This document shows positions 1 through 64,000 of a stretch of DNA of 64,000 nt, piece by piece (the stretch's first letter is position 1; each line of letters begins with the position of its first letter). Position numbers and translations under genes: made by a program. The notes beneath the pieces were generated by a model. It was not told the origin of the DNA. It was given only the letters and a program-made list of their open reading frames with translations, and did no database searches. Source of the DNA: Tetradesmus obliquus (Eukaryota; Chlorophyta; Chlorophyceae; Sphaeropleales; Scenedesmaceae); contig CP126196.1 of NCBI GenBank assembly GCA_030272155.1, positions 2,294,001 through 2,358,000 on the forward strand. Reading direction: 5' to 3'.

Positions 1-482
1 TATGAAGTGGTTCAAGAGTTCTTGCTGCATGCTCGTCGCCTCGATGACAGAAAGACAGCAGAACAGCTATCAGGAGTTTATGCATGTTATTTAAGGGTGA
101 CACCTGAAGCAACGATCACGCTGCTGCGACAACACATGGCAGAGTGACCAGCGAGCAAGTGTGAGGGCGAGCACACACACTGAAATTCTGCACATGAACG
201 ACGTTGACAACGAGATTCGTGTCGGCAATAGCCTGCACGCCAACTTCAAATTCGCGTTCAAAGCCAAAACCGCATCTTGAGCGGGCTGGAAGGCTGATCG
301 TCGAGTAGTAGAGTGTCTGCTGATTGCCGGTGTCATGACCGTGGTTCGAATTCGGCAGCAGATGTATGTGCACAGCGCAACAGTACGCCTGAACCACACC
401 AGATTTATCGTTGATGCAAAACAAACCGCTTCTTACAAGTGTCACACAAGCGTAGTTGATGATCTGTTGACCAAGCAGCAGC
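1..482. other. Upstream region of first SET gene, no gene recognised
   Basis: No reading frame here shows a recognisable domain. The first supported coding exon begins at 483. The stretch just before that ATG resembles the stretch before the ATG of the second SET gene (8210), with CAG-rich sequence running into the ATG, so the 7.7-kb duplication probably includes part of the 5' leader. Confidence 0.4.
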
Positions 483-1427
483 ATGCAGAGTGCTGCCCCG
501 TCTATCTCCTGCTTGCTGCTGGTTCTTGCGCTGCTCATCCAGGTGATATAATCATACTTCATTTGTCATGCCCCACGGTTACAGCTTCTGATAAGTGGCG
601 CATGCTGGCAGCAGCATTGCAAACTAGCAGCAGCGTGCTAGGCAGCAGCAGCAGCAGGAGCAGCAGCAGCAGCACTAGGCATGCAGAGCTTGCGGCAGCT
701 GCACTAGTTTTGAAACGTTTCAGCACACGCTCCTTCTCATGTCTGCCAGTTAATGCACAAATGCTGCGGTGTGATCCCTGTACACGCTGCTGAAGTAGAC
801 CAGCGGTCACATAATGAAAATGCCTGTCTGTTCTGCTGACTATGCTGCTCAACCATGCATAGGTCGCAGCATCACCGCCCGATGCACCCAGCAAGGATGC
901 TGCTGATGCAGCTGCTCAGCTGCAGGCGGACGAGTTTGGTATCACCTCGCCTGAGGTTGAGAACATGCTTGAATGGATGGTAGAAAATGGCGGAGAGGTG
1001 CGCACCATGCATGCAGGGTCAACCGCAGTCATCGCTGAATGAGTCATTGAGTGAGACACAACAAGTTTGGTTGATGTTCTCCAATGTCGTACAATCTACG
1101 TGCTTCCACATGTATATGTTATTGTTTAGGGCGCCTTTTCTCCACGACCGCCTCTGCACTGCACTGCTGTTGTAGGTCAATGTGGTGGTGAGGACTTTAC
1201 CCAACAAGGGACGCAAGGTGTTTGCACCACAGGACTTTGCCGCAGGTGGGAACATGGTTGCTGTTGCTGCTGCTATGCATGAGGTGCAGCTACCAAGTCA
1301 TAACACCCCCCCACCCACCCACCCCACCCCTCAGCTCACGGCCGTTCCCTGTGCAGCCACTGCCAGCGTATGATGTGCCGACCAGAGAGCTAGTTGCAAG
1401 ACACTGCTATTGCTGATGCTGAGGCTC

Positions 1428-1470
<43 letters not shown>

Positions 1471-4400
1471 CGCTGCTGGTGCCGCTGCTGCTGCTGCCAG
1501 GGGATGTTCTGGCTGAGATTCCTTTGGACTGCTGTTACTCAATGCGCCCAAAGCCAGCAGCGGTCAAAGAAAGGCAGCGCAGCTGCAAAAGCGCTAATGA
1601 ACTCGCTTCGGTGAGCAACTGCCGCAGCTGTCAGCTCTCATGGCTGCAGAATGTTGTTGCGCGGTTTGACACCTAGTGGCTGTTGCTGGCAGCATGCTGA
1701 TCTGCGGCAGCTTTGCAGTCTGGCGTGAGTTGAGGTATAACAGCACACGTTGACGTGTCTCTTTTCCAAAACCTGTCGGCCAGGTGGGGTGCCGTTGAGC
1801 ACCGCTGCTGCTGCCGCTGCCTCACCACCTTCAAGCACCCATGCCTGCTTGCAGCAGTTTGCTACAGCAGTCGATAGGCTGTGGCATGACATGCACAACC
1901 ACAGCAGCCCCCACCAGGCCTACTTTGCAACGCTGCCCAAGCGCGACGCTGTTTGGTCTTGGTATGACATACCAGAGAGCTACCTGCCCTTGTTGCAAAA
2001 CAGTGCACTGGTGAGTTGTCAGGTGATCGGCACTCTCTTGGTGATCAGCATGATACTAGACGGCTCGCCAGACTGTGCTGGTGCAGGCTAGCTATTCCAT
2101 ATGTGCTGTTCTGTGCACGCTGCTCATTTACTTGAAGCACTAGTAGTCGTTGCAGGCACTTTTCTTGTTTGTTTGTGCTGGATGAGCGATTACCATATCA
2201 TCTAGGTGACAAGGCCTCTCCACAATGCCCACATGACGTAACCTCATGGTATATGATATGATAGTTGTAGTAGCGGCATGAAAAGATATGGCGCTGCATG
2301 GCCTGCCATCTGCTGCTGGCCATGCTGCCACGTATGCGCAACTTTTCTGCTTGCAGGGGGCAAGCATAGCGGGCTGGGAAGCTACCTTGTATGGCTGTAG
2401 CAGCAGCACAGCCAGCAGCAACACACATACGCCCCCGGAAATTAGAATTGAGGATGCGCGCTACACATTGTCTTTGGTATGTGATCAAAACCGAACATTG
2501 GCAGCTGCAGCACATGGCTTCTAAATTTTTCATACATGCAAGCATCATGATGCTTTGATGTATGCTGCAATCAGCTGCCTGCTGTATAAAATGACCAACC
2601 TCCAGATGCTGTGACACACCAGCCGCAGCTTAGCACGTCACCGTGCAGCATTTTGGCTTGGTCTGTTGTCATATTACATCTTGCTGTCTTGTGTATCCTC
2701 AGGCAGTGCAAGGCAGATATCCTGTCATACATGTAACCTAGTTTCTGTATGTGTGTTTGCAGGTGACAACACGCGTATTTGGGCCCTGGGATGGGGGCAG
2801 GTTTATGCAGCTCATTCCTTTGTTGGATATGGCAGACCACAGAAACGACTGCCCTCACACCTATGCGGTGGCCTCATGCAGCAGCGTGCTTGCAGGAAAG
2901 CAGGTGGCCCCTGCAGGAAATGGCAACAGCCTTGCAGGAAAGGATGAGACACCTGCAGGACACGGAGAAAAGAGTGACAAGCGCTGTATAGTGTGGACCG
3001 CAGGAGATTCTGTTAGGGCTGGGGATGAGATCTGTAACTGGTACAAGTAAGTGATCCGTACTGCTGACTGTGTTGACAGCCTGTACCGCACACAGATGTG
3101 CACTTGTTGAACAGCCAAGCAAGGCATGCCCGTGCACAAGTCCACAAATCGCTTACAGTGGTGCTGCAATGGCAAGCCGTACCAGATACATAGATAGTTG
3201 GATAGAGGGGTTACATCAGTGTGTTCATACGCCGTACAAGTACTACTACATGTAGCACATGTTACTGTCTGAGCAGATGCATCTCTGGCAACTGTGATGA
3301 ATTCATGACATGGGTCGGAGCACAACAGAGCTGCAACAGCAGGCGGGAGCCAAACCGATTGACAGTGTGGCACCAAGCTGTCATTGTATCTGCCGCCTTG
3401 CAGGTTTTTGTTGCAGGACATGTCCCTGCTCAGCTATGGTTACCTGCAAGTGAGTTTCCTGCAAGTACGCTCTTGCTGTCATTCCTATTGCGCAGCCTAT
3501 CCTCCTGGACTGAGTTTGACTTGCATATCAGCGTACAGCAAGGCCCACTCCAACCAGTGCAGCAGCATGTTCGTGCTCCATACAATACAATACAATACAA
3601 TACAATACAATACAATACAATACAATACAATACAATACAATACAATACAATACAATACAATACAATACAATACAATACAATACTGTGAGGATTGAAACCT
3701 CCCGCACCTCCTGCAACCCCAGCGAGCCGATACTCCTCATAGACCACCGCAAGGGAGACCATCCGGAGCTGCTGCCGCTGCTGCTGCTGCTGCTGCCGCC
3801 GCCGCCGCCGCTGCTGCTGTTGCTGCCGCCGCCACCGCTGCTGCTGCTGCTGCTGCTGCTGCTGCAGGAGGGCCCTGTTGCTCAGCAGCTCTCCCGCATC
3901 GACCGACATGACTTTGACCCACGACAGCCCTGGGACGTATCAGAGGCAGTTGAGGGGGGCGGCATACCCTTTGAAGGTGCGGCTGCACTTGCCTATTCAA
4001 TTGCATGTGGACTTCAGCTTCAGCTTCAGCTGCACACCGCCAGGCATGCATGTTAGGTATGCCAACGCTGCCGTCTTTCGCCGCTTCAGCATCAAAAGTG
4101 ATATGTACTCTAACTGAAGGTGATGTAGTGACATCGAGAGGTGTCAACATCTTGTCATCTGCATTAGCCAATGAGCACACACATCAAGAAGTATTTCCGC
4201 ATAAATGCCATGTTTCTCTACTGGACTTGCTGTGTATATGTGTTGGCTGTGTGCTGCCTGCTTGGTGCAGCTGTGGCTCCTGAGCAAACAGCAGCAGAGC
4301 TGGCTCGCCTGACTCAGCTGCTAACAGATCTGACAGCAACAGATGCAGAGCTAAAGCCTTCCATGCAGCCCCACGCAAGGGACACTGGTGGTTGGTTCCT

Positions 4401-7164
4401 GCAGCAGCTGTGGCTGTGGCGCCAGCAGCGACAGGCAGCAGTGGCTGCAGAGATCATGCGGCTGCAGCGGCAGCTGCTGCGGCTGGAGGCAGCACACAGG
4501 GCAGTTGAGGAGCCTAAACCTCAGGCGGTATATGACAGGCTGCTTGCTTGGGTGCAGGAGAGTGGGGCTGTGGTGAGCACGCTGATGTGATGCCTGCGCC
4601 TGTGGTTGCCTTTGCTTGTGTCACATGCCAGCTGGCGTGCAGCTGTCACTGGCAGGTGTGGGCCATACGGCTGCCAACCTGCGCCTTTGTCCAGGTTTGC
4701 TTTATGTGCATGCATGCATGCATTTGTGCAGTGGCTAATTCAGCACGTTTTCTTGTGCCCGGCTAGTGTAGCAGCGCAAAGTTGCATGTTGCTCGTGGAT
4801 CCAACTGCAGCAACGTAGTCTGCTTGCTACTGAGTGCTCGCAGGTCAACGTGGCAGTCCAGGCTCCGGCTGGCATCACCAGCCCCGCCTCGGCTTGCAAA
4901 GCAGATGCTGCCTCTACCAGTTGCAGCAGCAGCAGCAGCAGCTCTCAGCAGCGCAGTCAACACAATACACATGAGCAGCAAGCCCCCGTCGAAGCATCTG
5001 CTGAAACGGCTGATGAACAAGGCCACAGCAAGCTACTTGATGTACGTCAGCAGCAGCAGCAGCAGGCTGTGGTTGCTGCGCATGCATTGAAGGCAGGGGA
5101 GGTGCTTGCAGCCATCCCAGTGTCGCTTGCATATCCGATACAAGGCGGCAGCTCCGATGACATCGAGGTGGGCTCCAGGTGTCTTTGTATCGTAAAGTAA
5201 CTGTAACATAACGTAACGCAACACATCGTGTCGCTTGCATACCCTGTGCAAAGCGCCAGCTCCAATGCCATTGAGGTGGGAATGGGTGCTGTCAGCTGCA
5301 GTTAGGGCACCAACCATCATGCAGATGTGATGCCAACTTCATGTGTCGCTGTGGGTGGCGCTTACAGCACCTGCTGTGTACATCGGCGAGTAGCTGGCTC
5401 GCTGATTTTAAATTTTGTCTGTTGCTTATCTACACCTGACAACTGCTGCACCTGGTGTTTGTCAACAAAATAATCGGACCTATGCTGTCTGTCGCTGCAA
5501 AACATGCTGCAGGAAGCAGCGCTGCAAATACTACTGGACATGCAAAGCCTCTCCGTTAAGCCCGACAGCAACAGCACAGCCAACACTCCACAGCCGTATG
5601 AAGATGCAGCTGTCAGCAGCCGGGCTGCTTTCTGGCAGCCTTTCTATGCAGCGCTGCCGGCATATGGCAGTCTGAAGACAATGCACAACATGCCAGCGTC
5701 CTACATGCCACTGCTGCAACATACAGAGCTGGTGAGCTGAACAGAGATGCATGGAGAATGTCACACATAGCTTGATCATGTTACCCATCAAGCCATGACA
5801 TCATGATTACACGTAGCTTGATGTGGTCAATGCATTGACCGTCACATATGTGACGTCAATGCAGCTGGTGACATCCAGCAGCTATCTTCAATACAAGCCT
5901 ATGGAACTGTGCCTTGCCACTGATTTGCCGGGCCGTCACAGTACTGCATGCCCATTTGTAGATTGTTGTCCCGTCATGCCAAAGCAACCTACAAATCGCT
6001 GGTCTGCTGCTGCTGCTGCAAAGCAGGAGCACCTTGTCAAGGATGCAGCACTGCAGACTGAGCTATCCTGGGCTGAGCGGCTGCAGGCTTCAGCGGATGC
6101 TGGCAGCAGCAGCTTGCTCACACTGGCTGAGCTCAAGCACATGATTGCAGTGGTGAGCTGATGCGCTGCACTAGGTACACATGAGCCGTCTGCCTGGCAC
6201 ACATGAGCCGTCTGCCAGGCACAAACAGTGAAACATTTCTATCGGTGCAAGGCGCGGCAGTGGTGCTGATGCTGTCGCATGGTAGTCGGAAGCACTAGTC
6301 TGGTCTGCAATGCAGTGGACTTCATTGCATGCACACAACAGCGCGTTCCTTGACATCCATCGTATGCACCTGATCGCTTTCTTGCATGTGCACCACGCGC
6401 AAGGACGTCCAGCGGTCTACCCTGCCTTGCATGACGAGTCACAGCAAAAATACATCTGCAAATGCGTGTGTACACTGTACATGCAGGTGAGCAGCCGCCT
6501 GCAGGTGCTGGGCCCTGCAGGGCTGGGCATGCTGCCCCTGCTGGACCTTGCAAGGCATGACAATGCATGCCCACACACAACAGAGCTGGAGCCATGCACC
6601 ATACCACCAGACACACCAGCAGCACCTTACCAAACACAGGGCTGCCAGGATACAGCAAATGCTGCCAGCCGCAGCAGCTGTGCCGCTGCTGATGAGGGGG
6701 TGTGCATGGTGTGGAGGGCGGGTGGTGATGTGGCAGCAGGGCAGGAGGTGTGCAGCAGGCACAGGGGCTACCTGCTGCCAGATGTTGCGCTGCTGCTGCA
6801 TGGCATGGAGCTGCCTGAGCAGCAGCAACAGCAGCAGCAGCAACTGTTTGCTATTGATACTAGTGGTGTTGATCTGCAGGAGCTGCTGGGCAGTCCAGGT
6901 GTCACCCCTGAGCAGCCGCCACCCTTCAAACCACAGGATGTTGAAGGGATTGCTGGTGCAGCTTCAGCTGAGCTGCAGCGCTTGAAGCATCTGCTGCAGA
7001 ACATCACATCTAACGAGCAATTAGAAGCAGCAGGCGCAGTGCAGCCCTCGCCAGAAGACTGGGGCAGCAGGCTCCTGTGGCGGTTGCACGCCTTACGGCG
7101 CCAGCGCATTGCAGCAACTGAGGCCGAGATAGGTCGCATTGCTGCTGTTGTTACACATCTATAA
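483..7164 (+). CDS. Secretory-signal double SET-domain protein (LSMT/SETD-like), copy 1
   Basis: The model has 14 exons: 483-542, 863-997, 1176-1245, 1501-1610, 1855-2010, 2357-2476, 2763-3046, 3404-3449, 3868-3976, 4271-4572, 4844-5167, 5513-5731, 6027-6152 and 6487-7164. All phases match and the total of 2739 nt encodes 912 aa. Exon 1 encodes a hydrophobic signal peptide (LLLVLALL core). Module A (to about residue 464) shows the RBCMT/SETD3-type SET landmarks: GRKVFAP, GDVLAEIPL, YFATLPKRDAVWSWY, IPLLDMADHRND, GDEIC and LLSYGY with Tyr323. Module B (about 465-912) repeats them: GEVLAAIPVSLAY, FYAALP, LPLLDLARHDNAC and GQEVC, then LLLHGM, where the tyrosine is replaced by histidine. Q-rich and helical segments follow each SET domain. 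The family methylates lysine or histidine on proteins; the substrate here is unknown. Module A may be active and module B probably is not. The protein should enter the secretory pathway, which is unusual for this family. Confidence 0.85.
3581..3683. repeat. TACAA pentanucleotide microsatellite
   Basis: About 20 perfect tandem copies of the 5-mer TACAA lie in the intron between exons 8 and 9 of the first SET gene. The corresponding intron of the second SET gene lacks it, so it arose or was lost after the gene duplication. Confidence 0.95.
5226..5275 (+). repeat. Intronic echo of SET exon 11 tail with donor
   Basis: This is a diverged second copy of the last ~50 bp of exon 11 (which ends at 5167), including the exon end and the GTGGG donor. 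It lies about 55 bp downstream of the true donor. The second SET gene lacks it at the equivalent place. Confidence 0.65.
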
Positions 7165-8209
7165 TTGTGTCACGGGGATGTGTGGTCCCTGCACTGTTCA
7201 GGTTTGTCTTGTCTCTTCAAAGTTTGCCCAATGAGCCGTTCATGGTCTCTGGCCACCATGGTGACGATCGTGAGCTTGTGGTTGGATTTGTGACAGAATC
7301 TGTCAGACAGATCCTGTGGCAGTGGGTGTAACTTACACCTGCTTGCAGCAACAGTTGTAGTGGATACACCTGCTTGCAGCAACAGTTGTAATGGATACAC
7401 CTGCTTGCAGCAACAGTTGTAGAAAATACACCTGCTTGCAGCAACAGTTGTAGTGAGTACTTGCTGTACAGCATTGCACAGCTGCCATGCAGCAAGCTTG
7501 GGCCTGAGCAGCAGTGCTTTTCTCACTCCCCGGTGCTGCAATCCTTGACTTTGTGTGGAATGCGGCTGTGTACAGGCCGACTGCTGTGGGGATTGAGGGT
7601 GAAAAGGTTTATAGGCCAAAAAACTCAGCGCTGCATGGTTGCCAGCCCAGTCCACGCACGGTGAAGTTGCATGTTGCGGCAGATGTTGCACGTACATACG
7701 TGTTTGTGAGATGGCGTGCTGCTCCAGGGGGCGATTCAGCCGAAGGAGCGCAGTCGTTGAGCGACCATGTCAAGGGTGGCCAAACAGGCATGAGCACGCT
7801 GCTGCTGCAAGACGAAGAGCAATAATCAGCGAGATACTGTGAGTATCAGCACACTTCACAAGGAATAGTTCCGCAGGGGTGTAGGCAGGTGAACACGATG
7901 ATAGTATACGGATTGTTTGTATACGGTGTTTAGCGTTGGCAGCCAGCAAGCTAATAGACATAACATCATCATATACATAACAATATTCCTTGAAAAGCCC
8001 AATCAAGGGGGCCTGTAGAGTGTGACCACTTACCGTATACGGTACTGCCAGCTCATTGCGGATCATTGCGGATCGGGAGCTAATGTGGATGCGCAGCTCG
8101 TGATTTTCAGTATTGTATGTGAATTTTCTGGCAACTCAAGAGAAAATTATCATTGGGCGCCCACGCAAAGCAAGCGTAGTTATGCATTCGCAGAACAAGC
8201 AGCAGCAGC
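7165..8209. other. Spacer between the two SET genes
   Basis: The first ~150 bp matches the 3' flank of the second SET gene (shared TGCCCAATGAGCC near 7226 and 15189), so it is part of the duplicated block. An open frame at 7514-7825 (about 103 codons, plus strand) has no recognisable domain and no copy downstream of the second gene. I see no other gene. Confidence 0.5.
7335..7458. repeat. 31-bp minisatellite, four copies
   Basis: Four tandem copies of a 31-bp unit (containing ACACCTGCTTGCAGCAAC) lie downstream of the first SET gene. They differ only in the last few bases of each unit. Every unit carries a TGCTTGCAG string that resembles a 3' splice site. Confidence 0.9.
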
Positions 8210-9350
8210 ATGCAGGGTGCTGCTCTGTCCATCTCCTGCCTTCTGCTAGTTCTGGCGCTGGCACATGCAGTGAGTCTCATACGTGCTTCAAGTGCAAGAA
8301 CCAAATGCAATGCTTTGCAGATAGAGCTGCAGATGGACGTGCTGACAGAGCAGCACATAACAGCAGCAACATGCTACACAGCAGCAGCAGCAGCGACACA
8401 TGTGTCACATGTGCACACATGCAATGCCTGCAGCAGCTGCTGGAACACTCTCTTGCTGCTGCAGGTGCAGCCTTTGCGATACTGTTGCCTTCTGAACGAA
8501 AAGCCGCTGGCGTCGTGTTGTGCAGTTACTAACACCCGCTGTTTGTCACCCGCTTCCTGTCCTGCGTGTGTTGCTGCAAACATGCACAGGAGTCAGTGGA
8601 GTACCCTGCTGCCCTCATCAAGGAGGCTACTGCGGCAAGCCGTCAGCTGCAGGCAGATGCCTTTGGGTCCATCTTGCCTGACGTTGAGAAGTGGTTAACA
8701 TGGGTGCAAGACAATGGCGGTGAGGTAAGCACCACGCCTGCTGTTGTCACTGCAGCAACGCACCGTGCAGAACCGCCTCAATCGCCTGATACAGCAGTGG
8801 GACATTACCCCGTGTCAGCTGCTTGAATGACCTCGTCTCAAAACGAGCCCCAAAGGACGTCAATCCGCCCGTTTACATCAGCTGCAGCTGATTGGTGTTG
8901 CAATGTATGGGTGCAGCCGCGCTGTGGCACAGCATGCCGCTCATGCCAGCTGTTCATGTTATTATGTTATAACGCTCACGCAACACACCAGGCTTTCAAC
9001 ACGAGCTGCGACTGTTTGTTATCTACAGCACATGTGCTTCTACATCTGTGTGTTGCGCGGCTTGCACAGCATCCCTTGACGCGATTGTCTGCACTGCATG
9101 CTGCCTTGTGTAGGTCAATGTGGTGGTGCGTGAGTCACCAAATGGAGGCAGGAAGGTCTTTGCACCGAAGCACTTTGCCGAAGGTGGGGCTGCTGCTGCT
9201 GCTGCTGCTGCTACTCACGCGCATCCTCCTTTGCATGATTCGGGTGGCACTAGACGCTGTGCAGCAGCAATGTGTGGCTGCTTCATCATTGGTGCCACAT
9301 CAAGGCCACCCATCCTCAGCCAGTGCTCAGCTGCTGTGCAGGTATACAAG

Positions 9351-9386
<36 letters not shown>

Positions 9387-11886
9387 CCAGGCGATGTCCT
9401 GGGTGAGATTCCACTGGAGCTCTGCTACTCAGCACGCCCCGACCCTGCAGTGGTCAGTCAGAGGATGCATAACTGCGAGAATGCTGACCAGGCTGCTATG
9501 GTAAGTGCAAGTGCCAGCAGCTATGCAGCGCTGCATATGTACACATGATAGTTGTTGCGCGGCTTGGTAAATGGGGTAGACTGGGTGTCAGATGGTGCTC
9601 TGGTACGCGGAGTGCCAGGAGCCATCCAGCGGCTGCACGATTGCTGTTGTGCGGGCTGACAGTTGGGGTAGACTGGGTGTCAACATGCCTGCCTGGGACA
9701 GCTTTGCAGTGCAGCATGAGGTGCAGTGTTTTTTTGTGGTTGGTGCAGGGTTGGCAGCACACGGTGATTTTCAACAACCAGCAGATGTGCAGCATGCTGA
9801 TTATGACACATTCAGACGGCCCCCTCTTTGTTGGTTCAAGTTGCAGGCCTGGTTGTGTGCAGCTTTGCAATGTGCATGACTGGTAGCCCTCTGCGGTACG
9901 TGAGGCGCAGATTGTAAGCAGTGCCCTGCTCTCACCCTGCTGCTGCTGCTGCTGCTGCTGCTGCTCACTCATTGTTTTGACACAAACCACACCCGCTTGT
10001 AGGAGGCGGGTTCTTCAGCTGAGCAAATGTGGCGGGACATGAATGACCCCGACAGCCGGCACCAGCCGTACTTTGCAGTGCTACCTAAGCGTGATGCTGT
10101 GTGGAGCTGGTACGACATTCCAGAGAGCTACATGCCTCTAGTGCAAAACAGCGCAACGGTAAGTTTTTTTGTGACGCCCACGCCGCAATAGAAGGAAGGT
10201 TCTGAGGTGGTGGTTTGGGGGTTTAGGTTCAGGGCTTGAGGTTCTCGTGACAGCCACACCACAATGTAAAAGTTATCTGCCATTCAAGCGATGATTGGCG
10301 CATGACACTACATCACACATGTGCTGTTTTGCGCACACCCTGGGCCTTAAATTTAGGTGAGCCCAGGTGTTTACTCTATGTTCGGCAGCCCATGGTTCAT
10401 CCTTCTCTGGCTAGCATGCTCATTGGGATTCGGCACGCACATCAGGATGCCATCTGCTGCCTTCTGCTGCCTTCTGCTGCCTTCTGCTGCCTTCTGCTGC
10501 CTTCTGCTGCCATCTGCTGCCATCTGCTGCTGCCCATGCTGCGCATGTGCTGTACTGCGTGCAGGAGGCAAGCATGGCTGACTGGGAAGATGCATGCTTT
10601 GGCTGCAACAGCAGCAGCAGCAGCAGCAGCAAACCAAGCACCCACCTGGAGCCTAGTATGGATGACCTTCGCTTCACCATGTCCCTGGTGCGTGCTCCAC
10701 ACTCTGTTGCTTAGATACATGCAGCGCATGCAAGCAACATGCCGATACACAGCAGGCCGCATCAGCAACAACTGGTGTTTTGGTGTTTGACCAGGCCGCA
10801 GCCGGTGTGTTTAGCCATCTGTTGGCTGCCAGGAGCCTTCCGCAACCTGCCATCTATCAACTGCCATCTGCCTTCTGCATATGTGGTTCATACCATGCGT
10901 GCTGGTGCCTGCATCCACATGTAACGACCTTCTTACATATTTCTCAACCGTGTTGCCATCTGTCAGCTGTCTGTCAGCCATCTGACAGAACCATGTTTCA
11001 TGTGTTTGTTTTGCAGATGGGTACACGCGGATTCACACCCATGGATGGATCCAACCATACACACTTCTACCCCGTGATGGACATGGCAGATCACAGAAAC
11101 GACTGCTCCAATACATATGACGTGGGCACGTGCAGCAGTGCGCTTGCAGGAAAGCATGCAGCCCCTGCAGGAAAAGAGGAGGGCCTTGCAGAGAGTGAGG
11201 AAGCGCTTGCAGGAAATGGGCAGGACAGTGCCAAGCGCTGCATAGTGTGGACTGCGGGGGCTGACATTGCGACTGGCGATGAGATCTGCCTAAGCTTCTG
11301 GTAGGTTTCTTGCTCGTTGTGTGAAGGTGTTGCGCACACAAATACAAACGTGTCATGAACGTGCACACAGCAGTCACATGAATGACAGAATCTGTTGGAT
11401 GCAAGCAACACACCATGTGCATTGCCGTTGAACCGCTAGACGTGCATTGCCGCTAGATATGTTGTGCATTTGGCTGAGTAACTGCTTGCGTGGCTACTGC
11501 ATGTATTCACTGCATTAGTACCCTGCTTGACCAACTGCTCCGTAGCCAATGCCAATGTGGCGGCCAGAGCATGGCGTGTGTCACAACAGAGCTGCAACAG
11601 CAGAAATGTAGCATAAGCCCTCACATGCGTGGCACAATGTGTGTATCCTTGCTGCCGCAGGTTCATGCTACAGGACATGTCCCTACTCAACTAGGGTTTC
11701 CTGCAGGTGGGTGCGCTGCACGCAGCATGCTGTGCTGCCGTAGCTGCTTCACAGCAACTGTTTCACAGCAAGTACGTCACCCTAGTCACAGGGTGCCCTC
11801 ATTGGTTGTGCCATACACAGCATCGCAAACAAGTCATCGCAGCATTGTTATTGCTCAAAACCGTCACTGCAGGTGCCACCACCTTG

Positions 11887-11979
<93 letters not shown>

Positions 11980-14657
11980 AGGAGGGCTCTGTGGCCCACC
12001 AGCTGTCCCGCATCGACCGCCACGACTTCGACCCCGAAAACCCTTCGGACGAGTCAGCAGCAGTTGAGGCGGGCGGCGCACCCTTCGAAGGTGCGGCTGC
12101 ACCTGCGACTGGATCACTATATGGACTTGACCCGTCACATGTCAGCACCTGACATGCATGTTGGGGACGTCAATGCTGCATTCGGCCAGTACTGGCAGTA
12201 CATCATCAAGCAAGTTTTAGTCCACACACATGCCAAGTTCATATGCTTGATGATTGACCTGCTATATGCATGTGATTGTGTGCTGCCTGGCCCACAGCCG
12301 TCGCTCCTGAGCAAACAACAGAAGAGTTGGTACGCCTGACGCAGCTGCTGGCTGATTTGACAGCAGCAGATGCAGAGCTCAAAACTACTGTACAGCCTCA
12401 TCCAAGGGACGCTGGAGGTTGGTTTCTGCAGCAGCTGTGGCTGTGGCGCCAGCAGCGGCAGGCAGCAGTAGCTGCAGAGATCATGCGGCTGCAGCGGCAG
12501 CTGCTGCGGCTGGAGGCAGCACACAGGGCCTACCAGCAGCCTAAACCTCAAGCAGCATTTGACAGGCTGCTGGCGTGGATGCATAAGTTTGGTGCTGTGG
12601 TGAGTCGGCTGTTATGAATAGCTTGTGCTGTTGCAGGCATGCTCAATGCGGCTGTGCAAGCCGCGCCTGCGCCTTTACGTTCTTTTGCTCCTGCTGCATG
12701 CATTCAAGCGTGCAGTGGTTGCTGCAGCACGTTTCTTGCAGCCTGCTAGGGAAGCAGCACAATGTGAGATGCTGCTGGTAGCTCCAGCAGCAGCAACGCA
12801 CAAGTCCGCGCACCACTGAATGTTTGCAGGTGAATGTGGCATTCATCACCGGCAATGGCCAAACAACACATCAGCAGGCTGCGGTTTCTACGCGTGCAAT
12901 CAATGCATTGAAGGCAGGGGAGGTGCTGGCAGCCATCCCAGTGTCGCTTGCATACCCGATTCAAGGCGGCAGCTCCGATGACATTGAGGTGGGCTCCAGG
13001 TGGATTTGCATTGTTAAATAACTTGTCAGTAATAGACTGTAACGTTACACATTGTCGCTGAGGCCATGAACCGGTACACATCATGCAAAGCCAGCTGTTT
13101 TGCATGCTGTTGTTGATTTTATTCTCTCAAGGTCTGCTGCTGCAGCATGAGGTACATTGGGCAGGCAGGGTGGTGCTACTGGGTCAGGATTGCAGCAGGG
13201 ACCGTCCAGCATAACACAGCAGCTGCCTTTGATGATGCTGACTAGCTGGTTTATGCTGCCTTGCAGAACCACAACCCTGATTATTGCAGACCAACACCTA
13301 TACAAACTGGTTTTCCACGCGGGTTTCCACTCATGTTTAACAATGCAAGTGTTTGACCTGTGTATCTATCTGTGTTACATTGTTGCTGCAGGAAGCAGCG
13401 CTGCAGATACTTATGGACATGCACAGCCTCACCACGCAGCGCAGCAGCAGTAACAAAGACATTTCAGCACAAAAAGCAGCAGATGTCAGCACCCCGGCTG
13501 CTTTTTGGGAGCCATACTACGCAGCGCTGCCAGCACATGGCAGCCTCAAGACCATGCACAACATGCCAACCGCTTTCTTGCCACTGCTGCAACATACAGA
13601 GCTGGTAAGAGAGTGAACGCAATGGTCTGGAGCCTGTCACGCGCAGCTTGCTGTTGTCAATGCGCCTGAGAGCTAAAGTTGTAACAGTACTTACAGCAAG
13701 CAAGTTTGATCTGTTGATGCAGCAGTGAAAGCCAGTCGGCACACACCCCTCACACAATGTCACGCAGCTTGCTGTTGTCAATGAACCTGATGGCACCCAG
13801 CAGCTGACAGAAGCCAAAGCCGGTGCCTCTGCGCCTTGCCGCTGGCATGTCTGGCAGTTGTAGCACTGCATGCCCAGCTGCTGAGGCTTCACCACATCAT
13901 GTCTATCACTGCAAACAAGGCATTGCTGCTCTGCTGCTGGTATCAATGATACTGCTGCTGCTGCTGCTGCTGCTGCAAAGCAGGAGCACTTCATTGAGGA
14001 GGTAGCACTGCAAAGCGAGCTCGCCTGGAATGAGCGGCTGCGGGCTGCAGTGGATGCTGGCAGCAGCAGCTCCCTCACACTGGCTGAGCTCAAGCACATG
14101 ATTGCTGTGGTGAGCGGATGCATTGTGTTGGCTGTTCAGCTTCTTGAACTACTAGCAGCCGTGTGTGGCGGTCCGTGTGTTGAAAATCAGCTGACTTGGT
14201 TTGCAACTGCCGGTGGTGGTACCTGCTGCTTGCCGATTCTTGCATGCTGCATGTGACATGTTTGCGTGACAGGCATCAGAGTAAGAGAAATATATGCTTG
14301 CTTGTGCAGGTGACCAGCCGCCTGCAGGTGCTGGGCCCTGCAGGGCTGGGCGTGCTGCCCCTGCTGGACCTTGCAAGGCACGACAATGCATGCCCACACA
14401 CAACAGAGCTGGAGCCATGCACATTACCCCCAGACACACCAGCGGCACCACAACTCCACCTCACACAAGACTGCCAGAATGCAGCCAGTGATGCAAACCT
14501 CAGCAGCTGCGCTGCTGGTCACCAGCCTGGTGTTACAGCAATCTGTGTGGTGTGGAGGGCGGGTGGTGATGTGGCAGCAGGGCAGGAGGTGTGCAGCAGG
14601 CACAGGGGGTACCTGCTGCCAGATGTTGCGCTGCTGCTGCATGGCATGGAGGTGCCT

Positions 14658-14701
<44 letters not shown>

Positions 14702-15086
14702 CCTGTTTGCTATTGACACCAATGGTGTTGATCTGCAGGAGCTGCTGGGCAGTCCAGGTGTCACCCATGAGCAGCCGCCACCCTTCAATTCAGAAGAGTT
14801 TGAAGGCAATGCTGCAGCTGAGCTGCTGCGCCTGAAGCAGCTACTGCAGAACATTAAATGCGATGCGCAAGTAGAAGCAGCAGGCGCAGTGGAGCCTGCC
14901 GATGAAGATTGGGGCGGCAGGCTTCTGCAGCAGCTGCGAGCTTTGCTGCAGCTGCGCATAGCAGCGATTGAGGCTGAGGTAGGTCGCATGACTGCTGCTG
15001 CTGCACAGCTGGAGCGCGGCACGACAGATGAATCAGCAATAAACAGAATGACGGCAGCAGCCAGCCCTGGGCAGGTCAGTGTGTAG
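8210..15086 (+). CDS. Double SET-domain protein, copy 2, with internal TAG (possible pseudogene)
   Basis: The 14 exons are 8210-8269, 8590-8724, 9114-9183, 9391-9500, 10003-10158, 10565-10687, 11017-11300, 11661-11706, 11982-12090, 12298-12599, 12830-12988, 13392-13604, 13984-14109 and 14310-15086 (2670 nt). Every phase matches copy 1, and exons 1-5, 7-10 and 13 have exactly the same length. The signal peptide ends in ALAHA, a good signal-peptidase site. Module A has GRKVFAP, GEIPLEL, YFAVLPKRDAVWSWY and VMDMADHRND. Codon 324 (11692-11694) is TAG where copy 1 has TAT, the Tyr of the YGF/YGY signature, so translation should stop halfway through the protein. The downstream exons nevertheless stay in frame and module B is well kept (LLLHGM again). 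The gene is either a recent pseudogene, a carrier of a sequencing error, or a gene that yields a truncated protein. Confidence 0.78.
10451..10530. repeat. 10-bp tandem repeat (CTTCTGCTGC)
   Basis: About eight copies of a decamer, CTTCTGCTGC or CATCTGCTGC, form the pyrimidine-rich stretch upstream of exon 6 of the second SET gene. Confidence 0.9.
11889..11980. repeat. (CTG)n tract, about 31 units, at a 3' splice site
   Basis: This uninterrupted CTG run ends in CTGCAG, and the final CAG is the acceptor of exon 9 of the second SET gene (exon starts 11982). It is the longest trinucleotide run in the window. The equivalent acceptor of copy 1 (3765-3867) also sits in an interrupted CTG/CCG tract. 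Confidence 0.95.
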
Positions 15087-16103
15087 TAAAGAAAGACATG
15101 TGCAGTGCTTGGGCAACGTGTGCAATGCAGCTGTTTCCAGGTGATACCGTGGCAAGGGTGTTGGCGGTGAGGCTAACTTTGGTGGTTGCCCAATGAGCCT
15201 GTCATTTACTCAAAAACGGGCTGTGTTCCCTGTGTTCAACACACAAAAAACGGTGGTTGTGAAATTGTGAACTTGTGGTTGGTGAGTAGATGCCGTGCTC
15301 CCAGCCGGGCTTTCGCATGCCAGTGAATGTGTTGGTGCAGTTCAAATCCTGCGACACCCATGTCACATGCTGTGGCAGATCCTCCGGGAGGCACTGCAGC
15401 CGTACTTCAAGTTGTACTGCCCAGCTGCTGTGTGCCTTTCAGGCTGAAGTTCACCCCTGGCAGCACCCAGCAAGCGTGGGACTAAAGCAGAGCGATAATG
15501 TTGAGTGCTGCATTGAAAGGAGTCCTGCGTATCTGTTAAAGGGCTTTCATGTGTAAAAGGTTCAGCCCAGCCTTGATGGCCGGCCCAATTAGCCGCCCAG
15601 CGGCGCTGGCAGCGGCTGCCAGCAGCACAAGCACGTGAGTACTGCGGAGCCTCCGCGTGGAGGCGGCCTCCACAGCCTGCATGCAGTGCATTGACAGTGG
15701 GTTGAGGTCCCAGCAGCTCTTGAGCAGCCAAGTTGCCATGAAGCACAGCAAGAATTCGATCAAACTGCTCATCACCCTCACAAGAGAGCCATGCCTGAAC
15801 CACAAAACTGCAGATACGAGCAGCACTGCCAGTGACCACGATGACTTTCCACCAATCGCCAAACATATTTCAAGAATCTTGTTTTGAATTTGGTGTTATC
15901 GTCAGTACAAGGGGCGCACAGCAGCACTTTTCTGCTTCAGGCGTAAGAGGTTCGCAGAAGGTGTCACTCTCAGGAAGACCATTTGCCGAAACATCGCAGA
16001 TATCGTATCGTTGAAACGGTCTTGATCTAAGTAAAGGCTTATAGCTCCTCGGAAGAACTCAAGCGCAAGTGCGAAGGGAACGTGCAGCGAAAGCGAAAGC
16101 AGC
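15087..16103. other. Spacer between SET gene 2 and kinase
   Basis: It begins with 3' flank shared with copy 1. A minus-strand frame at 15536-15862 (about 108 codons) has two hydrophobic stretches but no recognisable family or splice context, so it is left unassigned. A kinase promoter is expected in the last few hundred bases; no clear TATA box was seen. Confidence 0.4.
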
Positions 16104-19100
16104 ATGCTGGGCGCTGGCGTAGATAAGCTCGGCGCTAAGCTGGACCAGCTTTCATCTAGAGTGGGAAGGCTCTCGCAGCAGCTTGCTACAGAGACAGCAG
16201 CATGCCGGCTGTCTCGCTGGGCTTCCCGGCATCCCCCCAAGTCTGAGTTCCTCAGGGAAATTGCAGAGGGCGGCACTGGCACGTAAGACATGAAGTCAAC
16301 ACTAGTGTGACCCTGGCAGCTGCTCTGCTGCCTGCTTGCCTGCGAGAAGGCATGCTGCCTGGTGCATGCTGCTGATCAGCCACCTGGGCCTGCTGGTGCC
16401 ATCACACTGCAACAGCTCCTGCATGCTCTTAGCACAGCCTATCATGTAGTAAGAGCAGCTGTGTTTCTCTCCTGCAAGCTGCTGACAAACTGTCATGCTT
16501 GCCTGGTCAACTGTCCTGCAGTGTGCACGAGGTGTCAGTGGACCATGGCATCCTGGGGCCTGGCACGCGCGTGGCAGTCAAGCGCGTGGACTGGAGCACC
16601 CACGAGCAGCGGAAATCTGTTGCCAAGGTATCAATATCGTGCAGCATGCAGCACGTTGCGCAATGCGGGCTGCTGTGAATGCTGGAACATATGCGCAACG
16701 TGCAGAGTCTGTCAGACTAGCCTATGTCTAAGGCAGCTGGATGCTTTGGCTGATGCTGCCATATAGCAGTGCTGATAGAGCTAGGACACGTGGCCCAGGT
16801 GCTAGCGCACCGATGATGTACTACTCTTCGTGTCCGCCACAGCCAGCCAATCTGGCACATCCCTGCACAACGTGCGTGCTGCCACATACCCTGCGCTCCT
16901 CGTCTGACCGCCTCTCTGGTTCCTGCTGTCTGTGTGGTTTGTGCAGCGCGTGGCGACAGAGATCTCCGTGCAAACACATACGCTTCGCTCCCTAGTCTGA
17001 CAGCCTCTCTGGTTCTTCTCCTGTCCCTGCCCCCTTCTTTCCTGCAGCGCGTGGCCACAGAAATCTCCGTGCTGCAGTCCATGAAGCACCCGCTGCTGCC
17101 AACGCTGCACCAGGTCTACACTACAGGAGACGAGATATTCATGGAGATGACGGTGCGCTGCTGCGGCTGCTGGCGCTGCGTTGTGCAGCTGCGTCTATGC
17201 ACCAATGTTGCTGGCTGCTTGCTCGCAAAATAATGCAAACACGGTGCATCGCATCCTGAAATGACAACTGCAAATTCATTGGGCACGGACCTGCTGGCTG
17301 GCTCGCTGTTTGCGTTGCTTCGCTTGGCTATGCTATGACTGACAGCATGCCGTTTGTGCTGCTGCTTGTTTATTTCGTTGCTGCAGCTGTGTAGCCGGGG
17401 CACGCTGTGGCATGAGCAGCAGGAGCTGGGAGGCAAGATGCCCCTGGAGCTGGTGAGCAGCAGCAGCAGCAGCAGCAGCGGCAGCGGCGATAACGGCAGC
17501 AGCAGCAGCAGCGGCAGCGGCGATAACGGCAGCAGCATTGGCAGCGGCGGCAGCAGCAGCAGCAGCAGCGGCGGCAGCAGCAGCAGCAGCAGCGGCGGCG
17601 GCGGCAGCAGCAGCAACAGCAGCAGCAGCAGCAGCAACAGTGGCAGCAGCAGCAGCGGCTGCTGCAGCAGCAGGAAGAGGGTTCCCAGCACTCGCATCGT
17701 CTGAGCATCAGCAGTAGATCCACCATCACACGTATCTAGTAGCAGCATGCCCTGCAGCAACACAGACAGCAGTCACGCCCTGCAGCAGAGCCGTGCATGC
17801 TGCAGCAGTGCAGGCTTCGTTGCCTTGCTGTTCTGCCTCCTCCGCACTGCACACAATTCTTTTCTACTGCCCCCGGCTCCTGCTGCTGTTTCCAACTCAT
17901 CTCTTGCACCTGCAGGTGCGGCAGTATGCAGCGGAGCTGGTGTGTGTGCTGAGCCACCTGCACGAAAACGGCATCGTGTACGTGGACCTCAAGCCGGAGA
18001 ATGTGCTGGTGCAGGTGCGACAGGCATCAATAACAACCATTTGATTTTAATCTAGTGAAATGAATGCGCCTTGCTTTGGTCGATGTACGCGGACCTCAAG
18101 CCTTAAGGTATATACTGTGCAGAGCCTCCTCACTAGGTGGGCGGCTGTGCATGTAGCGCATGCTTCTTCTCACGTTCGCATTGGGTCATGTGCCAGTCGT
18201 GCTGTATGTTGCATCACGTGCCAATGTGCCTTACTCGTGTTGTGTTGTGTCTGCTGCTGCAGGACTGCGGCCACATCATGCTGTGTGACATGGACCTGGT
18301 GCACACGCAGCAGGAGATTACGCGCATTCAGCAGCTGGAGGCAGGTGCGTTACAGGCACTACGACAGCAAGCAGCTGTCTCTGGCTGTGCCCTGCTCCAG
18401 CTTGTTGTATGTCTTAGGCCAGCTGCGGGCCAGCATGTCTGCAGATCTTACCATGGTGACTCGCATGCTTTGCCAGCTGATTGCGCATGCTCTGCAGCAG
18501 CCGGAGATGCTCCACCTGCTGCCTCATGCCTTCGCTGCACACCTGCCCACATCCTTGCAGTCTCGCCTGGCGCTGCTGGAGGCACCACTTGGTGGCGTGC
18601 ACTGGAGTTTGTAGCTCCCGAAGTGGCCAGCAATGGAGCTGTGGCCTACAGCCCTGCCAGTGACTGGTGACAACAACAAACACTAAACTGCTATCGCTGC
18701 TCGCCTGCCATCTCATTCCTCCTTGCAGTCTCTCCCGGCGCTGCTGGCGGCACCACTTGGTGGGGCACACTGGAGTTTGTAGCTCCCGAAGTTGCCAGCA
18801 ATGGTGCAGTGGCCTACAGCCCTGCCAGTGACTGGTGGGGCCTGGGGGTCCTCATCTACAACCTGCTGCTTGGACTGACGCCCTGGGATGGTGAAACGTA
18901 TGATGCCACGCTGGCGCAGATACAGACGGGCGACGTGCTGTGGCCGCCTGAAGGCATGGTGAGTGCGCTGCTGAGGTTTGTCTTTGGATATAATGGATTG
19001 GGCCATGGGACAGCAAGAGGATTGATGCCTGGGCGTGCTCATCTACAACCTGCTGTGCCTCTTGGCTTGCAATGCTGCTTTCTTTCCTCCTTGACCGACG

Positions 19101-19610
19101 CTGCTTTTTGTTCTCGTGTTACTAGCAGCGCTGCCTGCAGCTGCACCCTGAGGCAGAGGACTTGCTGCGCGGCTTGCTCACATATGACCCCCAACAGCGG
19201 CTACGCACTGCAGGAGTGCTGTTCGAATGACGAACGTCAATCCCATTTACATGTGCCTGCTGTTGCTGCTGCAGCTGCACCCGGAGGCTGAGGACCTGCT
19301 GCGCGGCCTGCTCACATATGACCCGCAGCAGCGGCTAGGCAACCGTGGCGTGCACCAAATCCAGCAGCACCCCTTCTTTGCAAGTGTGCATTGGAGCAGC
19401 TTGCTAGCTGAGGTAGAGCGGGACCAGCAGCTGCATGCAGAGGTGCAGGCGAGGCTGCTGCAGGAGCAGCGGGAGCAGCAACAGCGGCAGCAGCAGCAGG
19501 GGGAGCGGCAGCAGCAGCAGCCGAGGCAGCTGGAGCCGCCGGCCACGGGGCGGTGGGGATTGCCGGTGCAGGATGATGAGCGGGAGAGGGTGTACAGCCG
19601 CCAGTGGTGA
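16104..19610 (+). CDS. AGC-like serine/threonine protein kinase with atypical loops
   Basis: The eight exons are 16104-16282, 16522-16627, 17048-17152, 17387-17452, 17916-18014, 18263-18344, 18729-18958 and 19275-19610; 1203 nt encode 400 aa with consistent phases. Residues 1-59 form a helical N-terminus. Kinase landmarks: VAVK Lys80, alpha-C Glu100, catalytic loop YVDLKPEN (Asp176, Asn181), metal-binding DMD (Asp194), GTLEFVAPE (228-233) and SPASDWWGLGVLIYNLL. All catalytic residues are present, but no GxGxxG glycine loop is visible, the HRD His-Arg are Tyr-Val, and DFG is DMD (compare DFD in plant AGC-VIII kinases). The C-terminus is Q/R-rich. The ATG at 16104 was chosen because it opens the only long in-frame exon. 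A TGTAA at 19643, the usual green-algal polyadenylation signal, follows the stop. Substrate unknown. Confidence 0.82.
16905..16980 (+). repeat. Echo of kinase exon 3 with its acceptor
   Basis: A partial copy of 16994-17070: pyrimidine-rich intron end, CAG acceptor and the first ~24 coding bases (RVATEISV) of exon 3. It lies about 90 bp upstream of the real exon. After the shared part the frame is not continued, so it would act only as a decoy or alternative acceptor. Confidence 0.75.
17453..17680. repeat. CAG/CGG-rich low-complexity tract in kinase intron 4
   Basis: A long run of AGC/GGC triplets starts directly after the donor of exon 4 (17453). Read through, it would encode Ser/Gly repeats, but the frame meets a stop at about 17702 and the next exon splices cleanly from the donor. 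It is therefore treated as intronic. Confidence 0.6.
18561..18669 (+). repeat. Echo of kinase exon 7 (activation segment)
   Basis: This ~110-bp copy of the first half of exon 7 (18729-18840) has its own CTTGCAG acceptor and keeps the frame through FVAPEVASNG and SPASDW. It ends at ACTG|GTGACA, whose phase (2) does not fit exon 7 (phase 1), so it is more likely an intronic relic than a usable exon. Confidence 0.75.
19141..19202 (+). repeat. Echo of kinase exon 8 start
   Basis: A copy of the first ~60 bp of exon 8 (LHPEAEDLLRGLLTYDPQQR), preceded by CCTGCAG. It then diverges and closes with a stop, while the real exon 8 at 19275 continues into the conserved HPFF region. Confidence 0.75.
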
Positions 19611-22120
19611 GGCTGTGCTGCTCATGATGCAGTCACACTTGGTGTAACTTTTTGCCCTCCTTTCAATGGCACTAGACCCCCACACTGCTGTGGGCACAGC
19701 ACGGGACCAGCAGCTGCATGCAGAGGTGCAGGTGCGGCTGCTGTAGGAGCAGCGCGAGCAGCAGCAGCGGCAGCCGAGTCAGCTGGATGCGCTAGCAACT
19801 GGCTGGTGGGGGATGATGAGCGCGAGAGAGTGTGTAGCCACCAGTGGTGAGGCGGTGCTGCTTCACAACGTACGCATTTGGCAGGACCCCTTGCCATGTG
19901 ATGCCTGCACGCCCAATCCCTTGACTGATTGATTGATTGATCTGCCTGATTGATGACGCAGCTTGATTGATTACGCAGGCTTGCCAGCGAGGATGCTGAA
20001 AGTTGACCAATTGACTAAGTGAAAGTCGTGCTTTGCACTTGACGTTGACGGACCAGCCGTCCTGGGCCAGCCGTTATTGCTGCACAAGTACGTTGTTGAT
20101 GTGGCTGCTGTGCAGCAGCTGTTTGCCAGCGATGCTGTCGTTCCAACAGCTGTTCAAGATTGCGTAATGGCTTGTGTTGCCAAACAACGCATGTGATTGT
20201 TGCGTGTGTCTCCACTGGCGGCAGCTTGCAGGGATGTGTGTCACACAGTGTTGCAGCCTGCAACCCTAAAGGTACAGCACTGCAGGCATGCCACGGAGGT
20301 TGCGATCGACTGCATACGGTTGTCATTGCATTCATCCAGTTTACTGCACTTGCTGTGCCCGGCTGCAGCGTCCATGAGCCTCTCATCTGGTGCTTAGGCT
20401 ATTTCTGCAGCGGAACTGCCTGCAGGCAGCTGCTGACAAACCAAGCCGCTGCGCGGCGCAGCTGTGCCACCGTGGCACACCCCCGTGCACTCAGTGACTG
20501 GCAGTGCACCAGGCTGGCGCTTGTAATGTCATGGTAGTTGTTGCGGGTCTTACACTGTGTGATGCAGTTCACGACAGTCAAAGAAGGGTGTGTGATCAAT
20601 GGGTGTGATAAGATGCAGCACCCACGGTGGCAAGCACCTTATAAGGAAAGTTGCCGATTGCATTCATTACAAGCATCAGCATCATGCAACATAATGCGCA
20701 CTCACATGGCAAGAAGTGGTCCCCCAAAAGGCCACCGTGGCTGCTGAACCTCACATTAGCATGTGCAGCTCCTGCTTCTGCTCCTACGTCGTCTAGTATT
20801 ACCTGCAACCATAACAACACCTGGTCAGCGCCGTCCCGAAGAGCCACGATGCCCTTCGGAGGCAACGGCACTGACAGTCTTCCATCCTCTTGTAGTCCTT
20901 GGTAGCCTGGGTAGTGACACCTTGTCAGTGACGCCACTTGGTTGACACCGTAGCTCAGATTGAAGGTGAAGTTTTCCTCGCAAGAAGCAGGAGTGGCAGT
21001 AGTGTAAATTGCATGTAATGGGGGAATGTGTATGCCTGCTTTACCGTTTCGTACTACTGTCATTCAAAGTTGACTGTCCTAGTGGCCATGTATGGCATGT
21101 TGTAAATTTTGTCGTCCTTTATAAGACGACGGGCGCTCAGCGCTCCCCATCGTCACGTGCGAGTGATCGTATGGGATGTGTTATATGCATTGAGGATACC
21201 TCCTTGGTGTATGAGCACCTACTCTTCCCTTGACAGTATAGGCATGTGTTAGTTCCTTATTATATAACAGTAACTCCCAGTTCATGAGTGCGTCAGTACA
21301 TGCAAAAAGTCAGGTGTAACGTGTAGGTGTGAAATAAATATCGCGTACATTGTATGGGCAGCCTGTGCTGCTCTGGGCCGCCTGGTATCTGCACCATCTT
21401 GCAGGATTTCTTTCACGCACTAAAAAAATTGTAGTACCTGCTACACCAACAGGTGTGCCAGGTACACCAGACAGCTAAATCCACGTAAACCCCCCCCCCC
21501 CCAAACACCTCTAGAGGGTCACCTGATCCTGCAGTTGCCTGCACTTTCAGCTGCGTACAGCAAAACAGGGCCTCACCCGCCAAAGCGGACGTCTGAATCA
21601 AGTATAAGCATGATAATTGGAAACGTAATTAAGCTCCCTCTGCAGTTTTATTCAGGCTCTTGGGCCACAGCATGCACAGCACTGTCACTTCGTCAGTCAA
21701 AAGCGGGTGTCACCCGCTGTTGTCAGACAATGTTACAGCTGACATGTCGGGGCACGCAGAACATCGTGAACATGCCAGTCCTCTTGATCGTTGTGTTGCG
21801 CCTGTCTTGTGAGCCTCTGACACTATTTGAACGTTCGAAAGCTGCCCTCAACACTTTGCTGTCACCGCAACGAACATGCTGTGCCCGCTTTCTTCGCTGT
21901 TCTCGAATATGTACTAATGTATCAGCTCCTGCAGATGACGACCTGCTATAGGAGGGGCACTGTCTGGCATCATGTGCCTGCAGCTAGCTAGTGACTTTAG
22001 TGCCAACAGCACAGAGTTCTGCATGCTCTCCGGCTGAACCCAGGCTGTCAAGGGAAGCTAATAAACAGAAGAATCCAACATAGCAACTGAAGTCGCCGGC
22101 AGCTTTGAGCAGCAGTGAAG
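19611..22120. other. Kinase-helicase intergenic region with C-terminal echo of the kinase
   Basis: 19700-19860 is a decayed copy of the kinase 3' exon end (about 19420-19615), with an internal TAG. A GATT-rich simple repeat lies at 19922-19975 and a C12 homopolymer at 21490-21502. A minus-strand frame at 20596-21063 (155 codons, Cys-containing, with an NFTFNLSYG stretch) looks more protein-like than its surroundings but matches nothing I recognise. No other gene is seen. Confidence 0.45.
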
Positions 22121-22458
22121 ATGCAGGGCCAGGAACAGCAACAGCAGCAGCAGGTGAACGCAATGCGTGAATACAACGCTTGCAGCAGCCAAGTATGCGT
22201 ATGCATTCAAACAGGACAAGCATGTGCATAGCCTTGCCTTCATTGTAGCTTTTGTAGCACCGCTGCCGCAGGCCGCTACTCTAAACGTGGGACGCAAGCT
22301 GACAGCACTACATGTTGCCTGGCTCACATGCAGCATTTACTGCGCGCTAATGCACTGCATCACCCTGGCCTGGCTTTCTGAACGTTTGCCTCACAACATA
22401 TGCAGGCACACTGGCCACCCCCCATGCACCTCTTGCAGCAGCTAGCACTGCAGGAGCC

Positions 22459-22514
<56 letters not shown>

Positions 22515-25500
22515 CTGGCAGGGGCCCGCCCTCAAGGGACCAGCTGGGCCCTGACCAGCTGCGTGCTGTGGATACAGCACTGCAAGGCAGCTGCATCTTC
22601 CTCACAGGTAGCGTCCCGTGCACTGTACTGCCACTGTAGGGCTAGTAATTGCAGCTGCTGCAGAAGTGCTAGCAGCTGCACCATGTGCAGGGGCATGCAG
22701 CTTGGCTTGCCTGCAGCATACACAGCACATGCTGGGTGCCACCACACCACGCTGCAGCAGCACAGCCCAATTATCATCAAGCACAGTGTGGCTAGCGCCA
22801 GGACCTTTCAGTGGCCCCAGCTTGTGCCTTTCTGTGTGTGTGCCTGTGCTGTGTTTCCAACCACGTGCGACCTGTGCTCCTGCCTCTGCTGCTGCTGCTG
22901 CTGCTGCCGTCTGTTGCGGCTGTGATGCAGGTGGTGCTGGCGTAGGAAAGTCATTCACTGTGGCTGTGCTGGTGGACGCGCTGCAACGCAGCGGCAGGAG
23001 GGTGGCAGTCACCGCCTCTACAGGTGCGTCAGCAGCCGCAGCGATGCTGTTGGCTTGCGCGTCGTAGCATAGAGCATTCACCATCACGTTGCTGCTGCTG
23101 CATGCGTCATGCTGCAAAGTGTAGCTGCTATCCCAGTGTTCTCAAAGGCTCTCAGTAGCACTAGTACATGACTTGCCTTGCAGGCACTGCTGCTGGGAAT
23201 GTGGGTGGCAGCACGCTGCACAGCTTCGGGCATAACTGTTGCTGCTGCACTGCATACATCCTCTCCTACTCTTTTGGCAGCTCGTGCCCAACAGGTGTAC
23301 ATCTGTACAAGTCTTGATCTGTATGCCATATGCTGCAGGCACTGCTGCCGTGAATGTGGGTGGCAGCACGCTGCACAGCTTTGCCGGCATCCTGGACCCC
23401 ACCAAACCAAAAGTGAAGCTGGCTGAGGGCATGTGGAAGTGGCAGAAGTTCATGGAGAACTGGAGGCAGGTTGATGCACTGCTGGTGGATGAAATATCCA
23501 TGGTGGACTGTGAGACGCTTGAGAAGGTGAGAGTGTTTTACTGAGAAGGATGTGCTGTGGTGTCACGTGCTACGGTGTGCGTGTGATGTGCTTCATGAAA
23601 GGTGGCCTTGAACCTCTGGCTGCTGGTCTCACTGGTGTGAGGAAGTGAAGCTGGCTCAGGGCATGTGGAAGTAGAAAGAGTTCAAGGAGAACTGGAGGCA
23701 GGTTGATGCACTGCTGGTGGACGAAGTATCCATGGTGGATTGTCAGACGCTAGAGAAAGTGAGTGTTTGTTCGCAGCGCATGTGCACAGCACACCACAGC
23801 ATAGCACACACAGGCCAGCACAGCGCAGCATAGCTGGTGGGCTGGCAGGGGTGGGCTGGGCTAGGCTAGGCCGAGGTTTGCTGAGTGCGTATGCTGTGCA
23901 GGGTACGCTTGGGTTTGTGGCTACTGCTTGCAGTAGTCGGAAGCGGTGAGGGTTGCCGCTGCTGTGCGAGGATGCTGTTACATGCGGGCCCGAACAGTTG
24001 CCATCCCGTGTGTGTTGCAGCAGGCTCCTCACATGTGCCGTTGTGCTGCGCTTGCTGCAGGTGGACTTGTTGCTGCGTACCTGCGCGGCTGGCGCCTCCA
24101 GTGGCCGCAGCTACCACTGTACTGTTTCCGCATAGTAGACGGCCCCATCACATTGAGCGCATGGCTCTCTGCCCGCATGTGCTCTTGCCTGCCTGCCCGT
24201 TGCTGCAGGTGGACTATGTTGCGCGCTACCTTCGCGGCTGGCGCCTGCAGTGGCCATTGCTGCCTGGCCTGCAGGGCATAGAGGAGGTGCATGAGCTGCA
24301 CCCTGAACCCTTCGGGGGCATGCAGGTGCGAGGTGCATGAGCTGCACCCTGAACCCTTCAGGGGCCTGCCGGGCATAGAGGAGGTGCATGAGCTGCACCC
24401 TAAACCCTTCGGGGGCCTGCAGGGCATAGAGGAGGTGCATGAGCTGCACCCTGAACCCTTGGGGGGCCTGCAGGGCATAGAGGAGGTGCATGAGCTGCAC
24501 CCTGAACCCTTCGGGGGCCTGCAGGTGCGAGGTGCTGTAGCACAGCTCTTAAGTAGGGAATCCCTATCACAAACAGCACAATGTGAAGCTTGGGTTTTAC
24601 AATGTTCCTACTGTTCCGGCGGCACTGCGCAGTGATGTATGTGAGAACGTGTTGGACAGACTGCAGATGCCGTGGCCTGCTGGTCGTCTTCAGCCTGCTG
24701 ACTAGTACTCTCTGCGCGGCACCTGCTCAGCTGCTGCTGTGGGCGACGTCTTGCAGCTGCCCCCTGCGATGTGCTGCTCTCTGACTTGCCGGTGGTGGAT
24801 GTACCTGTTGACTGTAACTGCGCAGCTGATCGCAGTCGGCGACTTCTTCCAGCTGTCTCCTGTTCAAAAAGACAACGAGCGCTACATCGAGCTAGGCAGC
24901 CCGCAGCAACAGCAGCAGCACGGCAGCGGCAGCACTCCTGGCAGGGGCAGCGGCAGGAGCGCAGCTGGCAGCGGCAGCAGCAGCAGAGGTGCTGCAGGGA
25001 CTCCCACCAGAGGCAGCGGCAAAGCAGATGGCAGCAAGTGCGCTGGCAGTGGCAGCAGCAGCAGTGCACAGAAGAAGAGGAAGGCTCCAGATGCTGCTGA
25101 CAACAGCGATGACGAAGAAACCATGCCGAAAGTGCCAGTGATTGTGGCGGCGCTGCCACCTGGCTTTGTGACATTCACGGCTGCACAGCGTGCAGCGTGG
25201 AGCAGCAGGGCCCGAACACAGCTGGCAGCTGCAACAGCAGCAGCTGCTGCTGCTGGTGCTGGTGGTGACAGTGCTGGTGCTGGCAGCAGCAGTGGCAATG
25301 CAGCAGGAGTAGCAGCTGCTGCTGCTGCTGCTGCTGCTGCAGCAGCTGGCTACCCTGCTGTTGGTGCTCTGGCTGGGGGCGACTTTAGCAATCCTCTATT
25401 GCTGCCCGAGCCCCAGCAGCAGCAGCAGCAGCAGCAGCAAGCTGATGCCCATCACAGCCAGGGCTCGCCCAGCAAGAGGCTGTGTAAACCAGGCAGCATC

Positions 25501-25997
25501 AAGCAAGAGCTGCATGATGAGGGAAATATCAACACCACCATGCAGCTGTCACAGCAGCAGCAGCAGCAGCAGCAGGCTGGTGATGCTGGCAGCCAGCCAC
25601 CACCCACCTGCACCCTGCTACAGCCCCCAGCAGTAGCAGCATTGACACCGCAGCAGCAAGCGCTGCAAACGCTGCTCCAGCGCATGACTCAGCACCTCAC
25701 TCCCCAGCAGCTGCGTGCATTAGGCATCCCTGCTGCCAGGCACCCTGACAGGCAGCTGCCGGCTGCTGTACAGCAGCAGTTAGATAGCAGGAAGGACATC
25801 CACAGTGACAAGCCGCTGCTGCTGAAGAGCAAGGGCCTGGGGCTGGAGATGCTGCTGCTGGGAGCTGTTTCACAAGCAGCAGCAACAGCAACAGCAGCAG
25901 CAGCTGTCAAGGTGGAGCAGGGGGATGCTATGGATGCTGATGATGCTAGTGATGATGCAGATGACTGGACTGCTGTGCTTGAAGCAGAAGTAGCACT

Positions 25998-26038
<41 letters not shown>

Positions 26039-29000
26039 CAGACGCTGCAGCTGGAGTGGGCCCGGCTGGCCAGCAGCAGCAGCAGAAGCAACACCACAGC
26101 ACAGGCAACGCAGCACGTGCAGCAGAGGTGGCAGCAGCAGCTGGCATTTCACTGCCAGGGGATGATGCACCTGGCGGTGATGATGATGAACTGCTGCCGA
26201 CACTGCATGCCAACAGCCCAGCAGCAGTTGCGCCCGCCTCGCAGGTTACTGCTGCTGTTGCAGCTGATGACACCTTGCTGCCTTCATCCGGATTGCTGAG
26301 GCTGTCATTGGACAGCAGTCACAGTGGCCAACCTGCATTGCTTGGGCCAGATCCAGAACATGCAGCAGCAGCAGCAGCAGCAGCAGGGGATGATGACTGG
26401 GAGATAGTTGACGTGTTGGAGGCTGGGGAGGTTGCACGGAGGCATGCCATTGACCTGGCTGCTGCTGCTTCTGATAGCGAGTGTGATGAGTCTGATGAGG
26501 AGATGAGTGGAGGCTGCGGGCAGCTGGACTGCAAGGACAAACAGCAGCAGCAGCAGCAGCAGCAGGGGATGCTGGGCAGTGCCGAAATTGTCACGCCTGT
26601 GAAGCCCAAGCAGGAGCATCAGCAGCAGCAGCAGCAGCTGCACCATGTGCCAGCGCCGCCGTCTGCGCTGCAACTTGCTGCAGCAGCCACAGCAGCAGCG
26701 GCAGCAGCAGCAGCAGCTGTTCCAAGTTCACCAGCAGCAGCAGCAGCAACAGCCCACCAGCAGTCAGGCAAGGTGCTTGGCAGGGACATGGGGTATGCAG
26801 AGAGTGGAGGATTCCCTTTCTGGAGGATTCCTACTGGCAATGTGTATGCCCAGGACAACACCATGTCACCTGCTTCAGTGCACATCCCAGTGCCAGGCAT
26901 CAATGGCAGCAGTAGCAGAGGTCTGGCAGCAGGGCAGCAGCAGCTGCCAGCTGGCATGTCTCCTGTGAAGCCAGGCCTCACCAGCAGCAGCAGCAGAGCT
27001 GCCGGCAGCGCCGCAGCTGGCGGCAGCAGCAGCAGCAGCGGTGTGCGGCCTGTGCTGCCCGGCTGGCGTGAGGCACCCAGGGCGAAGAGCTACTGCTTCA
27101 AATCTGCTGCCTGGGCTGCTGCTGGCCTGCAGCCTGTGGTGCTGCGGCAGCCTTTCAGACAGGTGAGGCGACTGCTTGAAAAATGTGCCTGTTGGGGGGC
27201 AATCAACCTGCATTGCTAGTGTTGCTGTCACACGCCAAATGCATGACCCTTGAAACAAACGCTGCGCCTCCTGCTGCGCTGCAGAACGGGCCTGAGCTGC
27301 TGGTCATGCTGGGTTCTGTTTCATCCAGATTCCAGAGACATTTCAAGAAACCTAAACCCATGCATCGTTGTGCTGCAAACAACTTTCTGACCCTCTGGCC
27401 GCAGGTGCTGGGCATACTAGGTGAGGTTCCACTGGGCCTGGTCTGCGGACGCAGAATTGATATCATGTCACCCTGAAACGCGTCATTGCCACTGCTGCTG
27501 CAGAACGAGCCGGAGCTGCTGGCCATGCTGGGCGAGGTGCGGCAGGGCCTGCTGACCCCACAGACGCGGCAGCTGCTGGCCAGCTTGCAGCGGCCCCTCT
27601 CCACTGATGACGGCATACTGCCCACAGAGCTGTTCCCCAACAACGCACTGGTGAGGGTTTGGGTTTTGGTGTTTGGTGTGGGGTTTTACCTGTTGAGAGC
27701 ATTCCGCCTATGGAGCTGTTCCCCAACAACAGGCTGGTGAGATTTTAGGTTGTGGGGTCGAGGGTTGAGCACATCTACTGGGCGCAAGCCACAGAGCTCT
27801 TCACTGACACCAGACTGGTGAGCGGCAGCTGCAGCGGCATTTTGTGTTCAGGCCAGGGCAGCTCTTGAGCGTCTGAGGCTGCATCAACTGCGCTGCATTG
27901 CTGACGGCCCTGCCTCCCCTGTCACCCTGCGCGCAGGTGGATCGCAAAAATGAAGAGGCTTGCGCGCAGCTGCCAGGCCCCGAGCTGCTGCTGCGCTGCA
28001 TCGACCGCTGCCGCCTGGCTGAGGCAGACAAGTTTGCCGACTCCGGCCCTCGCCAGCTGCCGCCGTATAACGGCCTGCTGCCTGCTGCATCAAAGGCTGC
28101 ACACTGCTTCCTGCCTCTTGAACCTGCCTGCAGGTGGACCGCAAGAACGAGGAGGCTTACGCGCAGTTGCCAGGCCCAGGCTGAGGCTGCGCTGCATCGA
28201 CCGCTGCCGCCTGGCTGAGGCAGACAGGGTGGGCGAAGATGACCCAAGGCTGATGTGCTGCACCGATGACCGCCCACTGCTGTCCTGCACTACCCTGGCT
28301 GCACCTGCTGCAGGTGGACCGCAAGAATGAGGAGGCCTATGCGCAGCTGCCAGGCCCCGAGTTGCGGCTGCCCTGCTTCAACAGCGCTGCCACACCTCCT
28401 GCCTCTGCTTTTGCCGTGCCTGCCACCCTGCATTCAGGTGGACCGCAAGAATGAGGAGGCCTATGCGCAGCTGCCAGGCCCCGAGTTGCGGCTGTGCTGC
28501 ATTGACCGCTGCCGCCTGGCTGAGGCAGACAGGGTGGGCGACCCTGATCCAGGGCTGCTGCTGGCGGCGCGCGTTACGAAAGCGCTGGATGCAAGCACGA
28601 ATGCACAGCAGCAGCTCAAGCTTAAGCCGCAAGCCCAGGTGAGCCGGCTGGGGCCGCGACAAAACCCCAAACAGCAATGCGTACGTTTCTGAATGTGCGG
28701 TGACTGAAGCATTGGATTTGGGCATGTGTGCCGCAGGTGGTGCTGCTGTGGAACCTCAACGTGCCAGCTGGCCTGGCCAACGGCACGCGGGGTGTGGTGG
28801 AGGAGCTTGTGAGCGTCAGGGAGTACCTGCAGCAGGTGAGGCTGCAGCAGCAGCAACAGCAGCAGCAGCAGCGGAAATGCGGCCCTGCAGGTGCCATTGG
28901 TGCTTATTGCTCTGCTGCCATGGCTTCTGACTGTAGCTCCGGCAACTTGCTGCGCTGCTAGACGCAGTGAATTACTTGGTTACCATTGACACTACCATGA

Positions 29001-31518
29001 TATCAATAGAGCTGCAGCTGTGTATGTGACTTTGCTGCTTGCACCTGCCACTCGGCTTCCAGTGTGTGAAGCGAGCGCAACACTGTACAAGCCTGTGTTT
29101 GTGCTGCAGCCGCAGGTTGCTGTATGTTATCGCATCATGAGGTGCCAGGCATGTTCTGACTGCTGCTTTGTCAGTGCAGGAGGGCCTGCTACCGCCAGAC
29201 GCTGTGCAGCAGCAGCAGCACCGCCGGTGGCAGCAGCAGCAGCCTCAAGGACCAGCATGGCAGCAAGACAGCAGCAGCAGCGGCGGCTGGTCTAGCGAGC
29301 CCTGGCAGCAGCAGCAGCAGCAGTGGGGTGCTCCTACCACGCCTCCGCCACCTCCACCACCCTCAGCAGGCGCTCTGCCACGCTACAGTGAGACACAGGT
29401 AAAGCAGGCACTGCACATGCACGCTACAGTGAGACACAGGTAAAGCAGGCACTGCACATGCACGCTACAGTGAGACACAGGTAAAGCAGGCACTGCACAT
29501 GCACGCTACAGTGAGACACAGGTAAAGCAGGCACTGCACATGCACGCTACAGTGAGACACAGGTAAAGCAGGCACTGCACATGCACGCTACAGTGAGACA
29601 CAGGTAAAGCAGGCACTGCACATGCACTGCCTCATATGCTGCTAGTGGGCTGTTTACAGAACGAGCAGCTGTAAGAAGCCGAAACATCACCCGACCATAT
29701 CCTGTCAAGCGCCGGCTTGCGCGGTTGTTGAAATGCACAGACGGATGGCCTGCCCGCCCTTCCTAAAAAGTTTCTGCTGCCGCCGCTGCTGCTGCTGCTG
29801 CCGCCGCTGCTGCTGCTGCTGCCGCCCCCACCGCCGCCGCTGCTGCTGCTGCTGCTGCTGTAGCCACAGGCAGGCGTCTGTGGTGACCCGCTGTGCCCCT
29901 GCGGCCAGGGCTGCTGGGGCAAGCAGCGGCCCGGGCTGCGCAGCGTGAGGCTGCCAGAGGCCCCTGGGGGCATCAGCATTGAGCTGCGTGACAGCATGCC
30001 CAGCTGGAGGAGGCGGCAGATGCAGGAGGCCCTCATGTGAGTTGGTTGGACACCTGTACCCTGCATCGCCATCTTGCGCAATGTACGGGGTCAGCTTGGT
30101 GTGGGTTTTTGGCGCGCTGGTCAGTTGCGTGCACAACAGACAGCCGGCAGCGGCAATGGCGAGGCCTTGGCTGCTTTGGTTGGCACCATCAGACTCCTGA
30201 CAGCATGCCGGGCTAAAGATCTTAGCTGCTGCTGCGCTGCTGTGATGTGTGCTCCTTGCAGCTGGGTCAACCACACCGGCACGCTGCAGCTGCCGCGGGT
30301 CAAGTTCCAGCTGTCGCCGCGTGAGGAGGCCACCAACCCTTTTGCCGCACCACAGCGGCTTATTGTGGGACCCGTGACCTACAGCCTGACACGGTGCGTG
30401 GCTGGCTGGCATTGCGCTGGTCTAGTTTTGCAGCAAGTCAGTTACAAGGCTGGACCTAGCAACCGTGAACTCACTCTGTTTTGATTGAGATCACACTGCA
30501 TTAGTGCGGCAGGCCTGCATCTGCGGAGTTGTTGCAGCCGTTTGCAGCTGAGTGCATCTGCATCGTCTGTGTTTGATTGGGCTGTACGTGTAGAGATGAT
30601 CTCTGGTGGCAGGTATGCAGAGCTCCTGCATACCTGCCAACACAGCTATGGTATCAGCTGCTACCTGACTCTGCTGCTGTCTGTGTGCATCGCTGCATTG
30701 CACCACAGGCGCGTCAAGGTGCCGGGGGACAGCGAGCAGCTGCGCCTCACGCGCACCGCGCTGCCGCTGCGGCTGGCGTGGGCGCTGACGGTGCACCGCA
30801 GCCAGGGCATGAGCGTGGGCAAACTCAAGGTGCACCTGGAGAGGGCCTTTGGGCCTGGCATGGTTTACGTGGCATTATCACGCTGCACCAGTTTAGCGGG
30901 CCTGCAGGTGGGTGGTGAGCGTGCCAAGGTTTGCGGCTGTCCGGAGGTTTTAGGTTTCAATGTTTGGGCAAGATAGCGGTGCACCTGGAGTGGGCGTTTG
31001 GGCCTGGCATGGTGTACGTGGCGCTGAGCAGGTGCACCAGTTTAGCGGGGCTGCAGGTGCGGCGACTGGGCTGTGTTATGTCTAAATAACTTTGGGGAGG
31101 GTTTGAGCAGGTGGAGCAGCATCATGTGGCTGTCTATATGTTGTTTATTTCGCTGTCACCTGGAGAATGCTTTTGGACCCGGCATGGTCTACGTGGCGCT
31201 GAGCCGCTGCACCAGCCTGGCGGGGCTGCAGGTGGGTATGCTGTGCGGCTCAGCTGTGTTACGAAAAGCGGGTCGCAGTTTGCTGGCATGTTGAGGGTGG
31301 TGGTTGATGGCGTTGCAGAGGCGTGCATGTTCAGTAACGGCATGTGGCGAGCTACAAGTGCCTTCCGCTGTTTTTGACACGTCGTGCATGCATGGTTAAT
31401 GTGTTTGCAGGTGGTGGGCAAGGTGAAGCAGCCGGAGTGTGACGAGGATGTGAGGCGCTTCTACAGCTTCATAGAGGCAGAGGAGGCATGGCTGGCAGCA
31501 GCAGCAAACAACACCTGA
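22121..31518 (+). CDS. PIF1: PIF1-family DNA helicase with giant low-complexity insertion
   Basis: The 14 exons are 22121-22153, 22406-22607, 22931-23023, 23339-23526, 24209-24325, 24826-27162, 27504-27650, 28438-28638, 28737-28835, 29180-29398, 29870-30036, 30262-30393, 30709-30907 and 31411-31518; 4242 nt encode 1413 aa. Superfamily 1B motifs in order: I GGAGVGKS (79-86), Ia TASTGTAAVNVGGSTLHSF, II VDEISMVD (159-166), PFGG then III VGDFFQLSPV (215-224), RQPFRQ (to 990), DDGILPTELFPNNA, LKLKPQAQ/VVLLWNLN, and near the end LAWALTVHRSQGMS and YVALSRCTSLAGL. PIF1 unwinds 5'-3' DNA and G-quadruplexes and acts at telomeres, forks and mitochondria. Residues ~225-955 are a Q/A/S/D-rich insertion in one 2337-nt exon, doubling the usual size. 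A second insertion (PPPPPPP and a Cys-rich part) lies at about 1140-1268. Exon choice among echoes was decided by phase and family motifs. Confidence 0.85.
23184..23236 (+). repeat. Echo of PIF1 exon 4 start
   Basis: A copy of the exon 4 acceptor and its first ~50 bp (motif Ia region), 155 bp upstream of the real exon at 23339. One change alters the frame-critical part (CTGCTGG for CTGCCGTG). Confidence 0.75.
23643..23760 (+). repeat. Echo of PIF1 exon 4 end (Walker B)
   Basis: A ~118-bp copy of 23409-23526, including the VDEVSMVD coding stretch and the exon-end donor (GTGAG). It has an in-frame TAG at the GTGGAAGTAG position, so it cannot code. Confidence 0.8.
24061..24112 (+). repeat. Echo of PIF1 exon 5 start
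   Basis: A diverged copy of the exon 5 acceptor and its first ~50 bp (the VDYVARYLRGWRLQW region), 148 bp upstream of the real exon. Confidence 0.7.
24275..24524 (+). repeat. 51-bp minisatellite at PIF1 exon 5 end
   Basis: The last 51 bp of exon 5 (24275-24325, 17 codons ending PFGGMQ) are followed by one 46-bp partial copy and three full copies at 24372, 24423 and 24474. The first and last copies are both followed by the same donor (GTGCGAGGTG at 24326 and 24525). The 46-bp copy breaks the frame, so only the first donor keeps the protein open. Confidence 0.9.
27285..27446 (+). repeat. Two echoes of PIF1 exon 7 start
   Basis: 27285-27325 repeats the acceptor and start of exon 7 (NGPELLVMLG for NEPELLAMLG), and 27402-27446 repeats the next part (LGEVPLGL for LGEVRQGL). 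Both lie upstream of the real exon 7 (27504) and neither continues in frame. Confidence 0.65.
27711..27820 (+). repeat. Two echoes of PIF1 exon 7 end with donor
   Basis: The exon end GAGCTGTTCCCCAACAAC..CTG|GTGAG recurs at about 27711-27738 and, more diverged, at about 27790-27820. Both lie downstream of the true donor at 27651. Confidence 0.7.
27938..28376 (+). repeat. Three echoes of PIF1 exon 8
   Basis: Copies at about 27938-28050, 28135-28240 and 28315-28376 repeat the start of exon 8 (VDRKNEE..AQLPGPEL), each preceded by a CAG acceptor. The first two also include CIDRCRLAEAD. Only the fourth copy (28438) runs on to the family motif LKLKPQAQ and a donor in phase. Confidence 0.8.
29381..29625 (+). 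repeat. 41-bp minisatellite carrying six 5' splice sites
   Basis: Six near-perfect tandem copies span the end of PIF1 exon 10 and the start of the intron. Each contains GAGACACAG|GTAAAG, giving candidate donors at 29399, 29440, 29481, 29522, 29563 and 29604. The period is not a multiple of three. The first donor is the one whose phase fits exon 11. Confidence 0.95.
30976..31232 (+). repeat. Two echoes of PIF1 exon 13 end
   Basis: The last ~80 bp of exon 13 (helicase motif with YVALSRCTSLAGLQ and donor) recur at about 30976-31058 and 31152-31232. Neither has a credible acceptor in front, so they look intronic. Confidence 0.8.
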
Positions 31519-31530
31519 GCTGCTGCACGT

Positions 31531-31593
<63 letters not shown>

Positions 31594-31695
31594 AGGTGGT
31601 GTCACCATCAATGCTGCTGCTGCTGCTGCTGCCTGCTGTAAAGGAGGCTTGGCTTGTTGCGGCACCTGCAGAGCCGTTCATCACCGGTGGCGTGT

Positions 31696-31728
<33 letters not shown>

Positions 31729-32218
31729 GCTTTGAAATTTCAGTGCAGCCTGTGCCATCCTGAGGATGGTGTGCACTAGCCGGTGCACGTGCAGCTGCCC
31801 CTGGTTCTGCACTGGCGCAAGGTCTGCGTGGCGTGGCGGATGGCCAGCTCATGAACAGCCTGCCAGGGTAGAGAGCAGAGGGGCATGAGCCAACACGTGA
31901 GGCACAGGTGAGGTGCGCATTGCTGTGAATACTCAAGTACTGCAACAGTAGTGACGCTCGCCAGTGCTGGTGATGACACTGCTGCTGATCAAGAGGGGGG
32001 GTCCGCTTGTAAAGTATAAGGGTGCTACCCTCAGCTGTTGAGGCTCCATGGCTATAGTTGCGGCATGATATGTGCTTGAAGGTCCAGCCAAGCGTAGAGC
32101 ACTGCAGTACCATTGATGGTCATCTCGGATCAGCCATGGCATGACAGGCCTGACCGACAAGCGGCCTGCAGCTGAGAGCAGAGCAATGATTGTGCTAAGC
32201 TGGATAAACATTCAATGC
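31519..32218. other. Helicase 3' flank up to the transposon array
   Basis: Two CAG-rich runs (about 31535-31590 and 31698-31728) and TGTAA strings at 31637 and 31693 that could serve as polyadenylation signals for the helicase. No gene is seen. The array begins at 32219. Confidence 0.5.
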
Positions 32219-32860
32219 ACTGTTGTTGTAGCGGGGCACAGGTGTGCGCCAGTGCCAGTCCTCTTCACCAGCACTGAACCAGCCCATGTAGGATTCCTTG
32301 CTCAAGCAGATCACCTTCTCATCCACCCACACCACAGCAGCCTTGTCAGCTTGCAGCCGCGCCTTATTTTCTGCGCTGACGTCGATTCTGCTCTGCCTGT
32401 GCTGGTCATCCAGGTAGGCCCTGTCGCGCACAACCCCATACTTAAAGCGGGGGTCAAACTCCTTGAGGTTGTTGGTCAGGGTCTCCGGAGTGATGCCGGC
32501 GTCCGTCACGATGTTGTGCACCACCGCGCTCTCAGCAATCAGCTGCTCCGCTGAGGTGTACGGACCCTGCCTGCCGGCCAACCACCAGTTGCGGGCCTCG
32601 ACATAGCAAGCAGTTACCTGCCGCTCTGTCAAAACCTTGTGGCGCCCGCTGCTGTGGGCGCAACCCTCAACCACGCCGTCGTCACCCAGGCGTGGGCCCC
32701 ATATTTGAACGTATTCACCGGGGTTGCTGGGCAGGTCGTAGTGTGCAGCTTGCAGGCGCTTGCGGAACTCTGCTGTGGCGTCAACTAGATTACCAGAACT
32801 TGCCCTCCAGGCAAGGCCAGCAGTGTATTGGTAGACTGGTGGATAGGTCATATGCTGCAT
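32219..32860 (-). pseudogene. Truncated Tc1/mariner-like transposase
   Basis: Identical to residues 1-215 of the complete copies (start at 32860), then cut after YNNSA at the array edge. The first catalytic Asp (WVDEK, Asp180) is retained. The second Asp, the Glu and the intron are missing, so it cannot be active. Confidence 0.9.
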
Positions 32861-33042
32861 GTATCACGCCAAACCCTAGTTAGTACTGAACCTTGGACAT
32901 GTGGCGTGTTGGTGCTCATTGTGCATGGACGGGGGCAGCACTCTGAGGCGGGCACAGCAGCGCAGCCCTGAGTTGATTGGCTACATCACATTTAAAATGC
33001 AATGCTGCGCTGCGATGCTACAGCATTAAATTGTATTTTGCC
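32219..33042. mobile_element. Truncated transposon body (copy 0), left edge of array
   Basis: From 32219 this sequence matches 35901-36724 of copy 1, while everything to the left is unrelated. It retains the 5' part of the transposase gene and its upstream flank but lacks the nuclease gene and transposase exon 2. Confidence 0.9.
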
Positions 33043-33759
33043 TCACTGGGTCTAGTAAAGAATCTCGCGCCATATATGCAGGGATGTAGCCAAGATCCCT
33101 ATGCATCTATTGGCGTGCTCAATTGATGCGCTGCATGCGTGTGTGCTCTGGAAAACGAGTTTACGTATGTCCCTCCTCGCAGTTAAAAACGGCGGGGATA
33201 GGCAGGTTTTGCTGCGGCTGCGTTGCTTCGAGTGACACATAAAAATATGGAATGTGTTTGCATGCAGCAGCAGGGCTGGCTGTGTGTTGTGTGTGGCGAT
33301 CCAGGGCTGTGATGCGCTTGCCATGCCAAAGTGAACTCGTGATGCTTGCCCTGCTTGATTGAGCTGAGTGCCGAAAACATGTTTTCTGAGTTTCGAGATT
33401 TTGGTTGTGTTGCTGTTGTGAGGCGTGCTGCAGCAGCAGCCCAGCTTGTTCACCTGATGCCTGCAAATAGCTCCTGTGGCCTTGCTGTGCTGCTGCGTGC
33501 TGATGAGAGCCCTGTGCCACGGGGGGGTTTCGATGCTATTGTGTGGTGCAAGTGTGGGTGTAAAACAGGCGTCACTGAGGGGTGTCACCAGCAGCAGCAG
33601 CAGGCAGCAGGTTGGCAGTGTCTGCATTGGCCCTGTTCAAGGCTTCATTGTGTGCTCAAGGTAACCACGGTTATACATACGAAGCTGCGTTGGATAGTAT
33701 TGCGGCCGTGCGCAACAGGCTGCATGTGAACGTGTGAGATTCTTTTCTCGACCCAGTGA
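33043..33759. mobile_element. Element X1: 717-bp TIR element, non-autonomous
   Basis: It begins TCACTGGGTCTAGTAAAG and its other end is the near-perfect inverse (reverse complement TCACTGGGTCGAGAAAAG, continuing to GAATCTC), giving ~24-bp terminal inverted repeats with two mismatches. Frames inside (for example 33346-33729 plus, 33052-33627 minus) show no recognisable domain. Junctions without X carry only TCTGA at this place. No target-site duplication is visible. Confidence 0.75.
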
Positions 33760-34010
33760 AGCAGCACCACTTTTGGGGCCCCGGTTTAGGGCGCAAGTTG
33801 TCAGTGTGGCACAAGCCTGTAAATTCGTGATATAATTCATGGATGCAGTTCTTCTGTATGTGCTTAACATACGTGATGCCGCTTAGCGCGACAGCCTTAA
33901 TACGCACAGCTCTGCCGTGGTGAAGTTCCAGTGCAGGCAGTTTCCCTGTGGACCTCGCGATATTCGCCTCTTCGCCTGTCTGCTTCCGCCAAATTTACAA
34001 TCGAAATCGA

Positions 34011-35780
34011 ATGAGTGGTCACGCCGGAGCATTGCCGCAGCAAGCAGCCTCCGCAATGACAACAGCGGAGCCCGGGATGTCAACACCGGTGAGCTGCTGT
34101 TGCTGCCCGGGCGCTCGTTGTGCTGCCATAACAATCAATCATGTGAGCAGTATATTAATAAGGATTGATCAGCTGCGCGTATATCAGCAGCACCGCGGCC
34201 GTGCTCCGCAGTTTGACCATGAAGCAGCAGCTGTCTCCCTGCAGCCACAGCTTGCTGCACTACAACACCAAGGAACGCCTTGACAGCCAAACTTGCGTGC
34301 CCAAATCATCAAAATACACTTCTTCATGCTACAAATGCTTCTGCTGCTTGCAGGGCATGCTTGAACTGCAGCCAGAAAGCCAACAACCTTGCAGCAGCAG
34401 CAGTACGAGCCAGCAGTGCGGCTCTGGCTGCCAGCACCACATGGAGACCAGGAGGAAAGGCAAAGCAGCCAACAAAGGTATGCTTATACTACAGCATATA
34501 GTGTGCTTCACAACTAGAATAGCAGCTGCTGTGCATCTCAGCTGTAGGTGATGGCAGCCACAGCAAGGTGCCAGGGCAGCACTTGTTGCGCGCAACTTGT
34601 GTGCACTCTGTCTACCTGAAAGGGAATGGTGCATACAGGCCAGCATTGTCAATGACTGCCTGGTAGGTGTATGGCAAGCTGTCCACATCAGCCTGGATTG
34701 AAGCAGGCTGTACATCATAGAACAAGTGCTCCAGCTTATCCTGGCACTGCTGCGGGGTCGGCTTGCCCGGCCACAAGCTGCGGCGCCATGCCTGCAGTGC
34801 CTGGCTCAGGTATGCATGCACATGCTCGACCACCTTGTGCAGATCAGGACTGAGGGGACACAGGGCAAACCTGTGGTCTTTCGACCAGATGCCGTGCTCG
34901 TCCAGCTTGGCACGCGCGTGTGCGCTGTCGTTGTCACTGGACAACAGCCAGATGGGCTCCTCTCCTGGGTTCTGCTGCGTGTACGCCTGCCACAGCTCGT
35001 GCAGCCTCTCACGCAGATCCCGGATGCAATCCTCATACTCATCTGCTGTCATGCCCTTTGCTGGCTCACCCTTGCTGGTCTGCAGGCACAGGGCAGGTTG
35101 CAGGCAGCACACCACCAGCAGCAAAACCCGTGGGCAGGCCAAAGGGGTGGTTCAGCAAGGAAGCCCAGCAGAGGTGGAGGCCAGGTTTAAACCACATGCT
35201 GCTTGAGAGCCATGCAGCCTACAGCAGCAGCAAGCAGTGCTTTACATGCAGGTGCAAGAACAGCAAGCATGTCAGACTGCTGGCACTGCAAACCGTGTCA
35301 CGCGGGGACGCTTGCTTCAAGCGTCATGTGTGCAGCAAGAAGGGCAGCAAGTACGAGAAGCAGCTGTATGCTTTGCTGAACAGCAACGCAGCTGTCACCG
35401 CATACGCTGTGGAGGCAGTGGCTATGGGCAGGAAGATACAGCTGCAGATACCTAACAGCAAGCAGGGGCTGTGGCTGAACAGGCACAGATGGGATGCAGT
35501 GCTGCTGCAGCCGGATAGCTTGCTGATTGAGGTGCAAGGAGAGCAGCACATAGACAAGGAGGACGGCAAGCGCAACAACAGGGGTGACACACTAGCAGAC
35601 AGGCAGGCCAAGGACCAGGCATTGGCAGATGCAGCGCTGGCCGACGGTTTCAGTGTGCTGTGGCTGCACCCAGGTGCTGCAGATGATGTGCGGGGCCGCG
35701 CCAGGCGCTGGGCAGCAGCTGTGCAGGTGGCGCTGGAGCATGTTGCTGCCAAGCAGCGCCCCAAGCTGTTCAAGGCCTGA
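34011..35780 (+). CDS. AT-hook, Cys-rich, Vsr/EDxHD-like PD-(D/E)XK nuclease (copy 1)
   Basis: Exons 34011-34088, 34354-34477 and 35104-35780 total 879 nt, encoding 292 aa; phases 0 and 1 fit. The protein has an AT-hook-like GRPKG (78-82), a Cys/His cluster (C113, C116, C118, C138, H142, C144) that may bind zinc, then a domain laid out like Vsr and DUF559/EDxHD nucleases: KYE Glu152, RWD Asp198, LIEVQGEQH (Glu210, Gln212, His216), RQAKD Asp238 and GFSVLWLHP. ExQ stands where ExK is usual. Family knowledge says this fold nicks or cuts DNA; a role in transposition or array growth is inference. The last exon lies wholly inside the transposase intron on the other strand. A candidate intermediate exon near 34160-34275 was not used because no GT donor follows it. 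Confidence 0.72.
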
Positions 35781-36542
35781 ACTCACCCGGTAATCACAGC
35801 CGTCTCTGTCTGCTGCCATGCCGCTTGTGCCAGTGAAGAATTTGATCCACACAGGACCCAGCAGGTAGTTGACGCCAATGATGTACTTCAGCTTTGCAGC
35901 GCTGTTGTTGTAGCGGGGCACAGGTGTGCGCCAGTGCCAGTCCTCTTCACCAGCACTGAACCAGCCCATGTAGGATTCCTTGCTCAAGCAGATCACCTTC
36001 TCATCCACCCACACCACAGCAGCCTTGTCAGCTTGCAGCCGCGCCTTATTTTCTGCGCTGACGTCGATTCTGCTCTGCCTGTGCTGGTCATCCAGGTAGG
36101 CCCTGTCGCGCACAACCCCATACTTAAAGCGGGGGTCAAACTCCTTGAGGTTGTTGGTCAGGGTCTCCGGAGTGATGCCGGCGTCCGTCACGATGTTGTG
36201 CACCACCGCGCTCTCAGCAATCAGCTGCTCCGCTGAGGTGTACGGACCCTGCCTGCCGGCCAACCACCAGTTGCGGGCCTCGACATAGCAAGCAGTTACC
36301 TGCCGCTCTGTCAAAACCTTGTGGCGCCCGCTGCTGTGGGCGCAACCCTCAACCACGCCGTCGTCACCCAGGCGTGGGCCCCATATTTGAACGTATTCAC
36401 CGGGGTTGCTGGGCAGGTCGTAGTGTGCAGCTTGCAGGCGCTTGCGGAACTCTGCTGTGGCGTCAACTAGATTACCAGAACTTGCCCTCCAGGCAAGGCC
36501 AGCAGTGTATTGGTAGACTGGTGGATAGGTCATATGCTGCAT
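34612..36542 (-). CDS. Tc1/mariner-like DD35E transposase (copy 1)
   Basis: Exons 36542-35787 and 35079-34612 give 407 aa; the intron (35786-35080) is GTGAGT..CTGCAG in phase 0. The catalytic triad reads WVDEK (Asp180), SSDNDSAH (Asp301) and SPDLHKVVEHV (Glu337), with 35 residues between the second Asp and the Glu. DNDxxH and SPDL..xEH are signatures of the IS630/Tc1/mariner superfamily, which inserts at TA. The N-terminal half should hold the helix-turn-helix DNA-binding part but is not clearly readable. The stop is TAG at 34614-34612; a GTAGAC overlapping it could be a donor to a further exon. The intron contains the coding exon of the opposite-strand nuclease. Confidence 0.85.
35080..35103. 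promoter_or_regulatory. 24-bp double 3' splice site used on both strands
   Basis: CTGCAG read on the minus strand (35085-35080) is the acceptor of transposase exon 2, and TTGCAG on the plus strand (35098-35103) is the acceptor of nuclease exon 3. The two coding exons diverge from this 24-bp segment. Both acceptors fit their donors in phase. Confidence 0.7.
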
Positions 36543-36980
36543 GTATCACGCCAAACCCTAGTTAGTACTGAACCTTGGACATGTGGCGTGTTGGTGCTCA
36601 TTGTGCATGGACGGGGGCAGCACTCTGAGGCGGGCACAGCAGCGCAGCCCTGAGTTGATTGGCTACATCACATTTAAAATGCAATGCTGCGCTGCGATGC
36701 TACAGCATTAAATTGTATTTTGCCTCTGAAGCAGCACCACTTTTGGGGCCCCGGTTTAGGGCGCAAGTTGTCAGTGTGGCACAAGCCTGTAAATTCGTGA
36801 TATAATTCATGGATGCAGTTCTTCTGTATGTGCTTAACATACGTGATGCCGCTTAGCGCGACAGCCTTAATACGCACAGCTCTGCCGTGGTGAAGTTCCA
36901 GTGCAGGCAGTTTCCCTGTGGACCTCGCGATATTCGCCTCTTCGCCTGTCTGCTTCCGCCAAATTTACAATCGAAATCGA

Positions 36981-38750
36981 ATGAGTGGTCACGCCGGAGC
37001 ATTGCCGCAGCAAGCAGCCTCCGCAATGACAACAGCGGAGCCCGGGATGTCAACACCGGTGAGCTGCTGTTGCTGCCCGGGCGCTCGTTGTGCTGCCATA
37101 ACAATCAATCATGTGAGCAGTATATTAATAAGGATTGATCAGCTGCGCGTATATCAGCAGCACCGCGGCCGTGCTCCGCAGTTTGACCATGAAGCAGCAG
37201 CTGTCTCCCTGCAGCCACAGCTTGCTGCACTACAACACCAAGGAACGCCTTGACAGCCAAACTTGCGTGCCCAAATCATCAAAATACACTTCTTCATGCT
37301 ACAAATGCTTCTGCTGCTTGCAGGGCATGCTTGAACTGCAGCCAGAAAGCCAACAACCTTGCAGCAGCAGCAGTACGAGCCAGCAGTGCGGCTCTGGCTG
37401 CCAGCACCACATGGAGACCAGGAGGAAAGGCAAAGCAGCCAACAAAGGTATGCTTATACTACAGCATATAGTGTGCTTCACAACTAGAATAGCAGCTGCT
37501 GTGCATCTCAGCTGTAGGTGATGGCAGCCACAGCAAGGTGCCAGGGCAGCACTTGTTGCGCGCAACTTGTGTGCACTCTGTCTACCTGAAAGGGAATGGT
37601 GCATACAGGCCAGCATTGTCAATGACTGCCTGGTAGGTGTATGGCAAGCTGTCCACATCAGCCTGGATTGAAGCAGGCTGTACATCATAGAACAAGTGCT
37701 CCAGCTTATCCTGGCACTGCTGCGGGGTCGGCTTGCCCGGCCACAAGCTGCGGCGCCATGCCTGCAGTGCCTGGCTCAGGTATGCATGCACATGCTCGAC
37801 CACCTTGTGCAGATCAGGACTGAGGGGACACAGGGCAAACCTGTGGTCTTTCGACCAGATGCCGTGCTCGTCCAGCTTGGCACGCGCGTGTGCGCTGTCG
37901 TTGTCACTGGACAACAGCCAGATGGGCTCCTCTCCTGGGTTCTGCTGCGTGTACGCCTGCCACAGCTCGTGCAGCCTCTCACGCAGATCCCGGATGCAAT
38001 CCTCATACTCATCTGCTGTCATGCCCTTTGCTGGCTCACCCTTGCTGGTCTGCAGGCACAGGGCAGGTTGCAGGCAGCACACCACCAGCAGCAAAACCCG
38101 TGGGCAGGCCAAAGGGGTGGTTCAGCAAGGAAGCCCAGCAGAGGTGGAGGCCAGGTTTAAACCACATGCTGCTTGAGAGCCATGCAGCCTACAGCAGCAG
38201 CAAGCAGTGCTTTACATGCAGGTGCAAGAACAGCAAGCATGTCAGACTGCTGGCACTGCAAACCGTGTCACGCGGGGACGCTTGCTTCAAGCGTCATGTG
38301 TGCAGCAAGAAGGGCAGCAAGTACGAGAAGCAGCTGTATGCTTTGCTGAACAGCAACGCAGCTGTCACCGCATACGCTGTGGAGGCAGTGGCTATGGGCA
38401 GGAAGATACAGCTGCAGATACCTAACAGCAAGCAGGGGCTGTGGCTGAACAGGCACAGATGGGATGCAGTGCTGCTGCAGCCGGATAGCTTGCTGATTGA
38501 GGTGCAAGGAGAGCAGCACATAGACAAGGAGGACGGCAAGCGCAACAACAGGGGTGACACACTAGCAGACAGGCAGGCCAAGGACCAGGCATTGGCAGAT
38601 GCAGCGCTGGCCGACGGTTTCAGTGTGCTGTGGCTGCACCCAGGTGCTGCAGATGATGTGCGGGGCCGCGCCAGGCGCTGGGCAGCAGCTGTGCAGGTGG
38701 CGCTGGAGCATGTTGCTGCCAAGCAGCGCCCCAAGCTGTTCAAGGCCTGA
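36981..38750 (+). CDS. Vsr/EDxHD-like nuclease (copy 2)
   Basis: Exons 36981-37058, 37324-37447 and 38074-38750. The 292-aa product is identical to that of copy 1, with all candidate catalytic residues intact. Confidence 0.72.
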
Positions 38751-39512
38751 ACTCACCCGGTAATCACAGCCGTCTCTGTCTGCTGCCATGCCGCTTGTGC
38801 CAGTGAAGAATTTGATCCACACAGGACCCAGCAGGTAGTTGACGCCAATGATGTACTTCAGCTTTGCAGCGCTGTTGTTGTAGCGGGGCACAGGTGTGCG
38901 CCAGTGCCAGTCCTCTTCACCAGCACTGAACCAGCCCATGTAGGATTCCTTGCTCAAGCAGATCACCTTCTCATCCACCCACACCACAGCAGCCTTGTCA
39001 GCTTGCAGCCGCGCCTTATTTTCTGCGCTGACGTCGATTCTGCTCTGCCTGTGCTGGTCATCCAGGTAGGCCCTGTCGCGCACAACCCCATACTTAAAGC
39101 GGGGGTCAAACTCCTTGAGGTTGTTGGTCAGGGTCTCCGGAGTGATGCCGGCGTCCGTCACGATGTTGTGCACCACCGCGCTCTCAGCAATCAGCTGCTC
39201 CGCTGAGGTGTACGGACCCTGCCTGCCGGCCAACCACCAGTTGCGGGCCTCGACATAGCAAGCAGTTACCTGCCGCTCTGTCAAAACCTTGTGGCGCCCG
39301 CTGCTGTGGGCGCAACCCTCAACCACGCCGTCGTCACCCAGGCGTGGGCCCCATATTTGAACGTATTCACCGGGGTTGCTGGGCAGGTCGTAGTGTGCAG
39401 CTTGCAGGCGCTTGCGGAACTCTGCTGTGGCGTCAACTAGATTACCAGAACTTGCCCTCCAGGCAAGGCCAGCAGTGTATTGGTAGACTGGTGGATAGGT
39501 CATATGCTGCAT
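37582..39512 (-). CDS. Tc1/mariner-like transposase (copy 2)
   Basis: Exons 39512-38757 and 38049-37582. The 407-aa product is identical to that of copy 1, with an intact D-D-E triad. Confidence 0.85.
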
Positions 39513-39694
39513 GTATCACGCCAAACCCTAGTTAGTACTGAACCTTGGACATGTGGCGTGTTGGTGCTCATTGTGCATGGACGGGGGCAGCACTCTGAGG
39601 CGGGCACAGCAGCGCAGCCCTGAGTTGATTGGCTACATCACATTTAAAATGCAATGCTGCGCTGCGATGCTACAGCATTAAATTGTATTTTGCC

Positions 39695-40411
39695 TCACTG
39701 GGTCTAGTAAAGAATCTCGCGCCATATATGCAGGGATGTAGCCAAGATCCCTATGCATCTATTGGCGTGCTCAATTGATGCGCTGCATGCGTGTGTGCTC
39801 TGGAAAACGAGTTTACGTATGTCCCTCCTCGCAGTTAAAAACGGCGGGGATAGGCAGGTTTTGCTGCGGCTGCGTTGCTTCGAGTGACACATAAAAATAT
39901 GGAATGTGTTTGCATGCAGCAGCAGGGCTGGCTGTGTGTTGTGTGTGGCGATCCAGGGCTGTGATGCGCTTGCCATGCCAAAGTGAACTCGTGATGCTTG
40001 CCCTGCTTGATTGAGCTGAGTGCCGAAAACATGTTTTCTGAGTTTCGAGATTTTGGTTGTGTTGCTGTTGTGAGGCGTGCTGCAGCAGCAGCCCAGCTTG
40101 TTCACCTGATGCCTGCAAATAGCTCCTGTGGCCTTGCTGTGCTGCTGCGTGCTGATGAGAGCCCTGTGCCACGGGGGGGTTTCGATGCTATTGTGTGGTG
40201 CAAGTGTGGGTGTAAAACAGGCGTCACTGAGGGGTGTCACCAGCAGCAGCAGCAGGCAGCAGGTTGGCAGTGTCTGCATTGGCCCTGTTCAAGGCTTCAT
40301 TGTGTGCTCAAGGTAACCACGGTTATACATACGAAGCTGCGTTGGATAGTATTGCGGCCGTGCGCAACAGGCTGCATGTGAACGTGTGAGATTCTTTTCT
40401 CGACCCAGTGA
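39695..40411. mobile_element. Element X2: 717-bp TIR element
   Basis: Same as X1, shifted by exactly 6652 bp, and sits between bodies 2 and 3. Confidence 0.75.
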
Positions 40412-40662
40412 AGCAGCACCACTTTTGGGGCCCCGGTTTAGGGCGCAAGTTGTCAGTGTGGCACAAGCCTGTAAATTCGTGATATAATTCATGGATGCAG
40501 TTCTTCTGTATGTGCTTAACATACGTGATGCCGCTTAGCGCGACAGCCTTAATACGCACAGCTCTGCCGTGGTGAAGTTCCAGTGCAGGCAGTTTCCCTG
40601 TGGACCTCGCGATATTCGCCTCTTCGCCTGTCTGCTTCCGCCAAATTTACAATCGAAATCGA

Positions 40663-42432
40663 ATGAGTGGTCACGCCGGAGCATTGCCGCAGCAAGCAGC
40701 CTCCGCAATGACAACAGCGGAGCCCGGGATGTCAACACCGGTGAGCTGCTGTTGCTGCCCGGGCGCTCGTTGTGCTGCCATAACAATCAATCATGTGAGC
40801 AGTATATTAATAAGGATTGATCAGCTGCGCGTATATCAGCAGCACCGCGGCCGTGCTCCGCAGTTTGACCATGAAGCAGCAGCTGTCTCCCTGCAGCCAC
40901 AGCTTGCTGCACTACAACACCAAGGAACGCCTTGACAGCCAAACTTGCGTGCCCAAATCATCAAAATACACTTCTTCATGCTACAAATGCTTCTGCTGCT
41001 TGCAGGGCATGCTTGAACTGCAGCCAGAAAGCCAACAACCTTGCAGCAGCAGCAGTACGAGCCAGCAGTGCGGCTCTGGCTGCCAGCACCACATGGAGAC
41101 CAGGAGGAAAGGCAAAGCAGCCAACAAAGGTATGCTTATACTACAGCATATAGTGTGCTTCACAACTAGAATAGCAGCTGCTGTGCATCTCAGCTGTAGG
41201 TGATGGCAGCCACAGCAAGGTGCCAGGGCAGCACTTGTTGCGCGCAACTTGTGTGCACTCTGTCTACCTGAAAGGGAATGGTGCATACAGGCCAGCATTG
41301 TCAATGACTGCCTGGTAGGTGTATGGCAAGCTGTCCACATCAGCCTGGATTGAAGCAGGCTGTACATCATAGAACAAGTGCTCCAGCTTATCCTGGCACT
41401 GCTGCGGGGTCGGCTTGCCCGGCCACAAGCTGCGGCGCCATGCCTGCAGTGCCTGGCTCAGGTATGCATGCACATGCTCGACCACCTTGTGCAGATCAGG
41501 ACTGAGGGGACACAGGGCAAACCTGTGGTCTTTCGACCAGATGCCGTGCTCGTCCAGCTTGGCACGCGCGTGTGCGCTGTCGTTGTCACTGGACAACAGC
41601 CAGATGGGCTCCTCTCCTGGGTTCTGCTGCGTGTACGCCTGCCACAGCTCGTGCAGCCTCTCACGCAGATCCCGGATGCAATCCTCATACTCATCTGCTG
41701 TCATGCCCTTTGCTGGCTCACCCTTGCTGGTCTGCAGGCACAGGGCAGGTTGCAGGCAGCACACCACCAGCAGCAAAACCCGTGGGCAGGCCAAAGGGGT
41801 GGTTCAGCAAGGAAGCCCAGCAGAGGTGGAGGCCAGGTTTAAACCACATGCTGCTTGAGAGCCATGCAGCCTACAGCAGCAGCAAGCAGTGCTTTACATG
41901 CAGGTGCAAGAACAGCAAGCATGTCAGACTGCTGGCACTGCAAACCGTGTCACGCGGGGACGCTTGCTTCAAGCGTCATGTGTGCAGCAAGAAGGGCAGC
42001 AAGTACGAGAAGCAGCTGTATGCTTTGCTGAACAGCAACGCAGCTGTCACCGCATACGCTGTGGAGGCAGTGGCTATGGGCAGGAAGATACAGCTGCAGA
42101 TACCTAACAGCAAGCAGGGGCTGTGGCTGAACAGGCACAGATGGGATGCAGTGCTGCTGCAGCCGGATAGCTTGCTGATTGAGGTGCAAGGAGAGCAGCA
42201 CATAGACAAGGAGGACGGCAAGCGCAACAACAGGGGTGACACACTAGCAGACAGGCAGGCCAAGGACCAGGCATTGGCAGATGCAGCGCTGGCCGACGGT
42301 TTCAGTGTGCTGTGGCTGCACCCAGGTGCTGCAGATGATGTGCGGGGCCGCGCCAGGCGCTGGGCAGCAGCTGTGCAGGTGGCGCTGGAGCATGTTGCTG
42401 CCAAGCAGCGCCCCAAGCTGTTCAAGGCCTGA
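40663..42432 (+). CDS. Vsr/EDxHD-like nuclease (copy 3)
   Basis: Exons 40663-40740, 41006-41129 and 41756-42432; product identical to copy 1. Confidence 0.72.
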
Positions 42433-43194
42433 ACTCACCCGGTAATCACAGCCGTCTCTGTCTGCTGCCATGCCGCTTGTGCCAGTGAAGAATTTGATCC
42501 ACACAGGACCCAGCAGGTAGTTGACGCCAATGATGTACTTCAGCTTTGCAGCGCTGTTGTTGTAGCGGGGCACAGGTGTGCGCCAGTGCCAGTCCTCTTC
42601 ACCAGCACTGAACCAGCCCATGTAGGATTCCTTGCTCAAGCAGATCACCTTCTCATCCACCCACACCACAGCAGCCTTGTCAGCTTGCAGCCGCGCCTTA
42701 TTTTCTGCGCTGACGTCGATTCTGCTCTGCCTGTGCTGGTCATCCAGGTAGGCCCTGTCGCGCACAACCCCATACTTAAAGCGGGGGTCAAACTCCTTGA
42801 GGTTGTTGGTCAGGGTCTCCGGAGTGATGCCGGCGTCCGTCACGATGTTGTGCACCACCGCGCTCTCAGCAATCAGCTGCTCCGCTGAGGTGTACGGACC
42901 CTGCCTGCCGGCCAACCACCAGTTGCGGGCCTCGACATAGCAAGCAGTTACCTGCCGCTCTGTCAAAACCTTGTGGCGCCCGCTGCTGTGGGCGCAACCC
43001 TCAACCACGCCGTCGTCACCCAGGCGTGGGCCCCATATTTGAACGTATTCACCGGGGTTGCTGGGCAGGTCGTAGTGTGCAGCTTGCAGGCGCTTGCGGA
43101 ACTCTGCTGTGGCGTCAACTAGATTACCAGAACTTGCCCTCCAGGCAAGGCCAGCAGTGTATTGGTAGACTGGTGGATAGGTCATATGCTGCAT
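41264..43194 (-). CDS. Tc1/mariner-like transposase (copy 3)
   Basis: Exons 43194-42439 and 41731-41264; product identical to copy 1. Confidence 0.85.
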
Positions 43195-43632
43195 GTATCA
43201 CGCCAAACCCTAGTTAGTACTGAACCTTGGACATGTGGCGTGTTGGTGCTCATTGTGCATGGACGGGGGCAGCACTCTGAGGCGGGCACAGCAGCGCAGC
43301 CCTGAGTTGATTGGCTACATCACATTTAAAATGCAATGCTGCGCTGCGATGCTACAGCATTAAATTGTATTTTGCCTCTGAAGCAGCACCACTTTTGGGG
43401 CCCCGGTTTAGGGCGCAAGTTGTCAGTGTGGCACAAGCCTGTAAATTCGTGATATAATTCATGGATGCAGTTCTTCTGTATGTGCTTAACATACGTGATG
43501 CCGCTTAGCGCGACAGCCTTAATACGCACAGCTCTGCCGTGGTGAAGTTCCAGTGCAGGCAGTTTCCCTGTGGACCTCGCGATATTCGCCTCTTCGCCTG
43601 TCTGCTTCCGCCAAATTTACAATCGAAATCGA

Positions 43633-45402
43633 ATGAGTGGTCACGCCGGAGCATTGCCGCAGCAAGCAGCCTCCGCAATGACAACAGCGGAGCCCGGGAT
43701 GTCAACACCGGTGAGCTGCTGTTGCTGCCCGGGCGCTCGTTGTGCTGCCATAACAATCAATCATGTGAGCAGTATATTAATAAGGATTGATCAGCTGCGC
43801 GTATATCAGCAGCACCGCGGCCGTGCTCCGCAGTTTGACCATGAAGCAGCAGCTGTCTCCCTGCAGCCACAGCTTGCTGCACTACAACACCAAGGAACGC
43901 CTTGACAGCCAAACTTGCGTGCCCAAATCATCAAAATACACTTCTTCATGCTACAAATGCTTCTGCTGCTTGCAGGGCATGCTTGAACTGCAGCCAGAAA
44001 GCCAACAACCTTGCAGCAGCAGCAGTACGAGCCAGCAGTGCGGCTCTGGCTGCCAGCACCACATGGAGACCAGGAGGAAAGGCAAAGCAGCCAACAAAGG
44101 TATGCTTATACTACAGCATATAGTGTGCTTCACAACTAGAATAGCAGCTGCTGTGCATCTCAGCTGTAGGTGATGGCAGCCACAGCAAGGTGCCAGGGCA
44201 GCACTTGTTGCGCGCAACTTGTGTGCACTCTGTCTACCTGAAAGGGAATGGTGCATACAGGCCAGCATTGTCAATGACTGCCTGGTAGGTGTATGGCAAG
44301 CTGTCCACATCAGCCTGGATTGAAGCAGGCTGTACATCATAGAACAAGTGCTCCAGCTTATCCTGGCACTGCTGCGGGGTCGGCTTGCCCGGCCACAAGC
44401 TGCGGCGCCATGCCTGCAGTGCCTGGCTCAGGTATGCATGCACATGCTCGACCACCTTGTGCAGATCAGGACTGAGGGGACACAGGGCAAACCTGTGGTC
44501 TTTCGACCAGATGCCGTGCTCGTCCAGCTTGGCACGCGCGTGTGCGCTGTCGTTGTCACTGGACAACAGCCAGATGGGCTCCTCTCCTGGGTTCTGCTGC
44601 GTGTACGCCTGCCACAGCTCGTGCAGCCTCTCACGCAGATCCCGGATGCAATCCTCATACTCATCTGCTGTCATGCCCTTTGCTGGCTCACCCTTGCTGG
44701 TCTGCAGGCACAGGGCAGGTTGCAGGCAGCACACCACCAGCAGCAAAACCCGTGGGCAGGCCAAAGGGGTGGTTCAGCAAGGAAGCCCAGCAGAGGTGGA
44801 GGCCAGGTTTAAACCACATGCTGCTTGAGAGCCATGCAGCCTACAGCAGCAGCAAGCAGTGCTTTACATGCAGGTGCAAGAACAGCAAGCATGTCAGACT
44901 GCTGGCACTGCAAACCGTGTCACGCGGGGACGCTTGCTTCAAGCGTCATGTGTGCAGCAAGAAGGGCAGCAAGTACGAGAAGCAGCTGTATGCTTTGCTG
45001 AACAGCAACGCAGCTGTCACCGCATACGCTGTGGAGGCAGTGGCTATGGGCAGGAAGATACAGCTGCAGATACCTAACAGCAAGCAGGGGCTGTGGCTGA
45101 ACAGGCACAGATGGGATGCAGTGCTGCTGCAGCCGGATAGCTTGCTGATTGAGGTGCAAGGAGAGCAGCACATAGACAAGGAGGACGGCAAGCGCAACAA
45201 CAGGGGTGACACACTAGCAGACAGGCAGGCCAAGGACCAGGCATTGGCAGATGCAGCGCTGGCCGACGGTTTCAGTGTGCTGTGGCTGCACCCAGGTGCT
45301 GCAGATGATGTGCGGGGCCGCGCCAGGCGCTGGGCAGCAGCTGTGCAGGTGGCGCTGGAGCATGTTGCTGCCAAGCAGCGCCCCAAGCTGTTCAAGGCCT
45401 GA
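43633..45402 (+). CDS. Vsr/EDxHD-like nuclease (copy 4)
   Basis: Exons 43633-43710, 43976-44099 and 44726-45402; product identical to copy 1. Confidence 0.72.
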
Positions 45403-46164
45403 ACTCACCCGGTAATCACAGCCGTCTCTGTCTGCTGCCATGCCGCTTGTGCCAGTGAAGAATTTGATCCACACAGGACCCAGCAGGTAGTTGACGCCAA
45501 TGATGTACTTCAGCTTTGCAGCGCTGTTGTTGTAGCGGGGCACAGGTGTGCGCCAGTGCCAGTCCTCTTCACCAGCACTGAACCAGCCCATGTAGGATTC
45601 CTTGCTCAAGCAGATCACCTTCTCATCCACCCACACCACAGCAGCCTTGTCAGCTTGCAGCCGCGCCTTATTTTCTGCGCTGACGTCGATTCTGCTCTGC
45701 CTGTGCTGGTCATCCAGGTAGGCCCTGTCGCGCACAACCCCATACTTAAAGCGGGGGTCAAACTCCTTGAGGTTGTTGGTCAGGGTCTCCGGAGTGATGC
45801 CGGCGTCCGTCACGATGTTGTGCACCACCGCGCTCTCAGCAATCAGCTGCTCCGCTGAGGTGTACGGACCCTGCCTGCCGGCCAACCACCAGTTGCGGGC
45901 CTCGACATAGCAAGCAGTTACCTGCCGCTCTGTCAAAACCTTGTGGCGCCCGCTGCTGTGGGCGCAACCCTCAACCACGCCGTCGTCACCCAGGCGTGGG
46001 CCCCATATTTGAACGTATTCACCGGGGTTGCTGGGCAGGTCGTAGTGTGCAGCTTGCAGGCGCTTGCGGAACTCTGCTGTGGCGTCAACTAGATTACCAG
46101 AACTTGCCCTCCAGGCAAGGCCAGCAGTGTATTGGTAGACTGGTGGATAGGTCATATGCTGCAT
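44234..46164 (-). CDS. Tc1/mariner-like transposase (copy 4)
   Basis: Exons 46164-45409 and 44701-44234; product identical to copy 1. Confidence 0.85.
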
Positions 46165-46346
46165 GTATCACGCCAAACCCTAGTTAGTACTGAACCTTGG
46201 ACATGTGGCGTGTTGGTGCTCATTGTGCATGGACGGGGGCAGCACTCTGAGGCGGGCACAGCAGCGCAGCCCTGAGTTGATTGGCTACATCACATTTAAA
46301 ATGCAATGCTGCGCTGCGATGCTACAGCATTAAATTGTATTTTGCC

Positions 46347-47063
46347 TCACTGGGTCTAGTAAAGAATCTCGCGCCATATATGCAGGGATGTAGCCAAGAT
46401 CCCTATGCATCTATTGGCGTGCTCAATTGATGCGCTGCATGCGTGTGTGCTCTGGAAAACGAGTTTACGTATGTCCCTCCTCGCAGTTAAAAACGGCGGG
46501 GATAGGCAGGTTTTGCTGCGGCTGCGTTGCTTCGAGTGACACATAAAAATATGGAATGTGTTTGCATGCAGCAGCAGGGCTGGCTGTGTGTTGTGTGTGG
46601 CGATCCAGGGCTGTGATGCGCTTGCCATGCCAAAGTGAACTCGTGATGCTTGCCCTGCTTGATTGAGCTGAGTGCCGAAAACATGTTTTCTGAGTTTCGA
46701 GATTTTGGTTGTGTTGCTGTTGTGAGGCGTGCTGCAGCAGCAGCCCAGCTTGTTCACCTGATGCCTGCAAATAGCTCCTGTGGCCTTGCTGTGCTGCTGC
46801 GTGCTGATGAGAGCCCTGTGCCACGGGGGGGTTTCGATGCTATTGTGTGGTGCAAGTGTGGGTGTAAAACAGGCGTCACTGAGGGGTGTCACCAGCAGCA
46901 GCAGCAGGCAGCAGGTTGGCAGTGTCTGCATTGGCCCTGTTCAAGGCTTCATTGTGTGCTCAAGGTAACCACGGTTATACATACGAAGCTGCGTTGGATA
47001 GTATTGCGGCCGTGCGCAACAGGCTGCATGTGAACGTGTGAGATTCTTTTCTCGACCCAGTGA
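46347..47063. mobile_element. Element X3: 717-bp TIR element at the right array edge
   Basis: Same as X1 and X2. Its terminal GACCCAGTGA is followed directly by unrelated DNA starting TACGTG, so the end of the whole array coincides with the end of an X inverted repeat and with a TA dinucleotide. Confidence 0.75.
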
Positions 47064-47093
47064 TACGTGCGCACTTCGAGCACGTTGGTTTGT

Positions 47094-47558
47094 CTATGCA
47101 CGGCACAGACTCTTGAAAGTCACAAATTGAATAGAAAGCGCCGGTCGCACTTTTAGTGCGTTCACCAGCTCGCGATAAGTAACTGCAGTGGATGTGAGGA
47201 ATGCATGGCTTACTTTTTCTGTGTCGCGTGCTGTTTCCTGTGCTGCAGTGAAGCAGATGGCATTGGTGTTGGAGCCGCCAAACCTGTGGCACTTATGGGC
47301 CATGGTGTGGAGCGAGGCGATGTCACGCACTGGCTGTGGCGGTGTGGGTACCTCCTTTCCTGGCTGCGGCGTTTCTGGGTGGTGTGGCCACGCCATGTTC
47401 GACCTGCTGTTGCTGGGCGTGGATATCACCTCATCTGCCTTTCGCTTCCCTTTGGCGACGCTTGTGGCGATTTCGTCAGCGTGCTCATTGCCTGGGATGC
47501 CAATGTGAGATTTCACTTTGTAGAAATGAAACGCTGTTGCTTTTCTCGCCGTGGTCAC
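47094..47558 (-). pseudogene. LINE-type RNase H fragment
   Basis: The frame contains KVKSHIGIPGNEHADEIA, the C-terminal signature of the RNase H domain found at the end of the pol protein in many non-LTR retrotransposons, followed by a basic tail. There is no start and no catalytic N-terminal part of the domain, and no reverse transcriptase nearby. It is a 5'-truncated remnant of a retrotransposon adjoining the array edge. Confidence 0.7.
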
Positions 47559-48593
47559 ACCTAGTTCCGACAGCTGCTATAGCTCACTGCGTCGATGCAA
47601 CACCGTTTGATCGACAGCTTGCAATTTTGTATCGTGAGCTTATTGCAAGCAATTTTGTATCGTGAGCCTATTTTGTATCGTTTGTTGAACATTTAGCAAG
47701 GTGGCTGAGGATGGTTTGTCGAGGGCTAGAGTCATACTGGCGCAGTCTCCCAGTGCCACTGGGCGTTCCGGGAACGTTCCAGTTAACTCCCACTGCTGAG
47801 CAGCAGGAGCCACGTGCACATGTGATAGCTAGGCCTGCCTGGCCCACTCGTTGCTTACAGCTCGCATAAACCTACAACTTCAGCTCAGATAACACTGATC
47901 TTGAATCAATGCGCGTTCGCCGCAGCTGTACAGTGCAGGGCACTGCATAGATGATCTGTGCATTTGTCGCAGAAGCTCAAACTACAGCATAGTCATGACT
48001 GCACGTGCCACGCAAATGTGACAATACCGGTTCTACAGCGCTGCATACAGGCCCTGAGGGCCTAGCTATGGCCCTTTCGCCAGTTCTAGTTCCAGTTCAG
48101 CTCAGCTCTCTCAGTGGCTGGCAGTGTGTGTGGCCATGCCAGCTGGCTGCAGGCTGTTCCGACCTGCTCTGCCCTGTTTTGTGTGCAAACCGCCTCCAAC
48201 AAGCATCACACTTCTCAACGTTGTACTGCTGTACTGCTGCGCCTGTCAAGTTCAATCAACTGGCGGCAGGGCCTGCCCTCAATGCTGCACTTCCTACCTG
48301 GACAGCCATGTTGTGCCTGCAAACCGCCTTCAGGAGGCATCATGCCTTTCAACTCTGTACAACTGAACTGCTGCGCCTGTTGCTGTCCACAATTTGCAAT
48401 TCCCTGTCATAATAGACCTGTTGTGTCTGCAGAGCGCCTTCAACAAGCCTTGCTGGCATCATGCCGCATGATGGAAGTTTCAAATTATGTACCGCTGTAC
48501 TGCTGCGCCTTTGCTGCTCACACCCCGCAATTCCCATCTGCACAGACCTAAGCCTTTTGTGGATAAATCATCACACTGGCTTCAATGGCATCC
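47559..48593. other. Spacer upstream of secreted-protein gene 1
   Basis: Three short copies of CAATTTTGTATCGTGAGC-like sequence lie at 47619-47690. 48170-48545 holds three degenerate copies of a ~120-bp unit (each with a GTTGTACTGCTGCGCCTG-like core and a GCAAACCGCCT-like start). No coding frame with a recognisable domain. Confidence 0.5.
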
Positions 48594-49842
48594 ATGGCGC
48601 GTGCTCCCCTGCTGGTGTCCCTGCTGCTGGCCTGGCTGCTTGCATGCTGCATCTGGGCGGGTGAGGGGCCCCTGCTGCTTGCTGCACATACATCTGTACA
48701 GCTGTTGGTGCTTTGATGCCTGCACGATCCACTGTTTGCCACTGTACACACGTGGTATCCATCACTGGCACTGCTGGGCACCAGGCAGTGCCATTGGAAA
48801 GCATGGGTTCCACAAGATTTGGCTGGAAGCCATGCCTGCGACACGCACAGCACTGTCCTTTAAACTCAACACACTAGCTGCAACAGGAGTCCAGTCTTGC
48901 AGCTGTACACCTACATGTAGGTGCTGGTGCGTTGACACTTTGCCATGTCAGCACGCAGTGGGCATGGACGTGTACGTATGACCCTTGCCGCATGGCCAAC
49001 TTAGAGTGCAGTGCACAGCAGCTTGCCATGTTGCGCATTCTCTCCGAGGTAATCGAGGCACCGCGGAAAACACAGCTGCGCCCGTGTTCTTGCTGCCTGC
49101 AGCTGCTGCTGCCCGCATGCCGGAGTGGGCTCACGGCTCAGCAGCCGCCCCCCAGGCTGCAGCGAGGGCACTGCAGGGCGCCAGGCCTCTCCGTGTCAGC
49201 AGCGCTGGCAGCAACACGCCAATTCCCAAGACAGACAGCTGGTACATCGGGATGCACCTAGCAGACCCCAGTCCAGGAGACGAGCAGCGGGCGGATGGAT
49301 ACATTCAATATACATCCGTGACCTCTGAGGTTCCTGTTGGGCCGGACACGGCCAGCGGTCCAACGCTCATGAGCGAGAAGCTTGTGGTGAGAGCCCTCGG
49401 TAGCTACGGACAGTTTGAATCGTTTAAAAGTTGGATGTGCCGCTACGATGCCAGTTACCCAGACGATGGGTATGTCTTTACATCACTCATGGATGTCAAA
49501 GTCGCTGAGTCAGTCACCTTGAATGAGCCTGGAACATTGATAGACGCCAAGGTCGCCGCCAGGTCGATTACCCTGGCGTCCTCAATCCAGCTGAAGTGCG
49601 GAATGTGGGGGCCTAATTCGGAGTACCTGGGAGAGTGTTCTGGACAGCTGCAGCCCGGTCGGGCGCAGTGCGAACCAGACAAGTATCACATGTATGGTCC
49701 AGGCCATTGCTCTGCAGACGAGGCAAAAGGCACGGCCTTGATTGTGGTGGATTGTGATCGAAAGTATGAACTGAAAGCAAGCGCTCTGAATTTGCTTTAC
49801 TCGGCCACTTCAAGCATGCAGCTGGGCACACCAAGCCCTTGA
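48594..49842 (+). CDS. Secreted Cys-containing protein 1 (unknown family)
   Basis: Exons 48594-48660 and 49103-49842 (phase 1) total 807 nt and encode 268 aa. Exon 1 is a classical signal peptide (LLLAWLLACC core). The ATG at 48594 aligns with the paralogue; an in-frame ATG also lies at 48585. The mature part has about nine cysteines spread over the C-terminal half and the motifs IDAKVAARSITL and CDRKYELKASAL, shared with the paralogue at 54697-56107. I do not recognise the family; an extracellular-matrix or cell-wall role would be a guess. The intron of 442 bp sits at the same place and phase as in the paralogue. Confidence 0.75.
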
Positions 49843-50159
49843 CGAGTTTGCGGCAAGCCAGGCAACAGGGCAGTGGCAAGCTTTATTTTCATGCCTTCTT
49901 GGTGGCTGTGGCAGGGTGAGCTGGCCAGTTTCCGTGGGTGTGTTTTGTGAGTGCTGATCATATCCATTCTAGCTGGACGTGGCCGCATATGAGCTGTTGG
50001 TGATGGGTGATCACAGATCGTTGCTAGAGGCGGCTGCCGCTGCTGCAGTGCAGTTGAATGGCATGCATGCGGCAAGTGTTATTGCGGGTTGTGGGCGCAT
50101 GTGCATTGTCAATGCACATTCGAAGGTGAATGATTGTCTTTCTGCCACAACCATGAGCG

Positions 50160-50272
50160 ACTGCAGCTGCTGCAGCACATGCCTTGCCTTTATTTTTGCA
50201 CTCGTACGGTGTTGTTTGTGGGTGGTTGTTAGTCTGCAGAAAACTTAGCTGGCTGCAAAAGCAGCAGCAGCA

Positions 50273-50331
<59 letters not shown>

Positions 50332-51280
50332 CACAACACATGCCTTGTTGTAGCGTGTGCTCCTCAGAAGGTTTTGGATGCCCTGTTTATGGTGGGTTGT
50401 TGTCTCTCCGTAAGAAGCATAGACGGCTACAGCTGCTGAAACACGTGCTTGACAGTGCGCAGCCTTGCATTTACCCTGTTGATATGCATTGATGCATGCA
50501 CTGCGGTCGCGTTTGCTCTGAAGCACTCATGCGGTGTTGTTGGTGGGTGGTGGTCAGTCTGCTGGAAACACAGCAGGCTGCAGCCTGCAGCAGCAGCTGC
50601 TGCTGCAACAACGCATGCCTTGTTGAAGCGTGTGATCTTGAAAAGGTTTCATATGCCCTGTCTATGGTGGATCGCTGCCTTTCTGCCGGAAGCATAGACG
50701 GCTGCAGCCGCCAAAATGCATGCCTGGCTGTTGTGTGTGCTCTTGCAAACACTCATGCGGTGCTGTTGGTGGGTGGTTGTCAGGTTGCCAAAATATGGCC
50801 GGCTGCAGCAGCTGCCCTGCTGCTGCTGCAGCTGGTGCTACTGCAACGCGTTCCTTGCCCTGGCTTGTGCCTTCAACCACCTTTGTATGCGCCTTGATAG
50901 TTGGGTGGTTGTCTGCCTGCCAGGACCTTTGCCAGCTTTAGCTGCTGCCGCAACACATGTCTTCACCTGGGCTGTGCTCTTAAGCAGTTTGAACGTATGA
51001 ACGTATGCCTGTTCATGGCGGCAGTCTGTCTGCCAGACATATAGGATTGTGTGGCAGCTGCTGGTGCAATGCATGTCGTTCTGTGGCGTGTGCACTGAAG
51101 CACCTCCTTCGCACTGTTGTTGGTAGGCGATTGCCTGTCTGATAGAACCACTGGCGGCTGCAGCTGCTGCAGCGCATGCGCTGTTGGGGTATGTGCTTTC
51201 CAAGTGCTTGTCTTGGATAGCTGTCAACAGCTGCTGTTGCCTGATGTGGTTTGCGGGGGCGGTGCTGCATCAGTGTTGTT
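50160..51280. repeat. Degenerate ~125-bp tandem repeat
   Basis: Units share an ordered set of short blocks (tgctct..aagcactcatgcggtgttgttgg-like, then GTGGTTGTCAGTCTGC-like, then GCAGCTGCTGCAACACATGCC-like) but differ widely in between. All frames are interrupted, so this reads as old non-coding repeat DNA. Confidence 0.6.
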
Positions 51281-53988
51281 CAGAAGTTGAGAACTGCTGA
51301 AGAGCGGGCTGCAGGAGCCTTATGAGGCTGCATTACTAAATAGTAGTACGGCACATGTGCTTTGGCTGCGCAGGAGGCGTCTGCAGCATACCACGTTGTG
51401 TTGCATCGACGCATGTGCTGTGTGAGAGCCGTCGCTATCAAGCGCCTGTCTCAGGCCAAGACGACATTGAAACCACTGTGCTAGTGTACGGCTAGCGCGG
51501 CTGCAAGTTGGAGCAGCATGCTCTTGGAGGGTGCTTGTGCAGTACTGACCAGTCATAACTGCATGAACTAGGACGACGTGGCAGCATGAGTGTGTTGTGT
51601 TGTGTTGTTCGCCTTCGAGGTGAGGTGTGATGTTTTGCCGCAGCAACTCCAGCTGCTGTCACAGCTGTTTCTCACACTGCTGCTGCTGCTGACACAGCAG
51701 CTGCTTTGCGATCGCTGTTGTTGTTGCTGCACTGCATCTGCAAGACATGGGGTGCTTGCAAAGAAACACAGCACTCTACTGCTGCTGCCCCTTCAAGCCT
51801 GCTGTTGCTGCTGTAAAGCGTATACACCTGTATGTACATGTGCATTTGGTGTCACTTGTAGTGGGTACATGCAGCGCAACGTACTTGTGGGCAGATGGTG
51901 GCCTGTGGGGAGTCATGTGGGTGCTGCGCTGCCAGTGCTATGTTCTGCTCCGTGCACAATGTGGTGCAGGAGGGCCAATGCAATGCAAATGTGCTCTGTT
52001 GTGCGTGGCAACAATTTGTGGTGTGCAGCACCGTGCTGCTACTGTGTGCTGCTATAGAGTACTTGAACATAGCATCCACATAGTACACTGGTGGCATAGC
52101 CTGCGGTCGCAGGGTGATGATGTTGGTTTGGCTACGGTGAGGCGCTGTGTGACAGACTTGCTTTGCCCGGGGGAGCGGGGTTGAGGGGAAGGGGGGTTAT
52201 CATCATTGCCGTGTTTGAAATGTATCTGCATGTTGTTGGTTGGATTGAAATTGTGAGCCTGTTTGCGATGCCACTTTTACGGTGTTGGCGGTGGGTTTGC
52301 TAACCTGTTACTGTGTGTATGCCTCAGTCTGTCACCAAGAGAGGGAAGAGCCAGGCAACGCACATTGCTGGTACTGCATACACTCTTTATGCATCACGCG
52401 CTGCAACGTGAAAGCTGCTGCAGCTACAGCATGTCGAGAAACAAAATGAACTGGAGTTGCAGCGTGCACGTGTGACCTGCTCCAGGTTGTGTAAGCTTGA
52501 GGGAACTGTGCAGACAGAGGTAATATTTGTGTTGGGTGTTGTGCTGTCATGCTAGTGCTGTGTTGAGAGCAGCACAACTGTTACACCTGAAGGTCTTGGG
52601 ATGACACGTCAGCAGCTATGATAGCAATTGTAGCTTTTGTGCCGCTGGCAAAGAAGCTACAAATGCCACCATAGCTGCTGACCAACGGTTGGCTTTGGTA
52701 TGAGTGGCTGCAAGGAACGCTGCATGTCATAGCCTGGATCTGCTGAAGCGGCTGTGTACACGTGATTCAGTTATGAAGTGCACAGTGCTGGTGTGTGTAC
52801 AATGCAAGCAGCGTCATGTGTGGCGGGCACATGCAGAGCAGCTTGCAAATAGGTTGGTTGTGGTTGGTGGGAAGTGCATGCAATGCATAGTCTAGCCTGG
52901 GTTATAGTCGTTTCCGTTTTTTGTTGCGATCCGGGGTCTACAGGGACAGTGACATGATGCATGTCGGCAACTGTTGTTTGTCTGTACAGCTTGACCAGGC
53001 ATCCTTTGGTTCAGGACTGGTATGGAGGTGCCCAATGCTACAAAGCAACGAGGCACGTGTCTATTACACTGTTGCACCTTTGTTGACACTTTGATACGCC
53101 TTTTGACCAGAGCCAGGGCAGCAGCGCCTATTTGACAACTTGTGTTGTTAGTACTTTGCATTTTGTGCCGCCTACTGTTATAACACTTGCATCATAGCCT
53201 GCATGCATGCTTTGTTTTCTTACCTCAGGACAGGCGCTGCTGCTCACCAGGCCATGGCCAGCACAGCTGGCCTGGCTGTACTTTACTGTAACATACATGT
53301 ACACCCTGGCCACTGTTTGAACACACAAGTGTGTGCAATGTAGATGGAGTAACGTTTGTTACTCGGTTTTCCCTGGCTGTGAGCCTGTACAAGAGGTCAT
53401 CATGTGCATGAGATCCCAAAAAGCAGTTGTTGAGCCACAGCAGCAGCAGCAGCAGCAGCAGCAGCACCTAGTTGCTGTCAGCGCTTGTTGACAGAGAAAT
53501 TCATTCGTTTTCCAATCTTTTAGTTGCATAGAAGCACTCCAGCTTGTGCCGCTTCTGTTGAGTGCAGTCACTGCACTTCAATGAGTGAAGGGGACCTGAC
53601 CTGCTCAGCAGGGCCTGCATGTGCGCACATCTGTTCATCAGCGATGGTGTGCAGCAGCGGCAGCAGCAGCAGCAACAGCAGTAGTCCTCTTAGTGATTTG
53701 AATGGTTTGCACTGGCACTGCCACATGAGGTGCCCGTGCAGCTGCCCTTAGCAGACTCTGAGGGGCTATGCGTGGCGTGCCAAGGGCCAAGGACAACCTT
53801 TCGAGAGTCATAGAGCAAAGCGCATTTTGAAAAGGCATCAGTGTTTGAATCAAATACGAAATGAGCGTAATGAGGCTGGGCAGAGCTGGCAGGTGCCGCT
53901 GCCATGGGAGCGTAATCGTTGGAAGGCTGGGTTGCGGGTTGGGCGGGTTACGCCCCCTAGGAGCGTAAGGCCGATGAGGCGTTGTGAC

Positions 53989-53996
53989 TATAAAAG
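53989..53996 (+). promoter_or_regulatory. Candidate TATA box
   Basis: A perfect TATAAAAG stands in a GC-rich context about 700 bp upstream of secreted-protein gene 2. It could drive that gene with a long leader, or an unrecognised non-coding transcript. There is no independent support. Confidence 0.25.
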
Positions 53997-54696
53997 CATT
54001 GAGATGTGCACATTGATCATCTAAGCCCTCTCAAAACATATATATTGACACGCCAGAGCTATACTTAGAGGTTCCCCTCTTCCTGAGGTGTGCTCAACCG
54101 TACATCAACATTGTGTTTGTTTCGTCACCACGGAAGCGGGTTCAACCACTGAACCTTGATTCGTCCAAGTATAAGGTGATCTGTTTGGTTCCAAGCAGTA
54201 TTTGTTTCAGCAACCGCTGCAATCATGGTGGCCATGCCTGACTTGCAAGCCTGACAGCAGTGCATGCAGTGCAGGGCAAGGGTAGAGTTGAGCTGGGACT
54301 GCACTTTGCACACCTATCTGCATCTTTGCATAATATCACGAGTACAATCTTTTGTTCCATCAAATGACCACCTGATGATGCCTGCATCACATACAACCGG
54401 GCTGAGGGAACTGAGAGCATTGCATTGGCAGCTGCGTGCACGCATGGCATGCATGTAAATGCAGCAGCCTGCTGGACATGGTGCTGACCAGGCAGCACAT
54501 GCAGCTTCCGCAGTCTGCCAATGACTTCCAACAAGGTTGGACAGTGCTTGAGAATGTGCTGCAACAATCATATGATTGCATGCTGCTGACTGCGCACTGC
54601 TGTGCTGCTGCACCTGCTCCTGCTGACCACCCTGCAGTTCAACCTGCACAACCCTGGTGCACCTGGTGACTCACCAGCTAAGCTTCAGTGGCATTT

Positions 54697-56107
54697 ATGG
54701 CGCGTTCCACTCCGCTGGTGACCCTGCTGCTGGCCTGGCTACTGGCATGCTGCATCTGGGCAGGTGAGGTGCCCCTGCAATTGCACTGCAGGGCCTGGTG
54801 CCTCTGTCTGGAGTGCTGTTGATGCTGCTGCGCGTGCTACAGTTCAGCGCTGGCCATCACTTGAACCTGAAACGTGCTGACAGCGAAATCCAGCAAGACC
54901 AGCTGTCATGCGCACACCTAACCACAGCCATGTGTATTACATCAGGCACGCGCTTTGTGCCACAGCACAGGAAATAACTAGTCTAGGACGGGCAGGTTGG
55001 GGCCGCAGTTCTGTGTGCAATATTACTGCACTGTATGAGGCAAAATACCAGCCAATACATGCTGGATGCAGGCAGGGCATGCACGCCATAACCGCTTCTG
55101 TTGCAGAGGGTTTGAGGTGGCAGCCTGTATACATGCACTGCCTGTTCAGCATCACACACATGCCAGTGTTCGTTAAAGCATGCTGTTAGCACTGGCCTCA
55201 CCGTTAGTAGTGCCTGCCCAACCATGCACTGATGCTGTCACTCACCTTGAAACCATGCTGTGCCTCTGCCTCTGCCCCTTTTCCCTTGCTGCCTGCAGCC
55301 GCCGCCACTCGCATGCCAGAGATAGCGCTGCCTCAAGGCCCAGCCGCCATGCACATGGCTTCCATGAGAGCCCTGCAGGGTGCCACGCTTCACCACCCGC
55401 GCGCTGCAGGTGACGGCCTAGCATACTACTCCAAATATGACGGCTGGAATATCAACCTGTACAGCCCAGGCGTTGGCGACCCAAACGACCCTGATGTGTA
55501 TGTGCAGGCGGCCTGGGGTGGCATCGGCTACACTGCTTCGACCAATGCCGGGCTTACCGACCCCAGCACGGATGGCACCCGTAGGCTCAAGACCGAGTCA
55601 GCTTCTGCGTATGCTTCGGGCTATTACTTGAACAGCACTGGACAGGCAATCGGGTCCTGGTCCTGCTCCTACAACGGCGGCACTTACCCTGGGTCGTCTA
55701 GGCCTGTAATTGATGCCAAGGCTGGCCCCAAGTCAATCTCCGTCAAGTCCTCCTTTGCCTTGGATTGCTCTGCCTACGCCTGGATCAACTGGGATGGCTA
55801 TGACTATGAGCACCCACCATCGCCTGTTCCACTGCAATGCGGCCCTGGGCAGCTGCTGCCAGCCACAGTGCAGTGTGTTGCCAGCAAAGGCACACCCACA
55901 AATGACTACAGGAGCAAATGCCAGTACGCTGACAGCAACTACAAGGGAGGCTACTCCTACAGTGGAGGCGGCTGTGCTGTTGATGATTCGACCAGCACAG
56001 TTACGATCAAAGTGACATGTGGCCGGCAGTATGAACTGGCGGCAACCTCGCTGCAGTTCTATGGCTCCACATCTTCAAGTAAGCAGCAGGGCAAGACAAC
56101 CCCATGA
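54697..56107 (+). CDS. Secreted Cys-containing protein 2 (paralogue of protein 1)
   Basis: Exons 54697-54763 and 55299-56107 (phase 1) total 876 nt and encode 291 aa. Exon 1 has exactly the same length as in the paralogue and encodes LLLAWLLACCIWA. The mature protein is rich in Tyr, Ser and Gly, with cysteines mostly in the C-terminal two thirds. Shared landmarks with the paralogue: ARMPE-like start of exon 2 (TRMPE), IDAKAGPKSISV, and CGRQYELAATSL near the end. Sequences otherwise differ strongly, so the duplication is old or the proteins evolve fast. No known family is recognised. Confidence 0.78.
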
Positions 56108-57823
56108 GCAAGCAAGCAGCAGTGCTGTGCCCCAACTGCAGCTGCTGCCTGGGGAAGGAAAGGTTGCGCACTGCTGCTGTTGCAGACTGACACACTGGTG
56201 CCTGGCCTGCAGCTAATGTTGCACGCAGGTGTGCTCCAAGGCTGCGTTGTTGTTGAGTGAGCTGCTACAACGTCATGAGTCCCGCCTGGTGCTGCTTTGA
56301 GTGGAACTGAGGGAGCGAGTCATGCATGGTTGCAAAAGATTCACGCCACCAGTAGCACGGCACACTGAGTTCACAATTTCATATGTGTGTTGCGAGCGTC
56401 ACGCGTCATGGAACACCGCAGTTACTAATTACTGCCTGAAAGTGATGTTCTGCTGCCTGGCGCATACCAGGCTTCATGCTTTCAGCGAAGCTGCTGGCTG
56501 CAAGTTGCCCCAGCATACTGTTTGGTTTGTGCATGCGGCGATGCATGCGGTGATGATCAGAGAGCCTGCACAGGATTATTGATGTCGCCATCTGATCATG
56601 ATGTGTTGGGTAACAGCTCCTTTCTCTCATGAATGTTGGAATGTGCATGCCGGAAGGTGCTGGAAGTGACTCACATGCTGCACATGCATAACTACCGTCA
56701 GGACGCCAACGTCCGAACATGTATCTGCCATACGTGACGGGTATCTGCTGCTCAGTCATGCATGTGCAAGGTGATAGCAGCATGCAAAGTTGATGCTGCA
56801 GCGTCATTACTGATATTTGGCCTTGTGCTCAACATGTGTCTGCTGAGGTGCTGGTGCCATATCTAGCCAAACACTGTACACAGTGTTTGTATGTACCGTA
56901 GTAGGCACACTCATGCAGCGCAGCTTGCAAGTGGTCGGGCGTGGCCTATGGAGAGTCGTGTGCACGGATGCCGCAAAGGTGCTGTGTCCGCTGCAACTGC
57001 ACATCGCTGACACTTGGTCAGCTGCAGCGCTTGTTTGGCGGAGAATTGTGGGTGTGGAGTATGATCTGCAGCAGTGTGCTGTTGCAATCATTGTTGACAT
57101 GATGTCAGCCGCTGAGCGTTGCAAATGAGTCCGCTTTATCAGGCAGCTGAGGTTGCCTGATGCTGGTAAGCACGTTTTGTGCTGCAGGGATCATGAGGAC
57201 TGACAGGTGTTAGTTTGACTAGGCTGTTGTCATCAGGGTTCAAGTGCATGGTAGTGTGATTTCGCTCTATTAAAGCAGATACAGCTTGGCTTGAATGCCA
57301 GCTGTTTGATTGTACGGGAGCAACGTTTGTGCATGCGCCTCTGGCCCAACCTCACTCATTGCTGGCATGTCTGTTGTTATGTTAAGTCAAGACGGGGATA
57401 TTGTAACACACCTAAGGCAATCATGATCCCAGTTGGCATCCATGTTGTGATTGAGGCCGCACAGCTTCTGTGGTTGTTCAGCGCCATAAGTCAGCTTGTA
57501 CTCGCAGACCGTACTCTAGTGTTATGCCACAAGGAAGTGAATCCCGGTTTGCATTATGTAAAGCACCGTGATGGTGCCTGCTGCCTTCCAAGATGGTGCC
57601 AGGACCCACATGTAACTATCCTCTCTCAATATGGAAAGTGGCTTGTTACATTACACCATCAGCAGCAGCATTGTCTCTGCGGAATCGACAGCAGTCTAAA
57701 TATTCTGTAACCGTGTCACACAGTGTGAGGTTCCAAGTCACGTTGGCTGCTGCCTCAACTTACTGAGGCAGCCAGCTTTGGGGCAGCTGCCGTCCAGGTG
57801 CTGAACCTAGCTCCAAAAGCCAG
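56108..57823. other. Spacer downstream of secreted-protein gene 2
   Basis: Only short frames occur. 56905-56990 resembles 51870-51960, the equivalent flank of gene 1. A plus-strand frame at 57291-57710 (139 codons) has no recognisable domain. Confidence 0.4.
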
Positions 57824-57973
57824 AGCCCTTGCCCTAGGGTGCATGTCATGCACAGCCCTTGCCCTAGGGTGCATGTCATGCACAGCCCTTGCCCTAGGGT
57901 GCATGCCATGCACAGCCCTTGCCCTAGGGTGCATGTCATGCACAGCCCTTGCCCTAGGGTGCATGCCATGCAC
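57824..57973. repeat. 30-bp minisatellite, five copies
   Basis: Five copies of a 30-bp unit differ only at one T/C position. The unit is partly palindromic (CCTAGG and GCATG..CATGC). It lies about 50 bp beyond the stop codon of the ZSWIM2-like gene on the other strand. There are no spacers between copies. Confidence 0.95.
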
Positions 57974-58023
57974 AGCTCAGAGGTAGCTGCAACCGTTACA
58001 ACAGAGGTGTGTGAACTCCAAGC

Positions 58024-61000
58024 CTAATGATGTTTAAACTGCAGTGCCGCAGCAGCAAGGCCACAGACTGCGAGCAGCTGGTGCTGTGATGCCTGGCTGC
58101 TCGTCTGCGCTTGTGCATCATCCCTGGCACCAGCACTCGACAAACCGTGCCGATGGCGCATTGCAGTGCACTTCCCTCGCCCTGCTCCTGCTGCGGCACG
58201 TGCGCCAGCTGCTGCGCCTGCAGCTGGGATGTCGTTCTGTGCTGATGCCGCTGCTGCTGCTGCAGTGCTGTGAAGTCCTGAAGTTGAGTGACCTGATAGC
58301 ACAAGTGCTGCCAGGTCATGCTGTAGGGCACCTGAGGGCCTGCAGCATGAATACAGATGCCCATAGCCGTGGGCAGGAGCCATGCCCCTGCACCTGGCAG
58401 CAGCTTTGTTGCTGCTATTCTTTCTGCATATAGAGCTACTGCTGAAACTAGCACTGCCAGCCCAGATGCGCTGCCTTTCTTGGCTGCTGCTGCTCAGCCT
58501 GCTGCTCGCACTGCTGCCTGACCTGCTGCTGCTGCTAGGCGGCAGGTCAGCAGTCAGCACATCCGAAGCATTGTGATGATCCAGCCCATTGGCGCCGTGG
58601 TCATCCTGCTGCATAGCTGCTGCTGCTGCTCCTGCTGCCGCTGCGGCAGCAGCCGCTCGTGCTTCTGCAGCAGCACCAGCTGCTGCGGCCGGTGAGACAC
58701 TGCTGCCACCCCGGCACCCTTGGCTGCTGCTGCCGCGTTGCGTGCTGCTGCTTGGCAAGCTGTGAGCGTGACTAGCTTCCACCCCGCTGCTTGTCCTGCT
58801 CCTGCTGCCCCTAGCTTCAGCTCCAGAACTTGAACCGCCTGCAGATGCGAGGCTGCTGCATTGCAACCCTGGTAGCATGAGCTTGTCGGCGGCACCTGGT
58901 ATGGCATGCATGCGCTCGCTGCTGCTGACATCCCGCCTACCAGCTGCATGACAGCTGCCTCTGCTTGTGCGTTGTTGCGCCGCTGCTTCCTTACGCCTGC
59001 TGCTGCTGCTGCTGCTGCCATCAACAGCAGCAGAAGCTGCAGCATGTGCAAGGGTATTGCACTGCAGCCCAAGGTGTGCCTGGCGCTCTGCCAGCTGCTC
59101 TGGCGCTGAAGGCGTGGCACAGCAGACAAAACTGTGCTGCAGGTGCTTCCCTGCACTGAAGCATGCATGACACAGGTTGAAGGCGGCACACTCCAGGCAG
59201 CGGTACCGGCTGCCCTCAATAGGGTTCTGCAAACAAAGCAGCAGCAGGCAGCACATAAAGGTGATACCTGTTCTGCGTCTTACTTTGCTTTGAGGCAATT
59301 GATGCGATGCAACGCAGCAAGTATGCGGGCCTGCTTACAGTGTGCACGTGCTTAGAAGATGCTGCATAGGTTCAAGTTCAGCAGCCCTGTGTGCCGCAGC
59401 ATATATGCCTGCATCTTTTTGTCATGACGCGAACTGCAACAGGTCCTACGCACATCACATCACACGCACCTGCTGGCAATTGCTGCAGCTCACGCCCTTG
59501 TGGCAGCTTCTCGCCTGCGCTGCTGCCTTGCCCCCGGCTGCTGCTGCTGCGGGTGCAGCAGCGGGTGGGCTCCAGTCCAGCCTGCCCCAGGGGCAGCGGC
59601 ACAGCGGGCAGCTGAGCTCCTGCTGCAGCGTCTTTGTCTGGTGATCGCTCCATACCCTGTGCAGCACCATGCAGCGGCGCAGCAGTGATTGCTCAGAACA
59701 AACAAGCTGCCGCAATATCAGCACATGCCTTGCTGTGCATGATGCATGTGGTGGTACCCGGGAACATGCAGGACCTTACACAGTTGAGCACTATATCCCG
59801 AGTAACCATCATGCGCAACGGTGTGCTCGGCAAAGCCAAGTTGAGCTGCTGCACGCACTTGCGTTGAGCAGCAGTGCAGCAGCAACCACCTCTTGCAGCG
59901 GCCATAGTTGCTCTTGCCGCATGAGCTGCTGCATCTGCTTGCATTCAACACCACAGCATCATGCTCATGCATTGGTCATTCCCACCTCATGCAGCGGCCG
60001 TGGATGCTCTTGCCGCACGAGCTGCTGCACCACACCAGCCAGCCAGGCTCCACGCCGCTCAGGCTCTCGTAGCAGATCGGGCAGGGCTCGTCCTGCAAGC
60101 AGGCGGCAGGACAACCAGGCAAATTCCAAGTTTTCAACCAGTGAACGAGCGCTGCTGCAGGCTTGGCAGGTGATGTGTTATAGCGACACATGATAGCCGT
60201 GCCGTGTAATTGTTTGATAAAAAACAACAGAGCAGTTGCAGTTGGACTTCCTTGAAGGTGGGCTGTTGATTGATACACAGGACTTTCACATGCCACAAAG
60301 AGACTGTGCTTAACCTCCCACCTGCTCAATGGTGCGCCGCTGCACGGTGCTTCCCTGCTTGCCGCTGCTACTGCTGCTGCTGCTGCTGCTGCTGCTTGTG
60401 CGGCGGCCTGCTGCCCTGCCTGCGCTGCCTCTGCTGCTACTGCTCAGCCGGCCATCCAGCAGCTCCTGCAGCTCCCTGTCTGGCGTTAGGAGAGCAGAAA
60501 GCATGGCACACGCCGCAGATATGGTGCTGTTACGGGCATTACGGCAAGAAGCAGGTCATGGGCTGCTGCATCTTGGTGCGTGTTGTCAACATACTTGCCA
60601 GCTTGAACGTCTGCAAAACAGTGTGCAGTTTCTGTATAGAGGCTAACTGAATTGCACGATGCGCAACCAACCTGTGAGTGCTGACTGCCACAGCAGCGGG
60701 TTGTCTGCTGCCAGGCGCATCACGCGCAGCATGATGAACAGCAGGTGCACGCAGGGCTCATGAGGCTGGGCAGCGCTGTGCCTGCAGGAGGACGCGGGTG
60801 GCAGCAGAGCAGCAGACGCAGCGGGCGTAAGCAGTTGTATCTTTACTGCAAGGCCTTGAACATACAGACAACAAGCGTCGATGCAAGTCCTGAGACATGC
60901 AGCCCTTGCAGCAACCTGCTGCAGGTCAGCTGGCTAGAATGAAGTGTTGGTGCTTGCAAGAAGGTGATGTGTTCAAGTGCTGCAGGAACTGCCAACTTGC

Positions 61001-61253
61001 CAGTCCTGCAAGCTGCACCTGACTTGGACATGTGCACAGTTGCTGCAGCAGCTGCTGTTGCAGTCATGCGGTTTCGAAAATGCCGAGCTCGCCTGCAGCT
61101 GCATGTTGGCTGGTTACCCAGAGCCACTTTGAACTTATCGCCGCCTGGGTCCTGCCCAACCACAAATGAGGAAGGGCCCGGCCGCTGCAGCACATACAAG
61201 CTGCTGCCACTGCTGCTGGGCTGGGCGAGCTGAGCTACCAAGGCTTGAAGCTC
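58024..61253 (-). CDS. ZSWIM2: ZSWIM2/MEX-like E3 ubiquitin ligase (SWIM-RING-ZZ), 5' end unresolved
   Basis: Exons (minus) 61253-61093, 60781-60672, 60479-60322, 60092-59986, 59656-59470 and 59226-58024 give 1926 nt and 641 aa after an unfound N-terminal exon. SWIM: FKVALGNQPTCSC then EPCVHLL (CxC..CxH). RING: CPIC, CSSSC, HGRC, then VWSDHQ and CPLC, close in layout to animal ZSWIM2. ZZ finger: CSNCQQ then NPIEGSRYRCLEC and CHAC. A 330-residue Ser/Ala-rich tail follows, without the second RING of animal ZSWIM2. Family members are RING E3 ligases with self-ubiquitination activity. The SWIM intron after exon 1 uses a GC donor (CAG|GCGAGC), which is required for the frame and the CxH pair. The first exon shown begins at an acceptor, so the start ATG lies upstream of 61253. 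Confidence 0.8.
59885..59960 (-). repeat. Echo of ZSWIM2-like RING exon end
   Basis: A diverged copy of the end of the RING exon (minus strand, the CGKSIHGRCMR region with donor) lies about 100 bp downstream of the true donor. It reads CGKSNYGRCK-like, with His and Met changed. Confidence 0.65.
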
Positions 61254-62120
61254 CTGCAGGACAGTCACATGCGTTTCATCAGGGATACTCCAACGTCCTT
61301 GCAGTGCAGCTTTGCTGTTCCTCTTTGTGCTGTTGCTGCGCACAAGCCAGGACTGTCAACACACTGTGCTGTTCAACAGCTGCAGTTGCAGCCTGCATCC
61401 GCGACAGCAACTGCAGGGCGCATACACAACTGCCATAAAGGCTTGCAGGTTCCATAGGGCAGCACAAGGACATTGGATTGCTTGGGTTGATGCTGCAATA
61501 CCAGAACTTTCAGTGGCAGCAGATGAGCTGCTTCTTGCCTGTGATGGCTTGCTGCGCCATGGTGCTGCCCTGCCAGCAGACATGGCAAACAACAGCCGTG
61601 CTCAAGCACCCACACTGCCAGCGCCTGTCTAAATCATGACACTTTGTTGCTTCAACCTTCGCTTTGCCATAAACACTTGGGACCAGCGATTGGCACAGCA
61701 GGCACCACAAGCAGACGTACTGCTGGTTGACCTGCAGCTCAAGCTGTGGGTGATGTTTGTCCAAGGCAACATGAAACACGCTGGCTGCTAAATAATATTG
61801 AACGACGTAAGCAGCAGTATCGCCGTACACGGATTGCTCGGCATCATCGCGAGAACTGCAAACCCTACTAACAGTGCCTGACGTATGGTGCTTGGTTAAG
61901 CTCTGTTCAGCGAGATGCTGGCCTTAACGTAACTACTCTCAACTGTGTTAACGTTCTGTCTCGTGTGAATGCAGTTCCACGGTTCTCGTGCTCCCCAGCA
62001 GCAGCACCAGCAACAGCAGCATGTCATCGTTGGATCCCATCACACCAAGCAAAAAACTTGCATGCCGTGGTTAGTCTCCGTTATTGTACCGCTTCAGCAA
62101 CTTTCTGTCGCATTGCAATC
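61254..62120. other. Divergent interval between ligase and channel genes
   Basis: It should contain the missing 5' exon(s) of the minus-strand ligase, both promoters, and possibly a 5' exon of the plus-strand channel. In-frame upstream extension of the channel exon is open back to about 61965 without an ATG. No motif strong enough to place a promoter was found. Confidence 0.35.
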
Positions 62121-64000
62121 ATGCTGGGCCTTGCACGGCTGTGGCACATCGTGCTGCTGGTCAGGGCACGCCTGGAGGCCCGTGCTGTAGGCAACTTCAG
62201 GCTGCGCATTGCACTGCTGCTTGGCTTCAGTGTGGCCAATGTGGGGTTTGGTGCACTGCTGTACAAGCTAGCCAGTGGGCCTGGTGCAGTGTCAACAGAG
62301 GACGCCTTGTTCACTGTTTACTCGGTGAGTTCAGCATCCACGTCCAAGTGGTACCACAGTTACTGCAGCTGCATGGAGCCAGACACAGCACATAGCACAG
62401 ATTAGGGTATGCATGCTCAGATGATGGTTTGACTGGTGTGCTGGATACACAGGATTCATGCAGGGCTGGACAAGCAGCAGCAGCTTACCAGGGTTGTCAT
62501 GGAGCAGTTGCAGGAATGTCTAGCACTTGATGAAACAGCCACGACTCTCGACTTTCATTGTGATGCCATTGCTCATGACCTTTTTGGCATGCAGGTGCTG
62601 TACAGCGTTCCAGGTAGGCAATGACTGGCCCATGGCGCAGTATCACCTGTCCAGGAGCATGGCCAGTGCGCACGCTGCAGCTTACACAACGGAAGTATGC
62701 GCCTTCATGCATGCGTTGCTGCAAGTGCATGGCACATTGCATTGCGCTGCCTGCAGCTATTGCAGGTCTGTGTGCCAAAGCATGCACATCTACACACGCA
62801 TCCAGCGTTGCATGCCGGTGCCTCAACCATGTTGCTGTTGCTGCTGCTGTTGAACAGGCGCTGACATCACGCATGCCTCTTCCCGGCTGGCCACAATCGT
62901 GCTCAACATGATCTTCCTGTTTGGCTTGCTGGTGCGCTTGCTTGCTGGCCTGCATTGCACAGCAAGCATTGGCGGTGATGCTATGGCTTGATGGGTAACA
63001 TTATGATTGCACAGCAAGCATTTTACTGCAGCTGTGCCAGTGTAGCCTGGTGCAGATGATTGACAGCTGAACTGCAATGCATGTGATATGCAAAGGCAGC
63101 GTCACAATGGCGTGGATGTGGCTGCGACCTCTTGCACATAAGTACAAAAGACAGCGACCTGCATTTTGGCCAGCAGAGTCCTGCTCGCCATCATACGTCT
63201 GACATTATTGTTGAACACTTGTGGTGTGCTGTGCATCATCATCATGCACAGGTGTTTGCCACCATCCTGGCCATGATCACGGAGGAGGTGAACAGCATGC
63301 TGCTGGACGTGCGCTGCGGCAAGGCCCCCCTGGCCATGAGTGGCCACATCCTGCTGCTCAACTGGAACAGGCAGGTGCGTTGTCGTCATCTTTGAGGTTG
63401 CTGTTGTCAACTATTATGATCTGAGGACTACTGTCATTTGAAAAAGAACATGTGCGCTGTCAGGCCGCATCCTGCTGCTCAGTGGGAACAGGCGGGTGCG
63501 GCGTTGTCGTATCACTGCAATGGACATTGTGAATAGTATATAGTATCCACTGCCTGCTGCCACGCTCACCCCCTTTCGCATGCGCAGGTGCCGTTCCTGC
63601 TGGATCAGCTGCAGCAGGTGCAGCACGGTGCAGCTGCTGGCCGGCACCCCTTTGCTGGCCGGCCGCTGGTGATCCTGGCAGATGCTGCCAAGGATGACAT
63701 AGATGCAGCGGTGAGCAGCCGCAACGTCATGGCTGACTGTACACATGCAGATCTGCGGTGCTGTCTCAATAGCGCACACCAATGCTGCTGTGCCTGCAGT
63801 GTCCACAGAAGTGTGGTCAACACAGGATTTGGAGTGCCAGAAGATTGCAGTGCCAGGGCAGAATGAGCAGAGAGAGGAGCAGGACAGCTCGGGCGTGCCA
63901 CGGTTGGGTGGCAGCCTCGCTTTTTGTTTGATAAGTTGCACTGTTATCAGTCTGGGACAGAAAAACTGCTTGCTCTGGCAGCAGGTCTCTGACGTATTAC
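62121..64000 (+). CDS. POLLUX/CASTOR-type ion channel (plastid-envelope-like), 3' partial
   Basis: Exons visible: 62121-62324 (5' limit uncertain), 62595-62613, 62858-62931, 63252-63374 and 63588-63710; the gene continues past the window. Phases are 0, 0, 1, 0, 0. Exon 1 has the membrane segment IALLLGFSVANVGFGALLY. A 19-nt microexon encodes VLYSVP. The third exon gives GADITHASSRLATIVLNMIFLFGLL (split here: pore-side segment, then a second helix). The fourth has MITEEVNSMLLDVRCGKAPLAMSG then HILLLNWN, and the fifth PFLLDQL..PLVILADAAKDDI, the start of an RCK-like domain. Layout matches CASTOR/POLLUX/SYM8 and plant PEC proteins, which conduct K/Ca at nuclear or plastid envelopes. Plastid localisation is inference from the VPGAD-type sequence. 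Confidence 0.72.
63461..63500 (+). repeat. Echo of channel exon 4 end
   Basis: A ~40-bp copy of the exon 4 end (SGHILLLNWNR region with donor GGTGCG), 90 bp downstream of the true donor at 63375. Confidence 0.7.

Follow-up and report, generated by a model that had tools for sequence, protein, structure and literature searches.

A probable composite-like DNA transposon in the green alga Tetradesmus obliquus with long direct repeats and a nuclease frame antisense in its transposase intron

The window analysed here, a stretch of 64,000 nucleotides of Tetradesmus obliquus contig CP126196.1 (assembly GCA_030272155.1, positions 2,294,001 to 2,358,000; designated C6 below), contains at positions 32217-47062 a left-truncated tandem array composed of a coding unit U of ~3 kb and a repeat S of ~715 bp (2967 bp and 715 bp, respectively, in this array). 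The modules follow one another in the order truncated unit, S, U, U, S, U, U, S, as listed in Table 1 together with the genes of the first complete unit. A preliminary description of this locus had delimited a transposon at 33760..36724 that carries two genes on opposite strands. The gene pair was recovered, but the coordinates correspond to one unit of the tandem array, and the flanking 715-bp S copies belong to the element as well. A separate 41-bp tandem repeat with six registered copies is located upstream of the array, at window positions 29338-29665.

Table 1. Modules of the tandem array and gene features of its first complete unit
Feature	Position in the window	Strand	Remarks
Left-truncated first U	32217..33043	+	Matches unit positions 2143-2970 at 99.9%
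S, long terminal direct repeat	33044..33758	+	715 bp, inverted ends CACTGGGTC...GACCCAGTG
U, internal coding unit	33759..36725	+	2967 bp; unit named in the preliminary description
Probable nuclease 5' exon	34357..34477	+	ATG to GTATG donor; transposase exon 2 would then fall within an intron of the nuclease
Transposase exon 2	34612..35079	-	Second Asp 301, Glu 337; DD35E
Transposase intron	35080..35786	-	707 nt, GTGAGT...CTGCAG; position common to the six lineages compared
Nuclease main exon	35104..35780	+	Cys cluster, then Vsr-like E..D..ExQ..H..D core
Transposase exon 1	35787..36542	-	252 codons; first catalytic Asp is residue 180
CTG scar	36726..36728	+	U-U junction without S
Second full U	36729..39695	+	
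S repeat	39696..40410	+	
Third full U	40411..43377	+	
CTG scar	43378..43380	+	
Fourth full U	43381..46347	+	
Terminal S	46348..47062	+	Right end of the array

The two minus-strand exons of the transposase join, as previously described, into a coding sequence of 1224 nt for 407 amino acids without internal stop codons. Gene models presented here are derived from the sequence of one genome (104.66 Mb in 17 contigs), in which related elements could be divided into lineages A (including the window array), B, C15, C16, D, and E. In all six, the GTGAGT donor is found at one and the same position of the protein, and the CAG acceptor precedes the equivalent residue. According to profile searches the transposase is IS630-like, with a DDE_3 core recognised through lineage D: exon 2 of this lineage matches DDE_3 with 28.9 bits (cut-off 28.6) and the IS630 profile below the cut-off of that profile, and the lineage A transposase, for which no Pfam profile match was obtained, is linked to the DDE_3 family via lineage D by 31-32% identity. 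A Kolobok-superfamily transposase is not indicated, since the lineage D matches to DDE_3 and, below the cut-off, to IS630 point to another superfamily.

On the opposite strand, the main exon of the nuclease is open and situated inside the transposase intron, in accordance with the preliminary description, and its open frame extends further upstream, antisense to transposase exon 2. A frame of 224 codons was reached in 5 of 500 shuffled introns, and frame length alone is thus weak evidence. Chance is nevertheless an improper explanation for this frame, because a protein search disclosed 15 homologous proteins, one of them from Scenedesmus sp. NREL 46B-D3, and because the intron of lineage B, likewise 707 nt long, holds the same antisense frame with 67% protein identity to A. 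The two-exon model yields a protein of 265 aa, compared to 292 aa in the preliminary model, which included an additional first exon.

The preliminary description also proposed a Vsr-like fold. In agreement with this, the top structural matches of the predicted lineage A core are Vsr and the homing nuclease I-Bth0305I, with a PD-(D/E)XK-type fold. His-Me finger proteins do not figure among the matches listed, which by itself says little about that fold. With Foldseek as the only method, the lineage A model had no match at E 0.001. The lineage A protein showed no significant sequence match to Vsr, I-Bth0305I (EDxHD), or DUF559 nucleases, and a profile search gave a weak hit to a phage homing endonuclease family (E 0.025). 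The model for lineage D is poor (pLDDT 63), without Vsr-like proteins among the 50 matches listed, and comparing the profiles of the two nuclease groups gave no significant match. In those units of lineages D and E that were read, the homologous intron likewise holds a frame on the antisense strand, with E, RVDF or RIDF, QADG-x-C-H, and D following in this order. Based on the structural model, the lineage A nuclease is likely Vsr-like and a probable DNA-cutting enzyme. At codon 73 (window position 35322), in the Cys cluster, all four full units of the window encode Arg, while the C10 array, like every one of the 13 homologues that extend over this codon, has Cys. Because of this replacement of a conserved Cys, the nuclease of the window array may be impaired, and the array might not yield a fully working enzyme.

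Related elements pointing to a chance insertion in this locus only would have spoken against the two-protein system of the preliminary description. Instead, the pair recurs on several contigs, and the nuclease frame lies antisense within the same transposase intron in 6/6 lineages (A, B, C15, C16, D, and E). For two lineage pairs, dN/dS was estimated by NG86 with codon bootstrap. The nuclease gave 0.41 (0.28-0.58) in A/B and 0.53 (0.37-0.76) in D/E, and the two transposase exons 0.52 and 0.46 in A/B, and 0.29 and 0.39 in D/E. These values indicate that both genes are under purifying selection in both lineage pairs.

The way in which the nuclease starts differs among lineages. In A, B, and C15 there is no in-frame ATG in the main frame upstream of the conserved AT-hook-like segment, so that translation would have to begin in an additional exon further upstream or at a codon other than ATG, while an upstream Met is present in C16, C16b, D, and E. 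The probable 5' exon joins the main exon in phase in lineage A, and a matching ATG-to-donor exon of the same phase exists in B, with 32% amino acid identity over 37 codons and dN/dS of 0.70. Reciprocal nesting, in which each gene has an exon inside an intron of the other as put forward in the preliminary description, is thus likely in A and B considering the in-phase junctions, although the exon is weakly conserved and not proven; outside these two lineages such nesting is unproven. In addition, the transposase acceptor CTGCAG (window 35080-35085) is self-reverse-complementary in A, B, D, and E, and not in C15 and C16. On the opposite, plus strand, this hexamer provides the nuclease with an alternative acceptor in phase in lineage B and, by count, also in A, where it ends at 35085, 18 nt before 35104. 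Being palindromic, CTGCAG could act as an acceptor on both strands. The antisense nesting may make expression of transposase and nuclease mutually exclusive. Interaction of splicing on the two strands, or antisense control between the two genes, is speculative. The nested pair, which is conserved across lineages with transposases of only about 30% identity, represents a natural test case for antisense splicing in one mobile element.

Protein searches of the genome revealed at least 39 matches to transposase exon 2 in lineage A and at least 78 in lineage B, both being lower bounds obtained with 150 of 390 candidates scored. Nuclease matches, 39 in A and 78 in B, are located on the same contigs, and the offset between them and exon 2 is constant where positions were compared by eye. 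Further arrays of lineage A were found on C10 and C2, and more diverged arrays of lineage B on C3 and C17. Two more gene pairs are present on C15, including one exon-2 copy with a stop codon. C16 holds two gene pairs, one nuclease having two stops, and four further nuclease matches there are fragments. Nuclease matches of lineages D and E are distributed on C13, C10, C4, C14, C12, C1, and others (150 of 273 candidates scored). Five lineages (A, B, C15, D, and E) include tandemly repeated copies that carry the two genes. The longest run among the matches listed, with at least 61 exon-2 matches, spans about 217 kb of C17 (2096583-2314206) in steps of about 3.67 kb with S and 2.96 kb without it, and illustrates a route by which DNA transposons can become gene-bearing satellite arrays.

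Copies within an array are highly uniform. All four full units of the window array are identical, as are the five units sampled of the 16 in the C10 array, and five units of the C2 array differ by up to two substitutions and a one-base length difference. Between arrays, C6 and C10 differ at 14 sites, and C10 and C2 at 0-2 sites. Such uniformity within arrays is what growth in place or homogenisation, singly or combined, would produce, and the similarity between C10 and C2 is compatible with some arrays having moved as blocks or being very young. A distinct arrangement was observed at C16:1396000-1405900, where copies of family A are positioned head to head, inverted and diverged (98%, 94%, and 88% identity), unlike the clean direct arrays.

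The two ends of S match each other in inverted orientation over ~23 bp, and no gene was recognised within S. Repeats S outside of arrays were detected on C4, C15, and C10. Other forms include S-U-U-S on C15, S-U-S on C16, and a lineage B copy on C8, which is a clean S-U-S monomer (C8:4188500-4194500) inserted in a ~312-bp satellite, so that the empty site could be read. The 16-unit array on C10 starts and stops exactly at S termini. Two additional observations concern the surroundings of S. At C10:5211600-5217600, a 1355-bp tandem repeat comes after a copy of S. Its unit combines S positions 127-712 with ~769 bp of adjacent sequence and seems to have arisen when the 3' portion of S was tandemly duplicated together with its flank. 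The C2 array (locus L017 8592-9900) stops at S against a long run of TG dinucleotides.

In lineages A, B, and E, each insertion read from both sides (9/9) has a perfect 3-bp target duplication: GAG, CCT, and CAC at solo S copies, TTG at the C10 array, TAG at the C8 monomer, and GGT, ATC, CAC, and AGC at four monomers of lineage E. The remaining two insertions, on C15 and C16, have 4-bp duplications CTTT and AGAG, with no 3-bp reading. The count leaves out the C6 (window) and C2 arrays, the left ends of which are truncated, and also the arrays on C3, C13, and C17. A TA target duplication was not found in any of the 11 insertions read at both ends. The preliminary description compared the element with Tc1/mariner transposons; the DDE, IS630-like core agrees with this, whereas the TA target-site duplication that characterizes Tc1/mariner/IS630 transposons is absent from the insertions read.

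At U-U junctions devoid of S, short scars remain. In lineage A they are CTG in 5/7 and CAG in 2/7 junctions, both types being present in the C2 array, while one junction each gave CTG in B, CAG in C15, CAG in E, and CATG in D. As read in the assembly, the scars consist of the terminal letters of S, and they could represent the residue of S cut 1-2 nt inside its CA...TG ends, with the overlap repaired either way. In lineage B, AGT flanks S on both sides, and the scar lies between the same two AGT copies, indicating that units without S between them result from excision and do not represent the condition before S was inserted.

In the assembled sequences, S, S-U-S, S-U-U-S, and (S-U)n-S are all bounded by inverted termini of one kind, accompanied by short target duplications. 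We consider it probable that the element is a composite-like (“paired-end”) DNA transposon, autonomous and organised as S-U-S, in which the transposase acts on S ends and a homing-type nuclease expands arrays. We infer with good support that the transposase would act on the inverted ends of S itself and could mobilise either S alone or S-U-S; inside arrays, it would cut S out, leaving CTG, CAG, or CATG scars. The nuclease would behave as a homing endonuclease that cuts within or beside S, and repair of the break from a misaligned copy would duplicate S-U units in place, leading to long arrays that are uniform inside. For array growth through nuclease breaks and out-of-register repair, support is moderate. 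Owing to their nested layout, the two genes would stay together as one heritable unit.

Against nuclease-driven growth, ordinary unequal crossing-over between S copies could also generate arrays, and the C10 and C2 arrays, at 0-2 differing sites, lack the contrast seen between C6 and C10. Unequal crossing-over forms part of an alternative which we find unlikely, in which the nuclease is a TnsA-like partner that cuts one strand at S ends while the DDE enzyme cuts or joins the other. Somewhat less likely still is that the nuclease contributes neither to mobility nor to arrays and is a host-manipulation or repair protein, nicking mismatches at excision scars or attacking competing elements, for example, with arrays as passive products of recombination. 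Vsr is a mismatch-repair nickase, and the Vsr-like fold match of the algal nuclease is in line with such a function, as is the idea that an A:A mismatch could arise when overlapping S ends are repaired and be resolved to CAG or CTG. The presence of tandem copies carrying the gene pair in five lineages speaks against this alternative. The combination of DDE transposase, nuclease, and direct repeats also arose in the animal transposon KolobokP as described by Kojima & Bao (2022, PMC9587614), which argues for a link among them. The near identity of copies within arrays might suggest assembly artefacts produced from dispersed monomers, which is highly improbable given the precise ends of the C10 array at S termini with a 3-bp duplication, the mixture of S-containing and S-less steps in arrays and of two scar types in C2, the monomers with duplications of their own that exist alongside arrays, and the KolobokP multimers reported in the same paper.

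With regard to known systems, the composite-like transposon proposed here shares with IS630/Tc1/mariner elements the DDE core, which is DD35E in lineage A with an SPD..E region, and differs from them in its composite form, in having long direct repeats and a second gene, and in the absence of TA duplication from the insertions read. The nuclease resembles Vsr, I-Bth0305I (EDxHD), and DUF559 enzymes in the predicted core fold of lineage A and in the order of residues E, D, ExQ (or DG), H, and D, whereas ExQGExH replaces DxH, a Cys cluster and an AT-hook-like N-terminus are added, and the gene resides in a transposon of a eukaryote. Another parallel, presented in PMC9587614, is provided by IS26-type pseudo-compound transposons and translocatable units, which likewise form tandem arrays of repeat and passenger between direct copies of a mobile repeat, but there the transposase resides in the repeat and here in the internal unit U.

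The closest counterpart is KolobokP, described by Kojima & Bao (PMC9587614) as a composite-like transposon of animals with a transposase, a homing endonuclease, long terminal direct repeats, and multimers. Among the open-licence PMC papers listed by the literature searches, this was the only one in which title and abstract indicated such an architecture (Repbase and most subscription papers being outside this scope), and the only one containing the word KolobokP among the 20 matches listed of 74. By comparison with that description, the two elements have in common an internal region between long terminal direct repeats, each of which possesses short inverted ends (repeats of about 450 or 660 bp in KolobokP, about 690-725 bp in the alga), solo repeats, loss of single repeats between internal regions, (LTDR-INT)n-LTDR and LTDR-(INT)n-LTDR multimers, short target duplications, and a DDE transposase combined with a nuclease on the complementary strand. 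Differences are in the transposase (Kolobok superfamily there, IS630-like here), the nuclease (His-Me finger, I-PpoI-like there, modelled as Vsr-like here), the host (animals and a green alga), and the position of the nuclease gene, downstream of the transposase in KolobokP and inside its intron in the algal element. As the transposase superfamily differs and TA duplication is absent from the insertions read, the element is filed under neither the KolobokP superfamily nor Tc1/mariner. Because transposase superfamily, apparent nuclease fold, host kingdom, and nested layout all differ, the algal element is apparently a second lineage of KolobokP-like design with an independent origin. The complete reading, namely an independently evolved composite-like lineage in which a DDE transposase jumps, a homing-type nuclease multiplies units in place, nesting locks the genes together, and expression is perhaps exclusive, is put forward tentatively, its chances being slightly below even. 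If it is true, the combination would be a repeatable evolutionary solution, with a transposase for jumping and a nuclease for local multiplication. If a transposase of another superfamily and a nuclease of another fold have reached this layout in a separate kingdom, it is unlikely that transposase, nuclease, and long direct repeats were combined by accident, and the induced unequal crossover proposed by Kojima & Bao (PMC9587614) for growth of KolobokP arrays would become testable by comparison of the two systems.
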